From Microbacteriaceae bacterium (GTDB lineage: Bacteria; Actinomycetota; Actinomycetes; Actinomycetales; Microbacteriaceae): 64,000 bases of DNA. Under the pieces are notes generated by a model that saw nothing but the letters and a program-made list of their open reading frames with translations, made no database searches and had not been told where the DNA came from. Where the stretch lies: positions 124,001 through 188,000 of the forward strand of contig JAODMT010000004.1 in the NCBI GenBank assembly GCA_025464975.1. Direction: 5' to 3'. The position numbers and the translations under genes are program-made. Of the stretch, positions 1 to 64,000 are shown piece by piece. Numbering within the stretch: the first letter of the stretch is position 1; every line of letters begins with the position of its first letter.

Positions 1-1
1 G

Positions 2-505
2 CTCGGTCTTGCTGATTTCTTCCTGCCGTCGGATCGGATCGCGGAATTCATCGCGGCCGTGGAGGTCGATGGGCCGGATTCCGCGTGCGTCCGGTTCGCC
101 GAACCCGCGCCCGCGCCGCAGCTCGAGGCCGAGCGGCACTGGATCGACACGGTTTTTGCGCCCGAGTCCGTGCAAGAAATTCTGGAGCGGCTGGAGCACG
201 CGCCCGGCGAGGTCGCGGCCGAGGTGGCGCGGAAGCTGGCTGTGAACTCCCCGTCGGCAGTTGTCCTCGCTCGGGAATCGGTGCGCCGGTCGCGCCACCT
301 GTCGCTGGAGGATGCACTTCGTCAGGATTTTTGCGTCTCGGCCAATGCCATCCGGTCGCACGATCTGGTCGAGGGGATCCGCGCGCAGGTGGTCGACAAG
401 GACCGCCAACCGCGTTGGTCACCAGCGACGGTCGCGGAAGTGGATCATCGGACTATTGAGTCGTTCTTCGAGCTGCCGAGCTCTCGTCAACTTCGCTTCG
501 AATAG
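2..505 (+). CDS. 3-hydroxyisobutyryl-CoA hydrolase family protein, 3' part
   Basis: This is the C-terminal 167 residues of an enoyl-CoA hydratase/isomerase-superfamily protein; the 5' end lies outside the window. The visible part opens with GLADFFLPSDRIAEF, the segment that follows the catalytic loop in 3-hydroxyisobutyryl-CoA hydrolases, and ends with VVDKDRQPRWSP, a C-terminal signature of that subfamily rather than of true enoyl-CoA hydratases. Family members release 3-hydroxyisobutyrate from its CoA ester in valine breakdown. The oxyanion-hole and catalytic residues are upstream and cannot be checked. The product is inferred from these tail motifs, so a related hydratase remains possible. 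Confidence 0.75.
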   Translation, partial: LGLADFFLPSDRIAEFIAAVEVDGPDSACVRFAEPAPAPQLEAERHWIDTVFAPESVQEILERLEHAPGEVAAEVARKLAVNSPSAVVLARESVRRSRHLSLEDALRQDFCVSANAIRSHDLVEGIRAQVVDKDRQPRWSPATVAEVDHRTIESFFELPSSRQLRFE

Positions 506-963
506 TACGATAATTCGCCCGTTCCGGGAATTAAGCCCAAATTCTCGGCGATCGATCAGAATGGCGTGATCCTCACTTACGGGGACGTGGGACCAGGGCG
601 CGACGCGGCGAGATTTGCCTGCTCCGCCAAGCGAGTTCTGCAGGGCGGTCGTCGCCCGGGCATCGGCGTGCCGACCTTCGGGGACTTGGGAATCGGCCCC
701 GGCTCATAACCGTCCCCTGATCTGGGGTTCTACGAGAATCCGAGGGGCCCGTGTGCCGCGGCGACGGATCCGTCCCAAACCCGGCCGGCGATATCTGTTC
801 GATGCAAAGGAATGTATAAGAAGCGGCCGGGATTCGGTTCTCGTTCGGGGGGTCGATGGGAAAGAAGGTTCCTCGACGTATCCTCACGCTCGGTGCCTCT
901 GGACACATATCCGTTTCATACCGATTGGGTAAAGGGGCTTGACTCGATGACGGTCACGTATAT
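506..963. other. intergenic region without a recognisable gene
   Basis: About 460 bases separate the truncated hydrolase from the secreted beta-helix gene. Open frames here are short and have low-complexity, Arg/Pro-rich translations, so none is called. Two similar segments, CTTACGGGGACGTGGGA near 576 and CTTCGGGGACTTGGGA near 676, form an imperfect direct repeat. Near the right end TATATT (959-964) resembles a -10 box. A purine-rich TAAAGGGG (930-937) precedes an ATG at 947 that opens a 10-residue ORF. Confidence 0.4.
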
Positions 964-2430
964 TTGGCCGCCGTCCGGCTGAACGTCGGTTGTCTTCCGA
1001 TCAGAGCCGCATTGCGGCAGTCTCCCAAAGGACCCATCATTTACTCATTTTCATCAGCAAGATTGGCCATTCCTACCCTCATCCTCGGTGGCATTGTCGT
1101 TGCCGCTGGCACCCTCGGGTCGCCGCTTGCCGCCTCCGCAGCGACGCCTGTCCTGTCGGCCAACGGCACGCCCCTCGGGTCGACCGTGCTCCCGAGCGGA
1201 ACATTCACCGCCTCGGTGAAGGCCCCGGCAGGGTCCTCCGTCAAGTTCAAGATCGACGGCCACTACCTCGGCACCGATCACGGCGCGCCCTATAGCTGGC
1301 CGATCCACACGGGGGCTGGCACCCACAAACTGATTGCGAGTTGGCACAAAGGTCACGTGACAAGCCGATTCGTTGTTGGAAAGGGAGCTGTCCCGACGCC
1401 TGCCCCTAAGCCAACGCCGGCTCCCTCTCCGGCGCCTGCGCCCAAGCCGTCACCGGCCCCGGCCCCCGCTCCTGCGCCCAAGCCGGCCCCCGCGCCGGCG
1501 CCGGCTCCGGCCCCAACTCCCGCGCCGGCACCGACTCCGACGAGCAGCGGCTCGACCATCAGGGTCTCCACCGCGGCTCAGCTCAGTTCGGCGCTCGCGT
1601 CAGCTAAGCCGGGTCAGACCATCGCCCTCGCCGACGGCTCGTATTCGGGGCAACAGTTCGAGGCCCCGGCGTCCGGAACGGCTAGCGCCCCGATCACCCT
1701 GACCGGGTCACGCAACGCGATCATCAGCAACGGGAACCTCAGCGTCGGCTACGGGCTCCACATCACGGGAAGCTACTGGCGGGTCACGGGACTCTCGGTG
1801 ACCAAGTCGGCCAAGGGCATCGTTCTTGACGGATCGTCGCACACAACCATCAGCGGCGTCGATGTCGGCAACATCGGCTTCGAGGGCGTGCACTTCCGCA
1901 AGAACAGCAGCTACGGCCTGATCGAGAACTCGGTGGTTCACGACACCGGCGTGTACAAGCCAGAAGCCGGTGAAGGCATCTACCTCGGATCCTCCAAGAC
2001 CAACTGGGGATTGATCATGGGATCCTCCAGCACCATGGACCAGTCGAACTATGACGTCGTGCGCAACAACCACATCTCCAACAACGCGGGCGAGGGAATC
2101 GACGTCAAGGAGGGCACCATCGGTGGATCCTTGACCGGAAACGTCTTCAACAACTCCGGCTACTCGGGCGCGAACAACGCTGACTCCTGGGTCGACGTCA
2201 AGGGCAACAACTACACGATCAGCGGCAACTCCGGATCCAAGAGCCTGCTCGATGCCTTCCAGGTTCACGTCCTGCTGCCCGGCTGGGGGCAAAACAACAC
2301 CTTCTCGAACAACACCGTCAGCGGAATTCCCAATCTGCAGGTCTGGGTCCAGTCCGCGACGCTCGGCGACAAGGTCATGTGCCAGCCCACCGGGGCGGCC
2401 AAGGGCCTGTCGAACATTCCGTGCTCGTAA
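964..2430 (+). CDS. secreted right-handed parallel beta-helix protein (pectate-lyase-like fold)
   Basis: Up to 488 residues. A hydrophobic segment (about residues 36-58, ending AASA) looks like a signal peptide. An Ig-like domain of about 75 residues follows, then a Pro/Ala/Lys linker (about residues 143-195, PAPKP-type repeats). The rest is a beta-helix with ALADGSYSG near its start and Asn/Gly-rich turns (NNHISNN, GNNYTISGN). The fold is shared by pectate lyases and chondroitinase-B-like lyases, so polysaccharide binding or cleavage is likely, but no catalytic set can be assigned. The start is doubtful. TTG at 964 gives a long N-terminus, while AAAGGA at 1027-1032 sits six bases before an ATT at 1039 that would start right at the signal peptide. 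Confidence 0.7.
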   Translation: MAAVRLNVGCLPIRAALRQSPKGPIIYSFSSARLAIPTLILGGIVVAAGTLGSPLAASAATPVLSANGTPLGSTVLPSGTFTASVKAPAGSSVKFKIDGHYLGTDHGAPYSWPIHTGAGTHKLIASWHKGHVTSRFVVGKGAVPTPAPKPTPAPSPAPAPKPSPAPAPAPAPKPAPAPAPAPAPTPAPAPTPTSSGSTIRVSTAAQLSSALASAKPGQTIALADGSYSGQQFEAPASGTASAPITLTGSRNAIISNGNLSVGYGLHITGSYWRVTGLSVTKSAKGIVLDGSSHTTISGVDVGNIGFEGVHFRKNSSYGLIENSVVHDTGVYKPEAGEGIYLGSSKTNWGLIMGSSSTMDQSNYDVVRNNHISNNAGEGIDVKEGTIGGSLTGNVFNNSGYSGANNADSWVDVKGNNYTISGNSGSKSLLDAFQVHVLLPGWGQNNTFSNNTVSGIPNLQVWVQSATLGDKVMCQPTGAAKGLSNIPCS

Positions 2431-2434
2431 TCCA

Positions 2435-2452
2435 GGCCGGGGTCCCTCGGCC
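2435..2452 (+). terminator. possible terminator hairpin after the beta-helix gene
   Basis: GGCCG and CGGCC flank an 8-base loop just after the stop codon. There is no T-run, so this is only a stem that could help termination or protect the 3' end. Confidence 0.3.
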
Positions 2453-2460
2453 GAACAACC

Positions 2461-2536
2461 AAAACTGAATACCAGAACTGAACAATCAAAACTGAACACA
2501 AAACTGAACACCAAAACTGAACATCAAAACTAAACA
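2461..2536. repeat. degenerate 12-14-bp tandem repeat (AAAACTGAACA, six copies)
   Basis: Six successive units read AAAACTGAATACC, AGAACTGAACAATC, AAAACTGAACAC, AAAACTGAACACC, AAAACTGAACATC and AAAACTAAACAATC. The tract is A-rich in a GC-rich genome and begins 30 bases after the stop of the beta-helix gene. Unit length varies between 12 and 14, so it would not preserve a reading frame. A similar but shorter ACTGA-containing tract follows recG. Confidence 0.85.
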
Positions 2537-2577
2537 ATCAGATCGGGGGTTCGAGGCCCGGGCGCAGCGCGTCGGCT

Positions 2578-2745
2578 AGGCTGAGAACCGCGAAGGGGAG
2601 TATTCCCTCCGGACCCTCACGGGCCCAGCGCCGCAGTCGTCAATACGGTCACCATCATTGCTGGCCCGGTTGCGGTGGCACAGTCGAACGGAACATTCAG
2701 GTCGGCCGTGCGGAAGAGACTTTCGGACCATCGGCCTGCCTCGTG
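2578..2745 (+). ncRNA. candidate yybP-ykoY (Mn2+) riboswitch leader of terC
   Basis: The leader of the TerC gene holds AAGGGGAGTATTCCC (from about 2593), close to the conserved GGGGAGTA of the first loop of yybP-ykoY riboswitches. Further on is CGGAAGAGACTTTCGGACC (about 2710-2730), resembling the second conserved element in actinobacterial examples. TerC/Alx-type genes are classic targets of this Mn2+-sensing RNA. Assignment rests on motif resemblance and target identity; no covariance search was done and the exact ends are approximate. Confidence 0.55.
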
Positions 2746-2779
2746 CGGGACGAAACCGAACTCCTGCGAAAGGCCTCCC

Positions 2780-3778
2780 ATGGACCTCGAACTCCCGATC
2801 TGGTTTGAAATCGGCAGCATTGCCGTACTCCTTCTTATCGTGGTCGCAGATCTTGTGCTCGCGTACAAGCGGCCACACATCCCATCCACGCGCGAATCCA
2901 GCGTGTGGGTGGGATTCTACGTTCTGCTCGCAGTCGTCTTCGCCGTGCTCATGTTCGCGTTCGCCGGAGCGGAGCACGCCGGGCAATTCATCGCCGGATG
3001 GCTCACCGAATACAGTCTGTCGATCGACAACCTGTTCGTGTTCGTCATCATCATGGCCAAGTTCGCGGTGCCCCGGAAGTACCAGCAAGAGGTACTCATG
3101 GTGGGAATCATCATTGCGCTCGTGCTGCGGGGCATCTTCATTGTGCTCGGCGCTTCCCTCATCCAGAACTTCAGCTGGATCTTCTACATCTTTGGCGCGT
3201 TCCTTCTATATACGGCTATTGGGCAGGCCTTCCAGAAGGGCGACGAAATGGATGAGAGGGAGAGCGGCGTCATCCGCGTGCTGCGAAAGCGCATTCCCAT
3301 CTCCAACGAATTCGACGGCGCGAAGATTCGCACCGTCATTGACGGCAAGAAGGTCTTCACGCCGATCATCGTGGTGTTCATAGCCATTGGCACCACCGAC
3401 CTCGTCTTCGCGCTCGATTCGATCCCGGCAATCTTCGGCATCACGACCAGCGCCTTCATTGTTTTCACCGCCAACGTCTTCGCCCTGATGGGGCTGCGGC
3501 AGCTCTACTTCCTGCTCGGTGACCTGATCGATCGTCTCGTCTACCTCAAGTATGGAATCGCGTTCATCCTGGCCTTCATCGGCTTCAAGCTCATCGCGCA
3601 CGCGCTGCACACCAACGAATTGCCCTTCATCAACGGGGGAAAATACGTCGAGTGGGCGCCGGAGATCCCGACGTTCGTGTCGCTCGCGGTGATCGTGGCT
3701 TCGATGGCGGTGGCCGTCGTGGCAAGCCTGGTGAAGGTACGAAGCGACAGGCGACGTGAAACGGATCGGACTCTGTGA
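2780..3778 (+). CDS. TerC/Alx family integral membrane protein
   Basis: A 332-residue polytopic membrane protein. Hydrophobic segments alternate with TerC hallmarks: SLSIDNLFVFVIIM in the second membrane region and TTDLVFALDSIPAIFGI in the later one, both with the conserved acidic residues (DN and D...DS) in the membrane that are thought to bind metal. A cytoplasmic loop (about residues 140-180) is charged. The family is linked to Mn2+ export and loading of exported metalloenzymes, and to tellurite resistance. The ATG at 2780 is preferred over an upstream in-frame start at 2675 because GCGAAAGG precedes it and the protein then begins like its homologues. The upstream leader looks like a Mn2+ riboswitch. 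Confidence 0.88.
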   Translation: MDLELPIWFEIGSIAVLLLIVVADLVLAYKRPHIPSTRESSVWVGFYVLLAVVFAVLMFAFAGAEHAGQFIAGWLTEYSLSIDNLFVFVIIMAKFAVPRKYQQEVLMVGIIIALVLRGIFIVLGASLIQNFSWIFYIFGAFLLYTAIGQAFQKGDEMDERESGVIRVLRKRIPISNEFDGAKIRTVIDGKKVFTPIIVVFIAIGTTDLVFALDSIPAIFGITTSAFIVFTANVFALMGLRQLYFLLGDLIDRLVYLKYGIAFILAFIGFKLIAHALHTNELPFINGGKYVEWAPEIPTFVSLAVIVASMAVAVVASLVKVRSDRRRETDRTL

Positions 3779-3808
3779 GGCGCTCCAGCCGAGGAAAAAA
3801 ATCGGTGT

Positions 3809-3814
3809 TAGCCT
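3809..3814 (+). promoter_or_regulatory. -10 box for the leu leader transcript
   Basis: TAGCCT matches the TANNNT form of an actinobacterial -10 element. Six bases later comes the GTG of the leader ORF at 3821, so the transcript probably starts on or next to that codon. No clear -35 is visible. Confidence 0.5.
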
Positions 3815-3820
3815 AAAAGG

Positions 3821-3865
3821 GTGTTGCTCGGTCATCTCCTTCTTCGTAGCCGCGACGAGTCCTAG
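3821..3865 (+). CDS. leucine-rich leader peptide of the leuCD attenuator
   Basis: A 14-codon ORF, GTG start to TAG, with the translation V/M-L-L-G-H-L-L-L-R-S-R-D-E-S. Five codons are leucine, arranged as LL and LLL, the hallmark of a ribosome-mediated leucine attenuator. Its last codons (3850-3859) lie inside the 5' arm of a perfect 10-bp stem, so a ribosome stalled at the leucines or finishing at the stop would change RNA folding ahead of leuC. It sits 69 bases before leuC. It is too short to be a functional protein. Its role is inferred from composition, position and structure. Confidence 0.75.
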   Translation: MLLGHLLLRSRDES

Positions 3866-3916
3866 TTCTCAGGCCTCCCTCGTCGCGGAGTTCTTCGTCG
3901 GCTGACCATTTTTTTT
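3848..3916 (+). promoter_or_regulatory. leuC attenuator: competing hairpins and T-run
   Basis: CCGCGACGAG (3850-3859) pairs perfectly with CTCGTCGCGG (3879-3888). The same left arm, extended to AGCCG, can instead pair with TCGTCGGCT (about 3897-3905), with two bases bulged. That second stem is followed at once by ACCATTTTTTTT, a run of eight T. The two mutually exclusive stems, one backed by a T-run, fit an antiterminator/terminator switch controlled by leader translation. Which stem stops transcription was not computed. Confidence 0.6.
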
Positions 3917-3934
3917 CTTAGGAGACCGCACACT

Positions 3935-5434
3935 ATGAACGATTCATTCAATGGGAAGCCTCGCACCCTGGCCGAGAAGGTCTGGGACGACCATCTGGTG
4001 GTCAAGGGCGAAGAGGGCAATCCGGACCTCATCTACATCGACCTGCACCTCGTGCACGAGGTCACGAGCCCACAGGCCTTCGACGGCCTTCGGCTCGCCG
4101 GACGGCCGGTTCGCCGGCCGGACCTGACGATCGCGACCGAGGATCACAACACCCCGACGCTCGCGATCGACAAGCCGATCGCGGACCTCACCAGTCGCAC
4201 TCAGATCCAGACGCTGCGTAACAACTGCGCCGAATTCGGCGTTCGCCTCCACCCGCTCGGCGACATCGAGCAGGGCATCGTGCACGTTGTCGGCCCGCAG
4301 CTCGGGCTCACCATGCCGGGGACCACCGTGGTCTGCGGCGACAGCCATACCTCCACCCATGGCGCATTCGGCGCGATGGGGATCGGCATCGGCACGAGCG
4401 AGGTCGAGCACGTTCTGGCCACCCAGACTCTTCCGCTCAAACCGTTCAAAACGATGGCGATCACTGTGGAGGGCACGCTTCGTCCCGGAGTCACGGCCAA
4501 GGACATCATCCTCGCCGTGATCGCAAAGATCGGCACCGGCGGCGGGCAGGGCTATGTGCTCGAATACCGCGGCAGCGCCATCCGTTCCCTGTCGATGGAT
4601 GGCCGCATGACCATCTGCAACATGTCGATCGAGGCCGGCGCCCGCGCGGGCATGGTCGCACCGGACCAGGTGACCTACGACTACCTCGAGGGCCGCGCGC
4701 ACGCGCCGAAGGGTGCGGACTGGGATGCGGCCGTCGAGTACTGGAACACGCTCGCCACCGACGACGATGCCGTGTTCGACGCCGAGGTATTCCTCGACGC
4801 GGACGAGCTTGAACCCTTCGTTACCTGGGGAACCAACCCGGGCCAGGGCGTATCGCTGAGCGACAGAGTTCCCGATCCGGCGGCGATCAGCGACCCGAAC
4901 GAGCGAGCCTCGGCCGAGCGTGCGCTGGAATACATGGACATCGCAGCGGGAACCGCGCTCAAAGACATTCATGTTGACGCGGTATTCATGGGATCGTGCA
5001 CCAACAGCCGCATCGAAGACCTTCGCGCTTTCGCCTCCATCATCAAGGGACAGAAGAAGGCCGATGGCGTACGCGTCATGGTCGTGCCCGGTTCCGCCCG
5101 AGTGCGGATCGAGGCCGAGGCCGAGGGCATCGACCAGATTGTGAAGGACTTCGGGGCCGAGTGGCGATTCGCCGGGTGCTCGATGTGCCTCGGGATGAAT
5201 CCCGACCAGCTCGCCCCCGGTGAGCGGTGCGCGTCGACCTCCAATCGCAACTTTGAGGGACGCCAGGGGAAGGGCGGGCGCACGCACCTCGTGTCGCCGC
5301 TCGTCGCCGCGGCGACTGCCATCCGGGGAACGCTCTCGTCTCCGTGGGATTTGACCGCGGGTTTCGATACGGTCGCTGAGCGACCTGCTCAACCCACAGA
5401 ACCAGCAGAGACGCAAGATGGGGTGATCGCGTAA
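3935..5434 (+). CDS. leuC: 3-isopropylmalate dehydratase large subunit
   Basis: LeuC with LeuD isomerises 2-isopropylmalate to 3-isopropylmalate in leucine synthesis, using a 4Fe-4S cluster. The cluster ligands are visible: Cys355 in [12 protein letters not shown], and Cys415 and Cys418 in GCSMCLGMN, followed by the substrate-loop [10 protein letters not shown]. The protein is 499 residues, about 30 longer than usual. The extra tail (from about residue 470) is largely encoded by a REP-like palindrome (5360-5397). A TAGGAGA ribosome site (3918-3924) precedes the ATG. The stop overlaps the leuD start in TAATG, implying coupled translation. Expression is probably set by the leucine attenuator just upstream. 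Confidence 0.97.
5360..5397 (+). repeat. REP-like palindrome inside the leuC 3' end
   Basis: GGTTTCGATACGGTCGCTGA followed by GCGACCTGCTCAACCCA has the same frame sequence (GGT-T/C-TCGATAC ... CT-A/G-CTC-A/G-ACC) as the intergenic repeats at 32902, 35466 and 37304. Its centre, GGTCGCT-G-AGCGACC, is a perfect 7-bp palindrome. It is read as codons of the LeuC C-terminal extension. Confidence 0.8.
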
Positions 5435-6045
5435 TGGAAAAAGTTACTGTAGTTCAGGGCATCGCGATGCCGCTCGAGCGGGCCAACGTCGACACCGACC
5501 AGATCATCCCGGCGGTGTTCCTCAAGCGAGTGACCAAGACCGGATTTGATGACGCGCTGTTCTACGCCTGGCGTCAGGATCCCGAGTTCGTGCTCAACAA
5601 TCCGGTTTACAAGGGCGCACGCGTGCTCATCGCCGGGCAGGACTTCGGAATCGGCTCGAGCCGGGAGCACGCCGTCTGGGCGCTTCGCGACTTTGGATTC
5701 GACGCGGTGCTCAGCCCGCGGTTCGGTGACATTTTCCGCGGAAACGCCGGGAAGCAGGGTCTGCTCGCCGGGGAAATTTCCGAGGCCGATCTCGAGTCGC
5801 TGCTCGCGGCAATCAAGGCGCAGCCGGGCGTCGAGGCATCCGTGGATCTGGTCGCGAAGACGGCGCGCATCGGCGAGGTCATCGTGCCATTTCAGATCGA
5901 TGATTACACTAGGTGGCGGCTGCTCGAAGGCCTGGATGACATAGGCCTGACGCTGCGCAACGAGGCGCAGATCACGGAGTTTGAAGGTCGCCGGGAATCC
6001 TGGCGGCCGAGAACTCTTCCGGAACAACACGTAACAGGTGAATGA
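5434..6045 (+). CDS. leuD: 3-isopropylmalate dehydratase small subunit
   Basis: The 203-residue swivel-domain partner of LeuC. It starts with the family N-terminus ([22 protein letters not shown]) and contains the substrate-contacting loop [14 protein letters not shown] near residue 70. The C-terminal region [19 protein letters not shown] is also typical. The ATG overlaps the leuC stop codon by one base, and the murA ATG follows the leuD TGA directly. The three genes are therefore likely one transcript, which would place a cell-wall gene under the leucine attenuator unless an internal promoter exists. Confidence 0.97.
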
Positions 6046-7413
6046 ATGAACTCTCTTGTGAAGGACGCCCAAAAGGCCGGTCAGCGAGTGGGATTGAAGT
6101 CAGACGAAATCACGATCACCGGAGGTAACCCGCTCAAGGGTCGAATCGCGGTTCGTGGAGCCAAGAACCTCGCAACAAAGGCCATGGTGGCAGCCCTTCT
6201 GGGAGAGACACCGAGCGTGCTGCGTGACGTCCCCGACATCAGCGATGTTGAGGTGGTGCGCGGACTCCTCGAGGTCTACGGCGTCATCGTGTCGACCCCG
6301 GTTCCCGGTGAGATGCTGTTCGACACGAGCAACGTCGAGAAGGCCCACTTCGCCGAGATTGACGCGCACGCCGGCTCGAGCCGCATCCCGATCCTGTTCT
6401 GCGGTCCGCTGCTGCACCGCCTCGGCGAGGCGCGGATTCCGGACCTCGGCGGCTGCCGCATCGGCGACCGGCCGATCGACTTCCACCTCGATGCGCTTCG
6501 CGCGTTCGGCGCGGTAGTCGACAAGTCATTCGAGGGCATCTACATCACCGCCCCCGATGGCCTTCACGGTGCGAACATCACGTTGCCGTACCCGAGCGTC
6601 GGCGCCACCGAGCAAGTGCTCCTGACCGCGGTCCGTGCCACGGGCACCACGGAGCTGAAGAACGCGGCAATTGAGCCCGAGATCATGGATCTCATCGCCA
6701 TCCTGCAGAAGATGGGCGCGATCATCTCGGTCGAACCGAACCGCGTCATCCTCATTGAGGGCGTCGACCGCCTCGAGGGATACAAGCACCGTGCGCTGTT
6801 CGACCGCAATGAGGTCGCAAGCTGGGCCGCTGCGGCACTCGTCACCAAGGGCGACATTTTCGTCGAGGGCGCACGCCAGAGCGAGCTCATGACATTCCTC
6901 AACGTCTTCCGCAAGGTCGGCGGCGGATTCGACGTGGAAGACGACGGAATCCGGTTCTACTACACCGGTGCGGAGTTGAAGCCCGTGACCATCGAGACGG
7001 ATGTTCACCCCGGCTTCATGACGGACTGGCAGCAGCCGCTCATTGTGGCCCTCACCCAGGCCAATGGCGAGTCGATCGTGCACGAAACCGTGTACGAGGA
7101 CCGCTTCGGCTTCACCGAGGCGCTCAACGAGATGGGTGCCAAGATCGTCGTGCACAAGGCGGGACTGCCGGACCATCCGCGCAGGGTCGCCCGTCGCGAC
7201 TTCGAGCAGGCCGCCGTCATCACCGGCCCGACAAAGCTCCACGGGGCGAACGTGCGCGTGCCGGACCTGCGCGGGGGATTCAGCTACCTCATCGCTGCGC
7301 TGAGCGCCGAGGGCACGTCGACCATCAGCAACGTCGGCATCATCAGCCGCGGGTATGAGCACTTCATTGACAAACTGCGGGTGCTCGGAGCCGACTTCGT
7401 CTACGAAGGCTGA
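6046..7413 (+). CDS. murA: UDP-N-acetylglucosamine 1-carboxyvinyltransferase
   Basis: MurA transfers enolpyruvate from PEP to UDP-GlcNAc, the first committed step of peptidoglycan precursor synthesis in the cytoplasm. The 455-residue protein shows the active-site lysine in VRGAKN (about residue 40) and Cys137 in LGGCRIGDRP. That Cys is the residue attacked by fosfomycin; many other actinobacteria carry Asp there. An N-terminal extension of about 20 residues precedes the first fold repeat. It starts immediately after leuD and is followed by plsC 6 bases downstream. Confidence 0.95.
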   Translation: MNSLVKDAQKAGQRVGLKSDEITITGGNPLKGRIAVRGAKNLATKAMVAALLGETPSVLRDVPDISDVEVVRGLLEVYGVIVSTPVPGEMLFDTSNVEKAHFAEIDAHAGSSRIPILFCGPLLHRLGEARIPDLGGCRIGDRPIDFHLDALRAFGAVVDKSFEGIYITAPDGLHGANITLPYPSVGATEQVLLTAVRATGTTELKNAAIEPEIMDLIAILQKMGAIISVEPNRVILIEGVDRLEGYKHRALFDRNEVASWAAAALVTKGDIFVEGARQSELMTFLNVFRKVGGGFDVEDDGIRFYYTGAELKPVTIETDVHPGFMTDWQQPLIVALTQANGESIVHETVYEDRFGFTEALNEMGAKIVVHKAGLPDHPRRVARRDFEQAAVITGPTKLHGANVRVPDLRGGFSYLIAALSAEGTSTISNVGIISRGYEHFIDKLRVLGADFVYEG

Positions 7414-7419
7414 TCGGCA

Positions 7420-8196
7420 ATGACTGATCGGAACGCAACGAAGCGACAGGGTGGGCGGCGAAAATCGGAGAAGATTCCGATCTTTCGACTTCTCGCCGGC
7501 ATCCTCATCCCGCCGATGGAGCTGCTCGCTCGCTACGTGATCATTGACGGAGATAAGCTGCCGAAGACGGGAGCCTTCGTGGCCTCGCCGAATCACTACA
7601 GCGAGATTGACCCGGTAGTGGTCGGCCGTGTCATGTACAAGCTCGGCCGCATGCCCCGGTATATGGCGAAGGCCTCCCTGTTTCGGGTTCCGGTCGTTGG
7701 CTGGTTCCTTCGAACTTCCGGCCAGATCCCGGTGGAGCGAACCGGAGTGGTGAGAGGCCAAGATCCGATCGCCGCCGCGGACCAGATAGTGCGCGCGGGC
7801 CACGCCGTCGTGATCTACCCCGAGGGTTCGCTCACGCGGGACCCCGGCCTATGGCCAATGCGCGGAAAGACCGGGGCGGTGCGGATGGCGCTGCTCGCCG
7901 ACATCCCGCTGATCCCGATCGCGCACTGGGGCACTCAGCATGTCATGCCGCGGTACGGGAAGAAGATCAGTTTCTTTCCCCGTAAGACCATCACCGTGAA
8001 GATCGGTGATCCGGTTGACCTGTCCCAGTTCCGCGGTAAGCCTCTCGACCCGAAGACGCTGCAGGCCGCGACTGCGGTGCTCATGGTCGCCATCACGGCA
8101 CTTCTCGCCGATCTGCGCAAGGAGCAGGCACCAGCCGAGCCCTGGGACCCGAGCAAGCACAGCCAGACGGAGATCGGCCGTTTTGAACAACCCTAA
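7420..8196 (+). CDS. 1-acylglycerol-3-phosphate O-acyltransferase (PlsC family)
   Basis: A 258-residue membrane-associated acyltransferase of the PlsC family, which puts the second acyl chain on lysophosphatidic acid in phospholipid synthesis. Family motif I is SPNHYSEID, with His59 and Asp64 forming the HX4D catalytic pair. The glycerophosphate-binding motif appears as YPEGS near residue 120. A single hydrophobic N-terminal segment (FRLLAGILIPPMELLARYVII) probably anchors it. Its place between murA and gpsA, 4 bases before the latter, links it to glycerol-3-phosphate supply. Several paralogues are usual in this family of bacteria, so the exact substrate is inferred. Confidence 0.88.
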   Translation: MTDRNATKRQGGRRKSEKIPIFRLLAGILIPPMELLARYVIIDGDKLPKTGAFVASPNHYSEIDPVVVGRVMYKLGRMPRYMAKASLFRVPVVGWFLRTSGQIPVERTGVVRGQDPIAAADQIVRAGHAVVIYPEGSLTRDPGLWPMRGKTGAVRMALLADIPLIPIAHWGTQHVMPRYGKKISFFPRKTITVKIGDPVDLSQFRGKPLDPKTLQAATAVLMVAITALLADLRKEQAPAEPWDPSKHSQTEIGRFEQP

Positions 8197-8200
8197 TCCG

Positions 8201-9241
8201 ATGACTCTTCCCATCCGCATTTCCGTTCCGGGCGTGCGCCGAGTAGCCGTGCTCGGTGCGGGCAGCTGGGGCACAACCTTCGCGAAGGTGCTCGCGGATG
8301 GCGGATCGGACGTGGCTCTCTGGGCCCGCCGGCCGGAACTCGCGCGAGAGATCTCCCAGTCCAAGCGGAACAGCGACTACCTTCCCGGCATCAATTTGCC
8401 GCGCAACCTGTGGTCAAGCTCGCTGATTGCGGATGTGCTCGACGGGGCCGATATCGTCTTCGTTTCGGTCCCCAGCCAGTCGCTTCGGGAGAATCTGGTG
8501 CTCGTTCGGGACCTCATTCCAACCGACGCCATCGTGGTGAGTCTCATGAAGGGGGTCGAGAAGGGCAGCGGCTTCCGGATGAGCGAGGTGATTCACCAGG
8601 AGCTGCAGATCGAACCGGACCGCATCGCCGTGGCATCCGGCCCGAACCTCGCGCTCGAGATCGCGCGGCAGCAGCCGACCGCGGCGGTGGTCTCCTCCAC
8701 GAGCCTCGACACCGCGACCACCGTCGCCGCGGCCGCCACGAACTCGTACTTCCGCTCGTTCGTGAACACGGATGTCGTCGGCACCGAGTTCGGTGGCGTA
8801 CTGAAGAACCTGATCGCGGTGGCGATCGGCATCGTCGACGGCGTCGGCTACGGGGAGAACACCAAGGCATCGATCATCACGCGCGGGCTCGTGGAGATGA
8901 CGGACTTCGCGGTCGCATACGGCGGCCTCGCTCAAACGCTCTCCGGTCTCGCGGGGCTCGGCGATCTCATCGCGACGTGCGAATCCTCGCTCTCCCGCAA
9001 CAACACTGCTGGTCGGTTGCTCGGTCAGGGCTACACGTTCTCCGACGTCGTAAAGCAAATGAATCAGACCGCCGAGGGGCTCTCGTCGGTGGCTCCGATC
9101 CTCGAACTCGCGGCCGCCCGTGGCGTAGAAATGCCCATTGTGTCGCAGGTGGCCGAGGTGCTGGCCGGCACCATGGACCCCCGCGACATCGCGCCGCACC
9201 TCACGACGGACAGCGACACCCCCGCGATCCTCGTCGAGTAG
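8201..9241 (+). CDS. gpsA: NAD(P)H-dependent glycerol-3-phosphate dehydrogenase
   Basis: GpsA reduces dihydroxyacetone phosphate to sn-glycerol-3-phosphate for phospholipids. The nucleotide-binding loop is VAVLGAGSWGTTFAKVL (from about residue 15). The substrate and catalytic lysines lie in LMKGVEKG and FGGVLKNLIAVAIGIVDG, and the C-terminal motif SRNNTAGRLL is present. ATG 8201 is taken as the start; an in-frame TTG at 8183 would add six residues. In the Mycobacterium tuberculosis region a ddl ligase gene follows gpsA2, but here the next gene is a convergent DUF3515 lipoprotein only 13 bases away. Confidence 0.95.
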   Translation: MTLPIRISVPGVRRVAVLGAGSWGTTFAKVLADGGSDVALWARRPELAREISQSKRNSDYLPGINLPRNLWSSSLIADVLDGADIVFVSVPSQSLRENLVLVRDLIPTDAIVVSLMKGVEKGSGFRMSEVIHQELQIEPDRIAVASGPNLALEIARQQPTAAVVSSTSLDTATTVAAAATNSYFRSFVNTDVVGTEFGGVLKNLIAVAIGIVDGVGYGENTKASIITRGLVEMTDFAVAYGGLAQTLSGLAGLGDLIATCESSLSRNNTAGRLLGQGYTFSDVVKQMNQTAEGLSSVAPILELAAARGVEMPIVSQVAEVLAGTMDPRDIAPHLTTDSDTPAILVE

Positions 9242-9254
9242 CTTCGGCGGCTGG

Positions 9255-9806
9255 CTACTTCGGCGGGACTGTCGGGGTCGGGCTGGGCGTCGGCGGCAGA
9301 GTCGGCGTGACCTTCGGCAACTGGGAGCCGAGCACGTCTTCCCGGTTGAGGCACTTGTGCGTCTGCTTGATCGAGCCGACGGCATTCGAGAGCTCGTCGA
9401 GAATGATCGTCCCCTGGCCCTGCGTGAGCTTGGAGTCCACGACGACCTCCGTTGCCGGGTTGCGGCCGTAGGTCGTGAACACGTAGACGGGGGCCTTGTT
9501 GGGATTCATCAGCCAGTCGACGCCGGACACCGTGTAGCAGAGGTCCTGGGACGGCCCCGGGGGAGTGACGCCGCAGCGCAACAGCACCGAGGTCGGGTTG
9601 CCCCAGGCGCTGGTGGCCTGCGCGTCGGTCTGGCGGATTGGCTGGCTGGCGACGGTTTTCGGCAGACGCACGATGATCTGCGCGCATCCGGGATTGGTCG
9701 CATCGGCCGCTGGGGTGAGAGCGACGGTGGGGGCGCAGCCGGCGAGAACGGCGGCGAGGATAGGCACGAGCACGAGAAGCGCCCCGGGCCTGAGCTTCGA
9801 GTTCAT
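9255..9806 (-). CDS. DUF3515-family lipoprotein
   Basis: A 183-residue predicted lipoprotein. The N-terminus has a short basic stretch, a hydrophobic core and the lipobox VLAGC, so the Cys would be lipidated outside the membrane. The mature part resembles the actinobacterial DUF3515 family (GNPTSVLLRCGV, WLMNPN, VYVFTTYGRNP), whose function is unknown. It ends in a Pro/Thr-rich tail. DUF3515 genes commonly lie beside thiL in this phylum. TAGCCT, read on the minus strand at 9819-9814, lies 7 bases before the ATG, pointing to a leaderless transcript that diverges from thiL. Confidence 0.85.
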   Translation of the reverse strand: MNSKLRPGALLVLVPILAAVLAGCAPTVALTPAADATNPGCAQIIVRLPKTVASQPIRQTDAQATSAWGNPTSVLLRCGVTPPGPSQDLCYTVSGVDWLMNPNKAPVYVFTTYGRNPATEVVVDSKLTQGQGTIILDELSNAVGSIKQTHKCLNREDVLGSQLPKVTPTLPPTPSPTPTVPPK

Positions 9807-9813
9807 CGCATTC

Positions 9814-9823
9814 AGGCTACCGT
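9814..9823. promoter_or_regulatory. overlapping divergent -10 boxes (DUF3515 gene / thiL)
   Basis: On the plus strand TACCGT (9818-9823) stands 7 bases before the thiL ATG. On the minus strand TAGCCT (9819-9814) stands 7 bases before the DUF3515 gene ATG. The two boxes share the TA at 9818-9819, and the two start codons are only 24 bases apart. Confidence 0.6.
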
Positions 9824-9830
9824 TTGATGC

Positions 9831-10904
9831 ATGCCTTCCCTGCCAGATGCCCCTCTTCCCGGCACTCCGGAAGGTGAGGTCACCCCGCCGGCCCGAGGTG
9901 CGGATGCTGACGCAGGTCCGGTCGAGGACGACGGTTCTGTCGGCTCGGACACTCTCGGCGCCATCGGGGAATCCGCCGCGCTTGCCCGGATCTTCCCGAG
10001 GCTGCCTACCGCGGCATCGGCCCTCCTCGGACCCGGGGACGATTCCGCTGTCATCGCGGCACCCGATGGCCGCTTCGTGGTGACGACGGACATGATGATT
10101 CACGGGCCGGATTTTCGGCTGGCCTGGTCAACGCCGCACGATCTCGGCTGGAAGGCCGCGGCATCCAACCTTTCGGATGTGGCGGCGATGGGCGCCGTTC
10201 CCTCCGGCCTGGTCGTGGCGATCGCCGCACCGGCCGACTCTCCAGTGTCGCTGCTCGAGGGGATCGCGGACGGGCTGCGCGATGCGTGCGATGCACTCGC
10301 GCCGGGCTGCGGTGTGGTGGGGGGAGACCTCTCGGTGTCGGCGACTCTGACCATCGCGGTGACGGCGTTCGGCGACCTTGAGGGGCGATCTCCGGTGTTG
10401 CGCTCGGGCGCGTCGATCGGCGACGTTGTCGCCGTCGCCGGCGTGCTTGGCGAGGCTGCGGCGTCCCTGCTCTTGCTGTTCACCGAGGGGGTGGATGCCG
10501 ATGGGCGCCCGGACGCTCGGCTCGGCGCCGCGCTTCGGTCCCGGACATCGGCGCAGCTCGCCCCGACGCCGCCGATCGCCGCCGGACGAGCCGCAGCGCT
10601 CGCAGGCGCGACCGCGATGCTCGACCTGAGTGACGGGCTCGCGATCGACTCCGCTCGGCTCGCAGGGGCGAGCGGTATCGGAATCGACTTCGACGGTGGC
10701 TCGCTCGGGCCGAATCCCGCAATGGCGCTCGGCGGTGGTGAGGACCACTCCCTGCTCGCGACCTTTCCTCCCGAGGCCTCGTTGCCGTCGGAATTTCGAC
10801 AAATCGGGGTCTGCGTCGCCGGAAGCGGTCTGACGGTGGACGGGCATCCGCATGATTCGTCCGGCTGGGATCCGTACCGCGACTGGACGGGTTTGCTCGG
10901 GTAG
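9831..10904 (+). CDS. thiL: thiamine-monophosphate kinase
   Basis: ThiL phosphorylates thiamine monophosphate to the active cofactor thiamine diphosphate. The 357-residue protein has the PurM/ThiL-type ATP site: LLGPGDDSAVI near residue 66, TTDMMIHGPDF soon after, and AMLDLSDGLAIDSARLA near residue 262. The first 40 residues are acidic, Pro-rich and poorly conserved. The start is fixed by a -10-like TACCGT ending 7 bases before the ATG, suggesting a leaderless mRNA. It converges with rsmD, whose stop codon lies 6 bases beyond. Confidence 0.93.
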   Translation: MPSLPDAPLPGTPEGEVTPPARGADADAGPVEDDGSVGSDTLGAIGESAALARIFPRLPTAASALLGPGDDSAVIAAPDGRFVVTTDMMIHGPDFRLAWSTPHDLGWKAAASNLSDVAAMGAVPSGLVVAIAAPADSPVSLLEGIADGLRDACDALAPGCGVVGGDLSVSATLTIAVTAFGDLEGRSPVLRSGASIGDVVAVAGVLGEAAASLLLLFTEGVDADGRPDARLGAALRSRTSAQLAPTPPIAAGRAAALAGATAMLDLSDGLAIDSARLAGASGIGIDFDGGSLGPNPAMALGGGEDHSLLATFPPEASLPSEFRQIGVCVAGSGLTVDGHPHDSSGWDPYRDWTGLLG

Positions 10905-10910
10905 CTGAGG

Positions 10911-11486
10911 CTACTCGGTCGCAGAACTTCGCGCCCACCAGAGTGTGGTGTCGCCGTAGTCCTTGCGCCGGTCCAGCTCGATGCCCGCCGGCCACGCCGG
11001 CTCCGGCGACCTGCTGCTCCGCTCAAGACACAGGGTGGCGTCCGGGGCGAGATGGGAGGCGAGGGCTCGGAGGTTCTCCGCCAACTCGGACTCGGGGAGG
11101 TCGTATGGCGGATCCATGAACACGAGGTCCCACACGCCCGGATTGGTAGTCAGAAACGATTGCACCAGGCGCGGGCTTACCTCGATCGTGAGGTCGCTGC
11201 CGCTCGGCGCCTGTTTGAGCACGGCGGCGGCGTTCGCCCGGCTCGCGATCGCCGCCGGACCGCTCTTCTCCACCAGGCGCACCTGCGCGGCACCACGGCT
11301 CGCCGCTTCGAGACCGAGCGCACCCGATCCGGCGTACAGGTCCAGAACCCGGGCGCCCTGGATGATTCCGCGCGAGTCCAGCGCGGAGAACACGGCCTCA
11401 CGTACCCGGTCGCTCGTCGGGCGGGTGCCGGCGCCCGGGGTCTTCAGGGTTATGGATCCGGCGAACCCGGAAATTATGCGTGTCAT
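10911..11486 (-). CDS. rsmD: 16S rRNA (guanine(966)-N(2))-methyltransferase
   Basis: RsmD methylates G966 of 16S rRNA in the 30S subunit. The 191-residue protein has the SAM-binding motif VLDLYAGSGALGLEA (about residues 47-61) and the N-methyltransferase catalytic motif DLVFMDPPYDLP near residue 120. The N-terminus MTRIISGFAGSITLKTP is typical. The ATG at 11486 is chosen over upstream in-frame starts because homologues begin here and a minus-strand TAGCGT lies 8 bases ahead. It is in the reverse orientation between thiL and recG. Confidence 0.93.
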   Translation of the reverse strand: MTRIISGFAGSITLKTPGAGTRPTSDRVREAVFSALDSRGIIQGARVLDLYAGSGALGLEAASRGAAQVRLVEKSGPAAIASRANAAAVLKQAPSGSDLTIEVSPRLVQSFLTTNPGVWDLVFMDPPYDLPESELAENLRALASHLAPDATLCLERSSRSPEPAWPAGIELDRRKDYGDTTLWWARSSATE

Positions 11487-11610
11487 CGTGCTCAACGCTA
11501 GCGGGGATCCTCGTTTGTTCACCTCGCAGGGATAGACCGGCCGATATGACTCGTCCGGATCGCTCGCGCCGCGCGATATGCCCGTCGGGGGCGGCGGGTA
11601 CTCTCGGAAG

Positions 11611-13788
11611 GTGGATTCCCCGCTCGACGTCAAGCTCAGTGCTGCCCTCGGCAGTCGAACGGCCGCGGCCATCGAGAAGGGGCTTGGCTTCGTCACCGTC
11701 GGCGACCTGCTCAGCCACTACCCGCGCCGTTACGCCCTTCGGGGCGAGCTGACCGCGCTCGCGCAACTCTCGGTGGACGAGAACGTGACGATCGTTGCCG
11801 AGGTTCTGGGGGTGCGGGAGCGGCCGATGCGGGCTAAGCACGGGTCGATTCTGGAAGTGACGATCAGCGACGGAACTGAGATCCTCACCCTCACCTTCTT
11901 CAACCAGGCCTGGCGGGCCAAGGAGTTGCACGCGGGAGTGCGCGGCATTTTCGCCGGCAAGGTGGGCGGCTACCGCGGCACGGTGCAGCTCGCTCACCCC
12001 GACTATCAGCTGTTCGAGACGGATGATGCGGCGAGCGACGAGCAGGCGCGAAAGTGGGCCGAGCTGCCGATCCCGATCTATCCGGCAACCGCGACCGTCG
12101 CGTCCTGGAAGCTGCAGAAGTCGATGGAGGTGGTGCTCGACACCCTCCCACCGCTCGACGATCCAGTGCCCGGTGTCGTTCGGGCCGAGCGGAAGCTCAT
12201 GAGTTACTCGCGCGCGCTCGAGCTCATTCATCGCCCCCAGAAGGACTCCGATTGGGGAGCGGCGCGAAAGGCGCTCCGCTTTCAGGAGGCCTTCGTCTTG
12301 CAGGCGGCACTTCTCGAGCAGCGCGCCATCCTGCGCCAGCAGTCCGCGACCGCGCGGGCGCCGAAACCGGGCGGGTTCCTCGAGCGGTTCGACGCCCAAA
12401 TTCCGTTCACCCTCACCGGTGATCAGCAGAAGGTCGGGCACGACATCGCGTCGGACATCGCGACGAGCTCGCCGATGAATCGGCTTGTGCAGGGTGAGGT
12501 CGGCTCCGGCAAGACCCTCGTCGCACTGCGCGCGATGCTTGCCGTTGCCGACAGCGGAGGTCAATCCGCGCTCCTCGCACCGACCGAGGTGCTTGCCGGC
12601 CAGCACCTCCGCTCGATCGCCAAAACCCTCGGACCGGACCTCTCCGCGGCCATCCGACCGACCCTGATCACGGGTCAGCTGCCCGTCGCAGACCGGCGCA
12701 AGGCGACCCTCGCCGCGGTGAGCGGAACGGCGCAGATCGTGGTCGGCACCCACGCGCTGATGAGCGAATCGGTGGAGTTCTTTGACCTCGGCCTCGTCGT
12801 CGTCGACGAACAGCATCGCTTCGGGGTCGAGCAGCGGGAGGCCCTTCGGCGCAAAGGCGCCGTGCCTCCGCACGTTCTGGTGCTGACCGCAACGCCGATT
12901 CCGCGGACCGTCGCCATGACCGTGTTCGGCGACCTCGACGTCTCGACGATCGCCGAACTGCCTGCCGGTCGGGTGCCGATTGAGAGTTTCGTCGTTCCCC
13001 TCGCCGAGAAGCCGGGCTGGGGTTCGCGGGTGTGGGAGCGACTGTCCGAGGAGCTCGCCAAGGGACGCCAGGGCTTCGTCGTCTGCCCGGCGATCGACAG
13101 CGCCGCTATCGAGCCGGGACTTCCCGCTCCGGATGCCGCCGCGGCCCCCGGCCGCCCGGCAACCGGCGCTCCGGTTCTCGCCAACGTCACCGACACCCTC
13201 GCCGAGCTTCGGGCCAATCCTCTCTTCGCCGGCCGACGAATCGAGGGGCTGCACGGACGGCTCCCGAGTGAGGAAAAGGACGGCCTCATGCGCGCGTTCG
13301 CCGCGGGGGAGATCGACGTACTGGTCGCAACGACCGTGATCGAGGTCGGCGTCGACGTGCCCAACGCGTCGACGATGGTCATCCTGGATGCCGACCGCTT
13401 CGGCGTCTCTCAACTGCACCAGTTGCGTGGTCGGGTCGGCCGCGGCGGAGTGCCCGGCCTCTGTCTGATGGTCACGAACGCCGAGCAGGACACCATCGCT
13501 CGAGAGCGAGTCGAGGCCGTGGCATCCACTCTCGACGGCTTCGAACTCGCACAGAAGGACCTGGAGCTTCGTCAGGAGGGCGACGTTCTCGGCAGCACCC
13601 AGAGCGGCGGCCGATCGTCGCTGCGGCTGTTGCGCGTGGCCAAGGACGGGGAGTTGATCAGTGAAGCTCGGGCGATCGCGCAATCCATCCTGGCGTCCGA
13701 CCCGCAGTTGCGCCAGCATCCGACCTTGCGCACCGCGCTCGCCCGCCGACTCGACGAGACCAGCCGGGACTTCCTCGCAAAGAACTGA
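11611..13788 (+). CDS. recG: ATP-dependent DNA helicase RecG
   Basis: RecG remodels stalled replication forks and Holliday junctions. The order is an N-terminal wedge/OB fold (about residues 40-150), then the SF2 motor: Walker A GEVGSGKT near residue 295, VVVDEQHRFG (DExH) near 398, and QLHQLRGRVGRG near 602. GTG 11611 is chosen over ATG 11578 because TACTCT (11599-11604) stands 6 bases before it, as in the other leaderless genes here. That gives 725 residues. A Pro/Ala-rich insertion (about residues 508-525, PAPDAAAAPGRPATG) interrupts the second motor domain. Confidence 0.95.
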   Translation: MDSPLDVKLSAALGSRTAAAIEKGLGFVTVGDLLSHYPRRYALRGELTALAQLSVDENVTIVAEVLGVRERPMRAKHGSILEVTISDGTEILTLTFFNQAWRAKELHAGVRGIFAGKVGGYRGTVQLAHPDYQLFETDDAASDEQARKWAELPIPIYPATATVASWKLQKSMEVVLDTLPPLDDPVPGVVRAERKLMSYSRALELIHRPQKDSDWGAARKALRFQEAFVLQAALLEQRAILRQQSATARAPKPGGFLERFDAQIPFTLTGDQQKVGHDIASDIATSSPMNRLVQGEVGSGKTLVALRAMLAVADSGGQSALLAPTEVLAGQHLRSIAKTLGPDLSAAIRPTLITGQLPVADRRKATLAAVSGTAQIVVGTHALMSESVEFFDLGLVVVDEQHRFGVEQREALRRKGAVPPHVLVLTATPIPRTVAMTVFGDLDVSTIAELPAGRVPIESFVVPLAEKPGWGSRVWERLSEELAKGRQGFVVCPAIDSAAIEPGLPAPDAAAAPGRPATGAPVLANVTDTLAELRANPLFAGRRIEGLHGRLPSEEKDGLMRAFAAGEIDVLVATTVIEVGVDVPNASTMVILDADRFGVSQLHQLRGRVGRGGVPGLCLMVTNAEQDTIARERVEAVASTLDGFELAQKDLELRQEGDVLGSTQSGGRSSLRLLRVAKDGELISEARAIAQSILASDPQLRQHPTLRTALARRLDETSRDFLAKN

Positions 13789-13817
13789 ACTCGCAAACTG
13801 AATCGCGAACTGAGCCG
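13784..13817. repeat. short ACTGA-type tandem tract after recG
   Basis: AGAACTGAACTCGC, AAACTGAATCGC and GAACTGAGCC follow one another across and just past the recG stop codon. The unit resembles the AAAACTGAACA tract at 2461-2536, also placed just after a stop codon. Confidence 0.6.
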
Positions 13818-13858
13818 CCGGTCAGCGACTGGAAACATCACTGCCGTAGTCTTGCGGA

Positions 13859-14341
13859 ATGAGCAGGATCGCTGTCGTCCCCGGTTCGTTCGACCCAGTG
13901 ACCCTCGGGCACATTGATGTGATCGGGCGGGCGGCCGGTATCTTCGACCAACTTCACGTTCTTGTCGTGCACAATCCGGCCAAGACCGCGCTGCTTCCGG
14001 TGGCCCAGCGGGTCTCCCTCATCGAGAAGTCCATCGCGGAGTCGGGGTTCGGCGGCGACATCATCGTCACCTCCTGGAGCGTCGGCCTGCTCGTCGACTA
14101 CTGCACGGAGGTCGGCGCGAGCGTGATCGTCAAGGGGATTCGCTCCCAGGTGGACGTTGCCTACGAAACTCCAATGGCTATCGTGAATCGCGACCTTGCC
14201 GGGGTCGAAACAATTTTCATGCTTCCGGATCCCGCGCACGCCCACGTGTCGAGTTCGCTCGTTCGTCAGGTCGCCGCGCTCGGCGGGGACGTCGCCCCGT
14301 ACGTTCCGCAGGCCGTCGCCACGTTTCTCCAAAAGCGCTGA
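13859..14341 (+). CDS. coaD: phosphopantetheine adenylyltransferase
   Basis: CoaD makes dephospho-CoA from 4'-phosphopantetheine and ATP, the penultimate step of CoA synthesis. The 160-residue length is normal. Nucleotidyltransferase signature 1 is [13 protein letters not shown] (residues 9-21, with the TxGH motif), and the ATP loop [10 protein letters not shown] lies near residue 131. TAGTCT (13847-13852) lies 6 bases before the ATG, so the message is probably leaderless. The fgd gene starts 5 bases after its stop codon. Confidence 0.96.
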
Positions 14342-14346
14342 CCCCT

Positions 14347-15369
14347 ATGCTTCCCCTGAAACTCGGCTACAAGGCATCCGCCGAACAGTTCGATCCGCGG
14401 GAACTCGTGGAGATCGCGGTGGCCGCGGAAGCTCATGGCATGGAGAGCGTCGCGGTCAGCGACCACTTCCAGCCGTGGCGGCACGAGGGCGGGCATGCTC
14501 CGTTTTCGCTCGCTTGGATGGCCGCGGTCGGTGAACGTACGAAGACCGTGCAGATCGGTACCTCGGTGATGACGCCGACGTTCCGTTACAACCCGGCGGT
14601 CATCGCGCAGGCCTTCGCGACCCTCGGCTGCCTGTACCCGGGTCGAATCATGCTCGGCGTCGGCACCGGTGAGGCGCTCAATGAGATCGCGACCGGATTC
14701 CGGGGCGCCGGCCCGCAGGACTGGCCCGAGTTCAAGGAGCGGTTCGCCCGGCTTCGCGAGGCCGTCGGGCTCATGCGTCAACTGTGGACGGAGGATCGCG
14801 TCGACTTCGAGGGCGAGTACTACTCCACCACCGGGGCATCCATCTATGACCGTCCGGACGTTCCGGTGCCCGTCTACATCGCCGCGGGTGGCCCGGTCGT
14901 GGCCCGCTATGCCGGGCGCGTGGGCGACGGATTCATCTGCACCTCAGGCAAGGGCATGGGGTTGTACACCGAACAGCTCATCCCGGCCGTGCAGGAGGGG
15001 GCGGACAAGGTGGGCCGCGATCCGGGGTCGATCGACCGGATGATCGAGATCAAACTCTCGTACGACACGTCGTACGAGACTGCGTTGGAGAACACCCGAT
15101 TCTGGGCTCCGCTCGCGCTCAGCGCGGAGCAGAAGCACGACATCACCGACCCGGTCGAAATGGAGCGGGAGGCGGATGCCCTGCCGATCGAGCAGATCGC
15201 CTCGCGATGGATCGTCGGGGCCGACCCCGACGAGGTGGTCGCCGCGATCAAGCAATACGTGGATGCCGGACTGAATCACCTCGTCTTTCACGGTCCGGGT
15301 CAGGACCAGCGCCGCTTCCTCGAACTCTTTGAGCGCGACCTTGCGCCGCGGTTGCGCGCGCTGGCTTAA
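14347..15369 (+). CDS. fgd: F420-dependent glucose-6-phosphate dehydrogenase
   Basis: Fgd oxidises glucose-6-phosphate and reduces coenzyme F420, supplying F420H2 to other enzymes. The 340-residue LLM/TIM-barrel protein is strikingly like mycobacterial FGD1 from the N-terminus ([11 protein letters not shown]) on. The catalytic residues fall at the same numbers: Asp39, His40 and Trp44 in SDHFQPW, and Glu109 in [11 protein letters not shown] few extra residues (RGAGPQDW, near 119-126) lengthen one loop relative to FGD1. The Fgd assignment is therefore stronger than for the other LLM proteins in the window. It follows coaD closely and may be co-transcribed. Confidence 0.93.
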
Positions 15370-15395
15370 CCGCAGGCGTCCGCTTCGGCTTTCCT

Positions 15396-15456
15396 CCGAT
15401 CGAGCTTGCTTCTGCCGATCGAGCTTGCTTTCTGTCGATCGAGCTTGTCGAGATCC
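15396..15456. repeat. triple GATCGAGCTTG repeat (REP-related)
   Basis: CCGATCGAGCTTGCTTCTGC, CGATCGAGCTTGCTTTCTGT and CGATCGAGCTTGTCGAGATC follow one another directly after fgd. The last unit, read in reverse, is GATCTCGACAAGCTCGATCG, a REP-type sequence; the first two look like truncated copies. Confidence 0.7.
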
Positions 15457-15529
15457 CGCAGAATGATCACAGCAGGTCGCCACCGGAAGCGAACCTCCGG
15501 CGACGACCAACTGCGCGGATCCCGTTGCA

Positions 15530-15796
15530 TCAGCGATGCGGCAGGTTGAGAATCAGCCACCGTTCGGCGGCACGCTCGCGTTCGAGCCGCGCGAGGTGCT
15601 GCTCGGCACGGTTCGCGATCCGCTCGCGAGACTCGACTTCGCGGGGCCGCCGGCCCCACTTGATCAGTGCGACGCCGAGGTGCAGCGCCGCACGGTCGAG
15701 CGGGCCGAGTCGTCGCAAGGTGTGCGATTCGTGGTCGTAGGCGGGTTGGGGCGGATGTTCGTGGCGACCGGAAGTGGTCGACAGCGTAGTGGTCAT
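15530..15796 (-). CDS. small basic protein of unknown function
   Basis: An 88-residue protein, not assigned to a family. After a Thr/Ser- and His-rich N-terminus it has a compact part, RRLGPLDRAALHLGVALIKWGRRP. A strongly charged, probably helical segment rich in Arg and Glu (ANRAEQHLARLERERAAERW) follows, then LILNLPHR. There is no signal peptide. The ATG at 15796 is chosen because GAGGAAAA precedes it by a good distance; an upstream ATG would add five residues but lies inside that site. A structured region of about 230 bases and a 25-codon ORF lie upstream on the same strand, suggesting regulated expression. Confidence 0.65.
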   Translation of the reverse strand: MTTTLSTTSGRHEHPPQPAYDHESHTLRRLGPLDRAALHLGVALIKWGRRPREVESRERIANRAEQHLARLERERAAERWLILNLPHR

Positions 15797-16027
15797 GATT
15801 GTTTTCCTCACAGCTAGCGGCTGCAGGCATGGGCGAGCGCAAACGCATTCGCCGTCGCTGAAACCGACGGAGCCGCTCGTAGCGGCAGGTGGTACGACAG
15901 GTCGATGACGTGTCGCGATCGGGTGGATGACCCTGGGCAGGAATCCTGCCGCTCGTTTCGGGTCTGGCTTCGAGAGCGAACCACCGTCTTGACCGGTGGC
16001 AGCCCGTGCTTCTTCAGAGAAGCAGAG
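15797..16027 (-). promoter_or_regulatory. structured leader upstream of the 88-residue protein
   Basis: Between the tiny ORF and the small basic protein gene, the minus-strand RNA can form several short stems. These are CCACCG...CGGTGG (15981-15999, 7-base loop), GGCAGG-AAT-CCTGCC (15936-15950) and CTTCT...AGAAG near 16010. No known riboswitch family is recognised. Confidence 0.4.
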
Positions 16028-16105
16028 TTAGCCGATCAGGCGGTGAGGTCGCAGACGAAGCCGGCGGTGATGGCGGGACATTCCCGCAGAATCTGAAATA
16101 AACAC
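16028..16105 (-). CDS. 25-codon ORF with a perfect ribosome site (possible leader peptide)
   Basis: On the minus strand AAAGGAGG (16118-16111) stands five bases before a GTG at 16105. The ORF runs 25 codons, MFISDSAGMSRHHRRLRLRPHRLIG, to a TAA at 16028. It has six Arg and three His codons. A plausible promoter, TTGCCT and TACGGT with an 18-base spacer (16167-16138), lies just upstream. Promoter, ribosome site and ORF together argue for translation. It could be a leader peptide controlling the downstream 88-residue protein, or a small protein in its own right. Confidence 0.5.
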   Translation of the reverse strand: MFISDSAGMSRHHRRLRLRPHRLIG

Positions 16106-16137
16106 GTCGGCCTCCTTTCGTCTGTGGCGCGTGCAAT

Positions 16138-16167
16138 ACCGTACTGGCTGACAGCCTCGGGAGGCAA
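16138..16167 (-). promoter_or_regulatory. promoter of the 25-codon ORF / small protein transcript
   Basis: Minus strand: -35 TTGCCT (16167-16162), 18-base spacer, -10 TACGGT (16143-16138). Confidence 0.5.
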
Positions 16168-16362
16168 GAGGCAAGATCGTTGCGAAACGTCGAGCCTCAC
16201 AAAGATCCGGGGTGTCAGGTTAGGGACATCCGCCGGAACGACGCTCTCATGGTGGATGACAACGAACTGACGATCACGGCGCCGGCCGCGATCGACTACG
16301 CCGCCGGCATCACCGCCTGATTCGTCCCGGCCAGGGTTCCCTCGGCATCGTGACGCTCACCG
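16168..16362. other. intergenic region with a possible gene remnant
   Basis: About 200 bases without a supported gene. An open stretch ending at 16320, with the translation RRNDALMVDDNELTITAPA followed by AIDYAAGITA and a stop, looks protein-like but has no start or ribosome site. It may be a decayed fragment. Confidence 0.25.
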
Positions 16363-16391
16363 TTGCGTCGCCGCATGCCTTCGGATACGGT
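16363..16391 (+). promoter_or_regulatory. promoter of the methyltransferase gene
   Basis: -35 TTGCGT (16363-16368), 17-base spacer, -10 TACGGT (16386-16391). The ATG follows 7 bases later, giving a leaderless message. Confidence 0.6.
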
Positions 16392-16398
16392 CTGTCGG

Positions 16399-17163
16399 AT
16401 GGATGGCACCGACGAGGATGGCTGGTCCGCCGTCGCAGCCGAATGGGCGGAGCTCTGGGGTGACTTCGCCGAGCCGGCGCGTCTCGCAATCGTGGCGGCG
16501 ACCGGGATCGGCGCCGGGTCCCGCGTTTTGGACATCGGGTGCGGCAGCGGCGAGTTCCTCGCCCTGCTCCACCGGCTTGGCGCCGTCCCGGCCGGCATCG
16601 ACCCGGCGCCAGGCATGATCGCCGTCGCTCGGTCGCGGGCTTCCGCCGCGGATATTCGTCTCGGCTCGGCCGAGGACCTGCCGTGGGGGGATGATTCGTT
16701 CGACGTCGTCACGGCGTTCAATTCGTTGCAGTTCGCCGACGACATCCTCGATGCCCTCACCGAGGCCATGCGCGTGACGGTGCCCCGCGGCTTCGTCGCG
16801 ATCGCCAACTGGGCCGACCGGGAGCGAAACGACTTCACCGTCATCGATTCGGCCGTCGCACGCGCCGCCGGTGAGGAGCAGCGGCCGGACGGTTTGCTGC
16901 GGCAGCCCGGTGGCCTTGAGCAACTGTTCGGCGACGGCGGGCTCGAGGTTGTGGCATCCGGGCTGCTCGAGGCGCCTTGGGAGGTGCCCGACGACGAGAC
17001 GCTCGTGCGCGGCGTGCTGCTCGGAGAGGGCGAGGCCGCAACGGTAGCCGCCGCACCGACGGTGCTCGAGGCCGCCCGTCCGTTCCGCACCGCCTCCGGC
17101 GGCTACCGCCTAGTCAACGCGTTCCGGTACGCCGTCGGGCGCACCAGCGCTCGTGACGCCTAG
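16399..17163 (+). CDS. class I SAM-dependent methyltransferase
   Basis: A 254-residue methyltransferase of the UbiE-like type. Motif I is SRVLDIGCGSGEFLALL (about residues 41-57), the acidic residue after strand 2 is in AGIDPAPGMI, and SAEDLPWGDDSFDVVTAFNSLQF carries the later motifs. The substrate is unknown. ATG 16399 is chosen over an upstream in-frame ATG because a good promoter (TTGCGT, 17 bases, TACGGT) ends 7 bases before it. Its TAG overlaps the stop codon of the convergent oxidoreductase gene within the palindrome CTAG. Confidence 0.85.
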   Translation: MDGTDEDGWSAVAAEWAELWGDFAEPARLAIVAATGIGAGSRVLDIGCGSGEFLALLHRLGAVPAGIDPAPGMIAVARSRASAADIRLGSAEDLPWGDDSFDVVTAFNSLQFADDILDALTEAMRVTVPRGFVAIANWADRERNDFTVIDSAVARAAGEEQRPDGLLRQPGGLEQLFGDGGLEVVASGLLEAPWEVPDDETLVRGVLLGEGEAATVAAAPTVLEAARPFRTASGGYRLVNAFRYAVGRTSARDA

Positions 17164-17951
17164 ACCGGCCTGTCACCCGCGCGGTCCGGCCCCGCAAGAC
17201 GGCCAGCCCTCGTCCGCTCCTCGAGCCACTCGTCGAATGTCTGGGAACCGAGGGTCGCGCCGGCACCGGGAAGCAGCGCACCGCGGCGCATAGCGCTGAA
17301 CAGAGCGCCCGGCGCCCGGAGCGGGATGACTGGCTTGCGGGTGCCCGAGGCCCTAACGTAGCGCCGGACCATGTCCACGAGACTCTCGACGCGTGGTCCG
17401 CCGAGGTCGGCGACTCGTCCGCGCGGCTCGCCCTCGGCGAGGTGCACAAGAGCGGATGCCACCTCGGCGGCGGCGATCGGCCGCAGGGTCGCCACGGGCA
17501 TCAGGACGACGGGGCCGATGGAGGTGCGGCGAAGCATCAGTTCGGCGAACTCGTGGAACTGGGTCGCCCGCAGGATCGTCCACGGCAAGTCCCCGGCGGA
17601 CACCACCCGCTCCTGTTCGAGCTTGCCGGCGTAGTACCCGGAGTCGATCGGATCGATGCCAACGATCGAGAGCGCGATGTGGTGCCGCACCCCGGCCACC
17701 TTCTCTGCGGCGAGCAGATTCGCGCTGGTGGTGCGAAAGAAGTCGACGGATCTCGCGGTGGAGGTGGACTGAATGCCCAGCACGTCGATCACGACGTCGA
17801 CCGCGCGGAGGATCTCCTCGAGTCCGTTCCCGGACACGAGGTCAATGCCGAGTGAGCGGGACAGTCCGACGACCTCGTGGCCGCGCTGCTCGGCGACCCG
17901 CGCGACGTGCCGTCCGACCGTGCCGGTCGCGCCGGCTATGGCGATCCTCAT
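17160..17951 (-). CDS. NmrA-like NAD(P)-binding oxidoreductase
   Basis: A 263-residue atypical short-chain dehydrogenase/NmrA-type protein. The N-terminal MRIAIAGATGTVGRHVARV carries the glycine-rich dinucleotide loop (GATGTVG, residues 7-13). A Tyr/Lys pair appears in SGYYAGKLEQERVV near residue 120, although the classic YxxxK spacing is only approximate. Such proteins are redox sensors or act on small carbonyls and quinones; the role here is unknown. GAGGAG precedes the ATG at 17951. Its start overlaps the end of a 48-codon ORF (ATGA), and its stop overlaps the methyltransferase stop. Confidence 0.8.
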   Translation of the reverse strand: MRIAIAGATGTVGRHVARVAEQRGHEVVGLSRSLGIDLVSGNGLEEILRAVDVVIDVLGIQSTSTARSVDFFRTTSANLLAAEKVAGVRHHIALSIVGIDPIDSGYYAGKLEQERVVSAGDLPWTILRATQFHEFAELMLRRTSIGPVVLMPVATLRPIAAAEVASALVHLAEGEPRGRVADLGGPRVESLVDMVRRYVRASGTRKPVIPLRAPGALFSAMRRGALLPGAGATLGSQTFDEWLEERTRAGRLAGPDRAGDRPV

Positions 17952-18094
17952 CGTGCGGTCTCCTCGTTCTGGGCGAACAGCATTGCAGCGTCTCGAATCT
18001 GCGATGCGTACCGGTAAATGTCGTCCAGCGAGATCAGCTCGTGGCGCGTCCAGCATAGGCCGCCCCCCGCCTCACCATCCGAGACAATAGACAC
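17948..18094 (-). CDS. small ORF translationally coupled to the NmrA-like gene
   Basis: A 48-residue open frame on the minus strand. Its C-terminal part (HELISLDDIYRYASQIRDAA, then MLFAQNEETAR) has the amphipathic, mixed composition of a real protein, unlike the antisense frames around it. Its TGA overlaps the ATG of the NmrA-like gene (ATGA), a common sign of coupling. The proposed GTG start (18094) abuts the divergent LLM gene start at 18095 and has no clear ribosome site, so the N-terminus is uncertain. No family is recognised. Confidence 0.45.
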   Translation of the reverse strand: MSIVSDGEAGGGLCWTRHELISLDDIYRYASQIRDAAMLFAQNEETAR

Positions 18095-19096
18095 ATGCCC
18101 GCCACCCCGCCCCACATCGGCTATGCCGCCACGCTGGAGCAGTTCCACCCCACGGAGATCCTCGAGCTGAGCGCCTACGCCGAACAGCACGGCTTCGGTG
18201 GCGTGATGGCAGCGGACCGGTTTCAGCCGTGGGTGCCGCGTCAGGGGGAGGCGAGCTTCGTATGGAACGTGCTCAGCGCGCTCGGGCAGACGACCGCGGG
18301 AGACCTCGGAACGGGCATGACGGTGCCGACCTTCCGCTGGCATCCGGCCATGGTCGCGCAGGCGAGCGCGACGCTCGCGGCGATGTATCCGGGGCGACAC
18401 TGGCTCGGCATCGGATCCGGCGAGGCGATCGACGAACACATCACCGGCACCTACTGGCCGGAGACCGCCGAGCGCATCAATCGAATGTTCGAGGCCGTCG
18501 AGCTGATCAACAAGCTGTTCGCCGCATCCCTCGCCGGCCGGGACACCAAGCATTCCGGCCAATTCTTCAAGCTCGAGTCCACCCGGCTGTGGACGATGCC
18601 CGAGACCGCGCCCGAGATTCTCGTCGCCACCTCCGGCCCGGTCACCGCCAAGCGCGCCGGGCGCACGGTCGACGGCATCATCGTGGACGGCGCCCCGATC
18701 GACAAGATCGCCGGCCTGCTCTCGCGCTTCGACGAAGGAGCGCGAGAGGCCGGGCGAAAGCCCGGCACCAAGGTGCTGCGCCTGCACCTGAGCTGGGCGC
18801 CCACCCGGGAGGAGGCGATGATGAACGCGCTCACCGAGTGGCCGAACGGCGGCATGCGGTTCCCGCGCTCCGACATCCGCTCGCCGTTCGAATTCGAGCA
18901 GCTCGCTCGGCTGGTGCGCCCGGAGGACTTCGAGGGACGGATGCTCGTGTCCGAGAATCCGGACGACCACCGCGCTCAGATCCAGCGCTACCTCGACCTC
19001 GGATTCGACCGCATTTACCTGCACAATGTCGGACGTAACCAGCGCGACTGGATCGACCTGTTCGCGCGCGACGTGCTGCCGGCGTTGACGCGGTGA
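18095..19096 (+). CDS. LLM class F420-dependent oxidoreductase (Fgd-like)
   Basis: A 333-residue TIM-barrel enzyme of the luciferase-like (LLM) family, from the branch related to F420-dependent glucose-6-phosphate dehydrogenase. [19 protein letters not shown] (about residues 39-57) matches the Fgd SDHFQPW region, with Arg in place of the catalytic His. [14 protein letters not shown] corresponds to the Glu109 loop. It therefore keeps the F420-binding architecture but probably uses another substrate, perhaps an alcohol, as in F420-dependent hydroxy-acid or alcohol dehydrogenases. Its TGA overlaps the cofE ATG (TGATG), which ties it directly to F420 metabolism. Confidence 0.85.
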
Positions 19097-19863
19097 TGCC
19101 CGTGAGCCTGACGGTGTGGGCGATCGAGGGAATCCCCGAGATCGCGGCGGGGGACGACCTCGCGCTCATCATCGGCGATTGTGCCGGCGATTCACTCCGC
19201 GATGGCGACATTCTCGCGGTGACATCGAAGGTCGTGTCGAAGGCCGAGGGACGATTTGTGGTCGCCGAGGATCGCGAGCAGGCGATCACCGATGAGACCG
19301 TGCGGGTGGTCGCCTCCCGGTCGCACCCCGGCGGGGTCACGCGGATCGTCGAGAACAGGCTCGGAATCGTCGCGGCGGCCGCCGGAGTCGACTCGTCCAA
19401 CACGCCGGCCGGAACCGTCTTGCTGCTCCCGACGGATCCGGATGCGTCGGCCGATCGCATCCGCTCCGCGCTCGAGAGCAGATTCGCTCTGCGGCTCGGG
19501 GTGATCATCACCGACACGCTCGGCAGGCCGTGGAGGGAGGGCCAGACGGATGTCGCCATCGGGGCCAGCGGCGTGCGAGTGATCGACGACCTGCGCGGTA
19601 CGACGGATTCCGAGGGGCGTCGCCTCGACGTCACCGCTCCGGCCGTCGGCGACGAGATCGCCGGCGCGGCCGACCTGGTGAAGCGGAAGAGCGCCGGACT
19701 GCCCGTTGCCGTCGTCCGCGGACTCGCGCACTTGCTTGCCGTCGATTCGCCGGGCGCTCGAAGCATCGTGCGACCGGCCGCGACCGACATGTTCCGGTTG
19801 GGAACCGACGAGGCGTACAACCTCGGCTTCGAGGCCGGGCGAAACGCCCGGAAGCCAGGCTAG
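19096..19863 (+). CDS. cofE: coenzyme F420-0:L-glutamate ligase
   Basis: CofE adds glutamates to F420-0 to give the polyglutamylated, cell-retained cofactor. The 255-residue protein has family motifs [17 protein letters not shown] near residue 36 and [19 protein letters not shown] near residue 137, where the metal and GTP contacts lie. In mycobacteria this ligase is the N-terminal domain of FbiB; here it stands alone without the C-terminal nitroreductase domain. No other F420 synthesis gene (FO synthase, CofC, CofD) is in the window. ATG 19096 overlaps the preceding stop. A 15-bp tandem repeat begins at its stop codon. Confidence 0.92.
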
Positions 19864-19908
19864 CCCCGACCGGGCTAGCCCCGACCGGGCTAGCCCCGAC
19901 CCGGCTAG
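19861..19908. repeat. 15-bp tandem repeat between convergent genes
   Basis: TAGCCCCGACCGGGC is repeated three times (the third as TAGCCCCGACCCGGC), starting on the cofE stop codon. Each junction creates the perfect palindrome GGGCTAGCCC. It fills the gap between cofE and the oppositely oriented membrane protein gene, so it may act as a two-way terminator. Confidence 0.8.
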
Positions 19909-19917
19909 CGGGACGCT

Positions 19918-20457
19918 CTAGCGACGGGACCGGAAGAATCCGGCGACGGGGCGCTGCTGCTCGCCCTGCTGCGCGGCGAGAATGATGAGCAGTGAGGTGA
20001 GCGCGGGAATCGCCCACTGCAGGATGCTTTGCTGCTTCTGGGCGGAGGCGAGTTCCGTCGACGATTGGCTGCCGGGCTCTGTTACCCCAGCCGCACCCTC
20101 GTCCGCGTGCGCGTTGATTCGCATGCCAAGAATGCCCGAGTACAGCGAAACGGCCCCGGCTAGACCGGTGAAGACGAGCTTGACGGCGGTGTTTGAGCGG
20201 GCCTCCCTCTGACCGGCCAGACGTTCCTTATTGCCGACGATGAGTCCGATCCCGCCAATGCCGTGCGTAATGATGGCCGCGAGCTGGACCGGGGCCCATC
20301 TGCCCCAGCCGACCGAGGCCAGCTTCAACCGCTCGGAGGAGTCTTTGGCCTGGGCTGCCGCGCCGTTGAGGCCGACCGCTCCCATGAGAGACCCGCCGAA
20401 CCATGCGGCGAGACCAAGGTCGTGAAGGCTGCGAACGACTGTGTTTCGTTGAGACAT
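19918..20457 (-). CDS. small integral membrane protein of unknown function
   Basis: A 179-residue protein with about four predicted membrane segments: around LGLAAWFGGSLMGAVGLNGAA, APVQLAAIITHGIGGIGLIVG, LVFTGLAGAVSLYSGILGM and a last one, ILQWAIPALTSLLIILAA, before a basic tail (FFRSRR). It has a conserved-looking N-terminus (LHDLGLAAWFGG) but no recognised domain. A GAGGAA ribosome site precedes the ATG. Its gene converges on cofE across the 15-bp repeat and diverges from moxR. Confidence 0.7.
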   Translation of the reverse strand: MSQRNTVVRSLHDLGLAAWFGGSLMGAVGLNGAAAQAKDSSERLKLASVGWGRWAPVQLAAIITHGIGGIGLIVGNKERLAGQREARSNTAVKLVFTGLAGAVSLYSGILGMRINAHADEGAAGVTEPGSQSSTELASAQKQQSILQWAIPALTSLLIILAAQQGEQQRPVAGFFRSRR

Positions 20458-20617
20458 AGGTAGTTCCTCTTTCGTGACGTGGACTTAACACCGTCGTCCC
20501 CGGTCCCGACGATTTACAGGCCTTGCCCGAGCCGCGGGCGCGGGGTACCTTGTCAACTCCCAGCGGGTGTTGTTGCAGTTGAGGCATGCCGAGGCAAGCC
20601 GACAGGCGAGCTTCCGG

Positions 20618-20649
20618 CAGATTCCCAGTGGTATTGCGCCGGGAATCTG
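20618..20649. promoter_or_regulatory. inverted repeat upstream of moxR
   Basis: CAGATTCCC (20618-20626) and GGGAATCTG (20641-20649) form a perfect 9-bp inverted repeat with a 14-base spacer, 39 bases before the moxR ATG. It could be a regulator site or a leader hairpin. Confidence 0.45.
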
Positions 20650-20688
20650 GCAGACTCACGAAAGGTACTTCGAAACCCGGCGGGATCA

Positions 20689-21687
20689 ATGAGCAACACT
20701 TCAGATCGTGGGATGCCTCTCGAGGACTTCTATCGCCACGCAAGAGAAATCGTCCGCAGCATCGAGACTGTGATCGATGGCAAGCGTGACGCGGTGAACA
20801 TGGCCCTCACCGTGCTCCTCGCTGAGGGACACATTCTCATTGAGGACGTTCCCGGGGTCGGCAAGACCATGCTGGCACGAGCCCTCGCCCGGTCGGTTGA
20901 TTGCTCAGTGAACCGCATCCAGTTCACCCCGGACCTCCTGCCCTCGGACATCACTGGCGTCTCGATTTACAACCAGGTGGAACGGGAGTTCGAGTTCAAG
21001 CCCGGCCCGATCTTCGCGAACATCGTCATCGGCGACGAAATCAACCGGGCGAGCCCCAAGACGCAATCCGCCCTGCTGGAGAGCATGGAGGAGGGCCAGG
21101 TGACCGTGGACGGCTCGACGAGCGTTCTTGCATCGCCGTTCACGGTGATCGCCACGCAGAATCCGGTCGAAATGGAGGGAACGTATCCGCTGCCCGAGGC
21201 GCAGCGCGACCGCTTCATGGCGCGCATCTCGATGGGATACCCGGACGAGGCGGCCGAGATCGCGATGCTGCGAACGAGAGAATCCACCAGTCCGCTTGCC
21301 AATGTGGTGCCTGTCGTCTCGACCGTGCAGCTCATCTCCATGATCGCGACGGTGCGGGAGGTGTTCGTCTCCTGGGCGGTCGAACAATACGCGGTGAGCA
21401 TTGCGCAGGCCACTCGGCGCAATCGCGACCTTCGCCTTGGAGCGAGCCCGCGGGCAACCCTCCACCTCGTGCGCGCGGCCAAGGCTCGCGCCGCTCTCGA
21501 TGGTCGAGAATTCGTGCTGCCGGATGACATTGACGCCCTCGCCATTCCGGTGCTGAGCCACCGCCTGATTCCCACCAGCAGGGTCGCCGGTGACGGTGCC
21601 CCGTTCGCCGCCGGTGCCGTAGCCGACATCATTGCCCGAATCGTCGCCGCGACGCCGGTTCCTCTCGGCGCTGTGGGACCGGCCTGA
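20689..21687 (+). CDS. MoxR-family AAA+ ATPase
   Basis: A 332-residue MoxR chaperone-like ATPase. The Walker A motif is EDVPGVGKTML (about residues 52-62) and Walker B is IVIGDEINRASP near residue 115. Sensor 1 is in FTVIATQNPVEMEGTYPLPEAQ. The C-terminal lid ends the protein. MoxR proteins act with DUF58 proteins and often assist maturation of enzyme complexes or envelope functions. Here the genes for a DUF58 protein and a transglutaminase-like membrane protein follow, 8 bases and then a 14-base overlap away, forming the usual three-gene unit. The ATG at 20689 is preferred because homologues lack the Pro/Arg-rich upstream extension. Confidence 0.92.
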   Translation: MSNTSDRGMPLEDFYRHAREIVRSIETVIDGKRDAVNMALTVLLAEGHILIEDVPGVGKTMLARALARSVDCSVNRIQFTPDLLPSDITGVSIYNQVEREFEFKPGPIFANIVIGDEINRASPKTQSALLESMEEGQVTVDGSTSVLASPFTVIATQNPVEMEGTYPLPEAQRDRFMARISMGYPDEAAEIAMLRTRESTSPLANVVPVVSTVQLISMIATVREVFVSWAVEQYAVSIAQATRRNRDLRLGASPRATLHLVRAAKARAALDGREFVLPDDIDALAIPVLSHRLIPTSRVAGDGAPFAAGAVADIIARIVAATPVPLGAVGPA

Positions 21688-21695
21688 TAGCTGCG

Positions 21696-23015
21696 ATGTC
21701 CCCGGCGGTGCGCATCCAGAAACAGCGGGATCGCACGCGCCGACGGCGCTCGCGCCGCATTTCGCGGCTGACCCGCCGCGGCGGCTTTCTTCTACTATTC
21801 GGGGTGCTCGCGCTCGGCTCGTCGTATTGGCTCGGTCGGTCCGAACTGCTCTACCTCGGCTCCTTCTGCGCGCTACTCCCGCTCGTCGCCCTCGCCTACG
21901 TGAGATTTCGGCGGATGCGCTTCGCCGTGACCCGCTCATTCTCCCCGTCGGTGGTGAGCGTGGGGCATCCCACCGTTGTCGAGGTGGAGATCACAAACCT
22001 CTCGCAGTCGTCCTCGATGGAGGCGAACTGGCGTGACAGCTGGCCGTGGCAGCCGTTCTCGACCATCCCGGCGCGGCTTCCAGCCTTGCTCGGTCGCGGA
22101 CCGCGGCCGATGAAGCGTGGCAGCTCGATCAGGGTGCGTTACTCGATTCAACCGCCGAATCGCGGGGTGTATCAAGTCGGTCCGATGCTCGTCGATTTCT
22201 CGGACCCATTCGGCCTTGCGGAGGGGGCGTTCACGACCGGTCCCACCGCCGAACTCATCGTGACCCCCAGCGTCACGGCGCTCGCCGATGGCGTCGTGTC
22301 GATTGCGGCCGCCGACGGCCGCACCCGGATCAATCAGAGGCGCGCCTTCGGAGGCGAAGACGATCTGATGACGCGCGAATATCGTCGCGGCGACGCGCTG
22401 CGCCGCGTTCACTGGCGAGCCTCGGCGCACCACGGCGAGCTGATGGTGCGGCAGGAGGAACAGCGCAGTCACGCGGAGGCGCGCCTGCTCCTCGACACCC
22501 GCCGAACCAACTACCCCGATGTTGTCGCGCACGGCGCCGCGGAGGCGGCGGAGAGCGAATCGTTCGAATGGGCAATCGCCCTGACCGCATCGCTCGGAGT
22601 GCATCTGCAGCGCAGCGGATTCACAGTGCAGATCATCGAGACCGGCCACCGGCAGGTGGCCTCGCTCGAGCGTCCGGAGGAGTTCCTCGAAAGTCTCGCC
22701 TCGGTTGCGCTCACCGACGCGGGCGGTGCGGGGGAAATCTCGTTGCTTCGCGGTGTGCAGCGGCCCGACCGTTCGCAGGGTTCGGTGTTCGTTGTGCTTT
22801 CGGATGCCGATCCGGAGACGGTCGACCGTCTGGTCGCGCAGCGTCACGCTTTTGACCTCGCTGTCGCGTTTCTCGTGTCCCCCCGTCAGCTGACCCTCGC
22901 GCGCACCCTCACGGATGCCGGATGGCTGTGCGTCACATCAGCGCCCGGCGACCCCGTTCACGGCGCATGGCTCGACCTCGGAGCCGGACTCGAGGTCGCC
23001 CATGGTCGCGACTGA
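21696..23015 (+). CDS. DUF58 domain-containing membrane protein
   Basis: A 439-residue protein. A very basic N-terminus (RTRRRRSRR) is followed by two close membrane segments (about residues 29-67). The DUF58 domain has the signature EYRRGDALRRVHWRASAHHGELMVRQ near residue 225, and a von-Willebrand-like C-terminal part. DUF58 proteins pair with MoxR ATPases; the mechanism is unknown. The gene overlaps the downstream transglutaminase-like gene by 14 bases, implying coordinated translation. Confidence 0.9.
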   Translation: MSPAVRIQKQRDRTRRRRSRRISRLTRRGGFLLLFGVLALGSSYWLGRSELLYLGSFCALLPLVALAYVRFRRMRFAVTRSFSPSVVSVGHPTVVEVEITNLSQSSSMEANWRDSWPWQPFSTIPARLPALLGRGPRPMKRGSSIRVRYSIQPPNRGVYQVGPMLVDFSDPFGLAEGAFTTGPTAELIVTPSVTALADGVVSIAAADGRTRINQRRAFGGEDDLMTREYRRGDALRRVHWRASAHHGELMVRQEEQRSHAEARLLLDTRRTNYPDVVAHGAAEAAESESFEWAIALTASLGVHLQRSGFTVQIIETGHRQVASLERPEEFLESLASVALTDAGGAGEISLLRGVQRPDRSQGSVFVVLSDADPETVDRLVAQRHAFDLAVAFLVSPRQLTLARTLTDAGWLCVTSAPGDPVHGAWLDLGAGLEVAHGRD

Positions 23016-25338
23016 TCTTCTCCGCCGCACCGTTCAGCCGTCCCGGCCACCGGCCGATCCTGCTGGTTCGGCCGCAACGAGACGACAGCGGGAACTTCGG
23101 GTGAGTGGCTCGCTGCTCACCGCTCTGCTCGTGACGCTCGCGGGGATGCACGTGATTCTGCAGGGCATCGTGTGGTGGTTCGAGCTCGCGATGCTGTGCG
23201 TCGTTCTTCTGGGGGTCGCGCTCCTCGTGCGTCGGCTCAGCGAGAGTCGCATCCTCGCACCCCTCGCCGCAACGGTCACCCTTGTCGCCATGCTCACTCT
23301 GTTCTTCGTGCCGCAGAGCGCCTTTCTCGGGTTCATTCCCACAGGGAAGTCGCTCTCCGAGTTCGGGGTGCTGCTCAATCAGGCGGGCATCTCTATCGCC
23401 GAGCAGTCGCTCCCGGCCGACGCGACCACAGCAATCAGCTTCTTGCTCTGCCTCGGCGTCGGAACCATCGCGGTTCTGGCTGACGCTCTTGCGAACGCGG
23501 CTCGCATTCCGGCCCTAGCCGGGGTCCCTCTGCTCATCCTGTTGGCGGTGCCGAGCGCGGTGACCATGGACATCACGGACCCGGTGATCTTCGCGTTCGC
23601 TGCGCTGGCCTATCTTTCGCTGCTGAGGGCGGATCGGCCCAGGCAACAGGCGGGCCTCACGGTCGCACTTTCGGCGGTCGTAGTCGTCGGTTCCCTCGTC
23701 GTGCCGGCGCTGCTTCCTAACGTGACTCCCGCGGTTAACACCGGCGGAACGGGTTTCAGCTCGGGGGTGAATCCGGTGCTCGCACTCGGCAATAACCTGC
23801 GTCGAGACGCCGAGCACACCGTGCTGGACTACACCACCGACTCCGGCACGGCCCAGTACCTGAGGCTCGTGAGCCTCGACAACTTCACCGGATCGAATTG
23901 GGAGCCCGACACACCGGCCATTCGCACCGGGAACCGGCCGCAACACATGGGCAACGTTCCGGGGCTATCGACCAAGGTGAAGACCAAGAAGGACACGAGC
24001 TACATCACCGTGCTGGGTCTCACAAGCCCGTGGCTTCCGCTGCCATACCCGACCGCAAGCGTCGAGGGACTCGAGGGTGACTGGTATTGGGATCCGATCG
24101 GGCTCGAGGTGAGGAGCCCGAACCGAACCACTCAGGGCGAGAGCTACACGGCCTCGAGCCTCCAGATCATTCCGACGCCCGCACAGCTTCAGACCGCGGG
24201 AACAACTGTTCCGGCGAATTTCGGCCAGTTCCTCGCGCTTCCCCGTGACCTGCCGGCGGTCATCTCCGCCACAGCCCAGAGCGTGGCCGGAGGTGCCCCG
24301 AGCAACTACGAGAAGGCGCTGCTTCTTCAGGAGTTCTTCAGGGACGGAGACTTCAGCTACTCCGAGTCCGCCCCGGTCAAGGACGGTTACGACGGCACCG
24401 GTATGGGTGTCATCGCTGCGTTCCTCAAGAACAAGTCCGGCTACTGCATCCACTTCGCTTCGGCGATGGCGGTCATGGCGAGGAGTCTCGGAATTCCGTC
24501 TCGCGTTGCCGTCGGCTTTCTTCCCGGCTCCGAGTTGCCGGACAAGATCGACGGCCGCACCGCGTTCACAGTGACCTCGCACAACCTGCACGCCTGGCCG
24601 GAACTGTACTTCGAGGGAATCGGCTGGACCCGGTTCGAGCCGACCGTGAGCCGGGGGGAGGTGCCGTCTTACGCAGATCTCGCGTCCCCGGGTGTCCCCA
24701 CCCCGGTGAATACGCCGGGCGCGGTGGTTCCCGGCCCGACGGCGTCCGTCCCCGCGGCTCCTCTCAGGCGGTTCGCTGACGAGGTCCAGGGACAGAACGG
24801 CTCGAGCGCGTCGACCACTTCCCCGACCACCGGATGGCTGTGGCTTCTGGTTGCGGCCGCCGCCGCCGGCGTGCTCGCCCTTGTGCCTGCGGCGGTGCGA
24901 ACCTCATCACGCCGTCGCCGATTGCGTCTGCTGCGCGGAGGTCGGTCGACGGCCGTCGAGGCCTGGCGTGAGGTACTGCAGACCGCGACTGACCTCGGCA
25001 TGCGTATTCCGGAGACGGCGACCCCGCGCGATGCCGCGCTGCTTCTGCGGGAGGCCTCACAGGTCAATGCCGGGGCGCGGGCGCTGGCCGCGGTCGGCGG
25101 TCGGACGCCGCCCGATGAGGATGCAGGTCGTGGCCCGATCGATCGGTTGCGTTCCGCAGTCGAACGGGAGAGCTACGCCCCGGCCGGCGCAATCGTCCGC
25201 GCCGACCTTGCGGCAGATACGACGCGGATCGTCGCAGACCTTCGCGCCGTGAGCTCACTGCCCAGACGGGTGCGCGCTGTGTTGATTCCCCCGTCAATGT
25301 GGACCAGAATCTTCCCGCTGTCCGGCCGTGAGGAGTGA
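23002..25338 (+). CDS. transglutaminase-like membrane protein (TgpA type)
   Basis: A 778-residue protein. Several membrane helices (about residues 36-260) are followed by an extracytoplasmic transglutaminase-like domain. The catalytic Cys is in KSGYCIHFASAMAVMARSLG (about residue 482) and the His in SHNLHAWPELYF (about 530). The third residue position reads WTRFEPT, with Glu where papain-like transglutaminases have Asp, a substitution common in this group. A Pro/Thr linker, one more membrane helix and a DUF4129-like cytoplasmic tail follow. It completes a MoxR/DUF58/transglutaminase operon. A role in cell-envelope peptide cleavage or cross-linking is inferred. Confidence 0.88.
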   Translation: MVATDLLRRTVQPSRPPADPAGSAATRRQRELRVSGSLLTALLVTLAGMHVILQGIVWWFELAMLCVVLLGVALLVRRLSESRILAPLAATVTLVAMLTLFFVPQSAFLGFIPTGKSLSEFGVLLNQAGISIAEQSLPADATTAISFLLCLGVGTIAVLADALANAARIPALAGVPLLILLAVPSAVTMDITDPVIFAFAALAYLSLLRADRPRQQAGLTVALSAVVVVGSLVVPALLPNVTPAVNTGGTGFSSGVNPVLALGNNLRRDAEHTVLDYTTDSGTAQYLRLVSLDNFTGSNWEPDTPAIRTGNRPQHMGNVPGLSTKVKTKKDTSYITVLGLTSPWLPLPYPTASVEGLEGDWYWDPIGLEVRSPNRTTQGESYTASSLQIIPTPAQLQTAGTTVPANFGQFLALPRDLPAVISATAQSVAGGAPSNYEKALLLQEFFRDGDFSYSESAPVKDGYDGTGMGVIAAFLKNKSGYCIHFASAMAVMARSLGIPSRVAVGFLPGSELPDKIDGRTAFTVTSHNLHAWPELYFEGIGWTRFEPTVSRGEVPSYADLASPGVPTPVNTPGAVVPGPTASVPAAPLRRFADEVQGQNGSSASTTSPTTGWLWLLVAAAAAGVLALVPAAVRTSSRRRRLRLLRGGRSTAVEAWREVLQTATDLGMRIPETATPRDAALLLREASQVNAGARALAAVGGRTPPDEDAGRGPIDRLRSAVERESYAPAGAIVRADLAADTTRIVADLRAVSSLPRRVRAVLIPPSMWTRIFPLSGREE

Positions 25339-25356
25339 CTTTTTCCGCTCGCGGAA

Positions 25357-26160
25357 TCAACCCGCGAGCGGCCCGAATGCCACGAGTGGCCGCCCGGTCT
25401 GCGGGTGCTCGATCACCGTCGCGCGCACCCCGTAGACCTCTCGCACCAGTTGCGGTGTGATGATTTCGACCGTCGGCCCGGCCGCGAACACCGTGCCCTT
25501 CCTGAGCACAATGACATGATCGCAATACGCGCTCGCGAGGTTGAGGTCGTGCAGCGCGGCGAGCACGGTCACGCCCGTGTGGGTCAGTGAGCGAAGCAAC
25601 CCGAGCACCGCCAGTTGCGCGGCGATGTCGAGGTGGTTGCTCGGCTCGTCGAGCACGAGCAACCTCGGCTGCTGGGCGAGCGCGCGAGCGAGCAGAACCC
25701 GTTGGCGCTCCCCACCGGAGAGGGTCGTGAAGTCCCGGCCGGCGAGCGACGCCACGTCGGCATCCTCGAGCGCAGCCTGCACGACCCGCGAATCCTTGGC
25801 GCTCGCGTCGGAAAACATGCCCTGGTGCGGGATGCGGCCGAGGCCGACAACGTCGCGAACGCTGAGCGCGAGATCCGTGCTCGAGTCCTGTTCGACGAAC
25901 GCGACGACGCGGGCGCGTTGCTTTCGGTGCAGCCCGAACAGATCGTGCTCATCGAATCGGATGTCCCCGTTCGCGGGCTTCTCCACCGCAGCGATAACTC
26001 GCAACAGGGTCGACTTTCCCGCGCCGTTCGGGCCGATCAGTGCGGAAAAGGTGCCCGGTGCGACCGTGCAGTCCACGCCATCGATGATGAGGGTGCCGTC
26101 AATGCGCACGTCCACCCGCGAGGCATCAAGCCCTCCGGTCGTCGTTGCCGCCACGGTCAC
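25357..26160 (-). CDS. ABC transporter ATP-binding protein, putative F420-0 importer
   Basis: A 267-residue ABC ATPase of the iron-siderophore/B12 type. Walker A is LIGPNGAGKST (about residues 41-51), the signature TLSGGERQRVLLARAL near residue 140, and Walker B RLLVLDEPSNHLD just after. HDLN carries the H-loop. The GTG start at 26160 overlaps the permease stop in GTGA, so it belongs to the same operon as the permease and binding protein. The F420-0 substrate is inferred from the family resemblance of the three-gene cassette and from the F420 context; a siderophore or cobamide is the main alternative. Confidence 0.82.
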   Translation of the reverse strand: MTVAATTTGGLDASRVDVRIDGTLIIDGVDCTVAPGTFSALIGPNGAGKSTLLRVIAAVEKPANGDIRFDEHDLFGLHRKQRARVVAFVEQDSSTDLALSVRDVVGLGRIPHQGMFSDASAKDSRVVQAALEDADVASLAGRDFTTLSGGERQRVLLARALAQQPRLLVLDEPSNHLDIAAQLAVLGLLRSLTHTGVTVLAALHDLNLASAYCDHVIVLRKGTVFAAGPTVEIITPQLVREVYGVRATVIEHPQTGRPLVAFGPLAG

Positions 26161-27218
26161 GAGACGCTCCGCCGACGGGTGAGCAGGAAGGCGAACATCG
26201 GCGCCCCGATGATGGCGGTGACGATGCCGACCGGCAGCTCCCGTGGGTCGAACAGTGACCGTGCCGCGGTGTCGGCCCAGATCAGAAAAATGGCGCCGAC
26301 AATCGCCGAGAGCGGAAGCAGTGCCCGGTGCCGCGGTCCGACGAGCAGCCGCACGGCGTGCGGGAGGATGAGGCCGACGAAACCGATCGAGCCGCTCACC
26401 GACACCATGGCACCGGTCAGTAGCGCGGTCGCGGCGAGGAGGCTCCAGCGTGTGCCCTGGACATTGATCCCGAGGGCCGCCGCGGAGGTGTCGCCGAACG
26501 CGAAGGCGTCGAGGATTCGCCCACTGAACATGATCGGCACTCCGGCGATGACGATGGCGGCGAAGGCTATCGTCACCTCCGGCCACTGTGCGCCAGCGAG
26601 TGATCCAAGCAGCCAGCTCAGGATCTCCCGGTAGGAGTCGCCGGTCGCGGTCCAGAAGATGACAAGGCTCGTGATCGCCGACGCGAGGGCGGAGACCGCG
26701 AGTCCCGCCAGCACGGTGCGGGACGGCGTGATGCGCCCGAGCGACGATGCCAGAAGAAGGGTGAGTCCAAGCGCGAGCATCGCGCCGAGGAAAGCGGCGA
26801 GAGGCAGCAGCACCGTGATGCCGAGTAGCAGCACCGCAACCGCGCCGAGGGACGCCCCGGATGACAGCCCGAGAAGGTATGGGTCGGCGAGCGGATTGCG
26901 CGTGAGCGCTTGCATCACCGCGCCGCTCACGGCGAGGCCGGCGCCGACTGCCGCCGCGGTGAGCACTCGCGGAAGTCGAAGCTGCCAGACGATCCCGTCG
27001 CGCAAGAGGCTGAGCGGCGTCGGCCCGAGCCCGAGGTGGTGCAGCACAGAAAGCCACACATCGACCGGCGTGATGTTGGCCGGGCCGATGGTGATGGCGA
27101 AGGTGACCGAGAGCACGAGCAGAACCGCGAGGGCGACGCCGACCACCACCGAGCGAGCGGAGCGGCGCGGCGCGGATCCCGATCTCCCGGCGATCGAAAG
27201 TCCTCGCGTATCGCTCAA
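26157..27218 (-). CDS. ABC transporter permease (FecCD family), putative F420-0 importer
   Basis: A FecCD/BtuC-type permease with about ten membrane helices. Typical features are RLPRVLTAAAVGAGLAVSGA, QALTRNPLADPYLLGLSSGA, a WLLGSL segment and FVGLILPHAVRLLVGPRHR near the C-terminus, which contacts the ATPase. The start is uncertain. TTG 27218 clears the preceding gene and gives 353 residues, while TTG 27284 would overlap the binding-protein gene and add 22 residues; neither has a clear ribosome site. It lies between the binding protein and the ATPase genes, whose start it overlaps by 4 bases. Confidence 0.85.
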   Translation of the reverse strand: MSDTRGLSIAGRSGSAPRRSARSVVVGVALAVLLVLSVTFAITIGPANITPVDVWLSVLHHLGLGPTPLSLLRDGIVWQLRLPRVLTAAAVGAGLAVSGAVMQALTRNPLADPYLLGLSSGASLGAVAVLLLGITVLLPLAAFLGAMLALGLTLLLASSLGRITPSRTVLAGLAVSALASAITSLVIFWTATGDSYREILSWLLGSLAGAQWPEVTIAFAAIVIAGVPIMFSGRILDAFAFGDTSAAALGINVQGTRWSLLAATALLTGAMVSVSGSIGFVGLILPHAVRLLVGPRHRALLPLSAIVGAIFLIWADTAARSLFDPRELPVGIVTAIIGAPMFAFLLTRRRSVS

Positions 27219-27261
27219 CGCGGATCGCTCAACTGGGAGGTGCTCAACCGGTGCCGCCCGA

Positions 27262-28263
27262 CTACTTGAAATTGAGCTTGGCAAGCTGCGCGGACAGGTC
27301 CTTGGCCGCGCTGGCGGTTCTCACCCCGGCCTCGCTCGCGGCGAACGGGACTATCAGGTAGCGGTGGTTTTTCACGGCGGAGAGATTCGCGGTCGCTGGG
27401 TTGCCCTCGAGCACGGAGATCTTCTTCGCAGCGGTGCTCCAGCTGGCGTCGACGAGCACGATGACGTCTGGGTCGTCTTGAACGACGGACTCCCAATTGA
27501 ACGAGGTCCAGGTGTCTTTGACGCTCGCCGCGATGTTCTTGAGCCCGATCGTGTTCATGATGAGTTGCGGCGCCCCGATTCCCGCGCCGACGTACGGAGT
27601 CGACGATCCCGAGGAGAACCAGAGGGCGGTGAGTCCGCGTGTGTCCTTGGGGATGGACTCGAGCGTCGCACGCTGGTCGGCCAGCACCTTCTGATCGCTC
27701 ACGTGGAAGATCGCGGCAACCTGGTTGATCTCGCTGAACACGTCGGCGAAGGTCAGTTTCGTCGGCTGGTAGCCCACCTCCTTGCATGCGGAGGGGGAGA
27801 CGTAGGTCGGGATACCGAGCGATTGCAGTTCACTGCGGGTCCCGGCGCCGTCGGCTGAGAAGTTGGACTCCCATCCGGCATAGATGAAGTCGGGTTCCGC
27901 GGCGAGCGTGACCTCTTGGGACGGAACATTTGTGGAGAGCACCGGGAGCTTCGCCGCCTGCGTTGTCCATTGCGTTGGAACGGGGCCGTCCTGGAACGCC
28001 TCTCCGACGATGCGGTTGCCGAGCCCGAGGGCGAGCAGCATTTCGGTCGATGTTGACTTGATGGTCACGACGCGCTTGGGTGCGGCCTTCGGAAAGGTGA
28101 CCGTTGTTCCGCAATTGTCGATGCTGAGCGCCTTGGTCGAGGTCGCCGCGGCGCCGACGGTGGGGGATGGCGCGGCGGTGGTCGCACAACCGGTGAGCGC
28201 CATCGCGGAGAGGATGCCGACGACCAGCACACGGACGGCGGGAATGCGGGGGAGAGCAGGCAC
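27262..28263 (-). CDS. ABC transporter substrate-binding lipoprotein, putative F420-0 binding
   Basis: A 333-residue periplasmic-binding-type lipoprotein. A short N-terminus and hydrophobic stretch end in the lipobox ALTGC. The mature part begins with an NCGTTVTFPKAAPKRVVTIK segment and has the two-lobed helical-backbone fold of cluster A-II binding proteins (siderophore/B12 type). It resembles the actinobacterial family proposed to bind the F420-0 precursor in organisms that keep only cofE and F420-using enzymes. GGAAGG precedes the GTG start at 28263. It is the first gene of a three-gene operon. Ligand identity is inference, not visible in the sequence. Confidence 0.78.
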   Translation of the reverse strand: MPALPRIPAVRVLVVGILSAMALTGCATTAAPSPTVGAAATSTKALSIDNCGTTVTFPKAAPKRVVTIKSTSTEMLLALGLGNRIVGEAFQDGPVPTQWTTQAAKLPVLSTNVPSQEVTLAAEPDFIYAGWESNFSADGAGTRSELQSLGIPTYVSPSACKEVGYQPTKLTFADVFSEINQVAAIFHVSDQKVLADQRATLESIPKDTRGLTALWFSSGSSTPYVGAGIGAPQLIMNTIGLKNIAASVKDTWTSFNWESVVQDDPDVIVLVDASWSTAAKKISVLEGNPATANLSAVKNHRYLIVPFAASEAGVRTASAAKDLSAQLAKLNFK

Positions 28264-28465
28264 GGTTGGCCTTCCGGGGGGTATGCGGACATTGTCGCTC
28301 GCCGTGCGCTACTGGCCGGCGGTAGACCTGCCGCCCCAGATCCCGGAACGACGCACCGCACCACATCCGGTGCGGGGGCCTGTCGGTGCCAAGTCTAATC
28401 CGGTGCGTGGTTCAGCCAGGAGAGGCAAGTGATGAGGCCATTCATCGATTGTCCGGGGCGAAAGG
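28264..28465. other. divergent intergenic region between the importer and arsR
   Basis: About 200 bases. It contains CACCGCACC...GGTGCGGGG stems around 28351-28376 and CACCGGATTAGAC on the minus strand. I looked for a cobalamin riboswitch ahead of the importer and could not support one. Promoters for both directions must lie here. Confidence 0.3.
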
Positions 28466-28494
28466 TGGACGGGTGCTCCGCACGCTCCTATAGT
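28466..28494 (+). promoter_or_regulatory. promoter of the ArsR-family regulator gene
   Basis: -35 TGGACG (28466-28471), 17-base spacer, -10 TATAGT (28489-28494). The ATG follows after GTGAAAC, consistent with a leaderless message. Confidence 0.55.
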
Positions 28495-28501
28495 GTGAAA
28501 C

Positions 28502-29131
28502 ATGTCTTTCACATCTGCCGGAGCGGAGTCGGCGTCGCAGGCCGCACAACGCCACCCGCAGCCCGAGAATCGACAGCGTGTGTCGGACGCCCGGACCCTG
28601 CGAGCGCTCGCTCATCCGTTGCGGCGTGCCATCCTCAATCACCTGATGGCGTTCGGCGCCCAGACCGCGAGTGCGTGCGCCGCGGCCCTGGGCTCCACCC
28701 CGTCGAACTGCAGCTACCACCTGCGGTCACTCGCCCGGTTTGGTCTCGTGGAGGCGCTCGAGTCGACCGACGGGCGCGAGCGTCCGTGGCGCAGCGCCGC
28801 AACGGGATTCGAATTCCGCGCTCCGGATGGGAACGATCCGGCAACGAGGGCGGTCGAGAGGCTCCTCACGGAGGGTCAGATCGACGAGAGCGCGCGGGTG
28901 CAGAAGAAGGCGCTGGCCGTGGAGGCCGACATTCCGACTGAGTGGCGGGAGGCGGCATCCGTCGCGACCTATGCGCTTCGGATGACGGCGGCCGAACTCA
29001 ACGAGCTCGGCCGGCACCTCGACGACCTCATCCGCCCGTACATCGCCCTCACCCGGCCCGATCCACCGGGGGGCAGCGAGATCGTGCACCTCGCTCTCAC
29101 CGCATTCCTGCACCCGGACGCGCCCCGATGA
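28502..29131 (+). CDS. ArsR-like helix-turn-helix transcriptional regulator
   Basis: A 209-residue protein with an N-terminal winged helix-turn-helix of the ArsR type: DARTLRALAHPLRRAILNHL, then ASACAAALGSTPSNCSYHLR as the recognition region. The remainder is a helical domain that may bind a ligand or dimerise. No metal-binding Cys pair of the classic ArsR kind is seen, so it is likely not a metal sensor. Its TGA overlaps the ATG of the MFS gene (ATGA), so it probably controls its own operon and that exporter. Confidence 0.85.
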   Translation: MSFTSAGAESASQAAQRHPQPENRQRVSDARTLRALAHPLRRAILNHLMAFGAQTASACAAALGSTPSNCSYHLRSLARFGLVEALESTDGRERPWRSAATGFEFRAPDGNDPATRAVERLLTEGQIDESARVQKKALAVEADIPTEWREAASVATYALRMTAAELNELGRHLDDLIRPYIALTRPDPPGGSEIVHLALTAFLHPDAPR

Positions 29132-30417
29132 CCGCGCGGGCCCCGATGACCGCCCCGGCCGGCAAGGTCCGGTCTCCGCTTCGGGGGCGCGAATTCGGTC
29201 TCGTCTGGTTGAGCGGCCTCATCTCCGATACCGGGGACTGGCTGCTCATGATTGCGCTGCCGCTGTACGTGTTCGCGATCACCGGCTCGGCGATCGGCAC
29301 GTCGACTGTTTTCCTGGCCGAGTTGGTTCCGGTGCTCGTCCTCGGTCCACTCCTCGGTGTGTTTGTGGACCGGTTCGACCATCGCCGCACCATGATCGTC
29401 GTCAACGTCGCGCAGGGGATCGCGCTTCTCCCGCTGCTTCTCGTCACTCCCGACCGCATCTGGATCGTCTACGTCATCGCCGCGGTGCAGGCCGCGCTCG
29501 CCGCAGGGTTCAATCCCGCGCGGTATTCCCTGTTGCCGAGGCTCGTGCCGACCGCGCAGCTTGGTTCGGCCAATTCCCTCATCGCGGTGAGCGACAACCT
29601 GTCGCGCCTCGTCGGGGCGCCGATCGGCGGTCTCGTCTTCGTGACCTCCGGACTCGTCGGCGTGGTGATGTTGGATGCCGCGAGCTACCTGCTCAGCGCG
29701 ATTCTGGTCTGGTTGAGCCGGTCGAGCCATCCGGTGCCTGCAGCGGACGCGGTGCCGGCGTCTGCCGGTGACGCGGTGCCGGCGTCTGCCGGTGACTCGG
29801 CGCCGGCGCATCCGGTCGGCTTTGTCCGGGAACTTCTTGGCGGATTCGCGACGATCCGTCGCACCCGCCCACTATCTTCCCTGCTGGCCATCGAAGCGGT
29901 GGCGTCCGTGGCGCAGGGGATCTTCCTCGTACTCTTCGTCGTCTACGTCGTTCGGATTTTGGACGCCTCGGAGGCGGAGGTCGGTCTGCTGCGCGGAGTC
30001 CAGGCGATCGGTGGGGTGCTCGGTGGCCTCATCGTTGGCGTTCTCGCTCGCCGGCTCAGCAGTCGCGTGCTCATCGGCTGGGGCTTCCTCGTTTTCGGCG
30101 TGCTCGCCCTCGTCACCTGGAACTTTTCGCCGGTCAGTACGGGGATCGCGTTCTATGTCGCCTTCTTCATCGCGATGGGCATTCCGGCGGTCTCGGTCGG
30201 GGCCGGGATGATGACAATGCTGCAGACGGTGACCCCGCAGTCGGCGATGGGGCGCGTGGTCGCCACCGTCGGAACCTCCGCTCAGGCGGCACAGGGGGTC
30301 GGACTGCTGCTCGGGGGGTTGGTCGCCGATCGCCTGGGAGTGGTCGTGGTGCTCGATGGCCAGGCCGCGCTCTACCTCCTTTGCGGGGTGTTGGCTCTCG
30401 TGTCGCTGCGTGAATGA
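29128..30417 (+). CDS. MFS transporter (drug-efflux type)
   Basis: A 429-residue major facilitator protein with twelve predicted membrane segments. It resembles enterobactin/macrolide exporters of the MFS_3 type (EFGLVWLSGLISDTGDWLLM at the first helix, VDRFDHRRTM in the loop between helices 2 and 3). The central cytoplasmic loop holds a perfect duplicated octapeptide, AVPASAGD-AVPASAGD, encoded by a 24-bp tandem repeat. Start 29128 overlaps the regulator stop. Substrate unknown. Confidence 0.87.
   Translation: MTARAPMTAPAGKVRSPLRGREFGLVWLSGLISDTGDWLLMIALPLYVFAITGSAIGTSTVFLAELVPVLVLGPLLGVFVDRFDHRRTMIVVNVAQGIALLPLLLVTPDRIWIVYVIAAVQAALAAGFNPARYSLLPRLVPTAQLGSANSLIAVSDNLSRLVGAPIGGLVFVTSGLVGVVMLDAASYLLSAILVWLSRSSHPVPAADAVPASAGDAVPASAGDSAPAHPVGFVRELLGGFATIRRTRPLSSLLAIEAVASVAQGIFLVLFVVYVVRILDASEAEVGLLRGVQAIGGVLGGLIVGVLARRLSSRVLIGWGFLVFGVLALVTWNFSPVSTGIAFYVAFFIAMGIPAVSVGAGMMTMLQTVTPQSAMGRVVATVGTSAQAAQGVGLLLGGLVADRLGVVVVLDGQAALYLLCGVLALVSLRE
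29749..29796 (+). repeat. 24-bp tandem duplication in the MFS gene
   Basis: The unit GCGGTGCCGGCGTCTGCCGG followed by TGAC occurs twice in a row in frame, giving AVPASAGD twice in the loop between the two halves of the transporter. A degenerate third copy (SAPAH) follows. Confidence 0.85.
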
Positions 30418-30525
30418 TTGCCCTAGATTGCAATCACATCTATGTTTACGCCAACGCCATGAGTAGAAACCCGCGAGAGGCGTTTACGGCGAGCAACAAC
30501 AAAACCAGCAGCAATGGAGGCCGAG

Positions 30526-31374
30526 ATGACTGTCGTACGCGCAGCGATCACCCAGACCACGTGGACCGGTGACAAGGACTCCATGATCGCCAAACACGAG
30601 CAGTTTGCCCGGGATGCCGCGGCGCAGGGCGCGCAGGTCATCTGCTTCCAGGAACTCTTCTACGGTCCGTACTTCGGCATCACCGAGGACGCCAAGTACT
30701 ACGCCTACGCCGAGCCGGCCGATGGTCCGATCGTGCAGCGGTTTGCCGCCCTCGCGAAGGAACTCAATCTCGTGATGGTGCTCCCCATTTACGAGGAGGA
30801 GATGCCGGGCGTCTACTACAACACTGCAGTTGTCGTCGACTCCGACGGCTCGATCCTCGGCAAGTACCGCAAGCACCACATTCCGCACCTCGACAAGTTT
30901 TGGGAAAAGTTCTACTTCCGCCCCGGCAACCTCGGCTACCCGGTGTTCAACACCGCGGTCGGACCCATCGGCGTCTACATCTGTTACGACCGCCACTTTC
31001 CGGAGGGATGGCGTGAGCTTGGTCTCAATGGGGCGCAGATCGTGTTTAACCCGAATGCCACGAAGCCCGGCCTCTCCAATCGGCTCTGGGAGATCGAGCA
31101 GCCGGCCGCCGCCGGTGCCAATGGATACTTCGTGGCCGCGCCCAACCGGGTCGGTCGGGAGGACAACGAATACGGCGAACTCGCTGTCACGTTCTACGGC
31201 AACAGCCAGTTCGTGGACCCGCAGGGCAACGTCATCGGCGACTACGGAAGTGGGGAGACCGAGGAGGTCGTCATCCGTGACCTCGACCTCGACATGATCC
31301 GCTCGGTGCGAAACAGTTGGCAGTTCTACCGCGATCGCCGCCCGGAGTCGTATACGTCCATTCCGAAGCCGTAG
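30526..31374 (+). CDS. beta-ureidopropionase / N-carbamoyl amidohydrolase (nitrilase superfamily)
   Basis: A 282-residue carbon-nitrogen hydrolase. The Glu-Lys-Cys triad is visible: Glu43 in ICFQELFYGP, Lys in LGKYRKHHIPH (about residue 113), and Cys in YICYDRHFPEGWR (about 152). The close match of these blocks to N-carbamoyl-beta-alanine amidohydrolases, and the neighbouring dihydropyrimidinase gene, point to the last hydrolytic step of uracil/thymine breakdown, giving beta-alanine or 3-aminoisobutyrate plus CO2 and ammonia. ATG 30526 is preferred over ATG 30514 because GGAGG (30516-30520) precedes it. Confidence 0.88.
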   Translation: MTVVRAAITQTTWTGDKDSMIAKHEQFARDAAAQGAQVICFQELFYGPYFGITEDAKYYAYAEPADGPIVQRFAALAKELNLVMVLPIYEEEMPGVYYNTAVVVDSDGSILGKYRKHHIPHLDKFWEKFYFRPGNLGYPVFNTAVGPIGVYICYDRHFPEGWRELGLNGAQIVFNPNATKPGLSNRLWEIEQPAAAGANGYFVAAPNRVGREDNEYGELAVTFYGNSQFVDPQGNVIGDYGSGETEEVVIRDLDLDMIRSVRNSWQFYRDRRPESYTSIPKP

Positions 31375-31461
31375 CGCGGTGGAGCTATGGCAATCGCGCC
31401 AGCGATTGCGCGACCCCAGCGCCGAGCGGGCCTGCGAGCTCGGTAAGACAGGAGACAGTTC

Positions 31462-32880
31462 ATGAAGACGCTGATCAAGAATGGAACCGTCGTCAACTCG
31501 ACCGGGACGGCAGCTGCGGACGTGCTCATCGACGGCGAAACCATCGCCGGCGTGCTCGCGCCGGGCTCGACCATCCTGGGATTCGACCTCGAGGCCAATG
31601 TCGACACCGTCATCGACGCGACCGGTCGCTACGTGATTCCCGGCGGAATCGACGCGCACACGCACATGGAGATGCCGTTCGGTGGAACCTTCGCGAGCGA
31701 TACCTTCGAAACCGGAACCCGGGCCGCCGCCTGGGGCGGCACCACATCCATCGTCGACTTCGTCGTGCAGTACGCCGGCGAGAACGTGATCGACCAGTAC
31801 AACCTGTGGCACGCGAAGGCCGCCGGGCAGTGCGCCATCGACTACGGGTTCCACCAGATTCTCAGCGATGTGCAGGATTCATCGCTCGTCGCCATGGACG
31901 AACTGCTGCACGAGGGCGTCTCAAGCTTCAAGCTGTTCATGGCTTACAAGGGGGTGTTCCTCTCTGACGACGGGCAGATCACCAAGGCGATGCAGCGGGC
32001 GGCGTCCAACGGATCGATGATCATGATGCACGCCGAGAACGGGTCGGTCATCGATCTTCTCGTTCAACAGGCAGTCGCCGCCGGAAACACCTCGCCGTAC
32101 TACCACGGGCTGACCAGACCCTGGCAGGCGGAGGAGGAGGCGACGCATCGCGCGATCATGCTCGCGAATCTCACTGGCGCACCGCTCTACGTCGTGCACG
32201 TTAGCGCGAAGCAGGCCGTCGAACAGATCGCCAACGCCAGGGGTCACGGGCAGAACGTGTTCGGCGAAACCTGTCCGCAGTACCTGTACCTCTCACTCGA
32301 GGAGCAGCTCGGCGCTCCCGGATTCGAGGGGGCAAAGTGGGTGTGCTCCACACCCCTTCGGTCGCGGGAAGAGGGCCATCAGCATCACATGTGGCAGAGC
32401 CTTCGCACGAACGACATTCAGATGGTCTCGACCGACCATTGCCCGTTCTGCATGAAGGGCCAGAAGGACATGGGCCTCGGCGACTTTTCCAAGATTCCGA
32501 ACGGTATCGGTTCGGTTGAACACCGGATGGACCTGCTCTACCAGGGCGTCGTCGACGGCCAGATCTCTCTCGAACGATGGGTGGAAGTCACCTCGACGAC
32601 CCCCGCTCGAATGTTCGGGATGTATGGGAAGAAGGGCGTCATCCAGCCCGGAGCGGACGGCGATATCGTGATCTACGACCCGAACGGTCACACGTCGATC
32701 GGGTTGAACAAGACGCACCACATGAATATGGACTATTCGGCATATGAGGGATTCGAGATCGACGGCCACGTCGATACCGTGCTCTCGCGCGGCAAGGTCA
32801 TCATCGATGACAACCAGTACCTCGGAGCGAAGGGCGACGGAAAGTACTTCAAGCGCGGACTATCGCAGTACCTCATCTGA
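31462..32880 (+). CDS. hydA: dihydropyrimidinase / D-hydantoinase
   Basis: A 472-residue cyclic amidohydrolase. The binuclear zinc site is complete: His66 and His68 in IDAHTHME, the carboxylated Lys in SSFKLFMAYKG (about residue 157), His in MMHAENG (about 190), His in YVVHVSA (about 246), and Asp in VSTDHCPF (about 325). It opens dihydrouracil, dihydrothymine or hydantoin rings. AGGAGA precedes the ATG. It lies between the ureidopropionase and an LLM oxidoreductase gene in one orientation, forming a degradation operon. Confidence 0.93.
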   Translation: MKTLIKNGTVVNSTGTAAADVLIDGETIAGVLAPGSTILGFDLEANVDTVIDATGRYVIPGGIDAHTHMEMPFGGTFASDTFETGTRAAAWGGTTSIVDFVVQYAGENVIDQYNLWHAKAAGQCAIDYGFHQILSDVQDSSLVAMDELLHEGVSSFKLFMAYKGVFLSDDGQITKAMQRAASNGSMIMMHAENGSVIDLLVQQAVAAGNTSPYYHGLTRPWQAEEEATHRAIMLANLTGAPLYVVHVSAKQAVEQIANARGHGQNVFGETCPQYLYLSLEEQLGAPGFEGAKWVCSTPLRSREEGHQHHMWQSLRTNDIQMVSTDHCPFCMKGQKDMGLGDFSKIPNGIGSVEHRMDLLYQGVVDGQISLERWVEVTSTTPARMFGMYGKKGVIQPGADGDIVIYDPNGHTSIGLNKTHHMNMDYSAYEGFEIDGHVDTVLSRGKVIIDDNQYLGAKGDGKYFKRGLSQYLI

Positions 32881-32901
32881 GTAGCGGAACTCGTAGATTC
32901 G

Positions 32902-32942
32902 GGTCTCGATACGCGACGCCGACGGCGCTACTCGACCAGCGG
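32902..32942 (+). repeat. REP-like palindromic repeat in the pyrimidine operon
   Basis: GGTCTCGATACGCGACGCCG and ACGGCGCTACTCGACCAGCGG fill the gap between hydA and the next gene. The inner GCGCCGTCGGCGTCGC region is self-complementary. Its GCGG end runs into the ribosome site (GGAAAGG) of the following gene. Confidence 0.8.
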
Positions 32943-32952
32943 AAAGGCACCC

Positions 32953-33969
32953 ATGGAATTCGGAGCAGTACTGCAGACCAACCCGCCTGCCTCGCGAACC
33001 GTGTACCTCGCCAAGCTCGCCGAACAACACGGGTTCAACTACGTGTGGACCTTCGACTCGCACCTGCTTTGGCAGGAGCCGTACGTCATCTACAGCCAGA
33101 TCCTCGCCGAGACGCACCGGATCAAGGTTGGGCCGATGGTGACGAACCCGGCGACCCGGGACTGGACGGTCACGGCGTCCCTTTTCGCAACCCTCAACGA
33201 GATGTACGGCAACCGCACGATTTGCGGAATCGGTCGCGGTGACTCCGCGGTTCGGGTGACCAACGGGGCACCCACGACGCTCGCGACTCTGCGCGAGGCG
33301 ATCCACGTCATCCGCGAACTGGCCAACTCCCGGTCCGTGGAGTACAACGGCGCGCAGGTGCAGTTTCCGTGGAGCGTCGGCTCGCAACTCGACGTGTGGG
33401 TGGCCGCCTACGGTCCGCTCGCGCTCAAGCTGGCGGGTGAGGTCGGCGACGGCTTCATCCTGCAGATGGCCGATCTGGATGTCGCGGAGTGGATGATCGC
33501 GAAGGTGAGGTCCGCCGCCGAGGCTGTCGGTCGTGACCCGATGGCGATCAAATTCTGTGTCGCGGCGCCGATGCACATCGGCGAGGACTGGGCTCACATG
33601 CGCGATCAGAATCGCTGGTTCGGTGGGATGGTCGGCAACCACGTCGCCGATATCGTGGCCAAGTACGGGCAGAACTCGGCCGTGCCCAAGGCCTTGACCG
33701 AATACATCAAGGGCCGCGAGGGGTACGACTATAACGAGCACGGCCGCGCCGGAAACACCCACGCGGATTTCGTTCCCGACGAGATTGTCGACCGGTTCTG
33801 TGTGCTCGGCTCCGCGAAGGACCACATGGAGAAGCTCACGGCGCTCAAGCAGCTCGGGGTCGACCAGTTCGCCGGCTACCTTCAGCATGACAATAAGGAG
33901 GAGACCCTTCGGGTGTATGGCGAGACAGTGATTCCGGCCATGCGTGAACACATTGTGGCGCGCGCATGA
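32953..33969 (+). CDS. LLM class flavin/F420-dependent oxidoreductase in the pyrimidine operon
   Basis: A 338-residue luciferase-like TIM-barrel enzyme (NYVWTFDSHLLWQEPYVIY, CGIGRGDSAVR, VAAYGPLALKLAGEVGDGF). It resembles the LLM subgroup that accompanies dihydropyrimidinase/hydantoinase genes in many bacteria. The operon has the ring-opening and carbamoyl-removing enzymes but no classical dihydropyrimidine dehydrogenase (PreA/PreT or PydA). This enzyme could therefore carry out a redox step on the pyrimidine or on a downstream product. Whether it uses FMN or F420 cannot be told from the sequence. Confidence 0.82.
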   Translation: MEFGAVLQTNPPASRTVYLAKLAEQHGFNYVWTFDSHLLWQEPYVIYSQILAETHRIKVGPMVTNPATRDWTVTASLFATLNEMYGNRTICGIGRGDSAVRVTNGAPTTLATLREAIHVIRELANSRSVEYNGAQVQFPWSVGSQLDVWVAAYGPLALKLAGEVGDGFILQMADLDVAEWMIAKVRSAAEAVGRDPMAIKFCVAAPMHIGEDWAHMRDQNRWFGGMVGNHVADIVAKYGQNSAVPKALTEYIKGREGYDYNEHGRAGNTHADFVPDEIVDRFCVLGSAKDHMEKLTALKQLGVDQFAGYLQHDNKEETLRVYGETVIPAMREHIVARA

Positions 33970-34081
33970 TCAGGGCTCACCGTCACCCTGGAGTCGGCGG
34001 CAAGTAGCATCGAGACAGAGGGGTACGGGGGAGGTGGTTCGTCCTCGCACCCACACCACTCATTTCTGCAGCGAGGCGACG

Positions 34082-35422
34082 ATGAATACTTTTGATCCCG
34101 CGAACACTCTCGATCCGGCCGACGGCGAGTTGGCATTCGAACTCGACCGGTCCCATGTCTTCCATTCCTGGTCAGCGCAGGGGGCGCTGAAGCCCTTCGT
34201 CATTGCCGGAGGTCTCGGAAGCACGGTGTGGGACTTCGACGGAAAGCGCTATCTCGACTTCTCGAGCCAGCTCATCAACATGAACATCGGCCACCAGCAT
34301 CCGCGGGTGATCGAGGCCATCACGGCCCAGGCGAACACCCTGACGATGGTCGCGCCGGCCCACGCCAACCTCACCCGCGGGCAGGCCGCGAAGCGCATAC
34401 TCGCCAAGGCGGGTCGACCGTTCCAGAAGGTCTTCTTCACCAATGGCGGAGCGGATGCCAACGAAAACGCGATCCGGATGGCTCGGCTTGTGACCGGGCG
34501 GGACAAGGTGCTTTCGCACTATCGCTCGTACCACGGCAACACGGGAGCTGCCATTGTCGCGACCGGCGACTGGCGCCGCGTGCCGAACGAATTCGCGCGC
34601 GGACACGTGCACTTCTTCGGCCCGTTCCTGTACCGATCAGAATTTTGGGCGTCGTCTCCGGAGGAGGAGAGCGAGCGCGCCCTTCGCCACCTCGAGAGAG
34701 TCATCCAATCGGAGGGGCAATCCTCCATTGCGGCGATCCTGCTCGAGGGCGTGCCGGGGACGGCCGGCGTTCTCGTGCCGCCGCCCGGGTACCTCGCGGG
34801 CGTGCGTGCGCTCGCCGACAAGTACGGCATCCTGCTCATCATGGACGAGGTCATGTCGGGCTTCGGTCGCGCCGGCGAGTGGTTCGCCTGGCAGGGTTTT
34901 GCCGATGGCGAATGGGTGCCTGACCTGATCACCTTCGCGAAGGGGGTCAACTCCGGGTACGTCCCGGCCGGCGGGGTGATCATCTCCGAGTCGATCGCGA
35001 ACGCATTTGAGTCCCAAGTGTTCCCCGGGGGGCTCACCTACTCGGGGCATCCGCTTGCGATGGCGGCCATTGTCGCCTCGCTGGATGCCATGGATGATGA
35101 GAAGATTCTGGACAACGCCCGCTCGATCGGGGCCGACCACCTGGGGCCGGGACTCGCGGCGCTCGCCGAGCGGCATCCGCTCATCGGGGAGGTGCGCGGG
35201 CTCGGTGTCTTCTGGGCGCTCGATCTCGTGGAGGACCGCGAGACCCGAGCACCGGTAAGCGGCGGGGTGATCGCCGCTCTGAAGCGTGAGCTGATGTCGC
35301 GGGGCCTCTTGCCGTTTATTGCGGACAATCGGATTCACGTCGTGCCGCCCTGCGTCGTAACGCCGCAGGAGGTCGCTGCTGCGCTCTCGATCTACGACGA
35401 GGCGTTCACGGCGGTGGAGTAG
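34082..35422 (+). CDS. class III (omega) aminotransferase, probably beta-alanine or 3-aminoisobutyrate specific
   Basis: A 446-residue PLP-dependent fold-type I aminotransferase. The PLP-lysine is in LITFAKGVNSG (about residue 286), the cofactor-aspartate in LLIMDEVMSGFGRAGEWF, and the phosphate-binding region in TNGGADANENAIRM. Its position at the end of the pyrimidine operon suggests transfer of the amino group of beta-alanine (giving malonate semialdehyde) or of 3-aminoisobutyrate. ATG 34082 is chosen because the upstream in-frame extension overlaps the previous gene and is not protein-like. Confidence 0.88.
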   Translation: MNTFDPANTLDPADGELAFELDRSHVFHSWSAQGALKPFVIAGGLGSTVWDFDGKRYLDFSSQLINMNIGHQHPRVIEAITAQANTLTMVAPAHANLTRGQAAKRILAKAGRPFQKVFFTNGGADANENAIRMARLVTGRDKVLSHYRSYHGNTGAAIVATGDWRRVPNEFARGHVHFFGPFLYRSEFWASSPEEESERALRHLERVIQSEGQSSIAAILLEGVPGTAGVLVPPPGYLAGVRALADKYGILLIMDEVMSGFGRAGEWFAWQGFADGEWVPDLITFAKGVNSGYVPAGGVIISESIANAFESQVFPGGLTYSGHPLAMAAIVASLDAMDDEKILDNARSIGADHLGPGLAALAERHPLIGEVRGLGVFWALDLVEDRETRAPVSGGVIAALKRELMSRGLLPFIADNRIHVVPPCVVTPQEVAAALSIYDEAFTAVE

Positions 35423-35465
35423 GCGCCGCCTTCGCGGGATTTCGCGGGATTTCGCGAGGTTTGGT

Positions 35466-35700
35466 GGGTCGAGTAGGGCGCGCAGCGCCTGTATCGAGAC
35501 CGGTTACGTCGTTCCTGGGTCTCGATACGCTCGCTGGCGCTCGCTACTCGACCCGCTGATGCATCTGGCGCTTGCTACTCGACCTGCTGACGCATCCGCC
35601 GCTCGCTGCTCGACCTGCTGACGCATCCGGCGCTTGCTACTCGACCCGCTGACGCATCGGGTCTCGGTGCGCTGGTTGGCGCTCGCTGCTCGACCTGCTG
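35466..35700. repeat. REP pair and 31-bp tandem array
   Basis: A REP-like element in reverse orientation (35466-35501, GGGTCGAGTAG...TATCGAGACC) is followed by a forward one from about 35515 (GGTCTCGATACGCTCGCT). Its right half is then repeated as a 31-bp tandem unit: 35536-35566, 35567-35597, 35598-35628 and 35629-35659, of the type GGCGCTTGCTACTCGACCTG plus CTGACGCATCC. A further partial copy lies at 35678-35700. There are no unique spacers, so it is not CRISPR. It lies between the aminotransferase gene and the HNH gene, both of which it leaves intact. Confidence 0.85.
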
Positions 35701-35727
35701 TGGGTGGGGCGGGGTGTCGTCTGGTTG

Positions 35728-37140
35728 TCAGGGGCCGGGGCGGATGCGGATGGCGGGCTCGGTGCTGTATTTGCGTGCGGTCGGGGATGCCCAGTGCATG
35801 TTTCCTTGACGGTCTTGGGTGACGGTCCAACCGGTGTGGTGTTTCAGGTCGTGGTGTTTCGGGCAGGCGTGGGCGAGGTTGTTCCACGCCGTGTGGCCGA
35901 GGTGTTGCCAGTCTTTGGTGTGGTCGATGTCGCATCGTCGGGCGGCAGTGTGGCAGCCGGGGTGGCGGCAGGTTTCGTCGCGGAGGCGGAGCCAGGTGCG
36001 GAGGTCCGGCGGGACGCCGTAGCGGTTGCGTCCGACGGAGAGCACGACGCCGGTCTCGGGGTGGGTGAGGATGCGGATGAAGCCGGGAGCTCGGGCCGCG
36101 AGGTAGTACGCGGTGCCGAGGTCAATCGGCCCGTAACCTTCGAGGGTGGCGGGTTCGTCGGGGTGGCCGAGGAGGGTGAGGGCCGGGACGGTAATGAGTA
36201 CCCGGGCGCGGATGCCGCGGCCGAGTGCAGCGCGACCGGAAGCCATGTCTGTGGCCCCCGAGTCCGTGCCCGGCTCTTCGGCGACGCCATTGATGAGAAG
36301 GTCGGTGAAGGCGTCCGCCTTCAGCTGGGTCATGGTGCGGGGCTCGGTGGGTCCCGAGCTTGAGACGGCCATGTCGGTGAGCCGGTTGAACGCGGCCTGC
36401 GCCGCGACCGCCGGCAGGTAGGCGGAGAGCCACGCCATGCCGTCGCGTGCCGGGGTGAGGGTGACCTCGCGTTTGTCTGTGCACTCGGCGTGGCGAACGT
36501 CAATGGAGTCGGGGTGGAGGCGCTCGCGAAGGGTGCGAGCTTTGCGGTCGAACTTCGACACCGTCAGTGCCAGCGCCGAGGGAAGCGCCGCTTGCTCGAA
36601 TGCGCGGCGGCTACTTTCCGGGAGCGAGATGGCGTGCTCGATCATCACTTGCGCGTGACGGTAGGAGAGGGTCCCGGTTTCGAGGGCGGTGAGGGTCTCG
36701 GGCAGGTCGGTGAGCAGGGTCGCGCTTTCGGCGATCAGGGTTTCGGCGCTGCGTTCCGGAACCCGCAGCGCGCAGGCCAGCTCGGAAACGAGCACGCGTC
36801 GCGCGACGGCCGATTGGCTCCACCGACGGACAGTTGACGGGTCGGTCATCGAGAACGCGGTCTCTTCGCTCCATCGTCGGGTTTGATCGATCAGTCTCGC
36901 CCGCTTGGCGGCGCCGATCGCCAACTGCCGGTCGCTGTCGGCGACCGCGTCGATCAGATTCCCAAGCTGGTCGAGGGCGAATGCCGCGGACCGCCCCGCG
37001 GTCGGGGCCGCGAGAGCCGCAGGAGCAGGAGCAAGGGCCGCGGGAGCAGCCGCGGGAGCAGGAGCAAGGGCCGGGGGATCCAGCGCGGGAGCAACGGCCG
37101 CGAGAGCCGCGGAAACGGTGGGGGGCGACAGTGCTTCCAT
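35728..37140 (-). CDS. DUF222 / HNH endonuclease-domain protein (13E12 type)
   Basis: A 470-residue protein of the actinobacterial 13E12/DUF222 group. An Ala/Pro-rich N-terminus (about residues 10-50, PAPAA-type repeats) precedes the mostly helical DUF222 region. The C-terminal HNH motif is CRHPGCHTAARRCDIDHTKD, then WNNLAHACPKHHDLKHH, with paired zinc Cys residues and the catalytic His. Such genes occur in many copies in Microbacteriaceae and Mycobacterium and are thought to belong to mobile or selfish elements; the true activity is not established. It is flanked on both sides by repeat arrays. The start (ATG 37140) has no clear ribosome site. Confidence 0.87.
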   Translation of the reverse strand: MEALSPPTVSAALAAVAPALDPPALAPAPAAAPAALAPAPAALAAPTAGRSAAFALDQLGNLIDAVADSDRQLAIGAAKRARLIDQTRRWSEETAFSMTDPSTVRRWSQSAVARRVLVSELACALRVPERSAETLIAESATLLTDLPETLTALETGTLSYRHAQVMIEHAISLPESSRRAFEQAALPSALALTVSKFDRKARTLRERLHPDSIDVRHAECTDKREVTLTPARDGMAWLSAYLPAVAAQAAFNRLTDMAVSSSGPTEPRTMTQLKADAFTDLLINGVAEEPGTDSGATDMASGRAALGRGIRARVLITVPALTLLGHPDEPATLEGYGPIDLGTAYYLAARAPGFIRILTHPETGVVLSVGRNRYGVPPDLRTWLRLRDETCRHPGCHTAARRCDIDHTKDWQHLGHTAWNNLAHACPKHHDLKHHTGWTVTQDRQGNMHWASPTARKYSTEPAIRIRPGP

Positions 37141-37303
37141 AGCAATACTCAACACCCAACCACCGACATTCCAGGCCCGGGCAACCGCGGGGTTGGACAG
37201 CGGAATCCCGGGGCCGAGCGGCACGCCCCGAGACCCACAACGAAGCCCGCTGTGAACCCCGCGGTGAAGCCCCGAATACGAGTATGCCTACTCCGCGGCA
37301 TCC

Positions 37304-37449
37304 GGTCTCGATACGCTCGCAGGCTCGCTACTCGACCAGCGGGAACACTCGACCCGGGGAAGCGCTCGACCCGCGGGAACGCTCGACCTGCGGGAACGCT
37401 CGACCCGCGGGAACGCTCGACCCGCGGAAGCACTCGGCCCGCGGAGTAC
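37304..37449 (+). repeat. REP-like element plus seven 17-bp tandem units
   Basis: GGTCTCGATACGCTCGCAGG to CTACTCGACCAGCGG (37304-37340) is a REP-like unit. Its CTCGACCAGCGGGAACA end is then repeated as CTCGACCCGCGGGAACG and variants: seven consecutive 17-bp units starting at 37331, 37348, 37365, 37382, 37399, 37416 and 37433. The last unit ends in TAC, the first half of the yceD -10 box. Confidence 0.85.
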
Positions 37450-37452
37450 ACT
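37447..37452 (+). promoter_or_regulatory. -10 box of the yceD-rpmF-rnc-mutM operon
   Basis: TACACT stands 6 bases before the GTG at 37459, so the message is probably leaderless. Any -35 region would fall inside the 17-bp tandem array. Confidence 0.5.
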
Positions 37453-37458
37453 CTTTGG

Positions 37459-38025
37459 GTGCCTCACGTGATCAAGACCCCATACACCGTAGACGTGTAC
37501 GACCTTATGCACCGTCCCGGCGAGATGCGGGAGCGGGTGCTCGACATCACCGTTCCGGAGGACTTCGGCAACGCGATGATCGGCGTCAAGGCAGGCAGCC
37601 CGCTTCATGTGAACCTGCGACTCGAGTCCCTCCATGATGGCATTCTGGTCAGCGCCGAGGTCGATGGAACGGCCGCTGGGGAGTGTGGACGGTGCCTCAT
37701 CGACATCCAACAACCGGTTCAAGTCGAATTCCAGGAGCTTTTCGCGTATTCTTCAGACGAAGCTTTTGAATACGAGGTTCACGAGGACACTATTGATCTC
37801 GAACCCGTAATCAGGGATGCGGTGGTGTTATCGCTACCGTTCCAGCCGGTCTGTCAAGAAGATTGCCTCGGCCTGTGCCCGCAGTGTGGGGTGCGGCTCC
37901 TCGACAACCCGGGCCATAAGCACGAGGAAGCCATCGATCCACGATGGGCGGCTCTCGGCAAGTTGGCCGGTTTCGAAGGACTGACGGATACCACCCCAGA
38001 TGTGCCCACCACGCCAAATGTGTAA
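37459..38025 (+). CDS. YceD/DUF177 family protein
   Basis: A 188-residue protein of the YceD (DUF177) family, encoded directly upstream of ribosomal protein L32 in most bacteria and implicated in 23S rRNA levels in plants and E. coli. Two Cys pairs are visible: CGRC near residue 76 and, further on, CQEDCLGLCPQCG near residue 132, a zinc-binding arrangement. Acidic residues dominate the middle. GTG 37459 follows a -10 box at leaderless spacing; GTG 37468 is the alternative. It begins the yceD-rpmF-rnc-mutM operon. Confidence 0.88.
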   Translation: MPHVIKTPYTVDVYDLMHRPGEMRERVLDITVPEDFGNAMIGVKAGSPLHVNLRLESLHDGILVSAEVDGTAAGECGRCLIDIQQPVQVEFQELFAYSSDEAFEYEVHEDTIDLEPVIRDAVVLSLPFQPVCQEDCLGLCPQCGVRLLDNPGHKHEEAIDPRWAALGKLAGFEGLTDTTPDVPTTPNV

Positions 38026-38064
38026 GGCGCTGCAAGCAGCGTCGAGTAAAGAAAAGAGATAGCC

Positions 38065-38268
38065 ATGGCAGTCCCGAAGCGCAAGATGTCCCGCGCCAGC
38101 ACCCGCGCGCGTCGTGCCCAGTGGAAGGCGACGCCTCCCACCCTGGTCAAGACCATCGAGGGCGGAAAGGTCACCTACAGCCTTCCTCACCGCGCGAAGG
38201 TTGTCGAAGACTCCACCGGAGCTCCCCTGTACATGGAGTACAAGGGCCGCAAGGTCGCGGACGTCTAG
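38065..38268 (+). CDS. rpmF: 50S ribosomal protein L32
   Basis: The 67-residue bL32 protein. It begins [20 protein letters not shown], the conserved basic N-terminus that threads into the large subunit. Zinc-binding Cys residues found in some L32 forms are absent, so this is the Cys-free type. An AAGAGAT ribosome site precedes the ATG. It lies in its usual place between yceD and rnc. Confidence 0.96.
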
Positions 38269-38281
38269 TCCGCTCCGTTCT

Positions 38282-38992
38282 ATGGACGGATCCGGTATGC
38301 CTGGCACCAGTGCCACCCGGGGCGATCTCGAACAGCTTCTCGCTGTAGACGTCTCGCCGGAACTACTCGAGCTCGCTCTCACGCACCGCTCCTACGCCTA
38401 CGAGCATGGGGGAGTCGCGCACAACGAGCGCCTCGAGTTTCTTGGCGACTCCATTTTGGGTCAGGCAGTCACAGTGATGCTCTACCGTGACAACCCGGAT
38501 CTCGACGAGGGAGAGCTCGCCAAGCGGCGCGCCAGCCTCGTCAGCTCTGTGGCACTCGCGGAGGTCGCCCGCCAGATCGGCCTTGGACGTCACATCCGAC
38601 TCGGCCGCGGTGAGGAACTTACCGGCGGGCGCGACAAGTCATCCATCCTCGCCGACACGGTCGAAGCGGTCATCGGCGCGGCGTACCTTGACGCCGGGGG
38701 CGAAGCCGCGACGGCGCTCGTCATGCGTCTCATCGCCCCGTTGCTGATGGATCCCTCCCGCTTCGGCGCCGCGATGGATCCGAAAACAAGTCTCCAGGAA
38801 CTTGCGGCCCGGCTCGGTCGTGGGATCCCGCACTACGCCGTGACCGACAGCGGTCCGGACCATTCGAAGCGATTCCACGCCACCGTCTCCCTCGGGGGAA
38901 CGGACATTGCCGAGGGCAACGGCACGAGCAAGAAGCAGGCCGAGATGGCCGCGGCGCTCGAAGCGTGGACGCAGCTCTCCGTAATTCCCTGA
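38282..38992 (+). CDS. rnc: ribonuclease III
   Basis: RNase III cuts double-stranded RNA, processing rRNA and some mRNAs. The 236-residue protein has the catalytic signature NERLEFLGDSILG (about residues 42-54) with its metal-binding Glu and Asp residues, and a second acidic cluster in DTVEAVIGAAYLD near residue 118. A double-stranded RNA-binding domain ends the protein (GTSKKQAEMAAALEAW). ATG 38282 lies 13 bases after the rpmF stop; mutM begins 3 bases after its own stop. Confidence 0.95.
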   Translation: MDGSGMPGTSATRGDLEQLLAVDVSPELLELALTHRSYAYEHGGVAHNERLEFLGDSILGQAVTVMLYRDNPDLDEGELAKRRASLVSSVALAEVARQIGLGRHIRLGRGEELTGGRDKSSILADTVEAVIGAAYLDAGGEAATALVMRLIAPLLMDPSRFGAAMDPKTSLQELAARLGRGIPHYAVTDSGPDHSKRFHATVSLGGTDIAEGNGTSKKQAEMAAALEAWTQLSVIP

Positions 38993-38995
38993 TCC

Positions 38996-40042
38996 GTGCC
39001 GGAACTTCCCGAGGTAGAGGTCGTCCGCGCCGGCCTCGAACCGGCCGTGACCGGAGCGATCATCGAGACGGTCTCGGTGTTCGAGCCTCGGTCGCTGAGA
39101 CGCCACGTCGGCCCGAGCGAGGATTTCGTCGAACGGCTCTCGGGACGCCGCATCCTCGGTGCCGTTCGTCGCGGAAAGTTCCTCTGGCTGCCGCTGTCCC
39201 CGTCCGCAGTTCCTGGCGCGGTTCCTGCTGCTCCTGCCGCGGTTCCCGTTGCCGTTCCCAAAACGCAGGACATTCACCACTTCACGGGCGATTTCGTCGA
39301 AAATCGAGCCGACGGTGGTGAATCTCCTGCGTTTTCAGAGGCGCGCGGGGATGCGCACGGGGAGGCGCTCGTCGTACACCTCGGCATGAGCGGGCAGGTG
39401 CTGCTCCGGGACGCGGGGCAACCGGATGACTCGCTCCTTCGCATCCGGCTGCAACTGAATTCCCCGGCCGGGGGACCGTTGCGCGTCGACTTCGTTGACC
39501 AGCGGATCTTCGGATCGATGGCGGTCGACCACCTCGTTCCGACCCCGGACGGACAGCCGGCCGGACTCGGTCACCCGGCCGCGCTCATCCCGAGCCAGGT
39601 CGCTCATATTTCCCGGGACCCGCTCGACCCGGCCTTCTCGGACACCCGCTTCTTCGCGGCACTTGGCCGCCGTCGCACCGGCATCAAGCGCGCGCTGCTC
39701 GACCAAAACCTGATCAGCGGCATCGGCAACATCTATGCCGACGAGGCGCTCTGGGCGGCCCGTGTGCACTACGACCAGCCGACCGAGACGCTCAGCCGCG
39801 GCCGAATGCGCTCGCTGCTCGCCGAGGTCCGGCTCGTCCTCGGCAAGGCCCTCGCCGAGGGCGGAACGAGTTTCGACGCGCAATACGTGAACGTGAACGG
39901 CGCCTCCGGCTACTTCTCACACTCCCTCAACGCGTACGGCCGGCAGGGTAAGAGCTGCCCGAGGTGCGGGCGTCCGATCGTGCGCGAGTCGTTCATGAAC
40001 CGCGGATCGCACTTCTGCGCGTACTGCCAGCGGGTGCGCTGA
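38996..40042 (+). CDS. mutM: formamidopyrimidine-DNA glycosylase with an in-frame palindromic insertion
   Basis: MutM/Fpg removes 8-oxoguanine and formamidopyrimidines from DNA. After processing of the GTG-coded Met, the catalytic Pro is exposed in PELPEVEV. GRRRTGIKRALLDQNLISGIGNIYADE is the helix-two-turn-helix region, and the C-terminal zinc finger reads CPRCGRP ... CAYC. At 348 residues it is about 55 longer than usual. The excess lies between RRGKFLWLPL and ALVVHLGMSGQ (about residues 67-122). It consists of an Ala/Pro/Val-rich stretch followed by 25 residues (89-113) encoded by the 76-bp palindromic element. The active-site parts are intact, so the enzyme may still work. Confidence 0.93.
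   Translation: MPELPEVEVVRAGLEPAVTGAIIETVSVFEPRSLRRHVGPSEDFVERLSGRRILGAVRRGKFLWLPLSPSAVPGAVPAAPAAVPVAVPKTQDIHHFTGDFVENRADGGESPAFSEARGDAHGEALVVHLGMSGQVLLRDAGQPDDSLLRIRLQLNSPAGGPLRVDFVDQRIFGSMAVDHLVPTPDGQPAGLGHPAALIPSQVAHISRDPLDPAFSDTRFFAALGRRRTGIKRALLDQNLISGIGNIYADEALWAARVHYDQPTETLSRGRMRSLLAEVRLVLGKALAEGGTSFDAQYVNVNGASGYFSHSLNAYGRQGKSCPRCGRPIVRESFMNRGSHFCAYCQRVR
39260..39335 (+). repeat. palindromic element copy A, inside mutM
   Basis: The left arm AAAACGCAGGACATTCACCA(C) and the right arm (G)TGGTGAATCTCCTGCGTTTT are inverted copies of 21 bases with one mismatch, around a 34-base centre. The same arms occur in copies B (50845-50921) and C (50992-51068). It is read through as MutM codons 89-113 without a stop. 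Confidence 0.9.
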
Positions 40043-40065
40043 CACAGCAGCCCGCGGGGCGCGAG

Positions 40066-41157
40066 TCAGCCCGGCAACACCTTCTTCCAGGCGCCCTCGT
40101 AACCCATCGGCACAAACCCGAGGGCCTCGTTGACGTCAAGCATGTGCCGGTTCTCCTCCGCGTTGAAGGTGATGATCGACGGATGCCCCGGCGCCTCGGC
40201 CGTAAGAAGCGCGAGGTTCGCGGACTTGAGCAGCATCCCGAGCCGGTGCCCTCGGTGCTCTCGCAGCACGATCGTGTCCTGTTGAAGAGCCGGTCGATCC
40301 GGCTGCGCCGGCGCCCCGATCGCCGTGAGTCCGACGAGGCGCCCGGATGCCACGTGCTCGACCGTCGTGACGACAACAGTTCTTCCGTCGAGGGCCGCGC
40401 GGGCCTCGTAGTCGGCAAGTCGCTGCCGGGTCCAGACGTCTTCCGGCTCGTCGAGCCCGGCCGTCGGGGCATCCGTGCTCATGCGGGTGTACAGCAACGC
40501 CATGTCATCCAGCCAGCAATCCGGCGTGCTCCCGGTCCAGTGATGGAGGTGATAGGCCGATCCGGCCTTGATCCGAGCGGCGTGCTGCAGGTCTCCCAGC
40601 ACGACGGGGTTGACCGGCAGGGCGAGCCGGCTGCCGCGCTCCACCTGCTCGAGGGTGTAACCGCGGCCCAGCAGAAACCTCACCTCCGGGTTGCGGAGAG
40701 GAACGGATCCGAACCCGGTGGGGGAACGCAGTTGCTCCCCGTCCGACTGCCGCGAGACGGTGTAGACCACAAACCGGGAGCGGCCGTCAGCGACCGCGAC
40801 CGCTTCCAGTTCGTCGGCCATAGCCGTTCCGATGCCGCGCCGACGGAATTCCGGATGCACCTGAACTCCGAGCCAGACCGTGTCGGCCTCCGCCGCCGGC
40901 CGGGTCTCGAAGACCGATCGGGCGACAATGCGCCCATCGACCCGCGCCGCGAACAGCCGCTTTGGTTCGTATTCCTGATCGAGCCAGGACGGAAGCAATT
41001 CGCGCGGTGTCGCCGAGAGCTCATCGCTGCCGTACCCGTCGGCCTCGACGATGTTGAGCACCTCGACGGTCGCGATGAAGTCAGCCGCAATGAAGCCGGC
41101 CGCGCCGGGATCCTCGAGCGTCTGTGGGATCTCGACTTCGTCGATGGTGAAGGTCAT
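40066..41157 (-). CDS. GNAT N-acetyltransferase (two GNAT domains)
   Basis: A 363-residue protein with two tandem GNAT folds. The first has the acetyl-CoA loop VHPEFRRRGIGTAM near residue 95. The second is more degenerate, with EHRGHRLGMLLKSANL near residue 300 and a NEALGFVPMGYEG C-terminal signature. This arrangement is like the mycothiol synthase MshD and other two-domain actinobacterial acetyltransferases, but the substrate cannot be assigned. GGAAGGA precedes the ATG at 41157. It separates mutM from smc on the opposite strand. Confidence 0.83.
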   Translation of the reverse strand: MTFTIDEVEIPQTLEDPGAAGFIAADFIATVEVLNIVEADGYGSDELSATPRELLPSWLDQEYEPKRLFAARVDGRIVARSVFETRPAAEADTVWLGVQVHPEFRRRGIGTAMADELEAVAVADGRSRFVVYTVSRQSDGEQLRSPTGFGSVPLRNPEVRFLLGRGYTLEQVERGSRLALPVNPVVLGDLQHAARIKAGSAYHLHHWTGSTPDCWLDDMALLYTRMSTDAPTAGLDEPEDVWTRQRLADYEARAALDGRTVVVTTVEHVASGRLVGLTAIGAPAQPDRPALQQDTIVLREHRGHRLGMLLKSANLALLTAEAPGHPSIITFNAEENRHMLDVNEALGFVPMGYEGAWKKVLPG

Positions 41158-41363
41158 CGGTGTTCCTTCCGCCGCCGGTCCGAGCATTCCTGCGCAGTGA
41201 ACGCGGGAGCGTGCGTTTGCGATTCCCCGAGGGCAGCCCACAAGGGTACAACCGGATCGCCGAAATTGGTACGACGGGTTACTGCGCCCCGCCTGCCGGG
41301 CTCCGCTGCCCGTGTCAGGTACCGTTGACCCAGACATTCGTGAGGCGCGAAAGGGGCCGGCCG

Positions 41364-44300
41364 GTGTACCTCAAGAGCCTGACCCTCAAGGGGTTCAAGT
41401 CCTTCGCACAACCGACGACCTTCGCGTTCGAGCAAGGAGTCACCTGCGTCGTCGGGCCCAACGGGTCCGGCAAGTCGAATGTCGTCGATGCGCTCGCCTG
41501 GGTAATGGGTGAACAAGGGGCTAAGACGCTCCGCGGCGGCAAGATGGAAGACGTCATTTTCGCCGGCACCGCGACCAAGGGTCCGCTCGGTCGAGCCGAG
41601 GTCATCCTCACCATCGACAACGCGGATGGCGCGCTGCCGATCGACTACGCCGAAGTCACGATCAGCCGCACCCTGTTCCGCAACGGCGGAAGCGAATACG
41701 CGATCAACGGCGACACCTGCCGGCTTCTCGACGTGCAGGAGCTGCTGAGCGACTCCGGACTCGGGCGGGAGATGCACGTGATCGTCGGGCAGGGGCAGCT
41801 CGACGCCGTGCTGCACGCGAGCCCGGAGGAGAGGCGCGGCTTCATCGAGGAGGCCGCCGGCATCCTCAAGCACCGTCGTCGCAAAGAGAAGACGATTCGC
41901 AAACTCGATGCGATGCAGGCGAACCTCACCAGGCTGAGTGACCTCGCGGGGGAGATTCGCCGCCAACTCAAGCCGCTCGGTCACCAGGCCGAGATCGCCA
42001 AGGAAGCGCAATCGATCGCATCGATCGTGCGAGATGCCCGGGCAAGACTCCTCGCCGACGAGGTCGTGTCGCTTCGCGCCGCGATCACCGCGAGCACCCG
42101 GAGCGAGAGCGAACGCAAGACCGAACGGATCGTGCTTCAGGAACAGCTCGACCAGGCGAAGCTGCGGGAGCACCGCATCGAACAGTCGCAAGAGGGCGAC
42201 TCCGTGGACCGGGCACGGCGCACGGCATTCGGCCTCGAGTCCGTGCAGGAGAGGCTGCGCAGCCTCTACACCCTCGCCAATCAGCGGCTCGCCCTGCTCG
42301 GCCAGCAGACGGATGCGCCGGACACCGGTCAGGGCATCACCCGACAGATGGTCGCCGAAGCCAACGACGAGGTCGAGCGGCTCGCCGCGACCATCATCGA
42401 CGCCGAGGCAGCGTGGCAGGAGGCGCGGGCCGCGACCGCGCTGGCCAGGGCGAACCTCGACGGACTGGACGAGCAGATCGCGTACCAGTCGTCCCTTGTC
42501 TCGCGTCACGACCTGGAGATCTCAAAGCTCACCGGTCAGAAGGACACCGCCGCCTCCCGGCTCGCCGCCGTTCGCGGTGAGGTGCTCCGCCAGCAGAACG
42601 CGCTCGACGCCGCCCGCGAACGGCGCGCGACCGCTCAGACGCAATTCGTCGAACTCGAGGCCGAGGCCGCGCAGAGCGATTCGGGAGAGACCGACCTCGA
42701 CGGCGCGTATGAGTCCGCGCAGGCCGAGGTGGTCGAGGCCGAGGCAGAGATCGACCGGCTTCGCGAACAGCTGCACGGCCACGAGCGGGAGCGGGATGCG
42801 CTCGCTGCCCGGTCGAGTGCGCTGTCCTCCGCGCTCGACCAGAAGGACGGATCGAGCGCCCTCGTGGGGTCGAAGCTCGACGGCATCCGCGGGCTCCTGG
42901 CCGAGCACGTTCATGTGGAGCCCGGGTTCGAGGCCGCCGTGGCCGCCGCCCTCGGCTCGCTCGCCGACGCGGTGCTCGCCGACACCCGCGACGACGCCTT
43001 CCGGGCCGTCGAACATTCCGCGAACCAGGATTTTGGCAGGGTCGAGATCGCGATCGCGGAGTCCGTCGTCGCTGCCGCGGTCGCACACGACTACGGACCG
43101 GGCGTGCGCAACGCCGCCTCGGTGGTTCGAGCGCCGAACGGCATCCTCAATATCCTCGGCGGCATGGTCGTCGCCGACGACATCGCCGCCGCCCGACGAG
43201 TGTGGGGTTCAGCGAGCGAGTTCGGGTTCTCCACCGTCATCACCAGGTCGGGCGACGTTCTCTCCGAGCACGTGCTGCGCGGTGGATCGGGAGCCAAGCT
43301 TTCACGGCTGGAACTCGTCGCCGACCGCGACGCCGCGAAGTATCGGCTCGACGAGGTGACTTCGCTCATCGACCGCGCCCGCTTCGCCCTGGCCGAGCAG
43401 CGCGGCCGACTGGAGGTGGCGAAGGAGCAGTCGCAGCGTGCGCTCACCGCCCTGCGCCAGTTCGATTCCCAGCTCGCCGCGCAGACCGAGAAACTCAACC
43501 GCGTTCGCGTGCAGGTCGAGGCCGCCGGCGCCGAGGCCGAGCGACTCGAGCGTGCCCTCGCCCTCGCGACCGAGACGGTGACGGATGCCGCGGCCGCGGC
43601 CGAGCGTGCCGCCCAGGAACTCGACACCGCGTCTTCCCGGCCCCGCCCGATTTTGGACGTCGGTGCTCGCGACGGCGTTCTCGCCGACCTCGAGGAGGCT
43701 CGGGAGCGCGAGGTTGAGGCCCGCCTGCAGGTCGAGACGGCCCGGGAGCGGGTGCGCGCCGAGCAACTGCGCGCCGCGCAACTCGCCCGCCAACTCGAGG
43801 CCGAGCGGGAGGCCGCGGACGAGGCCGCCCGACGCGCGGTGATCCGCCGACGACAGGTCGCGACGGCACAGACCGTGATCGAGGCGCTGCCTTCGGTTCT
43901 CGACTCCGTCGACCGCTCGGTGTCCGAGGCCCGAGTCGAGCTTGCCGCCCGGGAGGCGAAGCGCGCGGCCCAGAACGAGGAACTTGCCGAGCTGCGCCGC
44001 GGTGAGAACGCGCTGCGCGAGCGGCTCACCTCGATCAGCGAGGACGTGCACGGGCTCGAGATGCAGGTCTACGAGAAGAAGCTTCACCTGTCGACGCTGC
44101 TCGAGCGGGCCGGCGAGGAGCTCGGACTCGTGGAGGATGTTCTCGTCGCGGAGTATGGCCCGGCGCAGCTCATTCCGCGCGATGGTTCGGGTTCGGCGGA
44201 CGCGGAAATCAGTGATCCCGAGGACGGAATCCCGTTCGTGCGCGCCGAGCAAGAGGCGCGTCTCGCCAAGGCGGAGCGCAAGCTCGCCCAGCTCGGACGC

Positions 44301-44900
44301 GTCAACCCGCTCGCCCTCGAGGAATTCGCGGCGCTCGAACAGCGGCACAAATTCCTCACCGAGCAGCTGACCGACCTCACGACCACACGCGCCGATCTGA
44401 TCACGATCATCGGTGACATCGACGAAAAGATGGAACTCATCTTCTCGAGCGCGTTCGAAGACACTCGCGCCGCCTTCAACTCGGTATTCCCGGTCCTGTT
44501 CCCGGGCGGAACCGGAAGCATCCAGCTCACCGACCCGGAGAACATGCTCACGACCGGCATCGAGGTCAGCGTGCGCCCCGCAGGGAAGAAGATCGAGAGG
44601 CTGTCGCTGCTGAGCGGCGGGGAGCGGTCGCTCGCTGCCGTCGCGCTACTCATCGCAATCTTCAAGGCCCGGCCCAGTCCCTTCTACATCATGGATGAGG
44701 TCGAGGCCGCCCTCGACGATGCCAACCTCGGGCGCCTACTGCAGATTTTCGAGGACCTGCGCCAGACCTCACAGCTCATCGTCATCACGCACCAGAAGCG
44801 CACGATGGAAATCGCGGATGCCCTCTACGGCGTCTCGATGCGCGCGGACGGAATCAGCGCAGTGGTTGGCCAGCGCGTGAAGGCAGAACCCGCCGCCTGA
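41364..44900 (+). CDS. smc: chromosome segregation protein SMC
   Basis: A 1178-residue condensin-type ATPase that loads on and organises the chromosome with ScpA/ScpB. The N-terminal head begins YLKSLTLKGFKSFAQ and holds Walker A GPNGSGKS (residues 31-38). Long coiled coils (about 170-500 and 670-1010) surround a hinge (about 505-660, EPGFEAAVAAALGSLADAVL). The C-terminal head has the signature LLSGGERSLAAVALL and Walker B FYIMDEVEAALDD. GTG 41364 is chosen because AAAGGGG precedes it and the family N-terminus starts here. The upstream open frame is not conserved. Confidence 0.96.
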   Translation: MYLKSLTLKGFKSFAQPTTFAFEQGVTCVVGPNGSGKSNVVDALAWVMGEQGAKTLRGGKMEDVIFAGTATKGPLGRAEVILTIDNADGALPIDYAEVTISRTLFRNGGSEYAINGDTCRLLDVQELLSDSGLGREMHVIVGQGQLDAVLHASPEERRGFIEEAAGILKHRRRKEKTIRKLDAMQANLTRLSDLAGEIRRQLKPLGHQAEIAKEAQSIASIVRDARARLLADEVVSLRAAITASTRSESERKTERIVLQEQLDQAKLREHRIEQSQEGDSVDRARRTAFGLESVQERLRSLYTLANQRLALLGQQTDAPDTGQGITRQMVAEANDEVERLAATIIDAEAAWQEARAATALARANLDGLDEQIAYQSSLVSRHDLEISKLTGQKDTAASRLAAVRGEVLRQQNALDAARERRATAQTQFVELEAEAAQSDSGETDLDGAYESAQAEVVEAEAEIDRLREQLHGHERERDALAARSSALSSALDQKDGSSALVGSKLDGIRGLLAEHVHVEPGFEAAVAAALGSLADAVLADTRDDAFRAVEHSANQDFGRVEIAIAESVVAAAVAHDYGPGVRNAASVVRAPNGILNILGGMVVADDIAAARRVWGSASEFGFSTVITRSGDVLSEHVLRGGSGAKLSRLELVADRDAAKYRLDEVTSLIDRARFALAEQRGRLEVAKEQSQRALTALRQFDSQLAAQTEKLNRVRVQVEAAGAEAERLERALALATETVTDAAAAAERAAQELDTASSRPRPILDVGARDGVLADLEEAREREVEARLQVETARERVRAEQLRAAQLARQLEAEREAADEAARRAVIRRRQVATAQTVIEALPSVLDSVDRSVSEARVELAAREAKRAAQNEELAELRRGENALRERLTSISEDVHGLEMQVYEKKLHLSTLLERAGEELGLVEDVLVAEYGPAQLIPRDGSGSADAEISDPEDGIPFVRAEQEARLAKAERKLAQLGRVNPLALEEFAALEQRHKFLTEQLTDLTTTRADLITIIGDIDEKMELIFSSAFEDTRAAFNSVFPVLFPGGTGSIQLTDPENMLTTGIEVSVRPAGKKIERLSLLSGGERSLAAVALLIAIFKARPSPFYIMDEVEAALDDANLGRLLQIFEDLRQTSQLIVITHQKRTMEIADALYGVSMRADGISAVVGQRVKAEPAA

Positions 44901-44904
44901 GTTG

Positions 44905-44933
44905 TTGGACGCGGCACATTAATTGCGTACGCT
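44905..44933 (+). promoter_or_regulatory. promoter of lipB-lipA
   Basis: -35 TTGGAC (44905-44910), 17-base spacer, -10 TACGCT (44928-44933), then TGCCCA and the lipB ATG at 44940: a well-formed promoter with a leaderless start. Confidence 0.65.
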
Positions 44934-44939
44934 TGCCCA

Positions 44940-45581
44940 ATGGTCGATATCGTCGTCGCCGGCTTTGCACCGGATCTCGTTCCCTACCCCGAAGCCCTCG
45001 CACTGCAGCGGCAGACTCACGCTGGGGTGGTCGACGGCAGCGTCGGCGACACAGTGCTTCTGCTCGAGCATCCGTCGGTCTACACCGCGGGCACGCGCAC
45101 CGAGGCGAGTGAGCGCCCGGGTGACGGCTCGCCGGTGATCGATGTCGATCGCGGTGGCAAGATCACCTGGCATGGCCCCGGGCAGCTCGTGGGCTACCCG
45201 ATCCTTCGACTGGCCGACCCGGTGGACGTCGTCGCCTACGTCCGCCGCCTCGAGGAGCTGCTGATCGACGTGGTGCGCGCGTTCGGCGTCGAGGGCGTGC
45301 GGGTCCCCGGCCGATCGGGAGTCTGGGTGGTGGACGGAGCGCGCGAGGAGAAGATCGCGGCCATCGGCATCCGAGTGGCCGGGGGCGTCACAATGCACGG
45401 CTTCGCGCTCAACTGCAGCAACTCGCTCGACGCCTACGCGCACATCGTCGCCTGCGGAATCCGGGATGCGGGGGTCACGACGATCTCCCGCGAAATCGGC
45501 CGTGAGGTCACGCCTGCCGAGGTTGCGGAGGCCGTGCGTGAGCGTTTCTCCCGAATCGTGCTCGAGGTGGTCTCCGCATGA
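44940..45581 (+). CDS. lipB: lipoyl(octanoyl) transferase
   Basis: LipB moves the octanoyl group from acyl carrier protein to lipoyl domains. The 213-residue protein contains the conserved [19 protein letters not shown], the catalytic Lys in [11 protein letters not shown] and the acyl-accepting Cys in [16 protein letters not shown]. The start codon lies 6 bases after the -10 box. Its TGA overlaps the lipA ATG in ATGA. Confidence 0.96.
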
Positions 45582-46564
45582 GCGCGGCGCCCGAGGGACG
45601 TCGGATGCTGCGGCTCGAGATTCGCAACGCCGAGACGCCGATCGAACGAAAGCCGCCGTGGATCAAGACTGTGGCCCGGCAGGGTCCGGAGTACCTCGAA
45701 CTTCAGAAGCTCGTGAAGGACGAGGGCCTGCACACGGTATGCCAGGAGGCCGGTTGCCCCAACATCTTCGAGTGCTGGGAGGATCGCGAGGCCACCTTCC
45801 TCATCGGCGGGTCGCAGTGCACCCGCCGCTGCGACTTCTGCCAGATCGACACCGGCAAACCCGCCGACTACGACATGGACGAACCGCGCCGCGTGGCCGA
45901 GTCGGTGCTCAGCATGCGGCTGCGCTACGCGACGGTGACCGGCGTCGCGCGCGACGACCTGCCCGACGAGGGCGCCTGGCTACACGCGGAGACGGTGCGG
46001 CGCATCCACGCCGTCAACCCGGGAACCGGTGTGGAGATCCTCGCGACCGACTTCTCGGGCAACCCCGACCTGCTCGCCGAGGTGTTCTCCTCGCGGCCGG
46101 AGGTATTTGCGCACAACGTCGAGACGGTGCCGCGGCTGTTCAAGCGCATCCGCCCCGCTTTCCGCTACGAGCGTTCCCTCGGAGTCATCACGAGCGCCCG
46201 GGAGGCCGGTCTCATCACCAAGTCGAACCTCATCCTCGGCATGGGGGAGGAGCGGGCGGAGATCAGTCAGGCGCTGCAGGACCTGCACGATGCGGGCACG
46301 GACATCATCACCGTCACCCAGTACTTGCGGCCGACCGCGCGCCACCTGCCTGTGGCACGCTACCTCCCCCCGCAGGAGTTCCTCGAGATCAAGGAGGAGG
46401 CCGAGGACATCGGATTCCTCGGCGTGCTCGCCGGTCCGCTCGTGCGGTCGTCGTACCGGGCCGGGCGGCTGTGGGCGCAGTCGATGCGCCGCAAGGGGCT
46501 CGACCTGCCAGAGCAGCTCGCGCACCTCGCCAACGCGGACCTTGGATTCGCGCAGGCGGTGTAG
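45578..46564 (+). CDS. lipA: lipoyl synthase
   Basis: LipA inserts two sulfurs into octanoyl groups on lipoyl domains. The 328-residue radical-SAM enzyme has the sacrificial auxiliary cluster motif [12 protein letters not shown] near residue 55 and the radical-SAM cluster CTRRCDFC near residue 82. The conserved VRSSYRAG near the C-terminus supplies the serine ligand. It is co-transcribed with lipB and converges with the phosphatase gene, whose stop lies 11 bases away. Confidence 0.97.
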
Positions 46565-46575
46565 CTCGATTCGGT

Positions 46576-47154
46576 TTACTCGACCCGCAGGAGCGGGGGC
46601 TGCCCGACGAGCTGGTCGTTGACGGTGAGAACGCGCCAGCCATCGCCCTGCCGCTCGAAGGTCGCCGTCGAACCGTTGATGATCTGGTCGAACGGGCGCC
46701 CGGCCAGCGACTGGAGCGTGTACCGGATGATCGTGCCGTGGCAGACGATGACGACATTCGCATCGCCGTACGCATCCGCAATTCGTTCGATCGCCGAGAG
46801 ACCGCGGCCCACCACCGAGTCGAGGCTCTCGAGGCCGGGATACTGGCGATCCGGCCAACGCTCCGTGATGATCTGGTCGGTCGCTCCCTCGGCATCGCCG
46901 TAGTGGCGCTCCACGAGCTCCTGATAGCTCGGGCCAAGCTCGATGCCGAGACCATCGGCGATGATGCTCGCCGTCTCGCGCGCGCGACTGAGCGGTGAGC
47001 TCACCACGGCATCCCACGCGGTGCTTGCGAGCACGGCGACAGCGTCACGCGCCTGAGCGCGGCCGGTGTCATTGAGGGGGATGTCGCTCGAGCCCTGCAG
47101 CCGCAGTTGGCGATTCCATTCGGTTTGGCCATGGCGGATGAAGGCGAAAGTCAT
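46576..47154 (-). CDS. histidine phosphatase family protein
   Basis: A 192-residue phosphoglycerate-mutase-like phosphatase. The catalytic motif is FIRHGQTEWNRQLRLQG (His8), with the acid/base Glu in YQELVERHYGDAEG near residue 85 and the second His in VIVCHGTIIRY near residue 140. Members dephosphorylate many small molecules; the substrate is not evident. A minus-strand CAGAAT lies 6 bases before the ATG. Confidence 0.88.
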   Translation of the reverse strand: MTFAFIRHGQTEWNRQLRLQGSSDIPLNDTGRAQARDAVAVLASTAWDAVVSSPLSRARETASIIADGLGIELGPSYQELVERHYGDAEGATDQIITERWPDRQYPGLESLDSVVGRGLSAIERIADAYGDANVVIVCHGTIIRYTLQSLAGRPFDQIINGSTATFERQGDGWRVLTVNDQLVGQPPLLRVE

Positions 47155-47173
47155 GCTCCCATTCTGCCTAAGG

Positions 47174-48847
47174 TCAGAACAATCGTTTTTCGCCTGGATT
47201 CACGATGCGCAACCATCGAAAGCCGTAGCCCTCGAGCGACAGTTGCAGTACTCCCTTGTCATCCGTGACCGCGGAGTTGTCCCGCAACAGGTCGACGAGC
47301 CGCATCGGCGGAGACTCACCCTCGATTGACAGGGTGACCGTCGTCGGATCCGGAGAGAAGTTGTGCACGGCGAACATGAGGCCCTCGTCGCCCGAGACGG
47401 TGTGGGCGAGCACCGCATTGTTCGGCTGTTTCAGCACCCGAAACTCACCCCAACCGATCTCCGCCGACGCCCGATAGCGCTGGATGAGCCGCCGAATGAA
47501 GTGCAACAGCGAATCCGGATCGTGCCGCTGGTCGGCCACGTTGACGTGTGTCGGCGAGAAGCCATCGCCGACGACCGCCGCCGGGAGCTTTGACGGTCGC
47601 GCGCTGGAAAATCCGCCGTTTCTCTCCGCCGTCCACTGCATCGGGGTGCGCACCGCCTGGCGATCGCCGGCCGAGAGGTCCTCACCCATGCCGATCTCCT
47701 CGCCGTAAAAGAGCACGGGCGTTCCGGGGAGCGAGAAGAGCAGGCTGTAGACCATGCGGATGCGGCGGGGATCGCCGCGCAGCATCGAGGGCAATCGACG
47801 GATGATGCCCCGGCCGAAGACCTGCATGTCCGGCTCCGGACCGAACGCGGCGAACACCTCCTGGCGTTCCTCGTCGGTCAGCTTGTCGAGAGTGAGCTCG
47901 TCGTGGTTGCGCACGAAGTTGGCCCATTGTGCCTCGACCGGCAACACCGGTCGCTCGGAGAGGGCGGCCGCGAGCGGTCGGACGTCCGCGCGGGCGAGTG
48001 ACAGGTACATGTTCTGCATGCCGATGAAGTCGAACTGCATCGTGAGGCCGTCGGCGATGTCTCCGCCGAAGTACTGCACCTGGTCCTTGCGCGGCAGGTT
48101 GACCTCACCTAGCAAGATCGCCTCGCCGGACCGCCGACCGAGGAATCCGCGAAGGTAACGCAAGAAGCCGAGCGGATCGGCCAGCTCGCCGTGTCCGGGC
48201 TCCACACCGACGGTGTCGAGAAAGAACGGCACCGCGTCGACGCGGAATCCGGCGACGCCGAGTTGCAGCCAGAATCCCATGATCTTGGCCACCTCGTCCC
48301 TGACCTTCGGATTGACGACGTTGAGGTCTGGCTGGAACCGGTAGAACCGGTGCAGGTAGTACTGCTCCGTCTTCTCGTCGTACTCCCAGACGCTCTCCTC
48401 CTGGCCGGGAAACGCGGTGGCCTGCTGTTCGGCCGGCGGCTCGTCCCGCCAGACGTAGAAGTCGCGGTACGGCGAGTCGCGGCTCGAGCGTGAGGCGAGG
48501 AACCACGGATGCTTGTCCGAGGTGTGATTGACAACGAGATCCACTATCACCCGCATGCCGCGGTCGCGAGCCGTTCGAATCACCTCGACGACGTCACCGA
48601 AGTGGCCGAGTCGCGGATCCACACCGTAGAAGTCCTTGATGTCGTACCCGTCATCCCGATCCGGGGTCGGGTAGAACGGCATGAGCCAGAGGCAGGTCAC
48701 CCCGAGCTCGGCCAGATAGTCGAGGCGGTGCGACAGGCCCTCGAAGTCGCCGATTCCGTCGTCGTTCCAATCCATGAACGTCTCGACGTCGAGGCAATAG
48801 ACCACCGCCGTCTTCCACCACAGGTCGCTCGTGTCGGTGATTCTCAA
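47174..48847 (-). CDS. GH13 alpha-glucosidase / trehalose-synthase-like enzyme
   Basis: A 557-residue alpha-amylase-family enzyme. It opens like trehalose synthases (DLWWKTAVVYCLDVETFMDW, then LPFYPTP-type MPFYPTPDRDDGYDI). The catalytic set is present: Asp nucleophile in GFRVDAVPFF, Glu in ILLGEVNLP, and the HD pair in FVRNHDELTL. VDLVVNHTSDKHPWF is conserved region I. A beta-sandwich ends the protein. Cysteine and loop differences from TreS make the exact activity (trehalose isomerase, glucosidase or transglucosylase) uncertain. TTG 48847 is chosen for its GAAGGAG ribosome site; an upstream in-frame start would add 17 Arg-rich residues. Confidence 0.82.
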   Translation of the reverse strand: MRITDTSDLWWKTAVVYCLDVETFMDWNDDGIGDFEGLSHRLDYLAELGVTCLWLMPFYPTPDRDDGYDIKDFYGVDPRLGHFGDVVEVIRTARDRGMRVIVDLVVNHTSDKHPWFLASRSSRDSPYRDFYVWRDEPPAEQQATAFPGQEESVWEYDEKTEQYYLHRFYRFQPDLNVVNPKVRDEVAKIMGFWLQLGVAGFRVDAVPFFLDTVGVEPGHGELADPLGFLRYLRGFLGRRSGEAILLGEVNLPRKDQVQYFGGDIADGLTMQFDFIGMQNMYLSLARADVRPLAAALSERPVLPVEAQWANFVRNHDELTLDKLTDEERQEVFAAFGPEPDMQVFGRGIIRRLPSMLRGDPRRIRMVYSLLFSLPGTPVLFYGEEIGMGEDLSAGDRQAVRTPMQWTAERNGGFSSARPSKLPAAVVGDGFSPTHVNVADQRHDPDSLLHFIRRLIQRYRASAEIGWGEFRVLKQPNNAVLAHTVSGDEGLMFAVHNFSPDPTTVTLSIEGESPPMRLVDLLRDNSAVTDDKGVLQLSLEGYGFRWLRIVNPGEKRLF

Positions 48848-48971
48848 GGCGCTCCTTCGACTTCTCCGGTCACCGTCCATCCGACCACAGATGGGCACGA
48901 GTGCCTAGAGCGATCATCGCGGGTGCCGCAGATCGACGACGGCCATAGCCGTGGTCGGTAGCATTGGTGCC

Positions 48972-49841
48972 ATGGCTTCTCCCTGGTCCCTATCGGGCGC
49001 GCTCAAGGGCATGTTCGCTCGAAAGACCATCGACGACGACACGTGGGAGGACCTCGAAGACGCGCTCATCACCGCGGACTTCGGCTCCGACCTCACCGAA
49101 GAGGTGATCGACGAGCTTCGCGCGAGCGTGAAGCGGTTCAACACCACCGACCCGACGGACCTGCGCCGGATGCTGCGCGAGACTCTCGAGGAGCGTCTCG
49201 CGAGGCTCAACCCGACCCTCACCCTCAGCGCGAGGCCCGCCGTGGTGCTCGTCGTCGGGGTGAACGGCGTCGGAAAGACGACGACCATCGGCAAGTTCGC
49301 GAAATTCCTCACGAATTACGGTCGCACTGTCATCGTCGGGGCGGCCGACACCTTCCGGGCCGCCGCCGTCGAGCAGCTCGCAACGTGGGCCGAACGCGGG
49401 GGAGCGGCGATTCAGCGTCCGCAGCAACAGGGCCAGGATCCGGCATCCGTCGCCTTCCAGACCGTCGAGCGCGCTCAGCGCGAGGGCATTGAAATCGTGC
49501 TGATCGATACGGCCGGGCGGCTGCAGACCAAGAGCGGTCTCATGGATGAGCTCTCAAAGATTAAGCGAGTGGTCGAGAAACAGACCGACATCGCGGAGGT
49601 GCTTCTGGTGCTCGACGCGACGACCGGTCAGAACGGACTCGCACAAGCGGAGGCGTTCATCGAGCATGCCGGAGTGACGGGCCTCGTGTTGACGAAGCTC
49701 GACGGTTCCGCAAAGGGTGGCTTCGTGCTGGCCGTGCAGGAGAAGACCGGAATCCCGATCAAGCTCGTCGGCCAGGGTGAGGGCATCGGCGACCTCACCG
49801 GATTCACCCCGCACGTGTTCGTGCAAAACCTCATCGGCTAG
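48972..49841 (+). CDS. ftsY: signal recognition particle receptor FtsY
   Basis: FtsY is the membrane-associated SRP receptor GTPase that docks Ffh-ribosome complexes at the translocon. The 289-residue protein lacks the long acidic N-terminal domain of E. coli FtsY and starts almost directly with the N domain. G1 is VVGVNGVGKTTTIGK near residue 95, the insertion box ADTFRAAAVEQL follows, then LIDTAGRLQT (G3), and VLTKLDGSAKGG (G4). TAGCAT (48959-48964) stands 7 bases before the ATG, so the mRNA is probably leaderless. ffh is 4 kb downstream. Confidence 0.95.
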   Translation: MASPWSLSGALKGMFARKTIDDDTWEDLEDALITADFGSDLTEEVIDELRASVKRFNTTDPTDLRRMLRETLEERLARLNPTLTLSARPAVVLVVGVNGVGKTTTIGKFAKFLTNYGRTVIVGAADTFRAAAVEQLATWAERGGAAIQRPQQQGQDPASVAFQTVERAQREGIEIVLIDTAGRLQTKSGLMDELSKIKRVVEKQTDIAEVLLVLDATTGQNGLAQAEAFIEHAGVTGLVLTKLDGSAKGGFVLAVQEKTGIPIKLVGQGEGIGDLTGFTPHVFVQNLIG

Positions 49842-49856
49842 TACGCAGGAGTATCC

Positions 49857-50189
49857 GTGACCGGTCAGAAGAGCACAGCCATTGCGCAACCGAAGCGAGC
49901 GGGGAGCCGCATCGCGGTCCTCTCACTCGTGCTCGCCATTGTGGGAGCGGGACTTGCGATCTGGGGCTTCGTCAGCGGGATCGACGCGGCACTGAATGGC
50001 GCCGGCCGCGGACCGGGCGCGAGCATCATCACCTTCTTCGTCGGCTCGGCCGTGCTCATCCTGGCGCTCGTGCTTGCGATCGTCGCACTGATGCGGTCGC
50101 ACGCGAAGACGCTACCGATCGTCGCGATCTCGGTCGGGCTCTTGCCGATCGCCGGGCTGATCGTCATCGCGCTGGCCAACCGGCGGTAG
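49857..50189 (+). CDS. small membrane protein, three predicted helices
   Basis: A 110-residue protein with no recognised domain. Three hydrophobic stretches, roughly residues 18-43 (AVLSLVLAIVGAGLAIWGF), 55-80 (ITFFVGSAVLILALVLAIVAL) and 85-106 (PIVAISVGLLPIAGLIVIAL), are separated by short charged loops. AGGAG precedes the GTG start. It follows ftsY by 15 bases and is probably co-transcribed. Confidence 0.7.
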   Translation: MTGQKSTAIAQPKRAGSRIAVLSLVLAIVGAGLAIWGFVSGIDAALNGAGRGPGASIITFFVGSAVLILALVLAIVALMRSHAKTLPIVAISVGLLPIAGLIVIALANRR

Positions 50190-50192
50190 CAT

Positions 50193-50720
50193 TCAGGGCT
50201 GGATCGCGCCATGCTGGCGGCTGAGCTCGATGTAATGCATCGCGTTGGCGGTCATGGCGAGTCGTTCGTCCGTCGTCAGCTCGCGGCGCACCTTCGCCGG
50301 GACACCAGCCACGAGAGAACCCGGCGGCACGATCGTGCCTTCGAGCACGACAGCGCCTGCGGCGACGAGTGAACCGGCGCCGATCACCGCACTGTTCAGC
50401 ACCGTCGCGGACATTCCGATGAGACAGTCGTCTTCCACTGTGCAACCGTGCAGCACTGCCGAATGGCCGACGCTCACGCGCGCGCCGACTGTCGTAGGGA
50501 TGCCGGCGTCGCAATGGACGGACACGTTGTCCTGAATGTTGCTTCCCGCGCCGATTGAGATCGCGTCGGTGTCGCCGCGCAGCACCGATCCGTAGAAAAC
50601 GCTCGCGTCGTCCGCGATAGTCACCCGCCCGATGAGGGTGGCGTTGGGGGCGACCCACGCGGCGTCGGAGACGGCAGGCGTGTGGCCGTCGAAGGTCAGG
50701 ATGAGCGGTGGGGTCGTCAC
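50193..50720 (-). CDS. gamma-carbonic-anhydrase-family (left-handed beta-helix) protein
   Basis: A 175-residue hexapeptide-repeat protein. The beta-helix turns follow the I/V-G-x-x repeat. Zinc-ligand positions are seen in QDNVSVHCDAG and VSVGHSAVLHGC (His residues about 67, 84 and 89). Family members include YrdA/CaiE-type proteins and gamma carbonic anhydrases; many lack measurable hydratase activity, so function is open. A minus-strand TAAGTT lies 6 bases before the GTG at 50720, indicating a leaderless message. Confidence 0.88.
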   Translation of the reverse strand: MTTPPLILTFDGHTPAVSDAAWVAPNATLIGRVTIADDASVFYGSVLRGDTDAISIGAGSNIQDNVSVHCDAGIPTTVGARVSVGHSAVLHGCTVEDDCLIGMSATVLNSAVIGAGSLVAAGAVVLEGTIVPPGSLVAGVPAKVRRELTTDERLAMTANAMHYIELSRQHGAIQP

Positions 50721-50844
50721 ACGTCCAACTTACGGCGCTGACCGCGGCATCCGCTCGCCAACGTTCGGATGTTGGGCGGTGGGCGCGTCGAGCCGCTGGA
50801 GCGATATCCCGCCGTCATCCCGCTGCTCACCGTGCTGCTCACCG

Positions 50845-50921
50845 AAAACGCAGGAGATTCACCACGGAAGTGGCCCTTTCACGCGGTGACGTGTCGTTTG
50901 GTGGTGATTCTCCTGCGTTTT
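50845..50921. repeat. palindromic element copy B
   Basis: The left arm AAAACGCAGGAGATTCACCA(C) and the right arm (G)TGGTGATTCTCCTGCGTTTT enclose 35 bases, GGAAGTGGCCCTTTCACGCG then GTGACGTGTCGTTTG. Arms differ from perfect complementarity at one or two central bases. Confidence 0.92.
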
Positions 50922-50991
50922 CGGGTGTGCTCGCTGAGGGGGTGGTCGAGGAGTCGTCATGATCAACGGGGGTCGTCCAAGCGTTTTCCTC

Positions 50992-51068
50992 AAAACGCAG
51001 GAGATTCACCACGGGAGTCACCCATTCACGCGGTTACCTGCCGTTTGGTGGTGATTCTCCTGCGTTTT
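50992..51068. repeat. palindromic element copy C
   Basis: The same arms as copy B enclose GGGAGTCACCCATTCACGCG then GTTACCTGCCGTTTG. The centres of B and C are clearly related to each other (shared TTCACGCGGT and CGTTTG) and have the same length, 77 bp overall. Confidence 0.92.
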
Positions 51069-51102
51069 CGGTTACAGCGCGGTGGCCCCCGCGGGGTAAC
51101 CC

Positions 51103-52080
51103 CTACGCGAAGACGGCAGCGATCCGCTCGGCGAGGTCGTCGTCGAGGTCGGTCCCCAGCGCCTCGGTCACGGCGTCCCACTGCTTTGTGCGCCGTGGCG
51201 AGACGACGGTCGCCGTCACGAGCGGATGCTGTCGCAGCCAAGCCAGCGCGAGCGCGGCGATGCTCACGTCGCACTCCCGCGCGATGCGCTCTACGGATGC
51301 CACCCGCTCGAGATTTTGCAGGGTGAACGCCGCGGCGTACATGGCGGGCGCGACGGCGAGTCGACTCCCCGCGGGCGGTTGCGGCAGCGATTCGAGATCG
51401 GCGGCGAGGAACCGATCGGTCAGCACGCCGCCGGCCAGCGGGGAGTACGCGACGAAGCCCACTCCTTCCCCGGCGAGGAGCGGCAGCAGGTCGCGTTCAC
51501 CGGCTCTGCTCACGAGGCTGAATTCGTTCTGCACCCATCCGGGTCGAGGTAGCCCGGCTCGATCGGCGGCGAGCAGCCACGCTTCTGCCTCGTGCACCGA
51601 GAGGTTCGAGCATCCGAATGCCTTGATCTGCCCGCTGTCGATCGCCGCCGCGAATGCGGTGAGGGTCTCCTCCAACGGCGTGCGGGAATCGGAGGCGTGC
51701 GTGAGGTACAGGTCGACCGTGCCGAGTCGTGATCGGCTCAGGGCAAGCTGCCGCTCGATGTGATCGGCCGCGAGGGAAATGCCGTCCTGGCCCCGCTCGA
51801 CGACGTTGCCGACCTTGGTCGAGACAAGCACGTCGCCGCGTTCGCGCTCCTCCCGCCAGCGGCCGATCACGCGCTCGCTCTGCCCGCCGGCAAAGCTGTT
51901 GGCCGTGTCGAGCACGCGGATGCCGACCTCATGCGCCTCGTCGAGTCGCTCGAGCGCCTCGTCGGTCGTCATCCCGAGACCGACGCGCGATGGGGCTGAG
52001 CCGATTCCGCCGATCGCCGCACCGCCGAAAAAGAACTCGGTTACCTCGAGGCCGGTCGTGCCAAGTTCGACCTGTCTCAT
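51103..52080 (-). CDS. aldo/keto reductase family protein
   Basis: A 325-residue (beta/alpha)8 aldo/keto reductase. The catalytic Asp is in RVLDTANSFAGGQSERVIG, the Lys in VLVSTKVGN and the His in LYLTHASDS. The usual catalytic Tyr, expected a few residues after DTA (as in DTADVYG), is replaced by Phe in NSFAGG. The NADPH-binding C-terminal segment VVSPRRTKQWDAV is present. A minus-strand TAGACT stands 6 bases before the ATG, so the mRNA is probably leaderless. Substrate unknown. Confidence 0.87.
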   Translation of the reverse strand: MRQVELGTTGLEVTEFFFGGAAIGGIGSAPSRVGLGMTTDEALERLDEAHEVGIRVLDTANSFAGGQSERVIGRWREERERGDVLVSTKVGNVVERGQDGISLAADHIERQLALSRSRLGTVDLYLTHASDSRTPLEETLTAFAAAIDSGQIKAFGCSNLSVHEAEAWLLAADRAGLPRPGWVQNEFSLVSRAGERDLLPLLAGEGVGFVAYSPLAGGVLTDRFLAADLESLPQPPAGSRLAVAPAMYAAAFTLQNLERVASVERIARECDVSIAALALAWLRQHPLVTATVVSPRRTKQWDAVTEALGTDLDDDLAERIAAVFA

Positions 52081-52163
52081 CCGAGAAGTCTAGGCTCCGC
52101 AGGCAACGGGCGACGCCGCGCCGCAGGGGACGCAGGCACGCGCGCCGAAAGCGCTGCGGCGCA

Positions 52164-53051
52164 TCACCGAAGGGCGCCCAACCGTGCCGCAACCTCTTCG
52201 AGCACCGACACGGAGCCCGCGTAGATTCCGTCGCCCCTCGGCCAATGTGCGATGAGGTCGGTGAACTCCAGTTGCGCCGCTCGCCCCACCGCATCCTCGA
52301 ACGCGCCGATGCTCTGCAGCGAGTAGGTGCCGGCGGAATCGAGCGAAAGGTAGCGGTCGATGGAGTGCGGATCGCGCCCGGCGGAGCTCGCCGCGTCATC
52401 CAGCCGGGCGGCGAGCGTCGCCACGGACTGCCACCACTCTTCACCCACCGCGCCGTCCTTCCCGGTGCTGACCCACCCGTCGGCCATCCGGGAAACGAGC
52501 GCAATGCCGCGCGGCCCGTTCGCCGCGAGCACGAACGGCACCCGCGGCGACTGCGCCGGAACGCCGACCATTCGTGCCTGGAACGCGGTGAACCACTGGC
52601 CGGTCGCGCTGATCCCACCGCTGCCGGTCGGTTCGAATCGCAGCAGTGAGTCGAGCTGCTCGACGAACTCCTCGAAGCGCTCGTGGCGCTGCCGCGGGCT
52701 CAGTTGCGGCTGGCCCAGAACCAGCGAGTCGAACCCGGTCCCGCCGGATCCGACCCCGAGGATGAATCGTCCACCGGCTATGTCGTCGAGGGTCGCCACG
52801 TCCTTGGCGAAGGCCACCGGGTGCCGAAAGTTCGGCGACGAGACGAAGGTGCCGAGCCCGATGCGTCGGGTAACGGTTGCCGCCGCCGTGAGCGTCGGGA
52901 TGGTCGCTCCCCACGGCTCGTCGGCGAGCGATCGCCAGGAGAGGTGGTCGTAGGTCCACGCGTGGTCGAAGCCGAGTTCCTCCGCCGCCGCCCAGATGTG
53001 GCGGGCGATAGCCCACGGCTGCTGTGGCAGGATCACGATTCCGAAGCGCAT
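52164..53051 (-). CDS. LLM class oxidoreductase
   Basis: A 295-residue luciferase-like monooxygenase/F420-dependent enzyme. Typical features are FDHAWTYDHLSWR near residue 28, RIGLGTFVSSPNFRHPV, and GGRFILGVGSGGTGFDSL, which holds the cofactor-phosphate loop. It has no special link to its neighbours and the substrate is unknown. The minus-strand TAGGCT lies 6 bases before the ATG. It diverges from ffh with 57 bases between start codons. Confidence 0.82.
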   Translation of the reverse strand: MRFGIVILPQQPWAIARHIWAAAEELGFDHAWTYDHLSWRSLADEPWGATIPTLTAAATVTRRIGLGTFVSSPNFRHPVAFAKDVATLDDIAGGRFILGVGSGGTGFDSLVLGQPQLSPRQRHERFEEFVEQLDSLLRFEPTGSGGISATGQWFTAFQARMVGVPAQSPRVPFVLAANGPRGIALVSRMADGWVSTGKDGAVGEEWWQSVATLAARLDDAASSAGRDPHSIDRYLSLDSAGTYSLQSIGAFEDAVGRAAQLEFTDLIAHWPRGDGIYAGSVSVLEEVAARLGALR

Positions 53052-53108
53052 GAGGTGAGCCTAGGCGGCTGCGCCGTCATGGACTTCGCGGGTTAAACTG
53101 GACGCACC

Positions 53109-54719
53109 ATGGCCACCTTTGGAAATCTCACCGATCGCCTCGTCGATACCTTTAAGAACCTGCGCGGCAAGGGAAAACTGAGCGCAGCGGATGTCGACGG
53201 CACAGTCCGCGAGATCCGCCGCGCCCTTCTCGATGCCGACGTCGCCCTCGAGGTGGTCAAGGACTTCACCGCCCGGGTGCGCGAACGCGCCCTCGGCGAC
53301 GAGGTGTCCAAGGCGCTGAACCCGGCGCAACAGGTGGTGCAGATCGTCAATGACGAACTCGTCACGATCCTCGGCGGCGATGCCCGTCGCATCCAGTTCG
53401 CCAAGACCGCGCCGACCGTCATCATGCTGGCCGGCCTTCAGGGTGCCGGAAAGACCACCCTCGCCGGCAAGCTCGCGAAGTGGCTCGCCGCCCAGAACCA
53501 CACCCCGCTCTTGGTCGCCGCCGACCTGCAGCGCCCGAACGCGGTGACCCAGCTGAAGGTCGTCGGTGAGCAGGCCGGAGTCGCGGTGTTCGCCCCCGAG
53601 CCGGGCAACGTCAGCGCCGACGACGCCGCTCCCGCCCGCGGGCTCTTCGGCGGCGGGGGAGCCAACCCGGTCAAGGTGGCCAAGGACGGCGTCAAGTTTG
53701 CCAAGGACAAGCAATACGACATCGTCATCGTAGACACCGCCGGTCGTCTCGGCGTCGACGCCGATCTGATGAAGCAGGCCTCCGACATCCGCCGGGCAAT
53801 CGACCCCGACGAGGTCTTCTTCGTCATCGATGCCATGATCGGTCAGGACGCCGTCGCGACGGCCAAGGCCTTCCAGGACGGCGTCGACTTCACGGCGGTC
53901 GTGCTGACCAAACTCGACGGTGACGCCCGGGGTGGTGCCGCGCTGTCCGTGGCATCCGTCACCGGTCGGCCCATCATCTTCGCCTCGACCGGCGAGTCGC
54001 TGGATGACTTCGAGCCGTTCTATCCCGATCGCATGGCAAGCCGCATCCTCGACCTCGGTGACATCCTCACCCTGATCGAGACTGCTCAGAAGAACTTCGA
54101 CGAGGAGGAGTCCCGCAAGGTCGCGGAGAAGTTCGCCACCGACACATTCACACTCGAGGACTTCCTCGGCCAGATGCAGCAGCTCAAGAACATGGGCTCC
54201 ATCAAGAACATGCTCGGGATGCTCCCGGGGGCGAAGGGCATGCGCGAGCAGCTCGACAACTTCGACGAGTCCGAGATCACCCGCACCGAGGCGATCATCC
54301 AGTCGATGACACTGCAGGAGCGTCGAGCGCCGAAGGTGCTCAACGGGTCACGTCGGGTGCGCATCGCGCGCGGCTCCGGCACGACGGTGACGGAGGTGAA
54401 TGCCCTGGTCAACCGGTTCGAGCAGGCCGCGAAAATGATGAAGACCGTCGCCAAGGGCGGCGTGCCGCAGGTTCCCGGCATGGGACCGATCCCCGGAGCG
54501 GGCTTCGGAGGCGGCCGACCCAAGCAACAGCCCAAGAAGAAGGGGTCGAAGTCCGGGAACCCGGCGAAGCGCGCCGCGGAGAACGCGGCGCTGGCGGCCG
54601 GAGCGAAGCCGTCGTCCGGGGTCGCCGGATCCGGATTCGGGCTCGGTGCCCGGGGCGCCGAGGGCGGCCCGAGTGAAGAAGAGCTCGCGTCGCTGCAGAA
54701 GTTCCTCGGCCGGGGCTGA
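53109..54719 (+). CDS. ffh: signal recognition particle protein Ffh
   Basis: Ffh binds 4.5S RNA and signal sequences and hands ribosomes to FtsY. The 536-residue protein has an N domain, a GTPase domain with G1 AGLQGAGKTTLAGK (about residues 106-119), VADLQRPNAVTQL, VDTAGRLGVDADL and LTKLDGDARGG, and a Met-rich M domain (GSIKNMLGMLPGAKGMREQ). A Gly-rich insertion, PARGLFGGGGANP, lies in the G domain at about residue 178. The C-terminus has a long Gly/Lys/Pro-rich tail (about 455-536), longer than in most bacteria. TAAACT (53094-53099) lies just upstream. Confidence 0.96.
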   Translation: MATFGNLTDRLVDTFKNLRGKGKLSAADVDGTVREIRRALLDADVALEVVKDFTARVRERALGDEVSKALNPAQQVVQIVNDELVTILGGDARRIQFAKTAPTVIMLAGLQGAGKTTLAGKLAKWLAAQNHTPLLVAADLQRPNAVTQLKVVGEQAGVAVFAPEPGNVSADDAAPARGLFGGGGANPVKVAKDGVKFAKDKQYDIVIVDTAGRLGVDADLMKQASDIRRAIDPDEVFFVIDAMIGQDAVATAKAFQDGVDFTAVVLTKLDGDARGGAALSVASVTGRPIIFASTGESLDDFEPFYPDRMASRILDLGDILTLIETAQKNFDEEESRKVAEKFATDTFTLEDFLGQMQQLKNMGSIKNMLGMLPGAKGMREQLDNFDESEITRTEAIIQSMTLQERRAPKVLNGSRRVRIARGSGTTVTEVNALVNRFEQAAKMMKTVAKGGVPQVPGMGPIPGAGFGGGRPKQQPKKKGSKSGNPAKRAAENAALAAGAKPSSGVAGSGFGLGARGAEGGPSEEELASLQKFLGRG

Positions 54720-54815
54720 TCCGACGCTCTGCCCGAACGCAGACCTTCGATTCGCGAGCCGTACTCCTTCGCTACTCGTCGGGACTGGTTTCCGTTGGCA
54801 CCTAGGATCGATTTC

Positions 54816-55622
54816 ATGACTTCTGCCTCCGCCCGTCCGGTTCGATTGGCAGTGCAGATCGCTCCACAGCACGCGTCCTACGAGAAAATCCGCGATGTCG
54901 CTGCGGAGCTCGAAGCCCTTGGCGTGGACATCCTGTTCAATTGGGACCACTTCTTCCCGCTGTCGGGCGACCCGCACGGCCTGCACTTCGAGTCCTGGAC
55001 GATGCTCGCGGCTCTCGCGGAGCAGACCTCCCGGGTTGAGCTCGGCGCGCTCGTCAACTGCAACAGCTACCGCAACCCGAACCTGCAGGCCGACATGGCC
55101 CGCACGGTCGATCACATCAGTGCGAAGGGCACCGGCGTCGGCCGACTCATCTTCGGCACGGGATCGGGATGGTTCGAGAAGGACTACACCGAGTATGGCT
55201 ATGAGTTCGGCACCGCCGGCCAGCGGCTCGACGCGCTCGCGGCGAACCTTCCGATCATCGAGGCCCGTTGGGCTGAACTCAACCCGGCACCGACCCGCCG
55301 CATCCCCGTGCTTATTGGCGGGGGCGGGGAGAAGAAGACCCTTCGCATCGTCGCACGACACGCGGACATCTGGCACAGCTTCAGCGACCCGGCGACCCTC
55401 GAGCGCAAACTCGGCATCCTCGGCGAGCACGGCGAAGTCGTCGGTCGCGATGTGAGCGAGATCGAGATCTCGACCGAGCTGCGGGCCCGCTCCACCGAAG
55501 ACGCTGACCAGCTGTTCGAACTCGGCGCCACCCTCTTCACGATCGGCATCAGCGGACCGGACTACGAGCTCGCCTCGGTTGGCGACTGGCTGGCCTGGCG
55601 CGACTCGAAGAATGGCAACTGA
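54816..55622 (+). CDS. LLM class F420-dependent oxidoreductase
   Basis: A 268-residue LLM-family enzyme. LFNWDHFFPLSGDPHGLHFESW near residue 46 and LVNCNSYRNPNLQADMARTVDHIS are features of an actinobacterial F420-linked subgroup. GRLIFGTGSGWFEKDYTEYGYEFGT follows. It is shorter than most LLM proteins. TAGGAT (54803-54808) stands 7 bases before the ATG at 54816, which decides that start against an in-frame ATG 21 bases upstream and implies a leaderless transcript. Substrate unknown. Confidence 0.82.
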   Translation: MTSASARPVRLAVQIAPQHASYEKIRDVAAELEALGVDILFNWDHFFPLSGDPHGLHFESWTMLAALAEQTSRVELGALVNCNSYRNPNLQADMARTVDHISAKGTGVGRLIFGTGSGWFEKDYTEYGYEFGTAGQRLDALAANLPIIEARWAELNPAPTRRIPVLIGGGGEKKTLRIVARHADIWHSFSDPATLERKLGILGEHGEVVGRDVSEIEISTELRARSTEDADQLFELGATLFTIGISGPDYELASVGDWLAWRDSKNGN

Positions 55623-55704
55623 TCCGAGATAACGCCACGGCCGCCATTGGCGCGGATGCGCGCCGGGTCCGAGAATGACGTCCCCCGCCGCTAACGTGAG
55701 TGGC

Positions 55705-56631
55705 ATGACCACAACGCCGCTTCGAGACAAGCACACCGCGGGACTGTCGACGTCCGTGCTTATCGCAATAGTCGTGACCGTGCTCGCGTGGGCGAGCGCG
55801 TTCATCGTGATCCGCGGTGTCGCCCCTCATTTCGGTGGCGGCTCGCTCGCGCTCGCGCGCCTGGCGGTGGGCTCGGTCGCGCTCTCTCTCGTGATGATCG
55901 GTCACCGTTGGGTGAAGCCGACCGGTCGGGAGTGGCTGCTGATCCTGATCTTCGGGGTTGCCTGGTTCGGCGCGTACAACGTCACTCTCAACATCGCGGA
56001 GCACACCCTCGACGCCGGCACCACCGCGATGATCATCAACATCGGGCCGATTCTCATCGCGCTCGGTGCCGGCGCCTTCCTGGGGGAGGGGATACCCAAG
56101 TGGCTCGCGGTCGGTGCGGGCATCGCCTTCGTCGGCGTCGTTCTGATCGGCATTGGCACGGGAATAGCGGCCGGCGCGAGCTCGAATCGATTCGGGGACG
56201 GGAGTGGGATTGTCTGGGCGCTCGTCGCGGCGGTCGCCTATGCGATCGGGGTGTTGTGCCAAAAGCCGGCACTCAAGCGGCTGCCCGCTCGCCAGGTGAC
56301 ATTCATGGGCTGCGTCATCGGGATGATCGCGTGCCTGCCGTTCCTCGGCGAACTGATCGGCGACCTGCGAACCGCTCCGATCGCAAGCATCCTCGGGGCG
56401 GTATACCTCGGTGTTGTGCCGACCGCTCTCGCCTTCAGCACCTGGGCCTACGCACTGTCAAAGATGCCGGCCGGCCAGCTCGGAGTCACCACCTATGTCG
56501 TCCCGGCGGTCGCGATCGTTCTGGGCCTGATCTTCTTCGCTGAGGTGCCGGCCCCGGTGGCGATCGTCGGTGGGGCGATCTGCCTCGTCGGTGTTGGCGT
56601 GTCTCGCAAGCGCGTGGTCGCGAGGCCCTAA
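55705..56631 (+). CDS. EamA/DMT-family transporter
   Basis: A 308-residue drug/metabolite transporter with about ten membrane helices in two EamA repeats: the first from VLIAIVVTVLAWASAFIVIRG and the second from GIVWALVAAVAYAIGVLCQK. The end of the second repeat, GQLGVTTYVVPAVAIVLGLI, is typical. The substrate (amino acids, metabolites or drugs) cannot be told. TAACGT (55692-55697) lies 7 bases before the ATG at 55705, favouring it over an ATG 30 bases upstream. Confidence 0.87.
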   Translation: MTTTPLRDKHTAGLSTSVLIAIVVTVLAWASAFIVIRGVAPHFGGGSLALARLAVGSVALSLVMIGHRWVKPTGREWLLILIFGVAWFGAYNVTLNIAEHTLDAGTTAMIINIGPILIALGAGAFLGEGIPKWLAVGAGIAFVGVVLIGIGTGIAAGASSNRFGDGSGIVWALVAAVAYAIGVLCQKPALKRLPARQVTFMGCVIGMIACLPFLGELIGDLRTAPIASILGAVYLGVVPTALAFSTWAYALSKMPAGQLGVTTYVVPAVAIVLGLIFFAEVPAPVAIVGGAICLVGVGVSRKRVVARP

Positions 56632-56687
56632 GAAGTTTGGTTCGTGAACGCTCCGGATATCTGCAAGAATGATTAGTCGAGTCTTTG

Positions 56688-56766
56688 GCCACCCGACCCT
56701 CTAATCAGGTGGCACCGACTCCCATCAGAGCTTTTCTGCCGAGTGTGCACCCCACGCTCACGGCAA
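56688..56766 (+). promoter_or_regulatory. hairpins in the rpsP operon leader
   Basis: GCCACC (56688-56693) pairs with GGTGGC (56708-56713). Further on, TGCCG-A-GTGTG (56737-56747) can pair with CACGC-TCA-CGGCA (56753-56765). They lie between the eamA stop and rpsP, in what is probably the 5' leader of the rpsP-khpA-rimM-trmD operon. Confidence 0.4.
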
Positions 56767-56800
56767 GCAGTTCGCCCCAAAAAAATACTTATGGAGAATT

Positions 56801-57289
56801 GTGGCTGTAAAAATCCGTCTGAAGCGCATGGGCAAGATTCGCGCTCCGTTCTACCGAATCGTTGTCGCCGACGCACGCACCAAGCGTGACGGTCGCGTCA
56901 TCGAGGAGATTGGCAAGTACCACCCCACCGAGGAGCCTTCGTTCATCGAGGTCGACTCGGCTCGTGCCCAGTACTGGCTCAGCGTCGGCGCCCAGCCGAC
57001 CGAGCAGGTCGCGGCGCTTCTCAAGCTCACCGGTGACTGGGGCATCTTCAAGGGTGACAAGAACGCGGTCAGCACTGTGAAGACCAAGGAGACGAAGGTC
57101 GACTTCGTTGCCGACGAGAAGAAGAAGCCGGTTCTGAAGCCGAAGGCCGAGGCGCCAGCGCCCAAGGCCGAGGCGCCGGTTGTCGAGGCCGAGGACGTCG
57201 ACGCCACGCCGGCGACGGAAAACGACGCCGAGACCGCTCCCACCGAAGCCCCAGCAGAGGCCGCAGCTGCCGACGCCGACAAGGCCTAG
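56801..57289 (+). CDS. rpsP: 30S ribosomal protein S16
   Basis: bS16, 162 residues. The first 85 are the ribosomal fold ([20 protein letters not shown], then [20 protein letters not shown]). The rest is a Lys- then Glu/Ala/Pro-rich tail with a duplicated [13 protein letters not shown], as often found in Actinobacteria. GGAG precedes the GTG start. It heads the rpsP-khpA-rimM-trmD operon. Confidence 0.96.
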
Positions 57290-57292
57290 GCA

Positions 57293-57529
57293 ATGCTCGC
57301 AGCCGCTCTCGAACATCTGGTCAAGGGGATCGTCGATCACCCAGACGAGGTTCAGGTAGTAGCGAAGAACTCACCGCGCGGCGAGGTTCTCGAGGTGCGT
57401 GTGCACCCCGAGGACCTCGGTCGCGTGATCGGTCGCGCCGGCCGCACCGCGAAGGCGCTCCGCACCCTCGTCTCGGCCATCGCCGACGGTCGTAAAGTGC
57501 GCGTCGACGTGGTGGATACCGATTTCTAA
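57293..57529 (+). CDS. khpA: KH-domain RNA-binding protein (KhpA/YlqC family)
   Basis: A 78-residue single KH-domain protein. The RNA-binding GxxG loop lies in LGRVIGRAGRTAKALRTL. KhpA works with KhpB/Jag in several bacteria to bind small RNAs and affect cell elongation; a role in ribosome maturation is suggested by its constant place between rpsP and rimM. The ATG follows the rpsP stop by 3 bases. Confidence 0.92.
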   Translation: MLAAALEHLVKGIVDHPDEVQVVAKNSPRGEVLEVRVHPEDLGRVIGRAGRTAKALRTLVSAIADGRKVRVDVVDTDF

Positions 57530-57554
57530 TAACACTCGGTCCAACAAGACCCAA

Positions 57555-58178
57555 TTGCGGGTCGGACGCCTCACGAAGGCCCATGGCCTCAAGGGCGCCA
57601 TCAAAGTCGAGTTGTACACGGATGCCCCGGAGCGACGATTTGTTCCGGGCGCCGTGTTCACGCTTCAGGTGCCGACCAGTTCGCCATGGCACGGCAAGAC
57701 GCTCGAACTCATCGAACTCAAGTGGTACAACCTGCAGCCGGTTGCGTTCTTCAAGGACGTCCTCGACCGCACGGCCGCGGAGGGCCTGATCAAGGCAATT
57801 CTCTGGGTCGATCAGGATCTCGCTGAGCAATCGGACGAGGAAGACGCCTGGTACGACCACCAGCTAGTTGGTCTCGCTGTCGTTCGTGATGGCGAGCGAA
57901 TTGGCACGGTCAGCCTCATCGATCATCTGCCCGCTCAAGACCTCATCCACGTGACGACGGAGAACGGCACCGTGCTTGTGCCGTTCGTCAAGGCGATCGT
58001 GCCCTCCGTCGATATTGAGGCCGGAACGCTGACAGTCACGCCGCCGGCCGGACTCTTCGAAGAGCTCCCGGATGACGCGGACGACGAGCCCGAAGCATCC
58101 GGGGCGCCCGACGAAACGCCCGATGCAGAAACGCCAGACGCATCCGAATCGCCGACCGCGGAGCCGACCGACAGGTAG
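57555..58178 (+). CDS. rimM: ribosome maturation factor RimM
   Basis: RimM binds S19 and helps mature the 30S head. It has the N-terminal barrel beginning [22 protein letters not shown] and a PRC-barrel ([12 protein letters not shown], then [19 protein letters not shown]), followed by an acidic, Pro/Glu/Ala-rich tail. The start is uncertain. The frame has no ATG or GTG between the khpA stop and the conserved region. TTG 57555 is the only standard alternative start but lacks a ribosome site, while an ATT at 57522 follows GGTGGA at a good distance. Confidence 0.9.
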
Positions 58179-58186
58179 ATCGACCA

Positions 58187-58888
58187 ATGCGCATCGACAT
58201 CGTGACGATCTTCCCGGAGTTCTTCTCCGTGCTCGACGTCTCACTGCTCGGTAGGGCCCGCGAGAGCGGACTCATCGAACTCGGCGTTCACGACCTGCGC
58301 GATTTCACGTTCGATCGTCACCGCACCGTCGACGACACGCCGTACGGCGGAGGCGCGGGAATGGTGATGAAACCGGAGCCGTGGGGCGAGGCACTCGACA
58401 GCATCCTGTATGCGAGCGAGGCTCAAGGGGCGGAGAGTCCCGTGATCATCTTCCCCTCGCCGGCCGGCGAGCTTTTCACCCAGTCTCTCGCCCACGAACT
58501 GGCCACCGAGCGTCAGCTGGTCTTCGGTTGCGGCCGGTACGAGGGCATCGACCAACGGGTCGTCGACTACGCGGCGAGCCGGGCGCGAGTGCGGCTCGTG
58601 AGCCTCGGGGACTACGTGCTGAACGGGGGAGAGGTCGCGACGATGGCGATGATCGAGGCGATCGGCCGACTCATCCCGGGTGTGGTCGGGAATCCGGAGA
58701 GCCTCGTCGAGGAGTCCCATTCCGACGGACTGCTCGAATACCCCAGCTACACCAAGCCCGCCCAGTGGCGGGGACTCGAGGTGCCGCCGGTGCTTCTCAG
58801 CGGCAATCACGGTGCGATCGCGAAGTGGCGGCGGGAGCAGCAGCTCGAGCGAACCCGCGAGGTGCGTCCCGACCTGCTATCCGACTAG
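58187..58888 (+). CDS. trmD: tRNA (guanine(37)-N(1))-methyltransferase
   Basis: TrmD methylates G37 next to the anticodon and prevents frameshifting. The 233-residue SPOUT enzyme shows the knot region [26 protein letters not shown] and the C-terminal [16 protein letters not shown]. It starts 8 bases after rimM. Its TAG shares the palindrome CTAG with the stop of the convergent map gene, a 4-base overlap. Confidence 0.96.
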
Positions 58889-59652
58889 TCGCGCGCGGTG
58901 AGAACCACTGGGCCGTCCTCGGTGATCGCGATGGTGTGCTCGGAATGCGCGGCTCGCGAGCCGTCGAGGCTGCGAAGCGTCCAGCCGTCCGGGTCGGTGA
59001 AGATGCGGTCGGTGGTCTCCATGAGCCACGGTTCGATCGCGAAAACCAGTCCGGGACGAAGCGGGAGACCGCGGCCCGGGCGACCGTCGTTGGGAATGTG
59101 CGGGTCGCCGTGCATGGTGCGGCCGACCCCGTGCCCGCCGAAGTCGGTGTTGACCGAGTACCCCGCCGCGTTGCACACCGCGCCGATCGCGGCGGAGACG
59201 TCCCCGACCCGTGCCCCGACGGTGGACGCGGCGATTCCCGCGGCGAGAGCGCGCTCGGTAGTGTCGATCAGCTTCCTGTCCTCCGCACGCGCGGCGCCGA
59301 CGATCACCGTCATCGCCGAGTCGGCCACCCAACCGTTCACGGAGGCTGCGAAGTCGAGGCTGAGCACGTCGCCATCCCGCAGCGCGTAGTCGAAGGGCAA
59401 CCCGTGCAGCGCCGCATCGTTGACCGACGTACACAGCACCTTGCCGAATGGCATCGCTCCGAACGATGGGTGATAGTCGACATAGCTGCTCGTCGCTCCT
59501 GCGCGACGGATGAGATCGGCGGCCATCGCGTCAAGGGCGAGCAAATTCACCCCGACCCGAGACGCCGCGGCGAGGGCCGAAACGGTCGATGCGACGAACC
59601 TCCCCGCCGCTCGCATCTCGTCGATTTCGGCCGACGTTCTCAGCTCGATCAT
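58885..59652 (-). CDS. map: type I methionine aminopeptidase
   Basis: Map removes the initiator Met from nascent proteins. The 255-residue pita-bread enzyme has all metal ligands: Asp in [18 protein letters not shown] (two Asp), His in [11 protein letters not shown], Glu in FAIEPWLM and Glu in [14 protein letters not shown] precedes the ATG. In this window it is inserted, reversed, between trmD and rplS. Confidence 0.94.
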
Positions 59653-59708
59653 TCGTGTTCTCCCTTGCGCGATCGGTGACTGTGTTCAGCGAGCGTAAAC
59701 TCGGGTCC

Positions 59709-60290
59709 ATGTGGTATCGCCGGGCGTTGTTCAACACCCAGTTTGCCGCAACCATCGTGCTGCCGCTTTGGCTACTGATTGGACGGGTCTTTTTCGGTGT
59801 GATTCTCGGTTGGCACTACGCCATCGGGCTATTTCTCGCACCGTTACTGTTTATCTTTTTGGCTGTGGTGACCACGGTCACCTGGGCTCGTAAGAGCGCG
59901 AGGCGAACCGGCGCCGTCTCGAAGACCGACGCTATCCTGCTTTCCGTCTGGTACTTCGCCGTGCTGTGTTACGGATTCTTCGTCGTTGATTCGGTGCACA
60001 GCTACGAGCCCGGCACCTCCATCGCCACCCACGCCTTCGGCCAGGGATTCCGCGACGCGTCCTTCACGATCGCGGACATCGCCGGCGGAGTGATCATCAT
60101 TACCGCGTTCACCACCCTCTGGCTTGTGCTTATCGAGTATCTGGTCGAGTCGAGACAGGACACGGTCACCCGCCTCACCGGGTTGGACTACGAGGAGCTG
60201 CGCGCCCGCATGAACCTCGCGGATGTGACCGGGGGACCGGATGCGGCGACCGCCGGCGGCACGGTGCTGGCCGAGCCGACCGACCACTGA
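59709..60290 (+). CDS. membrane protein of unknown function, four predicted helices
   Basis: A 193-residue protein. Hydrophobic stretches near residues 9-30 (NTQFAATIVLPLWLLIGRVFF), 38-58, 75-97 (AILLSVWYFAVLCYGFFVV) and 122-145 (IIITAFTTLWLVLIEYLV) suggest four helices, followed by a soluble C-terminal tail. No family is recognised. TAAACT (59696-59701) lies 7 bases before the ATG, indicating a leaderless message divergent from map. Confidence 0.7.
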   Translation: MWYRRALFNTQFAATIVLPLWLLIGRVFFGVILGWHYAIGLFLAPLLFIFLAVVTTVTWARKSARRTGAVSKTDAILLSVWYFAVLCYGFFVVDSVHSYEPGTSIATHAFGQGFRDASFTIADIAGGVIIITAFTTLWLVLIEYLVESRQDTVTRLTGLDYEELRARMNLADVTGGPDAATAGGTVLAEPTDH

Positions 60291-60319
60291 TTGACCGCGG
60301 CTCGCTTAGCGCCGCCCGA

Positions 60320-60363
60320 TGTGGCAGAATTGCCATTTGTGCCTTCAGCGCGACTCTGCCACA
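60320..60363 (+). promoter_or_regulatory. leader hairpin upstream of rplS
   Basis: TGTGGCAGA (60320-60328) and TCTGCCACA (60355-60363) form a perfect 9-bp inverted repeat around a 26-base loop, 89 bases before the L19 start. It may be an autoregulatory L19 leader or a transcription control site. Confidence 0.45.
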
Positions 60364-60451
60364 GGGGAGTCGCCATCGATATGAGCACAACATCCTTCAC
60401 GTAACAATCTAATTCGCGGTCGACCTGTGGCGGTTGCAGAGAGCGAACACC

Positions 60452-60802
60452 ATGCATATTCTCGACGCCGTTGATGCGGCTTCCCTCCGCTCGGACATCC
60501 CGGACTTTCGTGCCGGCGACAACGTGAAGGTTCACGTGAACATCGTCGAGGGCACCCGCTCCCGCGTCCAGGTCTTTCAGGGCGTCGTCATCGGCCGCTC
60601 CGGCGAGGGCGTGCGCGAGACGTTCTGCGTTCGCAAGGTCAGCTTCCAGATCGGCGTCGAGCGCACCTTCCCGGTCCACTCCCCGGTGATCGACCACATC
60701 GAGGTCGTCACTCGTGGTGACGTGCGTCGCGCGAAGCTGTACTACCTGCGCAACCTGCGCGGCAAGAAGGCGAAGATCAAAGAGAAGCGCGACGCGCACT
60801 GA
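60452..60802 (+). CDS. rplS: 50S ribosomal protein L19
   Basis: bL19, 116 residues, located at the subunit interface. [19 protein letters not shown] is the usual N-terminus, and the C-terminus [19 protein letters not shown] is conserved. ATG 60452 is chosen by homology over an in-frame ATG at 60434. A long structured leader precedes it. Confidence 0.96.
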
Positions 60803-60822
60803 TTCGCCTCCCAACCCGTTTT

Positions 60823-60861
60823 CCTGAGCTCCCCACCACCTAAAATGATGGGGAGCTCAGG
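60823..60861. terminator. inverted repeat with a -10 box in its loop (rplS terminator / lepB promoter)
   Basis: CCTGAGCTCCCC (60823-60834) and GGGGAGCTCAGG (60850-60861) are perfect 12-bp inverted arms. TTTT (60819-60822) lies before and TTT after. The 15-base loop contains TAAAAT (60841-60846), a good -10 box for lepB, whose ATG is at 60868. Confidence 0.6.
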
Positions 60862-60867
60862 GGTTTA

Positions 60868-61632
60868 ATGACTGACAACGATCCGCCCGCGACCACGGAA
60901 GATGTGGCCCGACTCAACCGGCCCCGGGACCGCGGAAGGCGGAACCGCGGAATGAAGCTGTTTTTCCGGGACCTCCTGCTGATCGTCGTGGCGGCCGTTG
61001 TCATTTCGGTCGGCATCAAGGCCTTCCTCATCCGCTCGTTCTATATCCCGTCCGGATCGATGGAGAACACGCTCCAGATCCAAGACAGAATCATCGTCAA
61101 CGAACTGGTGCCGAAGGTCGTGCCGCTCGAGCACGGGGATGTCGTCGTGTTCAAGGACCCGGGCGGGTGGCTGCCGCCCTCGCCGCGGACGCAAAACAAT
61201 GCGTTCGCCGCGGGTGTGGACTGGGCGCTGTCGGTCGTCGGCCTCACCGCGCCGGACAGCAACGACCACCTGATCAAACGGGTGATCGGACTGCCGGGAG
61301 ACAAGGTCGCCTGTTGTAACGCGTTCGGGCAGATGACCGTGAATGGCGTTCCACTCGACGAACACCAGTACCTGAAGCTGCCGGCGGGGGAGACGAGGGC
61401 GTCGGCCATCGACTTCTCCGTCACGGTACCGAAGAACCGTCTCTGGGTGATGGGCGACAACCGCAACGACTCGGCCGACTCTCGGCTGAACACCGACACC
61501 CCGAGCAAGGGCTTCGTTCCCGAGGCCAACGTCGTCGGCCGGGCCTTCCTGATCAGCTGGCCGCTGAGTCGTTCCGGATGGCTCGACGATTACCCGAACG
61601 TGTTCAACGGCGTTGAGCGCCACCAGAAGTGA
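60868..61632 (+). CDS. lepB: signal peptidase I
   Basis: LepB cleaves signal peptides outside the membrane. The 254-residue protein has one N-terminal membrane helix (LLLIVVAAVVISVGIKAFL, about residues 36-54), the catalytic Ser64 in YIPSGSMENTL and Lys137 in LIKRVIGLPGD. Box E, WVMGDNRNDSADSR, is present. AGGGG precedes the ATG. rnhB follows by 9 bases. Confidence 0.95.
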   Translation: MTDNDPPATTEDVARLNRPRDRGRRNRGMKLFFRDLLLIVVAAVVISVGIKAFLIRSFYIPSGSMENTLQIQDRIIVNELVPKVVPLEHGDVVVFKDPGGWLPPSPRTQNNAFAAGVDWALSVVGLTAPDSNDHLIKRVIGLPGDKVACCNAFGQMTVNGVPLDEHQYLKLPAGETRASAIDFSVTVPKNRLWVMGDNRNDSADSRLNTDTPSKGFVPEANVVGRAFLISWPLSRSGWLDDYPNVFNGVERHQK

Positions 61633-61641
61633 AGGACCTGC

Positions 61642-62304
61642 ATGCCGCCCGCTGAACCAACTCTCGAGTTTGAGACCCTCCTGCATCGAGATGGCTGCCG
61701 CTACGTCATCGGCTGCGACGAGGTGGGCCGCGGCGCCATCGCCGGGCCGGTCGCCGTCGGCCTGTGCGTCGTTGATGTGTCGGTGGGGGCGATGCCGGTC
61801 GGCCTGCGCGATTCCAAGCTGCTGACCGAGAAACGTCGGGAGGCACTCGCGCCGCTCGCGGCATCCTGGGCGCTGTTCAGCGCGGTCGGTCTGGCGACGG
61901 CGACCGAGGTCGACGAGGTGGGAATCATCGCCGCGCTCGGACTCGCCGGCAAGCGCGCCCTTGTCTCCCTGCACGGTGCGGGCGTGATGATCCGGGATGC
62001 GATGATCCTGCTCGACGGAAGCCATGACTGGTTGACTCCGGCGCTGACCACCCCGCTTTCGATCACCACGCGCGTGAAGGCCGACCGGGACTGCGCATCC
62101 GTCGCCGCGGCATCCGTGGTCGCGAAGGTGCACCGCGACCGGTTGATGATCGACGCACACGAGCGAACTCCGGGGTACGGCTGGGCATCCAACAAGGGAT
62201 ACGGCAGCGCCGATCATTTCGCGGCCATCGCCGAGCTCGGGGCGACGGACTTTCACCGTCGCACCTGGCTGCGCGCCGATCGGCCGGTCGAGCTCGTGGA
62301 ATAG
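61642..62304 (+). CDS. rnhB: ribonuclease HII
   Basis: RNase HII removes ribonucleotides from DNA and RNA-DNA hybrids. The 220-residue protein has the metal-binding motif GCDEVGRGAIAGPV (Asp26, Glu27), LRDSKLLTEKRRE, and the third acidic residue in KADRDCASVAAASVVAKVHRD, followed by GYGWASNKGYG. It is in the standard lepB-rnhB-DUF2469 order. Confidence 0.95.
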   Translation: MPPAEPTLEFETLLHRDGCRYVIGCDEVGRGAIAGPVAVGLCVVDVSVGAMPVGLRDSKLLTEKRREALAPLAASWALFSAVGLATATEVDEVGIIAALGLAGKRALVSLHGAGVMIRDAMILLDGSHDWLTPALTTPLSITTRVKADRDCASVAAASVVAKVHRDRLMIDAHERTPGYGWASNKGYGSADHFAAIAELGATDFHRRTWLRADRPVELVE

Positions 62305-62374
62305 TCGGCGCGTGCGGGCCATTGCCCGCCGGGCAGTCAGCTCCCACGAAATGCGAACTAGGATTGCAAGCAGA

Positions 62375-62698
62375 ATGGACGAAGACGAGTTCGAAGACTA
62401 CGACCGCGAGGTCGAGCTGGCGTTGTACCGCGAGTACCGCGACGTGGTGTCGCAGTTCCGTTATGTCGTCGAAACCGAGCGACGATTTTACCTCGCGAAT
62501 GAAGTCGAGTTGGTGCGCCAGGACACGGAGCACGACTTCTACTTCGAGCTGACCATGCACGATGTGTGGGTGTGGGACGTCTACCGCTCCGACCGGTTTG
62601 TGAAGTCGGTACGGGTGCTCACCTTCAAGGATGTCAACGTCGAAGAGCTCTCGGCCAAGGAGCTCGAGCTCCCCAAGGAACTCGCCCTCGACGAGTAG
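62375..62698 (+). CDS. DUF2469 family protein
   Basis: A 107-residue acidic protein of the actinobacterial DUF2469 family (MDEDEFEDYDREVELALYRE, FYFELTMHDVWVWDVYR), nearly always encoded after rnhB. Function unknown. TAGGAT (62359-62364) lies 10 bases before the ATG, so the leader is very short. Confidence 0.9.
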   Translation: MDEDEFEDYDREVELALYREYRDVVSQFRYVVETERRFYLANEVELVRQDTEHDFYFELTMHDVWVWDVYRSDRFVKSVRVLTFKDVNVEELSAKELELPKELALDE

Positions 62699-62724
62699 CC
62701 CCCGGCGCCCCGTACGCTGAAGCA

Positions 62725-64000
62725 ATGGCAGCGAACGACGTGACCGACGAGAACCTCTGGCTCGAGGACATCCACGGCAGCGATGCCATCGCGTGGGCGG
62801 AGGAGCAGAGCGCGCGCACGATCGCCAAATTCGAGTCATCCGAATTCGACTCGCTCGCCTCGCGGCTGCTCGACGTCATCGACTCCGACGAGCGGGTGCC
62901 CCTCGTGAGCAAGCGCGGGCCGCACTACTACAACTTCTGGCGAGACCGTCAGCATCCGCGCGGTCTCTGGCGGCGAACCACACTCGAGAGCTATCGGTCG
63001 TCGGCCATCGAGTGGGAGGTGCTGCTCGACGTTGACGCGCTCGGCCGAGCCGAGGGCACCGAATGGGTGTTCTCCGGGGCGAAGCTGCTTCCCCACGACT
63101 ACTCCCGGGCCCTCGTCTCGCTCTCCCCGGACGGCGGCGACGCCGTGACGGTGCGCGAATTCTCGCTCGACACCCTCGAGTTTGTGGCCAACGGGTTCGT
63201 CGTGCCTACGGCGAAGAGCGTGTTCTCGTGGATCGACCGGAACACGATCTACCTCGGTACCGACTTCGGCCCCGGCAGCATGACCGATTCGAGCTACCCG
63301 CGCACGGTGCGCCGGTGGCGTCGCGGGCAGAGCCTCGAGGACGCGGTGCTCGTGCACGAGGTGACGGCCGGCGACCTCGAGGTGGTTGGGATCCACCAGC
63401 ACACCCCCGGCTTTGAGAGGGATCTCGTCGTCGAGCACCTCGACTTCTACCGCAGCCGCACCCTCGTCCTCGTCGACGGTTCACCGGTGCACATTCAGGT
63501 TCCGGATGACGCGGACCTGACCGTGCATCGGGAGTGGCTCCTCGTCCAGCCGCGATCCGACTGGACCGTTGACGAAACGATGTACCCCACCGGTGCCCTT
63601 CTGGCCATTCACCTCGACGACTTTCTTGCCGGGGACCGCTCGTTTGAGGTGCTGTTCCGGCCCGACGAGCACACCGCCCTCGAGGACTGGGTCTGGACCC
63701 GCAACCACCTCGTGCTCACCCTGCTGAGCGACGTGTCGTCCCGATTGGTCGCGCTCAATCCGCTCAGCCGGTGGGCCTGGCGGGACATTTCCGGGGTGCC
63801 GGCCCACAGCACCGCGCGCGTCATCGACACCGATCCGGACCACTCCGACGAGTACTGGGTGCAGACGACGGGCTTCACCACGCCATCGTCGGTACTGCGC
63901 GGGGTGCTCGGGACCAGCGAGCCGGAAGTCGTCCGATCCTCTCCGGTGTTCTTCGACTCCGACTCCCTCGCCGTCGAACAGCACTGGGCGGTGTCGGCCG
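62725..64000 (+). CDS. S9 family peptidase (prolyl oligopeptidase type), 5' part
   Basis: The first 425 residues of a prolyl-oligopeptidase-like protein; the gene runs off the window. DENLWLEDIHGSDAIAWAEE is the typical N-terminal start of S9A enzymes, followed by RGPHYYNFWRDRQHPRGLWRRT and the blades of the seven-bladed propeller that covers the active site. The Ser-Asp-His hydrolase domain lies beyond position 64000. TACGCT (62713-62718) stands 6 bases before the ATG, consistent with a leaderless mRNA. Confidence 0.85.
   Translation, partial: MAANDVTDENLWLEDIHGSDAIAWAEEQSARTIAKFESSEFDSLASRLLDVIDSDERVPLVSKRGPHYYNFWRDRQHPRGLWRRTTLESYRSSAIEWEVLLDVDALGRAEGTEWVFSGAKLLPHDYSRALVSLSPDGGDAVTVREFSLDTLEFVANGFVVPTAKSVFSWIDRNTIYLGTDFGPGSMTDSSYPRTVRRWRRGQSLEDAVLVHEVTAGDLEVVGIHQHTPGFERDLVVEHLDFYRSRTLVLVDGSPVHIQVPDDADLTVHREWLLVQPRSDWTVDETMYPTGALLAIHLDDFLAGDRSFEVLFRPDEHTALEDWVWTRNHLVLTLLSDVSSRLVALNPLSRWAWRDISGVPAHSTARVIDTDPDHSDEYWVQTTGFTTPSSVLRGVLGTSEPEVVRSSPVFFDSDSLAVEQHWAVSA

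Follow-up and report, generated by a model that had tools for sequence, protein, structure and literature searches.

A palindromic sequence is read in frame within the DNA repair gene mutM of a Microbacteriaceae genome, in a 64,000-nucleotide stretch of DNA that is referred to below as the window. This arrangement raises the question of whether the palindrome is an ancestral loop of the protein or a dispersed repeat that was inserted into the gene and, if the latter, of what writes, moves or maintains such repeats.

An in-frame palindrome in MutM

The features of the gene and its palindrome are as follows.

38996..40042, plus strand: mutM (Fpg), the insertion host, 348 aa, GTG start, with Pfam domains
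39197..39259, plus strand: Pro/Ala/Val-rich linker, residues 68-88, directly before the element; outside the repeat and of species-variable length
39260..39335, no strand: element copy A, 76 nt, in frame, MutM residues 89-113
39260..39270, plus strand: left outer arm of copy A, AAAACGCAGGA; identical in mutM of 7 genus members
39325..39335, minus strand: right outer arm of copy A, inverted, TCCTGCGTTTT; the same in mutM of 7 genus members, G001 differing by one base

The initial annotation had placed a palindrome at 39260-39335, within the mutM frame at residues 89-113, and this was borne out: copy A begins with the first base of codon 89, its last base is the first of codon 114, and it reads KTQDIHHFTGDFVENRADGGESPAF with no stop and no frameshift. 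Its fold gave z-scores of -5.6 as DNA and -5.8 as RNA, and none of 200 shuffles was equally stable in either case. The arms are identical as DNA, with rare codons, and the arm codons are conserved at synonymous positions. The catalytic N-terminus, H2TH and zinc finger of Fpg, which had been called intact, are so by two measures: Fapy_DNA_glyco, H2TH and zf-FPG_IleRS were all matched above the Pfam cut-off, and P2/E3, K61, M131, R170, F172 and the four zinc-finger cysteines are invariant across 35 MutM sequences. Structure modelling with AlphaFold, a check that had been suggested at the outset, predicts that the insert forms a disordered loop on an intact Fpg core. An influence of the insertion on mutation rate, which the initial annotation had raised, is a conjecture beside this predicted intact core.

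The linker from RRGKFLWLP to ALVV is 57 aa long here. In the mutM tree it measures 6-16 aa in the five relatives that are free of the insert, and the outgroup G020 has 23 aa. Because of this difference from the insert-free relatives, the insertion amounts to roughly 41-51 residues, fewer than the earlier estimate of about 55. Among 13 genus members, including the source genome, seven carry the copy-A family in frame at this turn, one carries a sister-armed family, one an unrelated palindrome, two have remnants and two have nothing. The sister-armed family is also present at the MutM turn of one genome from another genus; in all, palindromes of other kinds occupy the same spot in three genomes beyond the seven (G002, G034 and G009). 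In G009 (L161) the palindrome measures 63 nt, has 20-bp arms (GGGTCGAGCTTGTCGAGACC), is read in frame and is related to neither arm family. The idea that copy A might be the sole case in Microbacteriaceae is thus not supported, and the MutM turn is an insertion site reused by different palindrome families. Different REPs are reported at about the same recB site in two Xanthomonas (PMC3733652).

Two further repeat regions of the window are of other kinds. Tandem repeats with 31-bp and 17-bp units (35507-35689 and 37314-37449) lie on either side of a 498-aa minus-strand ORF (35728-37224) that resembles a DUF222/HNH protein. Positions 2458-2540 hold short direct repeats related to ACCAAAACTGAACA, AT-rich within a GC-rich genome.

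A dispersed element family of fixed geometry

The source genome (G000; 3.22 Mb, 24 contigs) contains 49 forward and 49 reverse matches to the arm pattern AAAACGCAGGANATTC at up to two mismatches, compared with 0 and 1 for the reversed pattern. About five of these 98 matches are single or chance-like and all others lie in 76-77 nt pairs; larger spacings were scanned unsystematically. At least 47 paired copies were extracted, 40 of 77 nt and 7 of 76 nt, including two more in the window.

50845..50921, no strand: element copy B, 77 nt, between two minus-strand genes
50992..51068, no strand: element copy C, 77 nt

Each element consists of two inverted 11-bp outer arms, AAAACGCAGGA...TCCTGCGTTTT, 54-55 nt apart, enclosing a spacer that is free in sequence and fixed in length. 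In 39 tested 77-nt copies of G000, left-arm positions 4-11 (ACGCAGGA) are invariant and the partner arm almost invariant, with 3 of the 39 differing at position 73, although arm conservation is partly built in because copies were gathered by arm similarity. An inner block, CACCAC at positions 16-21, is kept in 37-39 of the 39 copies per position on both sides. Stem positions 12 and 14 do not retain complementarity in the same copies, and the 35-nt spacer of G000 copies shows no pairing in excess of expectation; because of these two results, the proposal that the whole-element hairpin is the selected feature is weakened. Relatives have an identical outer arm, and the inner block, judged by eye, is species-specific with both sides differing together: CACCAC in G000, CGCCAC in G006 and G004, and a GAGCAAAA...TTTTGCTC spacer in G008.

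All 68 copies extracted from relatives measure 76-78 nt. A search for the sister arm type GAAATNNAGGA, allowing 66-92 nt, gave 53 copies of 77-80 nt, 22 of 89-90 nt and nothing between, among at least 75 forward copies listed; the 90-nt copies of G064 look like close copies of one another. Two length classes about 12 bp apart point to a possible role of helical spacing along the DNA. Within the genus, arm matches range from 0 (G005, G011, G012) up to 49 per strand.

Placement, dispersal and age of the copies

According to a home-made gene finder, the 47 copies of G000 comprise 26 in tandem, 16 in convergent and 4 in divergent gene pairs, and one inside mutM; one tandem-class copy overlaps the 3' end of the nuclease gene described below. 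Most non-mutM copies (42/46) lie downstream of a stop codon. Median distances, from the same gene finder, are 66.5 nt to a stop codon and 123 nt to a start.

The elements disperse as a unit. Across 45 related dispersed 77-nt pairs, identity drops from 0.93-0.97 within the arms to 0.56-0.68 over the adjoining 5 nt and to about 0.3 at distances above 20 nt, and the sequence common to copies B and C is the element plus CGG, with no further flank. At one convergent site the element is present only in G000 and G010; eight congeners in which both flanks were found have none, G011 carries an element with other arms, and the comparison gave no verdict for G006 and G009. For two other loci, the left flank of L111 was not found in congeners except for a 168-nt match in G009, and at L112 the congeners have 25-238 nt of intergenic DNA versus 240 nt, too divergent for an exact empty junction. 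Spacer identity at orthologous sites slightly exceeds that of random pairs in mutM (0.39 vs 0.32) and in 16 other, hand-picked orthologous pairs (0.44 vs 0.33), and none of 300 null sets reached it; outer-arm identity is 0.97-0.99 at orthologous sites and 0.95-0.96 between unrelated copies. Because of these orthologous-site, dispersed-pair and site-occupancy comparisons, many copies look old and inherited and others recent.

In a separate instance, L142 (G000:C17:344760-344961), two copies belong to a tandem duplication of 124 bp that extends into the flanking DNA, in contrast to B and C.

Signatures of known mobilisation routes were sought at 115 copies. There was no excess of direct duplication that would mark a target site (k 2-9, offsets 0-4), a GTAG tag occurred within 6 nt outside an end at none of the 115, and a CGTC tag stood at the repeat end in 2.

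A nuclease gene bracketed by the elements

No match to Y1_Tnp (PF01797), the RAYT transposase profile, was found in 13 genus genomes, several of which are incomplete and two of which are 99-100% complete; run as a control on 14 named genomes, the profile matched 5 of them, E. coli among these. A different gene is bracketed by the elements.

G000:C3:584439-585506 (L122:2740-3807): nuclease gene, bracketed by elements

The protein combines an AbiEi-like winged-helix N-terminal part with a Vsr/I-Bth0305I-like PD-(D/E)XK nuclease domain. The DUF559/Vsr-like domain has the catalytic D...ExD core and fold; for the N-terminal part, a VIA second look against the PDB gave an AbiEi fold match that is weak by the tool's own yardstick. 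The G000 protein matched Pfam DUF559 only below the cut-off, gave only weak AbiEi matches in PADLOC, and received no family assignment in NCBIfam. Its gene stands at a fixed chromosomal place with the same elements on both sides, and its 3' end runs into the downstream element, which supplies the last codons (RKRRTFTTKP), as also in G004, G006 and G008. The gene looks vertically inherited rather than mobile in its own right. No close homologue was found in four element-holding genomes, G001 (81% complete), G003 (90%), G007 (98%) and G010 (64%).

Matching arms on both sides of the gene were present at 18 of 30 homologue loci but at none of the controls, which comprised 51 mutM loci and 60 random stretches. 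Without the loci that generated the hypothesis (G000, G004, G006 and G008) the count is 14/26, and without the seven close homologues, leaving distant ones with other arms, it is 12/23; AAAACGCAGGA arms account for 6 of the 18. Inverted repeats of any kind occurred at 23/30 homologue loci, 13/51 mutM loci and 17/60 random stretches, and only both-sided matching arms set the homologue loci apart from the controls. Twelve of the 30 loci lack such arms; at 7 of these the zone examined contains no inverted repeat at all. Matching elements are also missing from all three loci of one supported nuclease clade.

Many arm types among the homologues have AAA-NNN-AGGA in common; the arms of G018 and G028 are among the exceptions. 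The arms AAAACGAAGGA in G064 and AAAACTGAGGA in G076 form 46 and 9 genome-wide pairs, respectively (pattern AAAACNNAGGA), GAAATTCAGGA arms occur in G009 and G033, and GAAATGCAGGA arms in G003. Arm distance was correlated with nuclease distance (Mantel r 0.625 over 21 loci, and 0.447 when a single member represents the close clade; 0/20000 permutations), the arms having been taken by eye at 21 of the 30 loci, four of which have a one-sided element (L250, L251, L252 and L258). The omitted loci were L246, L263, L266 and L267, with no matching arms adjoining the gene; L257 and L270, whose arms were seen but which lie outside alignment A2; and L262, L265 and L269, with neither. The elements are associated with the nuclease gene, and their arms co-vary with its phylogeny. 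Among the matches listed in a literature search of titles and abstract openings, with preprints and most subscription papers outside its reach, no description of this association was found.

Clusters of GAAATTCAGGA elements were also seen near a nuclease homologue in G072:C1:1074681-1104698 (7 in 30 kb) and G009:C25:118-42359 (5 in 42 kb).

Comparison with known systems

REPINs and REPtrons with their RAYT (TnpA-REP) in Pseudomonas and E. coli are described as having conserved inverted ends, a variable spacer of fixed length and an enzyme gene near the repeats (PMC3116915, PMC8266576, PMC3733652). The present elements share these ends and this spacer, are likewise mostly extragenic and downstream of genes, and have near them an enzyme gene that does not itself look mobile. 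They differ in that no HUH/Y1 transposase was found in the genus, no GTAG tag is present, the spacer lacks excess pairing, the candidate partner is an AbiEi/Vsr-like nuclease and many arm types carry AAA-NNN-AGGA. The architecture is REPIN-like, but neither of two defining features, the RAYT and the GTAG tag, was found.

The comparison with Rickettsia RPEs made in the initial annotation is apt for behaviour, a palindrome read in frame inside a DNA repair gene as in RPEs and intragenic REPs (PMC3733652, PMC10969869), and does not extend to family: the arms are other, the CGTC tag is lacking as a family mark, as is GTAG, the candidate partner is of another kind, and the host gene is mutM, in Microbacteriaceae. 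CGTC repeats, including RPE-4 and RPE-6, are reported to have no dedicated transposase (PMC3733652). The nuclease differs from I-Bth0305I, an EDxHD/Vsr-like homing endonuclease, in being joined to an AbiEi-like N-terminal part, in being bracketed by short palindromes and in having no intron location, and from AbiEi type IV antitoxins in that a nuclease domain follows the AbiEi-like part. AbiEi binds inverted-repeat sites, including perfect inverted 11-mers 27 bp apart (PMC3985639), which offers a parallel for how the winged-helix part could read the present arms. MTES_1575-type nucleases have been described as parts of giant conflict-system proteins (PMC3710099).

Weighing the explanations

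That copy A is an ancestral MutM loop, palindromic in appearance only, is hardly credible. Loop length at this position does vary across the family, and the long linkers of other genera, about 43 aa in G032 and about 29 aa and Ala/Gly-rich in G023, count in its favour, but because of the genome-wide copies (at least 47) and the 6-16 aa linkers of insert-free relatives, copy A is read as the in-frame insertion of a dispersed palindrome, as first proposed; DNA-identical arms with rare codons also speak against a loop, and the genome-wide copies led us to reject a conserved one. (The G032 linker DNA, L029, shows short inverted motifs by eye and is possibly another repeat at the same turn.) Very improbable, too, is a REPIN driven by a RAYT that was missed. 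Conserved inverted ends and a fixed-length variable spacer, as described for REPINs (PMC3116915), and the incompleteness of most genus assemblies would allow it, but the 13 genus genomes gave no match to PF01797 where the control did, and GTAG stood at 0/115 copies, so that this reading is mostly refuted. Ordinary MITEs from a lost DDE transposon, with the nuclease merely among them, would account for inverted ends, fixed size and non-autonomous copies, and the missing target-site duplication does not exclude all MITEs; we nevertheless consider them improbable, as bracketing recurs at distant nuclease homologues with different arms, the arms track nuclease phylogeny, and no direct duplication was seen at the 115 copies.

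A more serious contender, if still an unlikely one, is that the host itself maintains the elements, for example as hairpins at 3' ends, as bidirectional terminators or as sites for a protein that organises the chromosome, with the AbiEi/Vsr-like protein as regulator and any spread as secondary. Outer arms nearly unchanged at orthologous sites where spacers saturate, strict spacing with discrete length classes, the position of 42/46 copies after stop codons and the conserved synonymous positions of arm codons all agree with it. It is opposed by the range of arm matches within one genus, from none to 49 per strand, by the difference between congeners at one examined site, by the harm that a copy terminating transcription inside mutM would do and by the lost complementarity of stem pairs 12 and 14; moreover, the same placement downstream of genes is known for REPs elsewhere (PMC3733652). 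Near-constant arms beside almost saturated spacers (0.97-0.99 vs 0.39-0.44) accord with upkeep by the host no less than with selfish spread, an argument limited by the arm-based collection of copies and by unrelated copies being as alike (0.95-0.96).

The explanation we favour, and hold to be reasonably probable, is a REPIN-like non-autonomous repeat system whose probable partner is the AbiEi/Vsr-like nuclease and not a transposase. Against the nuclease as partner stand the elements of G001, G003, G007 (98% complete) and G010, which have no close homologue, the 12/30 unbracketed loci, the clade without elements, the missing target-site duplication, the weak AbiEi fold match and the apparently vertical inheritance of the nuclease gene. 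We infer binding, cutting and mobilisation by the nuclease, and tolerance by MutM. The winged-helix part would recognise the inverted arms in a manner similar to that of AbiEi at its own inverted sites, and the nuclease would cut at them; repair or single-strand processing might then place copies of the 76-77-bp unit at other sites, for the most part after stop codons. The mutM copy would have been kept because the KTQ...ESPAF frame of the 76-nt form is open and because it landed in a beta-turn that may tolerate extra residues.

Implications

The spread of REP-type repeats, and the lack of a transposase in some of their families, are open questions, stated as such for CGTC REPs in PMC3733652. 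Here, a clear candidate emerges as partner of a repeat family with no detected RAYT, since the phylogeny of the nuclease and the arms of the repeat vary together, and the existence of several arm types makes the pairing of element and nuclease directly testable. An uncharacterised nuclease family (DUF559/MTES_1575 with AbiEi_4) gains a likely substrate, and one turn of a repair enzyme proves to have been used repeatedly by different palindromes. The chances seem to us evenly balanced that these elements constitute a separate bacterial repeat class. In such a class, an AbiEi-Vsr fusion nuclease with kinship to homing endonucleases would write, move or maintain REP-like palindromes of fixed geometry; its arm specificities would be many in Microbacteriaceae, no transposase would take part, and a protein would occasionally be rewritten in frame, as in MutM.
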